Below are positions 1 to 21,079 of a DNA stretch of 21,079 bases, piece after piece. Position 1 is the first letter of the stretch. Each line of letters opens with the position of its first letter. The notes below the pieces were generated by a model. It was given only the letters and a program-made list of their open reading frames with translations. It had not been told where the DNA came from and ran no database searches. A program made the translations under genes and the position numbers. Location: IMG/VR virus record IMGVR_UViG_3300017759_000110, positions 1 through 21,079 of that record. One strand, 5' to 3'. The DNA comes from a virus.

Positions 1-608
1 CACATAATTCTTATGTTAGGATTTTTCATAATCTGAAACACAGCAAAGTGTATTAAGAGTTCAGTCTTCCCATGTCGGGGTGGTGATAGTATTAATAACT
101 CTCTACCATGTTCAATTGAGTTCTCAATCTTTTCTATCCAGTTAGTATGAAAGTCTGCAGTCTCATACTTTTCCCCCGTTTCTGTAGCAAAGTATTTATT
201 GCGGAAGCGAGAAAAATTTTCTAATAAATCATCAACTGACTCGTCTCTTTGCCAACCTTCTGCTTTAATTTCATTACTTTTATCTATACGGTAGGCAGCG
301 AGCATGCGAGAAACTGTAGCCTGGGTGGTGCCAAGCTGGTCTGCTACGTCTAAATTGGTTACTTCTCCACTAGCTAGAGATTCTGCCCAGTACATTTTAA
401 AGTCTTCATAGTACCTACCCCTCCGTACTGAAGCGTAATCCCCGCTATCTGATTTAAATTCTTGATTAACTGGCTTAACAGGTACGTCATGGCCGTCTCT
501 TTGCTTTTGAGCCCAGGTTCTTTTATTACATTGTTCTGAACAAAACTTCCTTTGTCTTCCTTTCAACCACTTCCTACATCCTATGGCCTGGCAAACTTTA
601 CCGCTCAT
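1..608 (-). CDS. terL: Terminase large subunit, N-terminal part, with zinc-finger and HTH extension (partial)
   Basis: Seen: reading the minus strand from ATG at 608 gives 202 open codons that run off the left edge. Residues 6-27 hold a possible zinc knuckle (C6, C11, C23, C27). Residues 85-105 (LDVADQLGTTQATVSRML) read as a helix-turn-helix. Residues 175-182 (SPPRHGKT) are a Walker A motif of the terminase type, followed by a hydrophobic helix. Known: TerL is the ATPase/nuclease motor that packages DNA into proheads; Walker B and the nuclease domain would lie outside the window. Inference: the HTH extension may do the DNA recognition usually left to a separate small terminase. The start is supported by AAGGAT about 9 nt upstream and by a promoter at 644-672. 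The gene is divergent from the plus-strand block. An HTH-containing ATPase of another type is possible, but the Walker A context is very terminase-like. Confidence 0.88.
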   Translation of the reverse strand, partial: MSGKVCQAIGCRKWLKGRQRKFCSEQCNKRTWAQKQRDGHDVPVKPVNQEFKSDSGDYASVRRGRYYEDFKMYWAESLASGEVTNLDVADQLGTTQATVSRMLAAYRIDKSNEIKAEGWQRDESVDDLLENFSRFRNKYFATETGEKYETADFHTNWIEKIENSIEHGRELLILSPPRHGKTELLIHFAVFQIMKNPNIRIM

Positions 609-643
609 TAATCTAATCCTTTGTAGATACTTGTATAGATTTT

Positions 644-672
644 ATTATATGTTATATTAAGAATAATTACAA
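644..672 (-). promoter_or_regulatory. Sigma70-like promoter for the terminase gene
   Basis: On the minus strand a -35 box TTGTAA (667-672) is followed after exactly 17 nt by a consensus -10 box TATAAT (644-649). Transcription would begin near 637, leaving a leader of about 28 nt that contains AAGGAT before the ATG at 608. The match is good, but the call rests on motif and spacing alone. Confidence 0.65.
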
Positions 673-1116
673 ACATTAAGAAGGAATTTAGTTACAGGTA
701 AAGGTGCCATCGGGAGGCAGAAAGCTTAGGACTGGTGAGACAGTAACGTAGAAACGCAAACTAAGTACCCAAGGACTATACAGATAACTTAATCATAATA
801 ACCTTATATAGTAGGCCCGCTCATGCTCGGAAAGACTCTCCTCCAATACTGTATAGAGAATTACCATCATATTTTTTACTAGATACATGTTACAACAGCT
901 AGCGCCAGATTAGCATCTGTGGGTCTATCGACCTCTGCTAGCGCAACTTAGCAGTATGTAGACTAGCGTCTACCTTTTACTCTCTCTCTACTATAACTTA
1001 GACTTATATGTTCCCATATGAGGACATCTGTTCTAAGTTTAAAGATACAGTGGGTAGGTTGAGAGTTCTATCGAACTCTTTAGCTTATCTTTCTATTATA
1101 AGACTATTAAAGGAGA
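673..1116. other. Gene-free divergent region rich in short hairpins
   Basis: No credible ORF is seen. On the plus strand many inverted repeats are visible: TGCC/GGCA at 705-719; CTTAG/CTAAG (725-729/761-765) enclosing ACTG/CAGT (731-744) and CGT-AGAA-ACG (747-756); ACTATA/TATAGT (775-780/807-812); GCGC plus TAGCA paired with TGCTA plus GCGC (902-915/936-944) around GGTC-TATC-GACC (922-933); GTAGAC-TAGC-GTCTAC (958-973); AACTTAGA/TCTAAGTT (995-1002/1032-1039) around ATATG-TTCC-CATAT; and AGAGTTC-TATC-GAACTCT (1062-1079). This density suggests a long structured leader or small RNA for the plus-strand block. I found no convincing plus-strand promoter. The function is unknown. Confidence 0.5.
1062..1085 (+). 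terminator. Hairpin with TATC tetraloop upstream of the first plus-strand gene
   Basis: AGAGTTC (1062-1068), loop TATC (1069-1072) and GAACTCT (1073-1079) make a perfect 7-bp stem, followed by a short T-rich stretch. The tail is weak for an intrinsic terminator, so this may be an attenuator or a leader hairpin. The same C-TA[G/T]C-G loop occurs in the better terminators downstream. Confidence 0.45.
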
Positions 1117-1125
1117 ATGATTATT

Positions 1126-1416
1126 GTGAGTGGAACTTACATATGTGCAGAAACTGGTGAAGAACTTGAAAAGGGTACTAATGCTAAACTTATGAGTTCA
1201 AAGCCTATTGACCGTGTTGCAATGTTGCAGATTAAATCCCTGTTTGGTGAGGATTTAGAGGCTGGTTGTAACCACTTAAATGAGATAGACACTAATAATT
1301 CTAACTATAGAGTTATTGCTGGGAATGATAAGTATGGTCCTACTATCTTTCACGACTATGTCATTTGGCTTAATGTTTCTGATAAAGCTATTAGGGCTAA
1401 ATACCCTAGAAACTAA
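1126..1416 (+). CDS. Hypothetical protein, 97 aa
   Basis: I do not recognise this protein. It starts SGTYICAETGEELEKG and is a soluble-looking mix with two Cys and no obvious motif. Start choice: AGGAG lies at 1111-1115. The in-frame ATG at 1117 is only 1 nt downstream of it, too close for normal initiation, while GTG at 1126 is 10 nt downstream, so I prefer GTG; the ATG would add only MII. It is the first gene of the plus-strand block, follows the hairpin-rich leader, and is followed by its own G/C-rich terminator, so it may be expressed as a single-gene unit early in infection (inference). Confidence 0.65.
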   Translation: MSGTYICAETGEELEKGTNAKLMSSKPIDRVAMLQIKSLFGEDLEAGCNHLNEIDTNNSNYRVIAGNDKYGPTIFHDYVIWLNVSDKAIRAKYPRN

Positions 1417-1429
1417 TCTGGGGTATTGT

Positions 1430-1467
1430 ACCTTGGGGGGTTACCCTTGCCCCCCTTGGTATTTTTT
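1430..1467 (+). terminator. G6/C6 intrinsic terminator
   Basis: GGGGGG (1435-1440), a 9-nt loop and CCCCCC (1450-1455), extended by ACC/GGT across a small internal loop, are followed by ATTTTTT (1461-1467). This is a strong rho-independent terminator, 14 nt after the stop at 1416. Confidence 0.85.
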
Positions 1468-1518
1468 GATTTAGGGGTGTTCGCACAAACTAAAAGAGAC
1501 GAAGAAGAAAGGAATATT

Positions 1519-1629
1519 ATGGCTTGTCCATACAGAGAATGTACAAAATATACAATGTGTGATGAATGTCATATGGATACAATGATAGAAAATAGATTTA
1601 GGAAAGAAAGAAAGTTTCCTAATGAATGA
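1519..1629 (+). CDS. Tiny Cys-rich protein, 36 aa, probable zinc-binding
   Basis: MACPYRECTKYTMCDECH carries C3, C8, C14, C17 and H18, enough to bind one zinc ion, followed by a charged C-terminal helix. The frame stays open upstream to 1426, but that stretch crosses the terminator hairpin and has no ribosome site. The ATG at 1519 has AAAGGA 8-9 nt upstream, so the short form is preferred. The spacing is not that of a WhiB Fe-S protein. The stop overlaps the next start by 8 nt, suggesting coupling. Function unknown; one of several tiny Cys-rich proteins in this window. Confidence 0.65.
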   Translation: MACPYRECTKYTMCDECHMDTMIENRFRKERKFPNE

Positions 1630-2002
1630 GGAAATTCAAGGTATCTGTGAACATCACAAATGTGGTGAACCTATCACTAACAATAACAACTGTTTATTTA
1701 TAAACTATAGCGGTGGTTATGGAGATTTTATAGACAGTTGGGTAAGACCACAAAGTGAGATGGGACTATGCCATAAACATTCACATCAATTCTTTAATAT
1801 GATATACGGATATCAAAACTATGGTAGTGGAAGTCACAGTGGTAAAGAACCTGGATACTCACGCTGGCATATTAGGTGGGAAGTATCTATGTATAGTATT
1901 AAAATATATATCTTTCCATTATTAACTATGTTATTTAGAAACCCCAAACTAATTAGAGAATTTATTAAAGACAAAAGAGAATATCATAAGGACGGGAGCT
2001 AG
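1622..2002 (+). CDS. Hypothetical protein with Cys/His motifs, 126 aa
   Basis: I do not recognise a family. The N-terminus has C9, H11, H12, C14 and C24, then C50-H51 and H53/H55, which could form a zinc site. A short hydrophobic stretch (about residues 92-105, IKIYIFPLLTMLF) precedes a basic C-terminal tail, so a peripheral or single-pass membrane association is possible but unproven. The start overlaps the preceding tiny gene by 8 nt. The TAG stop (2000-2002) sits inside the loop of the terminator hairpin at 1994-2009, so a terminating ribosome would cover the hairpin; that could link translation to termination (inference). Confidence 0.65.
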   Translation: MNEEIQGICEHHKCGEPITNNNNCLFINYSGGYGDFIDSWVRPQSEMGLCHKHSHQFFNMIYGYQNYGSGSHSGKEPGYSRWHIRWEVSMYSIKIYIFPLLTMLFRNPKLIREFIKDKREYHKDGS

Positions 2003-2023
2003 CGCTCCCATTCTTTCTTTCTT
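1994..2023 (+). terminator. Intrinsic terminator with TAGC tetraloop
   Basis: GGGAGC-TAGC-GCTCCC (1994-2009) is followed by ATTCTTTCTTTCTT. The stop codon of the upstream gene supplies the first three bases of the loop. It has the same loop type as the hairpins at 958, 2212 and, with TATC, 1062 and 9748. Confidence 0.75.
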
Positions 2024-2057
2024 CTAATATGTTCTATGAAAGGAGTGATACATTCAA

Positions 2058-2201
2058 ATGTGTCCGAATTGTAAAACAAAGACCAAGCATTTATTACTTG
2101 ACGGTATGTTATGTAATAGTTGCTGGGATATAAGCTTTGAGGAACCACTTGACCAGAATGTTGAGTGGAACTTCAATACAAAATGGAGAAAATCTAAATG
2201 A
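2058..2201 (+). CDS. Small zinc-ribbon protein, 47 aa
   Basis: Seen: an ATG at 2058 opens 47 codons. MCPNCKTKTK followed by MLCNSCW gives C2-x2-C5 and C19-x2-C22, a textbook zinc ribbon, then an acidic/aromatic C-terminal half. AGGAG lies about 13 nt upstream, longer than usual, but no better start exists in frame. It stands alone between two terminators (1994-2023 and 2212-2245), so it is a single-gene unit. Known: such ribbons in phages often bind nucleic acid or host RNA polymerase; which applies here cannot be told. A longer frame starting at 2137 belongs to the SSB gene and crosses the terminator, so it is not real in this stretch. Confidence 0.65.
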   Translation: MCPNCKTKTKHLLLDGMLCNSCWDISFEEPLDQNVEWNFNTKWRKSK

Positions 2202-2211
2202 GTTGAGATAT

Positions 2212-2245
2212 GGGGACCTAGCGGTCCCCTTATTTCTTTTTTCTA
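2212..2245 (+). terminator. Intrinsic terminator with TAGC tetraloop
   Basis: GGGGACC-TAGC-GGTCCCC (2212-2229) is followed by TTATTTCTTTTTTC, a strong terminator. Together with its downstream sequence it is nearly repeated at 9748-9790. Confidence 0.88.
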
Positions 2246-2286
2246 TTTTGAGTATTGGTATATTGTTCGAGAGGAGTATAGTAATA

Positions 2287-2736
2287 ATGACAAAATTAGA
2301 ACAATTTGCAGGCGATTTAGGTGTAATTAATTCACTTAATTATACTGGGTTGCTTACAACAATAACAGAGGATGGAATGCCACGAGTTGGTAGTTCAGCC
2401 AAAACAGGTAACTCTTATGCTAATGGGATTAAGTTCGTATTAGACGGAGGAAATAAACAAGCAAATCTATTAGCAGTAGCTTATGGAGATAATTTGATAC
2501 AGAAGATAGTATCAACTCTCTCTAATGCACCAGTTAGTAGTGTAACAAATAAACCATTCATTAGAGTTGGTGTTACAGGTAAATTACAGAATAATAACTA
2601 TGAGGATAAAGAAGGTGTTATGCACTATAAAACCGAAATGGTTATTACAGATATCTGGGAAGCACCAGTTAAAAATGAAACTTTTGGATATGAAAATCCA
2701 GTAGTTGAAACTAAGGCTAGTGAAGAACAAGAATAA
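2287..2736 (+). CDS. ssb: Single-stranded DNA-binding protein (OB fold)
   Basis: Seen: 149 residues. The second half reads GVTGKLQNNNYEDKEG followed by YKTEMVITDIWEA, which matches the closing strands of bacterial and phage SSB OB folds (G-x-L, Y-x-D-K/E-x-G, E-hydrophobic-V-x-D). The tail is acidic (ETKASEEQE), like the SSB tip that recruits partner proteins. Known: SSB coats ssDNA during replication and recombination. Start choice: GAGGAG (2271-2276) stands 10 nt before the ATG at 2287; the open frame back to 2137 crosses a terminator. The gene is monocistronic between terminators. The Rad52-like annealing protein at 9805 is preceded by an almost identical leader, hinting at shared control. 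The N-terminal strands are divergent, so the family is sure only at fold level. Confidence 0.72.
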   Translation: MTKLEQFAGDLGVINSLNYTGLLTTITEDGMPRVGSSAKTGNSYANGIKFVLDGGNKQANLLAVAYGDNLIQKIVSTLSNAPVSSVTNKPFIRVGVTGKLQNNNYEDKEGVMHYKTEMVITDIWEAPVKNETFGYENPVVETKASEEQE

Positions 2737-2747
2737 ATAATTAATAG

Positions 2748-2775
2748 AGGGGGTGTTAAAGCCCCCTTTATTTTT
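2748..2775 (+). terminator. Intrinsic terminator after ssb
   Basis: AGGGGG (2748-2753), an 8-nt loop, and CCCCCT (2762-2767) are followed by TTATTTTT. The loop is unlike the TA[G/T]C series. Confidence 0.85.
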
Positions 2776-2825
2776 CGTAAGTAATTATTGAGCAGTAACT
2801 AAAATGCGAGACGAGAAAGGTAAAT

Positions 2826-3236
2826 ATGATAAAAAATGAAGTAAATACATATTCAGCAGGTAGTATTGTAGATTTAATGCCTGAAGGTATGTATGATACA
2901 TTATTAACAGATGTTGTAGTTATAACTAATAATCCAACAGGGGAACGATTACAAGAGTTTCACGGGGGAATAGAATTTAATATAACAATTAACAACAGAA
3001 AGTTAAATTGGAAAGTTATACACAACTTTAATGACTACTTTGACTTAGAGCTAACACCATTAGCAATAAATGAGTCAGATGAAGTAGTTAAAGCTGATAT
3101 AGCACCACAAATAGAAAAAGACATAGGCAACGGTGATTTAAAGAATGTATTTGATACATTATGGAATGACTATGTTGATTGGAAAAATAATGAAATAAAT
3201 CAAGATTATCTTGATAGTTTATTGGAGGAGGAATAA
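2826..3236 (+). CDS. Hypothetical acidic protein, 136 aa
   Basis: I do not recognise this protein. It is soluble and acidic, with a beta-rich N-terminal half (residues 18-75) and a helical C-terminal tail ending DSLLEEE. The ATG at 2826 has GAAAGG about 6 nt upstream. It is the first gene after the ssb terminator, and its TAA overlaps the next ATG (TAATG), so it starts a coupled cluster with the 3236 and 3510 genes. The acidity and small size would fit a phage inhibitor or adaptor protein, but nothing in the sequence shows this. Confidence 0.7.
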   Translation: MIKNEVNTYSAGSIVDLMPEGMYDTLLTDVVVITNNPTGERLQEFHGGIEFNITINNRKLNWKVIHNFNDYFDLELTPLAINESDEVVKADIAPQIEKDIGNGDLKNVFDTLWNDYVDWKNNEINQDYLDSLLEEE

Positions 3237-3517
3237 TGTCAAAAGAAGCAGACTTAATAACTGAAACATTAAAAAATATGACAGAACAAATAAAATTAAT
3301 GGCATCAGTTCAAATGGCTGTTGTTACATACTTAGGTGAGAAAGACCACAAATTTAGAAGTGATGTTATTTCCGAAGTATTAGCAGTTGATAAATTTAGA
3401 GAATCATTTACAAATTTTCTGCTTAGTAGAGATGATGCACCAGATGAAGTTAAATTACAAATGATAGAAATTAATGAAGGTATCAAAGAAATTAAAGAAG
3501 GGAGAGATAATGCCTAA
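3236..3517 (+). CDS. Hypothetical helical protein, 93 aa
   Basis: The protein is almost wholly helix-forming, with heptad-like hydrophobic spacing at residues 8-35 and a charged amphipathic tail (EINEGIKEIKEGRDNA). The start overlaps the preceding stop by 1 nt (TAATG), with GGAGGAG directly upstream. The 3' end overlaps the next start at 3510. No family is recognised and no function can be assigned. Confidence 0.68.
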   Translation: MSKEADLITETLKNMTEQIKLMASVQMAVVTYLGEKDHKFRSDVISEVLAVDKFRESFTNFLLSRDDAPDEVKLQMIEINEGIKEIKEGRDNA

Positions 3518-4121
3518 CTGGACAGATAATACATTAGTTATCACAGGAACAGGAGAACATCTAGATAAGTTATTAAAAAAGATAACAACTGATGACTCCG
3601 ACCCTAGTGATATACAATATAATTTTACTAATTGTTTTCCAAGACCAGAAATATTTGAGAAAATACATCAAGGTTCAAGAGATTTTGATGGTGTTAGAGT
3701 TAATGCTTGGTTCGAAGATGATGAAGGTGCTAGACCAATTATGGATATCACTAAGCAAGAATTAATTGAAAAATATGGTACATATCAACCAGTTGATTGG
3801 GAATATATCAATTGGGGAACTAAATGGGGTGATTCTGATACTGAATTGTTATCAATGCAAATATCAGAAGATGACCCATATGAAAATGGCAAGTTAGTAT
3901 TTGCATTTAGTTCTGCTTGGGGAGAACCATTTAGATTATTAAATGATATAGCTAAAAAGTATGATGTAGAAATATGTAATACTGTAATACACGAGTTTGA
4001 AACAACAAAACTTAATAGTAATTATCCTTGGACAGATGAAGATACTAAAAAAATATATAAAGAGTATGAAGAATCTAGGATAAAAATGATTAAAATGATT
4101 GATAAAAATATTAGTAACTAG
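3510..4121 (+). CDS. Api92/YubB-like ferredoxin-fold protein (DUF1281 type)
   Basis: Seen: 203 residues beginning MPNWTDNTLVITG, then a Pro-containing segment (NCFPRPEIF), YINWGTKWGD (residues 99-108) and FAFSSAWGEPFRLL (131-144). Known: these match the DUF1281/Api92-like family (usually MPNWCxNxLxIxG..., WGTKWD, FxTAWxPP), common in phages and plasmids and of unknown role. The usual Cys after NW is Thr here. Start choice: GAAGGGAGAG lies about 5 nt before the ATG at 3510; the open frame back to 3474 only overlaps the previous gene. The gene ends exactly where the 4120-4403 hairpin array begins. Family confidence is good; function is unknown. Confidence 0.72.
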   Translation: MPNWTDNTLVITGTGEHLDKLLKKITTDDSDPSDIQYNFTNCFPRPEIFEKIHQGSRDFDGVRVNAWFEDDEGARPIMDITKQELIEKYGTYQPVDWEYINWGTKWGDSDTELLSMQISEDDPYENGKLVFAFSSAWGEPFRLLNDIAKKYDVEICNTVIHEFETTKLNSNYPWTDEDTKKIYKEYEESRIKMIKMIDKNISN

Positions 4122-4403
4122 CATAAGCTACCGAAATAGGTAAATCAAAAAAATACCCTGTTGGATTTATCTATGGTAGGTAGCTTGTAGCACATAGAAG
4201 TCGACCATTTGGTAACCAATCCATTAGGTCTAATCAACTGTGTGTTACAAGCTATCTATAAAACAATAATACAATAGCGTGCTGTTGTTAGGTGGAGGTA
4301 GGTAGCTTATAGTATGTATGGTTTTCATAGTAAAAATTGTGAGGTTTTTTAATTACGTTATACCAAGACCAATTTTCCATACATACTATAAGCTATCTAT
4401 ACA
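4120..4403 (+). repeat. Array of long hairpins built on a repeated GGTAGCTT core
   Basis: No credible gene lies between 4122 and 4422. Hairpin 1: AAGCTACC (4125-4132) with GGTAGCTT (4179-4186), inside it an 11-bp stem 4136-4146/4164-4174 with one G-T pair. Hairpin 2: 4178-4194 with 4241-4257, 17 bp with two G-T pairs, and inside it TTGG-TAA-CCAA (4209-4219). Small hairpin: 4271-4278/4281-4288. Hairpin 3: 4300-4321 with 4377-4398, 22 bp with one G-T pair, enclosing AAAATTG/CAATTTT. The core occurs as GGTAGCTT at 4179 and 4301 and inverted as AAGCTACC at 4125 and AAGCTATC at 4249 and 4390. Hairpins 1 and 2 share one strand and exclude each other. It could be a replication origin, a regulatory leader for the 4423 operon, or a set of small RNAs. 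Confidence 0.7.
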
Positions 4404-4422
4404 GATAGAGAGAGGAGGAAAT

Positions 4423-4638
4423 ATGACAGAGCCTTATGTATATAAAAACCCAATGAAAAAAGATTGGGATAAAGATTGCGTAATAACTCTAACATTTCCA
4501 GAGGAAACAACAAGTGAACAGATAGATGAACAAGTTGATGAACTTGTGAAACTAGCTGATAACAATAAGTTGTTTACTTTTTTAAGTCATAGCATTGACT
4601 TAATAGAAGAAAAACTAGACGAAGAAGATGACATATAA
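4423..4638 (+). CDS. Hypothetical acidic protein, 71 aa
   Basis: The protein is small and acidic (ends LDEEDDI), with a predicted beta strand (CVITLTF) then a helix (SEQIDEQVDELVKLA). No family is recognised. Start choice: AGGAGG (4413-4418) is 4-5 nt before the ATG at 4423; the frame is open back to 4318, but that part lies in hairpin 3 and is not likely translated. The gene begins 25 nt after the hairpin array, so the array may sit in its leader. Its stop overlaps the next gene by 11 nt. Confidence 0.65.
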   Translation: MTEPYVYKNPMKKDWDKDCVITLTFPEETTSEQIDEQVDELVKLADNNKLFTFLSHSIDLIEEKLDEEDDI

Positions 4639-4924
4639 AGACTATGTTCGATACTTTAATTTAGTATATATGCGATTAAGTGAATTTAATTATAACATTG
4701 TGCGTTGGTTTAGATATAATAACATGCAATTTAAATTAGAAAAACAAATCGTATTGAATATGTTTGATTTAATGTCAGAAGAATTAGAAACAGGATATGT
4801 ATGTCATCAATGTCATGAACAATTGGCATTTGATGATGAACATTCAGAACTATGGTGGTGTAAAAGATGTGAATCTATTTACGAACCATGGGAAATTGAA
4901 GAGAGGAATAAAATATATGAGTGA
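4628..4924 (+). CDS. Hypothetical protein with C-terminal zinc ribbon, 98 aa
   Basis: The N-terminal half (residues 1-50) is helical and rich in Tyr/Phe/Arg. The C-terminal half holds C59-H-Q-C62 and C78-K-R-C81, a clear zinc-ribbon spacing. No named family is recognised. Its start lies inside the 3' end of the 4423 gene and its stop overlaps the 4917 start, so the three genes form a coupled cluster. A nucleic-acid or protein adaptor role is possible (inference only). Confidence 0.65.
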   Translation: MTYKDYVRYFNLVYMRLSEFNYNIVRWFRYNNMQFKLEKQIVLNMFDLMSEELETGYVCHQCHEQLAFDDEHSELWWCKRCESIYEPWEIEERNKIYE

Positions 4925-5486
4925 GCATGACGGAGAAGACTGCTGTGATAATTGTAACGAACTGAACGATGATTTTGTAGGAAAATCAATGTTTGGTAGT
5001 CACGATGCAGTAAAAATTGTTGATGTAGACTTAAAAGCATATGCAGTTGTTTTAACTTATCTAAAAGATGATGAATATGTTAATTTTTGGAAAGATAGAT
5101 TTGCAAATTTTAATGAAACAGATGAATTAATGACTAGATATGAAGTTGATGCAGTTGGACCAAAAGAAGCAATAGATGCAGCGATGAGATTAGATAGTTA
5201 TCGTAAAGCTTCTATTATGACAGGTTGGTGGAACTGTTTACCTGATGAAATAAGTACAGATGATATGGGAGAAGTATTAAATAGTGTTGGTAACTCAGGA
5301 TTATTTAACAGATTTTTCTTTAGTGAACCTACAGGAATACAAGTTGTTCTTGTAGAGAATGAAAATAAGTTAATTGATAAAGCTATGGAAGCTACTACTC
5401 ATGTTATGAGTCATACTGGTGACTTAGCAGAAGATTGGCTTAAAGATATGACAGAGAATAGTGGTAAAAATGACGAGCAAGAGTAA
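4917..5486 (+). CDS. Hypothetical protein, 189 aa
   Basis: I do not recognise this protein. It is acidic and soluble; the N-terminus has C9, C10 and C13 (DCCDNCNE), possibly a metal knuckle. The rest is mixed alpha/beta with no catalytic signature that I can identify. Start choice: GAGAGGAA is about 9 nt before the ATG at 4917, which overlaps the preceding stop by 8 nt; the frame open back to 4797 lies wholly inside the upstream gene. The 3' end overlaps the 5470 gene. Confidence 0.68.
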   Translation: MSEHDGEDCCDNCNELNDDFVGKSMFGSHDAVKIVDVDLKAYAVVLTYLKDDEYVNFWKDRFANFNETDELMTRYEVDAVGPKEAIDAAMRLDSYRKASIMTGWWNCLPDEISTDDMGEVLNSVGNSGLFNRFFFSEPTGIQVVLVENENKLIDKAMEATTHVMSHTGDLAEDWLKDMTENSGKNDEQE

Positions 5487-5784
5487 GCTTGTTAGACAAA
5501 ATCCACCTGCTTCAAATCATAGTAGAAAAGGTAAGACAGCTACGATATTAACAGATGAAAAAGTAGAAACTTTGTTAAGTACACCTTATGAATGGTATTT
5601 AATAGCTAGTTGTAGCAATTGGGTATCAGGTGTTAAACAAAATATAGAAAATATGACTCAAACTAATATCAGACATCTTAAAGATGTTGGTAAGTTTGAA
5701 GTTAAACAAAGAAAAAATGACGATGGAGAAATAGATATCTATTGTCGTTTTATTAAATTAGAGGATGTAGATAATACATTCTAG
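5470..5784 (+). CDS. Hypothetical basic protein, 104 aa
   Basis: The N-terminus is basic and probably disordered (SKSKLVRQNPPASNHSRKGK). A compact C-terminal half follows, with YEWYLIAS and EVKQRKNDDGEIDIYCRF, which look like beta strands. No family is recognised. ATG at 5470 is preferred over an in-frame GTG at 5461; neither has a strong ribosome site, and the overlap with the upstream gene (17 nt) suggests coupled initiation. It lies 13 nt before the AAA+ ATPase gene and may be part of that operon. Confidence 0.62.
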   Translation: MTSKSKLVRQNPPASNHSRKGKTATILTDEKVETLLSTPYEWYLIASCSNWVSGVKQNIENMTQTNIRHLKDVGKFEVKQRKNDDGEIDIYCRFIKLEDVDNTF

Positions 5785-5797
5785 ACAGGAGAATACA

Positions 5798-6571
5798 TTG
5801 GAAGAAACAATGGAGAAAGGACCTATAACTTGTTGGGACAAAGTCGCATCAGCTATAGGTAATGCAGATAGAATACTGTTATACGGGCCACCTGGTACTG
5901 GTAAAACATATGCAGCTGCAACTAATAAAATAGGATTAAACATGAGTGGAGAACCTAATGTTTATCAAATTACTATGACAGAAGACACTGCTAGTGCAAA
6001 CTTAGAAGGGTTTTATAAACCCAATTCGTCAGGTGGATTTGAATGGCATGATGGTATAGCAATCCAATCATGGAGAAATGGTGGAAGATTAGTAGTCAAT
6101 GAAATTGACCACGCTTCACCAGATGCTATGACATTCTTACATGCTGTATTAGATGATAAAGATATAGCACAGTTGACATTAAATAATGACGACAAAGAAA
6201 CAGTAAGACCAAAGAAAGGTTTTAATGTTATAGCTACAACTAACAGCCTACCAGAGAGCCTACCCATGGCACTTAAAGATAGGTTCCCAGTTAAAATACA
6301 TGTAGATACAATACACCCTAGTGCATTAAAAATGTTTCCAAAAACATGGCATCAGGTAATTAGTGATACTTCATTAACAGAAAATATGGAAGATAGAGTA
6401 TCAGTTAGAGCTTGGAGAGAATACTTTGAGTTACAACAACGTGGTGTTGAAATGAAAATGGCAGGTAATTTAATATTTGGTGAAAGAGCAGATGAACTGC
6501 TTGACGCTATTAAATTATCTGATGTTAATATACATGACAATAGCTTGAAAAATGTACAAGAAGAAGAATAG
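5798..6571 (+). CDS. MoxR/CobS-type AAA+ ATPase
   Basis: Seen: 257 residues with Walker A GPPGTGKT (30-37), Walker B LVVNEID (98-104), sensor 1 VIATTN (144-149) and a likely arginine finger in LKDRF (R162). Known: MoxR/CobS/NorQ-type ATPases work with a VWA-domain partner, usually encoded next door, as chaperones or chelatases that remodel protein or insert metal. The next gene encodes just such a VWA protein. Start choice: AGGAG (5787-5791) is 6 nt before TTG at 5798 and 18 nt before ATG at 5810, so the rare TTG start is favoured. CobS-like ATPases are known in T4-like cyanophages. The target here is unknown. Confidence 0.88.
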   Translation: MEETMEKGPITCWDKVASAIGNADRILLYGPPGTGKTYAAATNKIGLNMSGEPNVYQITMTEDTASANLEGFYKPNSSGGFEWHDGIAIQSWRNGGRLVVNEIDHASPDAMTFLHAVLDDKDIAQLTLNNDDKETVRPKKGFNVIATTNSLPESLPMALKDRFPVKIHVDTIHPSALKMFPKTWHQVISDTSLTENMEDRVSVRAWREYFELQQRGVEMKMAGNLIFGERADELLDAIKLSDVNIHDNSLKNVQEEE

Positions 6572-8066
6572 TAAGGTACCCTTTCCAGAAATAGCTTCTG
6601 GGGAGGGACCATGGAAAATCTATGATGATGCAAATCAACCTAGAACTTCTACTCTATCTCATGAAATGTATGTTCCTACAGATGATGAACTATGTTCATT
6701 ATGTGGTTCAAACCATAACAAACAAATTAGAAGACATGAACTTGGCCATGCTAAGTGGAGTCCTAAAACTGTAGGTAAACTCAAAGAGAATGAGAATGAA
6801 AAATGCATTGAGATATGTGAAGAAATTCGTATTAACTATAACTTAGGTATAAAAGATATATATCTAGATGATTGGGTTGTATGTCAACCTATTCATGAAG
6901 AAAGAGCTATAGATTTATTTTATAATAGTTCTTTGTTCGATATAGTTTCATATATTATGATATGTATGGCACCTATAGAAACTAATAGCAATAGTTATTA
7001 TTCTGGAAGAAGGCCAGCTAGTAAAGAGTTTGCATCTTTGATAGAAATATTTGAAGACCTAAGAGAAATACCTAGGGACTCAGCAAAAGCATTAACTAAT
7101 TTGCGACTCAATCAAATAAATTGGTGCTTTAAACAAGCAAATAATTTATGGGAAAGAATTACATATACTAGAGGTTATTATAAAAAACCTAGTAAGTATA
7201 TTAAAACTAGAAATGCAGCTAAAATCTTGTTTAAACTTATGGAACAGTTTAGTGAACCACCTAAAGAGGAACAGGTTCTTGAACAAGCCAGAAAAGCTGC
7301 ATTAGCTAAACAAAAAGCTAATAGTGCTAATAAGCAAACAAGTGGTAACAGTTCAGAAGGTGAAGGTGATGATATAGCTTCACTTGATGAATTAATGTCT
7401 AGAAATGCAGAGCAGATGTTTGAAATGACATCTCAGAGTAATAGTAATATGAATTATAAACCTAATCTAAATGATATGGCAGGTAAGTGGGGTAAGATGC
7501 AAATATTCAAACCTCATCTTGAAGTAAATCTACAATCTAAAATTAAAGGTGGTAGAGAATACAGGCCTATGGATTACGGTGTAAATCCAAAGTATATGAA
7601 TCGTTGGTGTGTGGATAAAAAAGTATTCAAACAAAAACAAAGAGTATATGGTGGAACAATACTAATAGATGCGTCAGGTTCTATGTCCTTTAGTGGCGAA
7701 GATATACTAGAAATAATGCAGATGTTACCTGCAGTTACTATTGCTATGTATAACGATAGAGGTCAGGATTGGGAAACAGGTTCATTGCGTATCATTGGTC
7801 AAAATGGTAAGAGAGTTAATCAAGACTATCTAGATAGATGGACTGGCGGTGGTAACTTAGTTGATGGCCCAGCGTTAGCTTGGCTGGCTAAACAACCACC
7901 TAAAAGAATATGGGTTAGTGATATGTATGTCTTTGGATTACATAATTCAAACTCAAATAACTTATTAAAAGATTGTATTGAACAATGTAAGCGTTCAGGA
8001 ATTACTAGGCTAGCTGATGTTGATGAAGTAAAAGAGTTTGCTTATCAACTGAATCAGCTACAATAG
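6552..8066 (+). CDS. VWA-domain protein with zincin-like HELGH motif (CobT-like partner)
   Basis: Seen: 504 residues. The N-terminal part has C48-x2-C51 and HELGH (62-66), a zinc metallopeptidase HExxH motif, with EICEEIR (87-93) placed like the third-ligand helix of such domains. A Lys/Ala/Ser/acidic linker runs from about 240 to 280. The C-terminal VWA domain has MIDAS DASGSMS (373-379), TGGGN (431-435) and WVSDMYV (455-461). Known: VWA proteins pair with MoxR/CobS ATPases, and peptidase-like plus VWA proteins of the DUF2201 kind are widespread. Inference: with the upstream ATPase it forms a two-part remodelling or proteolytic machine, perhaps acting on host proteins. The start overlaps the ATPase gene by 20 nt and lacks a clear ribosome site, which suggests coupling. 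Confidence 0.85.
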   Translation: MYKKKNSKVPFPEIASGEGPWKIYDDANQPRTSTLSHEMYVPTDDELCSLCGSNHNKQIRRHELGHAKWSPKTVGKLKENENEKCIEICEEIRINYNLGIKDIYLDDWVVCQPIHEERAIDLFYNSSLFDIVSYIMICMAPIETNSNSYYSGRRPASKEFASLIEIFEDLREIPRDSAKALTNLRLNQINWCFKQANNLWERITYTRGYYKKPSKYIKTRNAAKILFKLMEQFSEPPKEEQVLEQARKAALAKQKANSANKQTSGNSSEGEGDDIASLDELMSRNAEQMFEMTSQSNSNMNYKPNLNDMAGKWGKMQIFKPHLEVNLQSKIKGGREYRPMDYGVNPKYMNRWCVDKKVFKQKQRVYGGTILIDASGSMSFSGEDILEIMQMLPAVTIAMYNDRGQDWETGSLRIIGQNGKRVNQDYLDRWTGGGNLVDGPALAWLAKQPPKRIWVSDMYVFGLHNSNSNNLLKDCIEQCKRSGITRLADVDEVKEFAYQLNQLQ

Positions 8067-8081
8067 AAGGAAGGAAAATTA

Positions 8082-8232
8082 GGGGTACCGTGCAACTGGC
8101 AACAGTGGGTTGTACTCCTTTCCGACCTTAAGCACGGTATTCCATCTGTGGATGGGGGTGTCCAAGTTAGAGCATAAACAACTACCCGTTGATATTATGC
8201 TAACGGAGGTTAAACTCCTCCCACCTCCACCA
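8082..8232 (+). ncRNA. Candidate structured RNA with a tRNA-like 3' end
   Basis: Domain 1: a 12-bp stem 8082-8093/8132-8143 (two G-T pairs) encloses ACTG-GCAA-CAGT (8095-8106, a GNRA loop) and GGTTG/CGACC (8108-8112/8123-8127), making a three-way junction. A short stem CCATC-TGTG-GATGG (8142-8155) competes at its edges. Domain 2 (8154-8232, 79 nt): acceptor GGGGGTG/CACCTCC (8154-8160/8222-8228, one G-T), then ACCA; T arm GGAGG-TTAAACT-CCTCC (8205-8221); and, in place of normal D and anticodon arms, a long helix 8166-8177/8195-8204 with a 2-nt bulge, closed by CAAC-TACCC-GTTG (8179-8191). This resembles the tRNA-like half of tmRNA, but no tag frame is present. T-loop position 56 is A, not C. 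A T-rich run follows. Confidence 0.6.
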
Positions 8233-8249
8233 TTTTCTTTTATATTTAC

Positions 8250-8276
8250 TTGTATTTTTTTTAAATCAACTATAAT
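8250..8276 (+). promoter_or_regulatory. Promoter placed for leaderless transcription
   Basis: A consensus -10 box TATAAT (8271-8276) lies 6 nt before the ATG at 8283, so transcription would start at or next to the start codon. A weak -35 candidate TTGTAT (8250-8255) is at 15 nt spacing, a little short. There is no ribosome-binding sequence between the -10 box and the ATG. Leaderless mRNAs are common in actinobacteria. Confidence 0.55.
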
Positions 8277-8282
8277 TATCTT

Positions 8283-8528
8283 ATGACAAATATAGATGAA
8301 CTACTTAATGAAGCAGAGCATGGAAAGAAAGGTAACTATGTTGAGGATAGAATTACTCCAGAAGCAGAACCTTTTTGGATTGCTTTAAAAGATAGAATAG
8401 TAAAAAAGAAAATAAAGATGAGACCTTATGTAGTACATAGGTTATTGCATGATGAATTTGGTATAGAAATATCTGAATCTGCAATAAGAAGATACTTACA
8501 AAAGCTAGAAAGGGATAACAATGTCTAA
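8283..8528 (+). CDS. Small helix-turn-helix protein, 81 aa
   Basis: Residues about 48-75 (YVVHRLLHDEFG, then ISESAIRRYL) read as a winged or simple helix-turn-helix. The N-terminal 30 residues are charged and probably flexible. No exact family is named. There is no ribosome site; a -10 box ends 6 nt before the ATG, which fits a leaderless transcript and supports this start. The stop overlaps the phosphoesterase ATG by 8 nt. It could be a transcription regulator or a DNA-targeting partner of the phosphoesterase (inference from position only). Confidence 0.68.
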   Translation: MTNIDELLNEAEHGKKGNYVEDRITPEAEPFWIALKDRIVKKKIKMRPYVVHRLLHDEFGIEISESAIRRYLQKLERDNNV

Positions 8529-9576
8529 AGATATTGATAGCTTAATGGCTGAAGTTGAATCTAAAGTTATTCAAGATTTAAAAAAAGATAACTTAAATCT
8601 TTTAAAAAAACTTGAGAAGTCAAAGAATAAAAAAGAAGAGATGGTTGATGCAGTATATGATGCAGTATCAGCTAACTTAAGAACATGGGACAAACCTTCA
8701 ATACCTAAACCTTCTAACTTAAAGAAGACTAAGGATGAAGAAATAGCCATAGCAGTATTAAGTGACATACAACTTGCTAAAGTTACACCTGATTACAATA
8801 CAGAAGTAGCAGAAGAAAGAGTAATAGCTTATGCTAAAAAGATAGTTGACATTACTAATGTACAAAGACAATCTCATCCTGTTAATAAAGTTGCAGTGTT
8901 TGCAGTTGGAGATATTATAGAAGGTGAATTAATATTTCCAGGCCAATCACATTTAATTGACAGCAGCTTATACAAACAAGTAACAGTTGATGGGCCTAGA
9001 ATTATAGGTAAGTTCTTTGATATATTACTTGCTAACTTTAATGAAGTAGATGTTCATTGGGTTATAGGTAATCATGGCCATTTAGGTGGTCGTAGTCGTA
9101 AAGACTATCATCCAGATTCTAACGCTGATAGGATGCTAGGTAACATCATGAAGATGATATTTAGAGATGAAAAGCGTATAAAATTTACAATACCTGACAG
9201 TACAGGAGATAACCATTGGTTTGACATAGCTGATTTAGGTAAAGAATGTAAGTTTTTATTATGGCACGGAGACAATGTAAGAGGTTTTAGTGGATTTCCA
9301 TGGTATGGTTTCGGTAAGAAGCTACAAGGTTGGAAAACATTAGCAGCTAATGGTCTTATGCCAGACTTTGACAACGCTGTAGCAGGCCATTTTCATACAC
9401 CTACAACAATGTATCTTAATGATATAAGGTTATGGGTTAATGGTAGTACTGAAAGTTACAATACATATGCATTAGAACAGTTAGCTAGCATGGGTAGACC
9501 ATGTCAATGGTTACTATTTTGTAAGGCAGGTACTGGCGTAACAGCAGAATATCTAGTAAAATTGGAAGATGTATAG
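8521..9576 (+). CDS. Calcineurin-like metallophosphoesterase
   Basis: Seen: 351 residues. A charged coiled-coil N-terminus (about 1-45) precedes the phosphoesterase core: LSDIQLAK (80-87), GDIIEG (130-135), GNHGHLGG (183-190), WHGDN (248-252) and GHFH (289-292). These are the metal-ligand motifs of the calcineurin/Mre11-SbcD superfamily. The first motif is D-x-Q rather than the usual D-x-H, so one metal ligand is changed. Known: phage members act as DNA nucleases or phosphatases. The nearby SSB and Rad52-like genes favour a role in DNA processing (inference). AAGGGA lies about 6 nt before the ATG. The gene is coupled to the upstream HTH gene by an 8-nt overlap. Confidence 0.85.
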   Translation: MSKDIDSLMAEVESKVIQDLKKDNLNLLKKLEKSKNKKEEMVDAVYDAVSANLRTWDKPSIPKPSNLKKTKDEEIAIAVLSDIQLAKVTPDYNTEVAEERVIAYAKKIVDITNVQRQSHPVNKVAVFAVGDIIEGELIFPGQSHLIDSSLYKQVTVDGPRIIGKFFDILLANFNEVDVHWVIGNHGHLGGRSRKDYHPDSNADRMLGNIMKMIFRDEKRIKFTIPDSTGDNHWFDIADLGKECKFLLWHGDNVRGFSGFPWYGFGKKLQGWKTLAANGLMPDFDNAVAGHFHTPTTMYLNDIRLWVNGSTESYNTYALEQLASMGRPCQWLLFCKAGTGVTAEYLVKLEDV

Positions 9577-9604
9577 TACATATTAACAGAAGGTATGTCA
9601 AGCA

Positions 9605-9739
9605 ATGAAAGTAATAGGAATAGAATACGCTGGAATTGGGACTCAACCTTACTTTATAGTAAGATATGAAGATGAAAGAGTTGAACTAGTGCCAATTGAA
9701 AGAGGTATAACTAACTTAGAAAAAGAAAAAATAGGTTAA
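9605..9739 (+). CDS. Small hypothetical protein, 44 aa
   Basis: The ATG at 9605 opens MKVIGIEYAGIGTQPYFIVRY, then a charged C-terminal half ending EKEKIG. The first half looks like a beta hairpin and the end like a helix. The ribosome site is weak (AGAAGG about 14 nt upstream). It lies between the phosphoesterase and a terminator 8 nt after its stop, as expected for the last gene of an operon. No family is recognised. Another short frame from 9596 is less likely because it stops early and has no sensible composition. Confidence 0.55.
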   Translation: MKVIGIEYAGIGTQPYFIVRYEDERVELVPIERGITNLEKEKIG

Positions 9740-9747
9740 GAATTAAC

Positions 9748-9777
9748 GGGACCTATCGGTCCCTTTATTTCTTTTCT
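9748..9777 (+). terminator. Intrinsic terminator with TATC tetraloop
   Basis: GGGACC-TATC-GGTCCC (9748-9763) is followed by TTTATTTCTTTTCT. Stem, loop type, T-rich tail and the following CTATTATGAATAT (9778-9790) closely match the unit at 2212-2255. Confidence 0.85.
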
Positions 9778-9804
9778 CTATTATGAATATATAGGAAGGA
9801 TATT

Positions 9805-10347
9805 ATGGTAGAAAAAGATACCAAGAAATTATTATCCCCTTTTCCACCTCATTTGGTTAAGAAAGCACCAGCTGGGAAGTTTGGGGACTATGTACCACAC
9901 GCTAATTATGTTGAAAGACTAAGAGATAGTGGTATTAACTATACCTGGAAATGTGAACCAGTATATAGTACACACAACGGTGAAAAGAGAATAGTAGGTG
10001 CTAAAGGTACTATAACTATTGAAGGTATGGGAAGTTACGATGGCTTTGGTGATATAGATACATTTAAAATGAACAATGATAAGTTCAATGATGGTACTAA
10101 CCTTAAAGACGCAGAATCAGATGCATTTAAGCGTGCATGTATGAGGTTTGGTCTTGGTGTAGAGCTATGGTCAGGTTCAACTCAGACTGAAGAAGAGGCT
10201 GCGGCTGAGGCAGCTAGAGAAGCTTCAGTTGAAGTTACTAAAGTTGACATGCGTTTAAAAGAGAACAAAGTTCCTAAACCAGAACCAAAACCTATAGATG
10301 AAGTTAAGTTAAATGATGATGGAACTATAGCTGAGGCACCTTTCTAA
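9805..10347 (+). CDS. Rad52-type single-strand annealing protein
   Basis: Seen: 180 residues. FPPHLVKKAPAG (13-24) and YVPHANYVERL (29-39) resemble the Rad52/Sak N-terminal region that reads substrate DNA. AESDAFKRACMRFGLGVELW (103-122) is the hallmark helix of the Rad52/Rad22 family. The C-terminal 50 residues are Ala/Glu/Lys/Pro-rich and disordered, ending DDGTIAEAPF, perhaps an SSB-tip-like or partner-binding tail (inference). Known: such phage recombinases anneal complementary ssDNA during repair and replication and work with SSB, which is present at 2287. AGGAAGGA precedes the ATG by about 5 nt. The stop overlaps the next ATG by 1 nt (TAATG). Confidence 0.85.
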   Translation: MVEKDTKKLLSPFPPHLVKKAPAGKFGDYVPHANYVERLRDSGINYTWKCEPVYSTHNGEKRIVGAKGTITIEGMGSYDGFGDIDTFKMNNDKFNDGTNLKDAESDAFKRACMRFGLGVELWSGSTQTEEEAAAEAAREASVEVTKVDMRLKENKVPKPEPKPIDEVKLNDDGTIAEAPF

Positions 10348-10898
10348 TGGCAGATATGGAGTTTATACAAACAACTGTTAACGCTATGTTAGAGGGAAAG
10401 AATAGTGAAACTAGAATGAAAATTCTAGGATTAGCTAATCAATACTGTCAAGTACTTAAATTTCCTATGAAACTTACTGATTATAATGATAAACAATTAG
10501 ATAAATACTTTGGATTTATTGAAAAATTATCAGATATGCCAGAGGTATTCACACAAGAATCATTTGAAAAACTACCCCTTATAGAAAAAGTATCTAGTAT
10601 AATGGGAGAAGTTACAGAGATAGAAATAGAAGGTGGAGATAACTCATCAACTATTCAAGGAGTGGTTAGTAAAATGGCCGAAGCAAAAAAATATAGAGAC
10701 GATTTAAAATGTCCTTACTGTGGACAAATGGTCTTTGATAATCGTAACAATAAAAAATCAGATAAAAGTCCAGACTTTGTTTGTTCTACTAATGACCCTG
10801 CTATATGCGGTGGACATAGTGGTAAATGGAGAAAGTCTTGGTGGATGGATAATAATGATATCCCCGAAGACTGGAACTTAAATGAAGGAACAGTGTAA
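10347..10898 (+). CDS. Hypothetical protein with C-terminal zinc ribbon, 183 aa
   Basis: The N-terminal 115 residues are helical. The C-terminus has C122-PY-C125 and C146/C154 within a basic, Trp-rich segment (GKWRKSWW, 159-166), giving a zinc ribbon suited to nucleic-acid binding. No named family is recognised. It is translationally coupled (TAATG) to the Rad52-like gene, so it may act in the same DNA-annealing complex, for example as a loader or ssDNA-binding partner (inference from position and the ribbon). Confidence 0.72.
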   Translation: MADMEFIQTTVNAMLEGKNSETRMKILGLANQYCQVLKFPMKLTDYNDKQLDKYFGFIEKLSDMPEVFTQESFEKLPLIEKVSSIMGEVTEIEIEGGDNSSTIQGVVSKMAEAKKYRDDLKCPYCGQMVFDNRNNKKSDKSPDFVCSTNDPAICGGHSGKWRKSWWMDNNDIPEDWNLNEGTV

Positions 10899-11010
10899 AG
10901 ACTGTACTAAAATTCTATCTATAAAAAAAAGAAAAAAAAACTATCGTATTATTGCTTGTAACAATTTAGGTTGTCTTCAATATATGGTAGAGATTAGGAG
11001 AAATAAATGA
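10882..11010 (+). CDS. Small zinc-ribbon protein, 42 aa
   Basis: The ATG at 10882 opens MKEQCKDCTKILSIKKRKK, followed by IIACNNLGC: C5-x2-C8 and C26-x4-C31 with a very basic middle, a likely nucleic-acid-binding zinc ribbon. The start lies in the 3' end of the 10347 gene (17-nt overlap) behind AATGAAGG-like purines, and the TGA overlaps the next ATG as ATGA (11007-11010). Overlaps on both sides, with the Cys pattern, support a real gene. Confidence 0.62.
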   Translation: MKEQCKDCTKILSIKKRKKNYRIIACNNLGCLQYMVEIRRNK

Positions 11011-11321
11011 TAGTAGAATCGTTTAGGGGCATAACTGTTCCTAAAGATATTAAATCAAAAGAGGAACTCATTAGATGGGCTTTAGAAACAAATCGTTTTA
11101 AAGAACCTATTAGTAATGGTGAGTTTGTTTTTGACCTTAGATGTACTAGATTCGGTAGTACATTGTTTAACCTTAGAGCTGAAGGTTATGATATTGCAAC
11201 TATGCCAGCTAAGAAAAGAGGACATTACCTTTATTACTTAGTTAGTACACCTGCAGATAGTACAACTATGAAAAAGAAAGGACAACGCTTACTTAATAAG
11301 TTAAGAAAAGCAATGGCCTAG
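11007..11321 (+). CDS. Winged-helix HTH protein, 104 aa
   Basis: Residues 40-80 (EFVFDLRCTRFGS, then LFNLRAEGYDI and GHYLYYLVSTP) fit the helix-turn-helix fold of the HTH_39 kind, where a helix with conserved L-R-x-x-G-Y/H-x-I is followed by a beta wing. A basic tail (KKKGQRLLNKLRK) follows. Known: such domains occur in phage regulators and replication accessory proteins. TTAGGAG is 6-7 nt before the ATG. The start overlaps the upstream stop by 4 nt (ATGA). A DNA-binding regulator is likely; the exact role is open. Confidence 0.66.
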   Translation: MIVESFRGITVPKDIKSKEELIRWALETNRFKEPISNGEFVFDLRCTRFGSTLFNLRAEGYDIATMPAKKRGHYLYYLVSTPADSTTMKKKGQRLLNKLRKAMA

Positions 11322-11323
11322 AA

Positions 11324-11740
11324 GTGGTTGGAATATTACTCAGTTGTGCATTATCTTTGCCTGTGAGCCTAGACAGTATAGCTGAGTATGTCCAATGTAG
11401 AAACATTGAAAAAAAAATAGAATATGTTATTGAATGGAAACCATTAGTATCTGAATACTTTAAACAAGAAGACATACCTAAAGCATTAGCAATTATATAT
11501 TGTGAATCTTCAGGTAGAGACTATGTAGTAAATGACAATACAAATGGAACAAGAGACATAGGACTATGGCAATTTAATGATGATACATGGGCATGGCTAA
11601 AACCAAAATTAAAAATAAAAAGCAATAGAACTAACCCTAAAGTATCAACAGCAGTGGCTTCATGGTTAGTGTACAATGACGGTTGGTATCATTGGAATAG
11701 TAGCAAACACTGTTGGGGAGATGTAGATAAACATGGCTAA
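11324..11740 (+). CDS. Lysozyme-like transglycosylase (SLT type), possible endolysin
   Basis: Seen: 138 residues with a hydrophobic N-terminus (GILLSCALSLPVS, 3-15) that may be a short export or anchor signal. The catalytic motif is IIYCESSGRDY with E61 as the acid, then GLWQFNDDTW (80-89), matching the E-S-G-G and G-L-M-Q-x motifs of SLT lytic transglycosylases. Known: these cleave the peptidoglycan glycan strand. The start is GTG at 11324, 2 nt after the previous stop; AAGAAAAG about 14 nt upstream is a weak ribosome site, so coupling is likely. It is odd that it lies among DNA-metabolism genes on the plus strand, far from the holin in the minus block. It could be the endolysin or a cell-entry enzyme. 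Confidence 0.74.
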   Translation: MVGILLSCALSLPVSLDSIAEYVQCRNIEKKIEYVIEWKPLVSEYFKQEDIPKALAIIYCESSGRDYVVNDNTNGTRDIGLWQFNDDTWAWLKPKLKIKSNRTNPKVSTAVASWLVYNDGWYHWNSSKHCWGDVDKHG

Positions 11741-11939
11741 ACCAAAAAGAGATGATTCTGTAGATAATATATTTAATGCACCAATGAAATTAAGACATTG
11801 GGCAGTAACATTAATAGGATACTTAGGAGATAGTAGAACAAATACATTACCTAATACAACAAAAGTAGATGAGTTAATAGGACAATTCGTTAAAGATTAT
11901 AACTTTTACTACAATAAAATGAGAGAGGAAGAAGAATAA
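11733..11939 (+). CDS. Hypothetical protein, 68 aa
   Basis: The protein starts AKPKRDDSVDNIF and ends with an acidic tail (KMREEEE). It is helical with no membrane segment or Cys motif. It overlaps the lysozyme-like gene by 8 nt and the next tiny gene by 1 nt (TAATG). GGGGAGATGTAG upstream provides a GGAG-like site about 12 nt before the ATG. No family is recognised. Confidence 0.62.
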   Translation: MAKPKRDDSVDNIFNAPMKLRHWAVTLIGYLGDSRTNTLPNTTKVDELIGQFVKDYNFYYNKMREEEE

Positions 11940-12022
11940 TGAGTCACCCAATACCAGGGTTAGAATATTTTTGTGAAGAATGCTTTAAAGATTTAGAAGA
12001 AGGAGGACATATATGTCTATAA
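11939..12022 (+). CDS. Tiny CxxC protein, 27 aa
   Basis: MSHPIPGLEYFCEECFKDLE, then HICL: C12-x2-C15 with H24 and C26 could bind one zinc. The ATG overlaps the previous stop (TAATG) and the frame ends 10 nt into the next gene. GAGAGGAAG upstream is a fair ribosome site. Its short length makes it tentative; the exact overlap and the Cys pattern, shared with other tiny genes here, support it. Confidence 0.5.
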   Translation: MSHPIPGLEYFCEECFKDLEEGGHICL

Positions 12023-12606
12023 ATACAAAATTTATGACAAAAACACAAAAAGAATTAAATGATAATTTAATATCAACAACACATATAAATAAGCTTAAAC
12101 TTAAAGAAGAAAAGAAAGCTAAAACTTTATTACTTAAAAGTTATGGTGGTAAAAGATTTCTAGGATTAACTAAAGCAGGTAAACCTGTCTTTGTTTCTTA
12201 TGAATTTAATCTTTCCGATTTAAAATTAAAGATGTCTTTCTCTCATCAGCTGCGTATCTTAACGGAAGAAGGTGCCAAACTTGCGAATGACAGATATACA
12301 TTTGAAATGAAAACTAGACCTAACATTAGCTTTGACTTAATGACAAGAAAGTTAGACAAGAAAAGAGGTGGAGAAGTAACCATCCAAACTCTAAACTATT
12401 TGCAGCGACTATATGAACTAATTGATATTAAGTTTCACAAAGGTTTTGTTAAAGACAAACCTACAAAGTTAATGTTTAAATACATTGCAGATGCTATTTA
12501 TGTAGGAACTGATGTAACTCAACATGACATTATGGATTACTGTAATCTTCCAGAAAGTATATACTTTGTACCAGAAGGAACATGGTCATATCCTGATGAG
12601 TTATAA
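12013..12606 (+). CDS. Hypothetical protein, 197 aa
   Basis: I do not recognise this protein. The N-terminal 45 residues are basic and helical (KTQKELNDNL, KLKLKEEKKAKTLLLK). The middle (50-120) is probably beta-rich and the C-terminal part is helical. There is no membrane segment, Walker motif or Cys cluster. GGAGG is about 5 nt before the ATG at 12013, a strong site. The 3' end overlaps the SET-domain gene by 11 nt, so the two proteins are probably made together. Confidence 0.7.
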   Translation: MSINTKFMTKTQKELNDNLISTTHINKLKLKEEKKAKTLLLKSYGGKRFLGLTKAGKPVFVSYEFNLSDLKLKMSFSHQLRILTEEGAKLANDRYTFEMKTRPNISFDLMTRKLDKKRGGEVTIQTLNYLQRLYELIDIKFHKGFVKDKPTKLMFKYIADAIYVGTDVTQHDIMDYCNLPESIYFVPEGTWSYPDEL

Positions 12607-12901
12607 ACCATTACCTAAAGAAGTAACTATTAAGAGGTCCAAGGTAGAAGGCCTTGGCCTCTTTTCAACTAGAACTATTGAGAAAAATACAGAACTAGGA
12701 ATAACACATTACAAGACAGATAAAAAGACAGCACATGATGTTATTAGAACGCCTTTAGGAGGTTTCATTAATCATTCTGACTATCCTAATTGCATACTTG
12801 AAATTAGAGATGACGAGTATTTTTTATTTACAAATAAGCTCATCATTACTGGAGAAGAACTTACTTTAAAATACCATATGTATGATATCAACAATGATTA
12901 A
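12596..12901 (+). CDS. Small SET-domain protein (putative lysine methyltransferase)
   Basis: Seen: 101 residues with the main SET signatures in order: KVEGLGLFSTRTIEKNTEL (16-34, the G-x-G-hydrophobic-F-x-T-x-x-I start), GGFINHSDYPNC (55-66, the N-H-S-x-x-P-N AdoMet/pseudoknot motif) and GEELTLKYHMYD (86-97, the G-E-E-L-x-x-x-Y motif). Known: SET proteins transfer methyl groups from AdoMet to lysines; compact viral forms exist. Start choice: ATG at 12596 overlaps the upstream gene; the open frame back to 12524 is only the shadow of that gene. It is the last gene of the plus block. The substrate is unknown: a phage or host protein. Confidence 0.82.
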   Translation: MSYKPLPKEVTIKRSKVEGLGLFSTRTIEKNTELGITHYKTDKKTAHDVIRTPLGGFINHSDYPNCILEIRDDEYFLFTNKLIITGEELTLKYHMYDINND

Positions 12902-13004
12902 CCTTCTGCTTTTTTTTTAAATACATAATAGAATATAAGGCAATGGCAGACGGGCAATTTGTATCTCTTAAAAGGGCTCTATTCGTCTCTCAGGGGTATT
13001 CAGG
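12902..13004. other. Convergent intergenic gap
   Basis: The plus block (ending 12901) and minus block (ending 13005) meet here. A run of nine T (12911-12919) follows the SET gene and could end plus-strand transcripts, but I see no strong stem before it. AGACG (12949) and CGTCT (12983) could pair across about 34 nt. No gene is seen. Confidence 0.35.
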
Positions 13005-13055
13005 TTAATATTTTTTCTTGTATCTTTTCTTCTTACCAGTTTTAGTAATTGGCAT
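13005..13055 (-). CDS. Possible basic micropeptide, 16 aa
   Basis: On the minus strand an ATG at 13055 gives MPITKTGKKKRYKKKY and a TAA. AGAGGAT lies about 7 nt upstream, and the ATG comes 1 nt after the stop of the upstream gene (13057). Small very basic peptides of this look occur in marine phage genomes and could bind nucleic acid or be packaged. The short length leaves real doubt. Confidence 0.4.
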   Translation of the reverse strand: MPITKTGKKKRYKKKY

Positions 13056-13056
13056 A

Positions 13057-13422
13057 TTAATATCCTCTTGTTATTTTCTTAAGATTGTTTCTTAATTTTA
13101 TTTGTTTATTTAAAGCTTGTTGTTTTTTTAATCCTTGAACAGTATCATATCGTTTATTGTAATTCCTTCTAGAACCTGCATGACTAAATATTCGGTCTAC
13201 ATATTTTTCATAACCTCCACCTTTGTCAAACCAAGGTGAATTAGGATTATTTTTAAACCACATATTAAATCCTGGACTTGAAAAATCTTTATCTATCCAG
13301 GTAGTTACCATTCGTTCTCTAGCTTTATCTCTCATAGCTGTATGAGATTTAATACGAGCTTTCATTTCACGCTCACCTAAACCATGAGTAGTCCAATCTT
13401 TCTTAGGGTCTATAGCTGACAT
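13057..13422 (-). CDS. Hypothetical basic protein, 121 aa
   Basis: The protein is basic, with many Lys/Arg/Asn/Trp and a C-terminal helical tail (QQALNKQIKLRNNLKKITRGY). The middle is rich in Gly, Pro and Asn (SSPGFNMWFKNNPNSPWFDKGGG). No family is recognised. The start is a TAATG overlap with the upstream gene. Composition and position next to the other late genes suggest a minor virion or DNA-associated protein, which is inference only. Confidence 0.66.
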   Translation of the reverse strand: MSAIDPKKDWTTHGLGEREMKARIKSHTAMRDKARERMVTTWIDKDFSSPGFNMWFKNNPNSPWFDKGGGYEKYVDRIFSHAGSRRNYNKRYDTVQGLKKQQALNKQIKLRNNLKKITRGY

Positions 13423-13943
13423 TAGTATCCTTTAGTTCCATATTTGTTTTTACTCTTCTTAGTATGAAACTCTGTACCACCAGGACCTAAAGCACGTTTA
13501 GTACCTTTATATAATCCTTCAGCAGCTAACATAGCTACAGCACCAGGAGTTATTCCACCTAATAATTTACTCCCTTTAGCTATTGCAGGAGCAACTTTAC
13601 CATACTTAGCCAACTGAGCACTAACCATTCTCTCTTCAGGAAATCCAGCTTTTAAACCTTTTGCTGCTAAATGATACTGTTTATTAAAACTAGCAACGTT
13701 TTTTGCAACATCCTTAGACATAGTTCTATAACCATAATCAAATGCACGTTTTATTTCTCTAATATTACTAGAGTTCTTAGGAGAGATTTTACCATACTTA
13801 GGGTCGGTTATCCCCATAGGACCTTTTTTAATCCAGTTTGTTTGTTGAGCAGCTAATCTCATTCCTCTTTTTGATTTTTTTATTATATTCATATATTCAT
13901 CATGAGGCCCCTGATACTTATTAAAAAATAACTTCTCAGACAT
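13422..13943 (-). CDS. Hypothetical basic protein with Gly/Ala-rich hydrophobic stretch, 173 aa
   Basis: It is highly basic at both ends. Residues about 115-145 (VAPAIAKGSKLLGG, then ITPGAVAMLAAEGLY) form a Gly/Ala-rich amphipathic or membrane-active segment. The tail ends in KKSKNKYGTKGY. No family is recognised. It is joined to both neighbours by TAATG overlaps. It lies directly after the holin gene in transcription order, so a lysis accessory or internal virion role is possible. Confidence 0.66.
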   Translation of the reverse strand: MSEKLFFNKYQGPHDEYMNIIKKSKRGMRLAAQQTNWIKKGPMGITDPKYGKISPKNSSNIREIKRAFDYGYRTMSKDVAKNVASFNKQYHLAAKGLKAGFPEERMVSAQLAKYGKVAPAIAKGSKLLGGITPGAVAMLAAEGLYKGTKRALGPGGTEFHTKKSKNKYGTKGY

Positions 13944-14230
13944 TAGCTATTTTTTGTAACTTGTTTCTTTGCATATGTTTTTATTACTGCCAATGCTGCA
14001 CCACCACCAGCTAATGCAGCTAACTGAACTACTTCAGCATCTACACCAACAAGAGGAGCAACTGTTAAGGCACCAATAAATGCTTCGATGAATGTCCAAG
14101 CAGTACGCTCCAACATATCTTTGAGGTCTTCACTCATTTTATAACTCCATGCTTCATTCCAAGGGGTCCACGCCACATCCTTTTTGAACGTCCCATCAGA
14201 GTTTCTTTTTCTCTTATATCTATTTAACAT
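13943..14230 (-). CDS. Holin, r1t-like
   Basis: Seen: 95 residues with a basic/aromatic N-terminus, then ERTAWTFIEAFIGALTVAPL (41-60) and VVQLAALAGGGAALAVIKTY (67-86), two membrane segments joined by GVDAE, and a basic tail. Known: this pattern (E-R-x-x-x-T-F at the first helix, short loop, Ala/Gly-rich second helix ending near a Lys-rich tail) is that of r1t-type holins, frequent in phages of Gram-positive bacteria including actinobacteria. Holins open the cytoplasmic membrane to release the endolysin. The gene starts 6 nt after the stop of the giant gene. Confidence 0.72.
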   Translation of the reverse strand: MLNRYKRKRNSDGTFKKDVAWTPWNEAWSYKMSEDLKDMLERTAWTFIEAFIGALTVAPLVGVDAEVVQLAALAGGGAALAVIKTYAKKQVTKNS

Positions 14231-14236
14231 TATACA

Positions 14237-17200
14237 CTATCCTTTTCCAATTACCATCTTAATACCTTTTTTAAGTTCTGTTAAGAATTTTTTACTAACA
14301 GCACCTTTAAGATTTTTATCAGCATACAATTTTGCGTCATTTGAAATTCGTTGTTGAGCTATTTGACTTAATGATTTAATATCAAATGAACCATCTTTTT
14401 TATAAAAGTTCTTTGATATTTCATTGCCTGTCATTTTAGATGAAGCTTGATTTAAAATCTTATTGACTGCTTCTGGTCCAGCAGCTTTTAATAATTGTTC
14501 AGTCTTTGCTTTACTACTAAACTTTGCAGTACCACCTGTCATCTTTAGAGATTCTTTATAAGCTTTCCATACTAATTCTTTTTCATAGCTTTTTCTAAGA
14601 GTAGTGTAATCTTGTTGTTTAAATAAATGAGTGAACTTATTCTTCTCATCTAATATACCTGTTGTTTTGTATTTAAATGTATTCTTCGGAGAACGCTGAG
14701 CATCTGATTCAAATAAATATTTTTCACCTTTAGGTGCAATACTTTTCAACTGCTCATAAGTTAATGATTTTGTTATTTGTCTAGCATCTCCACCCTCTTG
14801 ATATCTAAATAAATTCTGTGGTACAATTTTCTTTTTATTTTTATCTAATAAAACTTCACCTCCTTTATTCTTTTTCCATAAATTATTCTTATCCATGAAA
14901 TTTATAAAACTACCTTTATCAACTTCTGCATAATTCAATGGAGCTTTAGCTACACTTGGTTCCGATTTCAAACCTTCTGCATATGCTGCTTTGCTACTAG
15001 TTATAAGCTTTTCTTCTATACCTTTTTTAATGTTTCTAACTTGTACAGCTTCATCGTAAAGAACATCAAATACTTTTTGACTACCTATATTGAAGTCTTT
15101 CAACCCCATAGATGTTGCTGCTTTTCCACCTCTTAAACCTTTTGCTAATGAATCTAATTCTGTTTGACCATATTTAGTATCTTTAACTCTTTCTAATTTT
15201 GAAAGGTGTTTTTTAAAATCACTATTGCTAACTTCAAAAGAAGCTGTAGCTCCTTGGCCGTAATCAGTAACTCTAACTTTACCTGGTATTTCAATTCCTT
15301 GTGCAGCTATATCTTTTAATCCTCGTTTATATTGTTTTCCATATACACTTACCCCTGGTTTAACTTCTCGTGTAACAGTTTTTGTTTGAGGAATTTTCTC
15401 ACTCATTACAACATTTCGCTTTTGAGGGTTTAGATGTCTATAAAGAGATTCTGTCTTAGTAATTTCTTTTGTTCTAGGGCTTTTATCTCGTTGTGCTTTT
15501 TTTAATTTTGATTCTGCTGCAGACAAATTAGCCTTTCCATATTTTATGTCTTCTGGTGTGTAAGCTTTATTAGCAGTTGCTGTTTTTATATATTGTTTAG
15601 CTTCAGCTATTTCTTTTTTTGCATCTTTAATAGCTTGACCTGCATCTGTTGTTACAGTTTCTTTTATAATTTTTGGTGGGCCTTCAAGTCGTATTACAGG
15701 TTCTGCTTTAGAAATATATCGTTTACCTTTTTTATCTTTAAATGGAACTATTGCTGGTTTATCTGGTACATCTAGGCCAATAGTAAACGAAGTATCTTTT
15801 AAACTACCTGTAATAGTAACATTTACATCTTTAGATTTAGCACCTCTAAGTATATTACCACTAGCCTCTGCTTTTAATTCTATCTCAGGTGCTTCATATC
15901 CTGGTAAATCTTTTTGAAGTACAGTAGCTACTGCAGGTTGGTCTAGGTTACTTAGATAAATTTTTTCTGCTTTTTTGAAATTACTTAAAGAAGTTTTTTT
16001 TGCTTTTTCAAAATCATCTTTAGCTGGGTATTTCTGCCAGTCTGGTATCTTTAATTCTGGTTTCTTAGGTACTTCAACTCTAAATTTCCTACCTTCTGCA
16101 GTAAGATTTCCTTTATCATCTATAAAATCTTTTACTTTTAATTGTTTACCAAGATTAACTATTTCTCTTAATTCATCACTTTTTTCTGGTGTAAAAGGTA
16201 TGATGTTTCCCTTAACATCACGTTGCATTGTACCACTTATTAGATGTGATACCCTTCCACTCTTCATATATTTTGTTGGCTTCCAAGCAAATGTTACATT
16301 TGTTTCTAATACTACAGGATTTTGTAAAGCGTCTGCAATTTGTTGACCTTTTAAAGCTTTATCAATTTGTTGACCAGCAACACCCTTAATTTGAAAACCT
16401 TCTGTAAACGAACCAATATCTTTTTGGCCTTTACTTGCAGAAGGTTGAGCACTTTCAATAATCTCTCCTTCTGACCACCATTCCCTACCTCTAGGTTCAT
16501 TAACTCCTTCAATGTATTCCATTCTTTCTGAAATCATTCCTGCTTCACCTGGTAAAGTACCAGCATCTTGTAGTGCATTCTTAAGAAGATTAGGCATAGG
16601 AGACTGGGATTTTTCAAATTTACTTCTTGTTTCAGATTGTTTTTTAGTTTGATATTTTGCAGCATCAGGGTCAACTACATCTGGTTCGGCTAGTTGTGAT
16701 TCTTTGGGTCCTTCTTTACCAGCCCATTTACCAGCATGTTGACCAGGGGTTATTTGTTTTTGCCAGTTAGAAATAAGTCTTTCTGATTCAGACATAATTA
16801 ATTGTTCTTTAGTTACAGGAGTATCTTTTTGAATTGTCTTTTCAAATTTTGATTTATACATAATATCTAAATCATCTACATCTATTATTTTGTCACCTGT
16901 TATATTTAATTTATTAATTATTTTGTCTGCTGATTCTCTGTTTGATTTACTTCCAGATTTATCAATAACACCTTTACCTTGTAAGTATCTATAAGCTGTT
17001 TCTTTATTAAGTGTTTCTACTTGTTCTTCTAGTAAATTAGAAACAACATTTTTTTGTTTTTCTAATCCAGCTACTGTTTTATCAACTTCTGCATTACGCT
17101 TATTAACTCTTTCAATATTTAATATTCTAGGAGTTAGATTCTCTTCAACATTTAATCTTTCACCTTTAGTATTTTCTATTGTATTAGTAATCATATCTAG

Positions 17201-18052
17201 TTGACTTTCTAATGTTCTAATAGATATGTTAAATCCGCTATCTGTTGCTGATTTAGTTTCTATACCAAATTCTTTAGCATAAGCTGCAGCAGATTTTGAC
17301 TTAGGGTCAACTGATTCTGCCATATCTTTTACAGCACCATTTCTTGTATCAATAATCATAGGATTACCTTCAGAAAAATCCATAATGTTCATCTTGCCTG
17401 CATCTGACCTAGCTGCTTCTTCAACTTGTGCAGCCATTTCATCTGCTACATCTGTAATAAATGTTTCTCTCTGACCTTCATTAGCAAATTGAAGTGTTGA
17501 ATCTTTATTAACTAATTCTTCAGCTCTTTGATTTATATTATCTTTTCCTACTGTACGAATTTGAGCGTCTATTCCTGGAGGAAGTTTTAAATTTAAAGCA
17601 TCTGATGTATTAACAAATTGTCTTCTCTTAGCATCATCTAATTCTTTACGGATTCTTTTTTGTGCTTCAATTTCTTGTGGAGTAGGATTTTTTAAACCTG
17701 TTTCTCTTCTGTTAGACATATTATAAATATTTCTTTTACTTCTATCAGAAATATTTTTATTACGTTCTCTAATATTTTGTTGAATTTGTATTTTTTGTTT
17801 GTCTGTATAATTTGAAAAAGTAGGTTGAGGAGTTTTCTTAGCAGATTTCTTAGCTGATTTTTCAGCAGCTTCAGTATAAGCATCACCAAAAATTGCTGTT
17901 CCTTCTAATGCTATCTTTTCTTGTTTCTGCATTCTAGTTTGAAGGTTTATTTCTTTCATTAACTCTTGGGCTCTTTTTCGGTCACCACCAGATTTTAATA
18001 AACTTGCTAACTCTTCTTTTAATAAAGTTAATTTATCTTTTTGTTTAGCCAT
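14237..18052 (-). CDS. Giant hypothetical protein, 1271 aa, putative virion protein
   Basis: I do not recognise a family. The protein is long, Lys/Glu/Ala/Gln-rich and mostly hydrophilic. Predicted coiled-coil or long-helix stretches occur at about 1-70 (KLTLLKEELASLLKSGG), 280-355 and in the middle (AIKDAKKEIAEAKQYIK). The central part (about 590-830) has more beta character (TNVTFAWKPTKY, KDVNVTITGSL). No signal peptide or membrane span is seen. Length, hydrophilicity and position in the late block fit an internal virion/DNA-ejection protein or another large structural protein, which is inference. The start is a TAATG overlap with the DUF5675 gene. The gene takes up about 18% of the window. 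Confidence 0.8.
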   Translation of the reverse strand: MAKQKDKLTLLKEELASLLKSGGDRKRAQELMKEINLQTRMQKQEKIALEGTAIFGDAYTEAAEKSAKKSAKKTPQPTFSNYTDKQKIQIQQNIRERNKNISDRSKRNIYNMSNRRETGLKNPTPQEIEAQKRIRKELDDAKRRQFVNTSDALNLKLPPGIDAQIRTVGKDNINQRAEELVNKDSTLQFANEGQRETFITDVADEMAAQVEEAARSDAGKMNIMDFSEGNPMIIDTRNGAVKDMAESVDPKSKSAAAYAKEFGIETKSATDSGFNISIRTLESQLDMITNTIENTKGERLNVEENLTPRILNIERVNKRNAEVDKTVAGLEKQKNVVSNLLEEQVETLNKETAYRYLQGKGVIDKSGSKSNRESADKIINKLNITGDKIIDVDDLDIMYKSKFEKTIQKDTPVTKEQLIMSESERLISNWQKQITPGQHAGKWAGKEGPKESQLAEPDVVDPDAAKYQTKKQSETRSKFEKSQSPMPNLLKNALQDAGTLPGEAGMISERMEYIEGVNEPRGREWWSEGEIIESAQPSASKGQKDIGSFTEGFQIKGVAGQQIDKALKGQQIADALQNPVVLETNVTFAWKPTKYMKSGRVSHLISGTMQRDVKGNIIPFTPEKSDELREIVNLGKQLKVKDFIDDKGNLTAEGRKFRVEVPKKPELKIPDWQKYPAKDDFEKAKKTSLSNFKKAEKIYLSNLDQPAVATVLQKDLPGYEAPEIELKAEASGNILRGAKSKDVNVTITGSLKDTSFTIGLDVPDKPAIVPFKDKKGKRYISKAEPVIRLEGPPKIIKETVTTDAGQAIKDAKKEIAEAKQYIKTATANKAYTPEDIKYGKANLSAAESKLKKAQRDKSPRTKEITKTESLYRHLNPQKRNVVMSEKIPQTKTVTREVKPGVSVYGKQYKRGLKDIAAQGIEIPGKVRVTDYGQGATASFEVSNSDFKKHLSKLERVKDTKYGQTELDSLAKGLRGGKAATSMGLKDFNIGSQKVFDVLYDEAVQVRNIKKGIEEKLITSSKAAYAEGLKSEPSVAKAPLNYAEVDKGSFINFMDKNNLWKKNKGGEVLLDKNKKKIVPQNLFRYQEGGDARQITKSLTYEQLKSIAPKGEKYLFESDAQRSPKNTFKYKTTGILDEKNKFTHLFKQQDYTTLRKSYEKELVWKAYKESLKMTGGTAKFSSKAKTEQLLKAAGPEAVNKILNQASSKMTGNEISKNFYKKDGSFDIKSLSQIAQQRISNDAKLYADKNLKGAVSKKFLTELKKGIKMVIGKG

Positions 18053-18636
18053 TAGAGAATTACTTGTCTATCCAGTTTGGCAGATAACACTTGTATCTCC
18101 CCAGATATTTCCTCCAACTTTTCTGTTATGTCATTACTATTTACAGTTGAATTGTCACTACTATTTACAGTTCCATCGTAGTCTATATATGTAACCCATA
18201 CATCACCTTGTGATATAGCAGCTGCAACATAAGGATAAACATCTTTATATGCATTAACACTTGAACCAACAAAGCCATCTTTTTGCACAAGATTACTAGT
18301 TTGTGAATTACCTAATAATAAACAACCAGCAGTATTCTCATCAGTATTACCAGTGTGCCATAAAATATATTCAAATCCTGGTACATCATTCACATGTATC
18401 ATACCTTTGTGCATGTCACCATATTTAGCTTGATATTTACTGTGGAATCCACCTTCTTTTCTTAAAGAAAGTTTGTATTTACCAGCAGGTATTCTAGTTT
18501 CACCCCATACTTTTACATCTCTTTGTTCATCTTCAAGGGTATAACAAAGAAAACTTCTTTTACCATTAACGATATCAAACAAAATTCCAGACGTACTATC
18601 TTTCTGTGAACTTATTCTTACTACTTCTAATTCCAT
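18052..18636 (-). CDS. DUF5675 protein, possible peptidoglycan-active enzyme
   Basis: Seen: 194 residues. SFLCYTLEDEQRDVK (28-42), TRIPAGKYKLSL (47-58), KYQAKYG (67-73), DVPGFEYILWHTGN (84-97) and TAGCLLLGN (102-110) match the DUF5675 family closely. Known: this phage-associated family has no settled function. Observation: H94 followed by G104-C105 recalls the H...GC active site of L,D-transpeptidase/YkuD enzymes. A Ser/Asn-rich linker holds a duplicated TVNS-type unit (about 154-168) before a C-terminal coiled coil (TEKLEEISGEIQVLSAKL). Inference: a wall-acting tail or lysis enzyme. It is joined by TAATG overlaps on both sides. Confidence 0.8.
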   Translation of the reverse strand: MELEVVRISSQKDSTSGILFDIVNGKRSFLCYTLEDEQRDVKVWGETRIPAGKYKLSLRKEGGFHSKYQAKYGDMHKGMIHVNDVPGFEYILWHTGNTDENTAGCLLLGNSQTSNLVQKDGFVGSSVNAYKDVYPYVAAAISQGDVWVTYIDYDGTVNSSDNSTVNSNDITEKLEEISGEIQVLSAKLDRQVIL

Positions 18637-18848
18637 TATCCTCCTACCTTAAATAATATCTCTCTAATTACTTCTTCAATGATTGTTAAATTTTGATTAA
18701 ATCCTGATATTGAGTTTTGGTATGCTTCAACCTGTGCTTTAAGTGTTGCAACTTCTTGTTGTAAATCATTAACTGTTTTGAACAACCAACCTACTAAGGC
18801 AGCTAATCCACCTTGTAGTATCTGACTTAAATTAATTTTAGCTTCCAT
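18636..18848 (-). CDS. Small membrane-anchor plus coiled-coil protein, 70 aa
   Basis: Residues about 8-25 (SQILQGGLAALVGWLFKT) form a hydrophobic helix. Residues 26-65 form a coiled coil (VNDLQQEVATLKAQVEAY). This resembles small phage lysis accessory or spanin-like proteins, but no family is certain. GGAGGT lies about 6 nt before the ATG, and the start forms TAATG with the 12-codon ORF upstream. Confidence 0.66.
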   Translation of the reverse strand: MEAKINLSQILQGGLAALVGWLFKTVNDLQQEVATLKAQVEAYQNSISGFNQNLTIIEEVIREILFKVGG

Positions 18849-18886
18849 TACCTACCTCCGCAACAACCACTGCCACAACAATCCAT
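18848..18886 (-). CDS. Possible Cys-rich micropeptide, 12 aa
   Basis: On the minus strand an ATG at 18886 gives MDCCGSGCCGGR and a TAA. Both ends are exact TAATG overlaps: with the stop of the 73-aa membrane protein and with the start of the 70-aa protein. GGGGTGAG lies about 8 nt upstream. Four Cys in two CC pairs could bind metal. It may be a real peptide or mainly a coupling device that carries ribosomes between its neighbours. Confidence 0.45.
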   Translation of the reverse strand: MDCCGSGCCGGR

Positions 18887-19107
18887 TATTTACTCACCCC
18901 TTTGTTTTTACTTGGTTCAGGTTTATCTTTTCTAAACCCTATAGTTAATAACCATACAGCTAATGTAACTACAGTAGCAAGACCTGTAACTTGCTGAGCA
19001 CTGCCAGTTAGCGTTAGGGTCGCAATAACCAAACCGACAAGTGTCCAGCTTAAATTCAAAGTCTCTTTAACTATAGTTATAAACCAGTTCCAAATTTTTT
19101 TTAGCAT
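18886..19107 (-). CDS. Two-span small membrane protein, 73 aa (holin-like)
   Basis: Residues about 16-38 (ETLNLSWTLVGLVIATLTLTG) and 40-60 (VTGLATVVTLAVWLLTIGF) are two membrane segments. The N-terminus is basic/aromatic (LKKIWNW) and the C-terminus basic (RKDKPEPSKNKG). This is a typical small holin or holin-antiholin layout, giving a second candidate beside the r1t-like protein at 13943. It is coupled at both ends by TAATG overlaps. No family is named with certainty. Confidence 0.66.
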   Translation of the reverse strand: MLKKIWNWFITIVKETLNLSWTLVGLVIATLTLTGSAQQVTGLATVVTLAVWLLTIGFRKDKPEPSKNKGVSK

Positions 19108-20807
19108 TAACTTCTCCTAAATATAAAGGATGCCATTGTAGCTATTCTAGTCAAAATAACTGGAACTACAACTTCTTGAGCTTTTTCTTTTTGGTCTTGT
19201 GTCATGTCATTACCTATGTCAGTAATATTGATATCTTCTATGTTTAAATCAATAAACACTTCTATTGGATTTTCTATGAATGCTTCATATTGCACTTCTG
19301 TGACAACATCAGCAAGAGTGTAATTCTCTACATCTGAGTTATCTACAGCTCTTTCTATATATTCTTCTACTGCTTCAGCTATTACTTCATCTGATTTAAT
19401 AGACTCTGCAATAATAGCAACGTCTTCAGCTTCAACTTGTAATACTTCAGCAACAACTTCAACTTGTTCTTCTGTAAGTTCTTCAACATCTTCAATAGCT
19501 TCTTCAACTACTGCTTGTATAACTTCTTGTACCTCTTCAGATACATCTTCTAAATTTTGAACACCGACATCATTAACTTCTTCAAGTACTTCTACAATTT
19601 CTTCGGGTGGGAGTTCTTGCACATATACTTCGATGGCTTCTTCAATTTCCTCATTAGATAAATCCTCTTCTATTTCAATAATTTCTTTAATGGCTTCTTC
19701 AATTTCAGCAACTTCAACAGCTACTTCTTCTTCAGTTAAATCTTCTACCTCTTTAACATCTTCCTGTATTGGCTCATCCAAAATCTCCTCATCAGCCTCA
19801 TCAATGATAATTTCTTCTTCAAGTACTTCCTCCTCTATTATTAATATTATATCATCAGGTACATCTAATTCTATAATCTCTTCTACAATTTCTATAATCT
19901 CAATAGTATCTTCTATTTCCTGTATGACATCTACAAACTCTTGTATCTCTTCTTCAGATAAATCCTCAAGAATAATTACACTATTTTCTAACTCCTCAAG
20001 TATAAGTAATTCTTCTTCAGCATCTAGTTCTTCAGCTTCAATAGCAGCTATTTCTTCTTCCGTGAGCTCAATAACTTCCTCTTCAATAAAAATATCTTCC
20101 TCTGGTAAGGTGTCATCTCCAAGTATCTCTTCGTCCAGCTCATCTAAATCTTCTTCTTCCTCGATAATAATAGTAATAACATCAGGTACGTTAGTGCAAT
20201 CATCGGGTTGATATCCAAACCAATCTCCACTCTCTACCGCTTCAAGATATTGTTTATACGATAACGGATTGTTCGGATGTGGACATCCATATTCGTCCCA
20301 AGCAAGGTACGTAGTAATGTTATCTTCGACCACATCTTTTGCCGGAGGTAACGTGGTGGACGTTGTTGTTGTCGTACTAGATGTCGTTGTAGTAGGTACA
20401 TAATCATAATTATATAATACACTTTCTACTGGCGTAAAGTCGCTAGTTGTACCATTTGTATCGTGAAATGCTTTTACCTTTGCATATATCTTTTGATTAT
20501 CTACAGACAAGTTGTCATATAAGTACTCTGCTGTAAATGTATAACTCTGCCAAGACAATAATTCAGTAAACCCAAAGCTAGTTTGTACTGATACATCATC
20601 AGCAGTTTCACTTAAACCTATATATACCATGTAGTATTCAGGTGGGTTCTCTTCATATCCATCACTCTCTTGCCAACTAACTGTAATACTTCCATCATTG
20701 TTTAATGTATTAGTAATAGCATAAGGTGTCTGTGTTTCTGTGTGCATTGCGTATGCAGGTGTAGTTACTAAAAGAAAAGCTGCAATTAAAGATAATAACT
20801 TCTTCAT
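19107..20807 (-). CDS. Secreted protein: FN3 domain, Thr/Ser linker and long acidic repeat region
   Basis: Seen: 566 residues. A Sec signal peptide (MKKLLSLIAAFLLVTTPAYA, likely cut after residue 20) is followed by a fibronectin III-like domain (about 26-135: SITVSWQESDG, YYMVYIGLSE, KIYAKVKAF), a Thr linker (TTTTSSTTTTTSTTLPP), a short Cys-containing segment, then about 330 residues (about 212-540) made mostly of E, D, I, V and L with recurring LTEEE/LSEEE/LSNEE units, and a hydrophobic end (VVPVILTRIATMASFIF). Known: Thr linkers ending in LPP are typical of extracellular proteins of marine Actinomarina/Acidimicrobiia-type bacteria. Inference: host-derived surface or adhesion protein, perhaps displayed on virions or exported during infection. 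It overlaps neighbours as ATGA and TAATG. Confidence 0.75.
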   Translation of the reverse strand: MKKLLSLIAAFLLVTTPAYAMHTETQTPYAITNTLNNDGSITVSWQESDGYEENPPEYYMVYIGLSETADDVSVQTSFGFTELLSWQSYTFTAEYLYDNLSVDNQKIYAKVKAFHDTNGTTSDFTPVESVLYNYDYVPTTTTSSTTTTTSTTLPPAKDVVEDNITTYLAWDEYGCPHPNNPLSYKQYLEAVESGDWFGYQPDDCTNVPDVITIIIEEEEDLDELDEEILGDDTLPEEDIFIEEEVIELTEEEIAAIEAEELDAEEELLILEELENSVIILEDLSEEEIQEFVDVIQEIEDTIEIIEIVEEIIELDVPDDIILIIEEEVLEEEIIIDEADEEILDEPIQEDVKEVEDLTEEEVAVEVAEIEEAIKEIIEIEEDLSNEEIEEAIEVYVQELPPEEIVEVLEEVNDVGVQNLEDVSEEVQEVIQAVVEEAIEDVEELTEEQVEVVAEVLQVEAEDVAIIAESIKSDEVIAEAVEEYIERAVDNSDVENYTLADVVTEVQYEAFIENPIEVFIDLNIEDINITDIGNDMTQDQKEKAQEVVVPVILTRIATMASFIFRRS

Positions 20808-20911
20808 ATTTTACACGCATCTCCGCAGTCATCATCAAATTCTTGTGATGTATCTACGAATACAGGGTTGTCTGTAAACATATCGTCAGGTAATGTGAAG
20901 TCTTCTTCCAT
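20804..20911 (-). CDS. Small acidic protein, 35 aa
   Basis: On the minus strand an ATG at 20911 opens MEEDFTLPDDMFTDNP and ends with FDDDCGDACKI. It is strongly acidic with two Cys near the end. The start overlaps the stop of the upstream gene (TAATG) and the TGA overlaps the start of the secreted protein (ATGA, 20804-20807). The exact fit in the coupled chain supports it. No family is recognised. Confidence 0.6.
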   Translation of the reverse strand: MEEDFTLPDDMFTDNPVFVDTSQEFDDDCGDACKI

Positions 20912-21079
20912 TACATTAAATTGTTTATCAGCACCACCAATGCAGAGATAGCTACAAGCCACCCACTTAGTTCTTGTCTTGAAATTTTTTGATTAACTTT
21001 TTCGTGTAACTCATCTATACGTTTATTAATAATTTTTTGCCCTTCCAATATTAAAGTAAGCATTTCTTTCTGTGTAAAA
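20911..21079 (-). CDS. Small coiled-coil protein with C-terminal membrane span (may be partial)
   Basis: The minus-strand frame is open from the right edge; an internal ATG at 21063 would give 50 residues. The sequence has a charged coiled coil (GQKIINKRIDELHEKVNQK) and a C-terminal membrane helix (WLVAISALVVLINNLM). The ATG at 21063 has only a weak purine stretch upstream, and the frame continues as FTQKEM before it, so the true start may lie just outside the window. Similar short helix-plus-membrane proteins are common in phage late regions, where they serve lysis or anchor functions. It ends in a TAATG overlap. Confidence 0.58.
   Translation of the reverse strand, partial: FTQKEMLTLILEGQKIINKRIDELHEKVNQKISRQELSGWLVAISALVVLINNLM

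Follow-up and report, generated by a model that had tools for sequence, protein, structure and literature searches.

The hairpins of a small gene-free array in a phage genome are real and are read as RNA. Near-constant arms of about 20 nt, of a left and a right type, alternate around structured cargos, both within and between hairpins, and genome comparison shows that whole cargos have been replaced between otherwise near-identical phages. This swapping of cargos between phages is the main point that lay out of sight of the preliminary description, which was made from the letters of one genome. There is an even chance that the hairpins are exchangeable RNA cassettes of a phage array, which would probably work in trans and on a variety of host targets.

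The window (the whole stretch of DNA that was analysed) is a 21,079-base IMG/VR record, in which the array occupies the gene-free stretch 4122-4422. The features of the array, its first downstream gene and two further features are listed here, with the basis of each in brackets.

4123-4132, + strand: right-type separator ATAAGCTACC, the start of the array (sequence, inverted-repeat table, separator parse of the identical relative L004)
4133-4175, + strand: first cassette, an 11-bp hairpin with ACCCUGUU in its loop (fold, covariance model R1)
4176-4197, + strand: left arm of hairpin 1, GTAGGTAGCTTGTAGCACATAG (sequence, fold, arm comparison)
4198-4237, + strand: cargo 1, of cluster C4, beginning GTCGACCATTTGGTAACC (cargo clustering, separator parse)
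4238-4259, + strand: right arm of hairpin 1, CTGTGTGTTACAAGCTATCTAT (sequence, fold, arm comparison)
4260-4297, + strand: inter-hairpin module with a small hairpin, CAATAGCGTGCTGTTG (separator parse, fold)
4298-4321, + strand: left arm of hairpin 2 (inverted-repeat table, fold)
4322-4376, + strand: cargo 2, of cluster C2, from TAAAAATTGTGAGG to CAATTTTCC (cargo clustering)
4377-4400, + strand: right arm of hairpin 2 (sequence, inverted-repeat table, fold)
4423-4638, + strand: first gene 3' of the array, 71 aa with many acidic residues
8154-8232, + strand: putative stand-alone tRNA-like domain of tmRNA type (model R2)
9805-10347, + strand: Rad52-like single-strand annealing protein (phrog_3290, E 2.3e-11)

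The preliminary description had placed a gene-free stretch of hairpins between two genes, one at 3474-4121 and the other starting at 4423, with one core reused in the stems (GGTAGCTT at 4179 and 4301, AAGCTACC at 4125, AAGCTATC at 4249 and 4390), and both statements are confirmed. The upstream gene matches Pfam DUF1281_C at 22.7 bits, just below the cut-off of 22.8, and the 71-aa protein downstream is without a Pfam or PHROG match at E 0.001. The hairpins themselves stand, but two of their stem lengths do not: the middle stem is 22 bp (4176-4197 with 4238-4259) rather than 17, and the last is 24 bp. As had been claimed, both of these stems have G.U at their non-Watson-Crick positions when read on the + strand, and the inverted-repeat table gives the arms 4299-4321 and 4377-4399 as 23 nt with 96% complementarity. 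The first cassette is a weak and partial match to the commonest inter-hairpin motif (model R1 at 4140-4170, 10.4 bits, E 0.05 in 701 bases). The window's array is also held by the related loci L004 and L008, and its parts recur separately. Cargo of cluster C4 is found in L046/L124, L049/L090, L058/L061 and L147, and between hairpins in L112 and L040; a module nearly the same as 4260-4297 occurs in L009 and L199; and cargo 2 has kin among the cargos of L005, L028, L110, L133, L178 and L199.

On the + strand, RNAfold gives 4110-4425 an energy of -104.2 kcal/mol against -64.7 for shuffles (z -8.07), with 0 of 100 shuffles as good, so the array passes the folding-energy check proposed for it at the outset; the - strand gives -77.9 kcal/mol (z -4.85). 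A chance origin of the hairpins was considered and rejected. The 8-mer core is not enriched (20 copies with at most one mismatch in the window against 15.1 expected, a count that 16 of 100 shuffles reach), yet the long inverted repeats and the folding exceed chance. Mutually exclusive folds had also been proposed, and the alternative pairing does exist on paper. The separator at 4123-4132 is able to pair with the first left arm, and 4176-4190 pairs either upstream (4123-4190, -24.8 kcal/mol) or downstream (4176-4260, -40.7 kcal/mol); at these energies the downstream hairpin should win once made. Beside separators, pairing across the spacer in 110 modules exceeds that of shuffles by a small margin, with a mean run of 2.04 against 1.46 in shuffles, the largest of which reaches 1.69. 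A switch between alternative folds in the window is a possible but weak proposal.

Relatives were collected in three ways: with the AAA ATPase of the window (5798-6571), for which the best 80 of 117 loci were kept; with the gene before the array, which gave 3 loci; and with an exact 17-nt piece of the left arm, which gave at least 119 stretches. Because loci were found by the ATPase or by the exact 17-mer, the conservation of the arms is partly a product of the gathering. A strict hairpin is present in 62 of the 80 best ATPase loci, in three others (L010, L032 and L060) the hairpin is a variant whose inner stem has changed, and the remaining 15, several of them cut, have neither a strict hairpin nor a clear variant. 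The 182 strict-hairpin regions were reduced to 140 islands by dropping those whose middle 300 bases recur elsewhere; several of the 140 come from close phages, and beyond the removal of identical sequences the counts are uncorrected for kinship. Among cultured phages, window positions 4050-4500 have no blastn match at E 1e-5, and the array of one relative, searched at E up to 10, yields only matches of about 20-30 nt. The exact left-arm 17-mer has 4 matches in 84,980 species genomes, where about 30 would be expected at even base composition, and none of the 4 has a right arm within 260 nt. One of the 4, L207, has a loose hairpin of its own, with 16-17 of 20 pairs and 6 mismatches per arm, which was taken as chance. 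As clues to the host, the terminase of L163 (26%) and the nuclease of the window (47%) resemble those of Streptomyces phages and the portal of L173 (34%) that of a Sinorhizobium phage; with similarity pointing to both groups at 26-47%, no host is claimed. WhiB is found in 0 of 30 large contigs.

The order of the arms is regular. Neighbouring separators in 149 islands from 135 loci are left-right in 232 cases, right-left in 207, right-right in 60 and left-left in 23, so that 439 of 522 neighbouring pairs alternate. A left arm and the next right arm form a predicted RNA stem of 20-22 bp on the coding strand. Selection for RNA pairing had been suggested for these stems, and the arms bear it out: in 167 unique arm pairs, which came from hairpins preselected for at least 18 of 20 pairs, 240 cells have changed on both sides with pairing kept, against 42.5 in column shuffles (maximum 76). 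The 88 arm pairs picked by sequence alone contain 1463 Watson-Crick, 261 G.U, 9 A.C and 27 other cells, and without the three positions that are usually G.U there are still 68 G.U to 9 A.C. The left and right arms as DNA are identical at 17 of 20 positions when one is inverted, and a DNA palindrome was rejected on the excess of G.U (261) over A.C (9). Compensation can also be followed in a single diverged relative, L005, in which none of the 23 pairs compared with the window's last hairpin is broken, two having changed on both sides and two to G.U on one side.

The cargos are far more varied than the arms. The set of hairpins (up to 215 nt long, at least 18 of 20 pairs, a few overlapping) holds 212 unique members, whose inner sequences fall into 98 cargo clusters (blastn E 0.001), a number that is not the true count of families since blastn can split kin cargos. 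For example, C3 and C27 look like one motif, and the cargos of L070 and L091 are visibly alike but lie in two clusters. Islands hold up to four hairpins, and in 58 of the 59 islands with at least two clustered hairpins no cluster occurs twice; the exception, L096, consists of two overlapping spans of one cargo. At the other extreme are near-empty hairpins with a cargo of 5-9 nt (L035, L084, L122, L164). Kin cargos turn up both within and between hairpins, and sometimes the stem around them is an unrelated one, as with C3 in L125, L143 and L153.

Some of these contents are conserved as structures. The commonest inter-hairpin motif runs AGUARGAG, stem, GCCCUGUU, stem, ACUGAAAG, with 96% of cells paired. 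In 25 chosen sequences all five of its pairs have changed on both sides, in 37 cells against 10.2 in shuffles (0 of 500), and at E up to 0.1 its model is matched 48 times in 100 loci; by a loose test, separators lie on both sides of 41 of these matches, on one side of 5 and on neither side of 2. CCCTGTT is found in 36 of 176 unique inter-hairpin modules. The loops of modules that are otherwise unlike repeatedly carry this motif (CCCUGUU, 36/176) or CCCUUU (17/176), which is noted here as a side observation. Cluster C3, in 12 chosen sequences, has six short helices including a pseudoknot. Pairing is kept in 96.7% of its cells, and double-sided changes number 9 against 2.2 in shuffles; the pairs of the pseudoknot are almost invariant and so give covariation little to work on. 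Beyond the collected arrays the C3 pattern was found at 37 new loci, of which 13 are the true motif by eye and 24 look like chance. Twelve of the 13 have both left and right separator matches, and L212 has one right-type match only. Similarly, 17 of 19 new C0 loci have left and right separators within 400 nt, the exceptions at that distance being L248 with one right-type separator and L256 with none. Some copies of a cargo therefore lie outside a standard array. Cargos folded by themselves are modestly better than shuffled (mean z -0.69 and -0.71 on the two strands, 87 clusters), and since this is modest and equal on both strands, no strong thermodynamic signal is claimed for them.

Protein coding was tried as an account of the cargos and rejected. 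The left-arm consensus has TAG in all three frames, so no frame is open across a hairpin with either real or shuffled cargo; in the 189 cargos examined the arms close every frame, which is uninformative on the cargo alone. Cargo lengths are divisible by three in 55 of 199 cases. By eye, the C1 cargos (L164, L120, L122, L107) have a tRNA-like T-arm and a D-loop-like GGGAG, and the L120 cargo has GCGAG together with UUGGAAU in the T-loop. Compared with L164 this is one covarying change of a D-loop/T-loop contact, and it resembles the flip of a tertiary G-C pair. No tRNA is reported in C1 by Rfam at E up to 1 (L107, L120, L164) or by ARAGORN.

The replacement of cargos is seen when close relatives are compared. 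Among 84 distinct combinations of ATPase and cargo there are 37 pairs with ATPases at least 95% identical, and only 11 of the 37 have a cargo cluster in common: 8 of 14 at 99% or more and 3 of 23 at 95-99%, with L070/L091 counted as not sharing although alike. For the 26 non-sharing pairs, the sequence to the left and right of the last hairpin, as much as 300 nt per side, was compared by gapped alignment. Both flanks could be tested in 23. Ten of the 23 pairs reach 95% identity or more in both flanks over at least 200 bases, with identity that reaches 8-23 nt into the hairpin from either side; each of the other 13 has at least one flank that is less similar or shorter. In L080, L082 and L083 the flanks are 96-99% identical and the arms are identical over 19-22 nt, with three unrelated cargos between them. 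The pairs L011/L012 and L021/L022 have ATPases that are 100% identical over the aligned part and cargos that are unrelated.

Enzymes that could move such cassettes were sought in 30 large contigs, which may be incomplete. Tyrosine recombinase or integrase (PF00589), resolvase (PF00239), reverse transcriptase (PF00078) and TnpB (PF07282) were each found in 0 of the 30. The Rad52-like protein of the window (9805-10347) also matches Pfam PF04098 (E 8.7e-4, 19.7 bits against a cut-off of 20.3), and its family is present in 21 of 30 related contigs at E 0.001, in 8 of them above the Pfam cut-off. From the lack of integrase, reverse transcriptase, resolvase and TnpB and the presence of a Rad52-like protein in 21 of 30 contigs, we infer that exchange proceeds by homologous annealing at the arms, probably through the phage's own Rad52-like protein, which is the candidate for this task. 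The G.U pairs would keep the two arms unlike as DNA while letting them pair fully as RNA.

Genetic cassette exchange at short fixed sites is known for genes, and integron cassette arrays and shufflons likewise have contents exchangeable between short conserved sites. However, the arrays differ from both in that their contents are RNA and that the recombinases (PF00589, PF00239) are found in 0 of 30 contigs, on which ground an integron or shufflon is rejected; the left and right arms also stay distinct, so shufflon-like inversion is not expected. By the same search, a retron or diversity-generating retroelement is rejected for want of a reverse transcriptase (PF00078, 0/30), and a TnpB-linked guide RNA for want of a TnpB-type nuclease (PF07282, 0/30).

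The stem may serve as a common scaffold or as a processing handle, for example for RNase III, with which its length fits; stems of 20-22 bp suit this enzyme. Bacterial rRNAs, too, are structured RNAs enclosed by a long processing stem, but theirs is an unchanging cargo, whereas in the arrays the stem is constant and the cargo changes. The cargos would act in trans on host-specific factors, most plausibly defence or RNA-handling proteins, by analogy with pseudo-ToxI (PMC3475682) and RNA anti-CRISPRs (PMC10651486), two examples of phages employing RNA in such a role. Host factors are suggested as targets because turnover is fast among small early genes, and a counter-host role for the arrays would likewise rest on turnover and position. 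A constant stem, a varied but conserved cargo, fast replacement, a single slot per genome and many different neighbours would all five be explained by a set of trans-acting RNAs, and a function in trans stands at about an even chance. In its fullest form the proposal is more tentative and falls short of that: phages may pool dozens of small structured RNAs, traded via one pair of 20-nt arms by their own annealing recombinase, each blocking a different host protein or RNA machine and all protected and processed by one shared stem.

That no known family came to mind for the array had been part of the preliminary description, and this is borne out within the Rfam scans and the paper searches. At the Rfam 15 gathering score no array hairpin matches in the window or in 26 loci. 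In 12 further loci at the same score the only matches are tmRNA (L028, L133, L009) and tRNA (L035), and no left and right arm surround any of them. When E up to 1 was allowed, 17 loci (L160, L094 and L155 were also in the gathering scan) give no family for the array hairpins, the sole match being a microRNA-named one to a long stem in L107, below gathering. The window's stretch at E up to 5 gives six microRNA-named and two sRNA-family matches, all below gathering, and the one with the lowest E is let-7 (26.4 bits against a gathering score of 53.5). ARAGORN finds no tRNA gene in the window or 24 loci.

Several phage RNAs in the literature are nevertheless of the same general kind. Pseudo-ToxI of phage PhiTE (PMC3475682) is a non-coding RNA repeat locus that varies by expansion and recombination, and it counters host defence by mimicking a pseudoknotted RNA antitoxin. 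Like the arrays, it is a phage non-coding RNA in a changing locus, but it is one 36-nt unit repeated, whereas the arrays hold unrelated cargos that are replaced between alternating inverted arms. Type III antitoxin RNAs (ToxI, CptI, TenpI) are tandem repeats of one RNA unit that precede a terminator and a toxin gene (PMC5086642). They were rejected as an identity for the arrays, given that no cluster recurs in 58 of 59 islands, that the arms alternate and that there are 29 downstream families; antitoxin RNA families are also missing from the Rfam matches in the loci scanned. Racr are likewise small RNAs of phages; they mimic solitary CRISPR repeat units and thereby block the host's immunity, and candidates are described for many CRISPR types (PMC10651486). 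As solitary repeat units they are unlike arrays with two alternating inverted arms and many unrelated cargos. GOLLD and ROOL are large ornate non-coding RNAs (PMC12286853), single and of fixed family, while the arrays are without an Rfam match.

GOLLD and ROOL occur in phages among other places, and Rfam includes CRISPR repeat families; the arrays have no Rfam match of any kind in the loci scanned. In open-licence literature, excluding preprints and covering titles and the starts of abstracts, no exchanged structured RNA under a constant stem was found, and we know of no case of small structured RNAs being exchanged in this way.

The surroundings of the arrays bear on how they are expressed. 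The 140 islands lie in 50 flanking-gene contexts with 29 downstream families. The nearest conserved gene is on the strand of the array in 125 of 129 cases downstream and in 108 of 119 upstream, and only 3 of 140 islands have a hairpin that shares more than 60 nt with a conserved reading frame. The left arm, with 3 mismatches allowed, is found in 25 of 30 large contigs, the matches in each contig lying within about 2.4 kb. Some relatives share a common leader with ACATATAATTACA before arrays with differing first cargos (15 distinct sequences). The array in these can end in a stem-loop followed by eight T, with CCCTGTT (L125, L138, L158) or CCCTTTGTT (L154) in the loop, and L178 and L180 have a strong terminator-like hairpin nearby. 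A terminator scan after the last hairpin found 8 distinct sites in 140 islands, 6 of them judged convincing and two inside a gene (L004, L005); as controls, the opposite strand gave 0 of 140 and random windows 6 of 271. In some relatives the array thus appears to be its own transcription unit. A conserved, promoter-like leader AAAAGACAACATATAATTACA lies directly 5' of arrays whose first cargos differ, in L125, L138, L146, L153, L154, L158, L177, L221, L230 and others. L004 and L008, with the window's array, are absent from the 15 leader sequences. In the window, 11 nt separate the end of the right arm of hairpin 2 from the Shine-Dalgarno-like GAGGAGG of the gene at 4423, so that, in the manner of a 5' leader, the array leads directly to a ribosome-binding site, and it is probably part of an early mRNA.

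This layout, with arrays on the coding strand among early genes, stems of a length that suits RNase III and a last hairpin 11 nt before a ribosome-binding site, is what one would expect if the stems acted in cis, as RNase III or stabilising stems of an early polycistronic mRNA that merely tolerates what the loops contain. Conservation is not expected of such passengers, however, and the cargos recur with compensated changes and under unrelated stems. They are also replaced whole, faster than the flanking genes turn over, and the genes downstream belong to 29 different families. A purely cis role, which we consider unlikely, explains the stems but not the conservation and replacement of the cargos.

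Less probable still is that the arrays are selfish or mobile RNA or DNA elements, in which the arms are element ends and the cargos have no value to the phage. The same ends around many contents in 50 contexts, and the near-empty hairpins, would suit such elements. But tyrosine recombinase, reverse transcriptase, resolvase and TnpB are all at 0 of 30 contigs, the arrays keep to one place per genome and to the coding strand of their neighbours (125 of 129), and both arms and cargos covary at the level of RNA.

A set of sensors of riboswitch type, built on a common P1 stem and each in control of the gene that follows, would account for the compact conserved folds with a pseudoknot and for the ribosome-binding site near the last stem in the window. 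We regard them as very improbable: at the gathering score Rfam gives no riboswitch for the window or any of 38 loci, and none for 17 loci when E up to 1 is allowed, islands hold up to four hairpins, and the cargo does not track the downstream gene. On this last ground, with 29 downstream families in 140 islands, a riboswitch class was rejected. A DNA element such as a replication origin, a packaging site or palindromic protein-binding sites would place inverted repeats in one place per genome, but it is already largely refuted by the strand asymmetry (G.T rather than A.C on the coding strand, 261 to 9, which DNA symmetry does not predict) and by a flanking context that is not constant, and it retains next to no credibility.

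If the cargos act in trans, as the reading of the hairpins as exchangeable cassettes proposes, the arrays would amount to a large collection of natural RNA inhibitors, and it could be read from the hypervariable slot which of them are under current selection. Should phages indeed pool their RNAs, the arrays would be the RNA counterpart of anti-defence gene islands and a catalogue of undescribed natural inhibitors. Should the stems act only in cis, there would still be a need to explain why structured contents are freely exchanged under a stem that stays constant.

The window also carries, well away from the array, a domain at 8154-8232 that by its sequence qualifies as the tRNA-like domain of a tmRNA, with the acceptor GGGGGUG/CACCUCC, G3.U70, A73 and CCA. 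Its model R2 was built from 11 sequences, the window's copy among them. The domain occurs in 25 of 169 sources (18 of 80, window included, and 7 of 89 further loci), among them L009, L010, L011, L013, L014, L028, L035 and L178; in distinct sequences, again with the window, G3.U70 is kept in 19 of 21 and A73 in 20 of 21. The domain of L035 carries A3-U70 instead, and the match in L188 is weak, with a 3' end that may be wrongly placed. Rfam tmRNA scores 51-52 bits in L009, L028 and L133, and the window's copy falls below the gathering score. Neither a tag-peptide frame nor pseudoknots were found: a model stretch of 304 positions corresponds to 12-13 nt in L028 and L009, and a plain hairpin takes the place of the tag region. 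L028 has a sub-threshold alpha_tmRNA match at 1289-1465 (21.4 bits against 50). The domain lies just after the last hairpin in L028 and directly after a left-type separator in L035. Marine phages with complete tmRNAs, two-piece ones included, are known (PMC9004378).

Other features were noted in passing. By eye, a long hairpin (GGGGTACCGTGC...GCACGGTATTCC, with TCCTTTCC inside) lies at 8082-8143 of the window, just 5' of the tRNA-like domain, and a similar one is seen in L009. The MoxR/CobS-like AAA ATPase (5798-6571) stands beside a 504-aa phrog_33218 protein (6552-8066), and the pair recurs in many relatives. In L107, the long hairpin with the microRNA-named Rfam match has another stem (TGTAGCTAAGTG...CACTTAGCTACT) and is found at 2596-2672, a few hundred bases before the array, and it may represent a second arm type.
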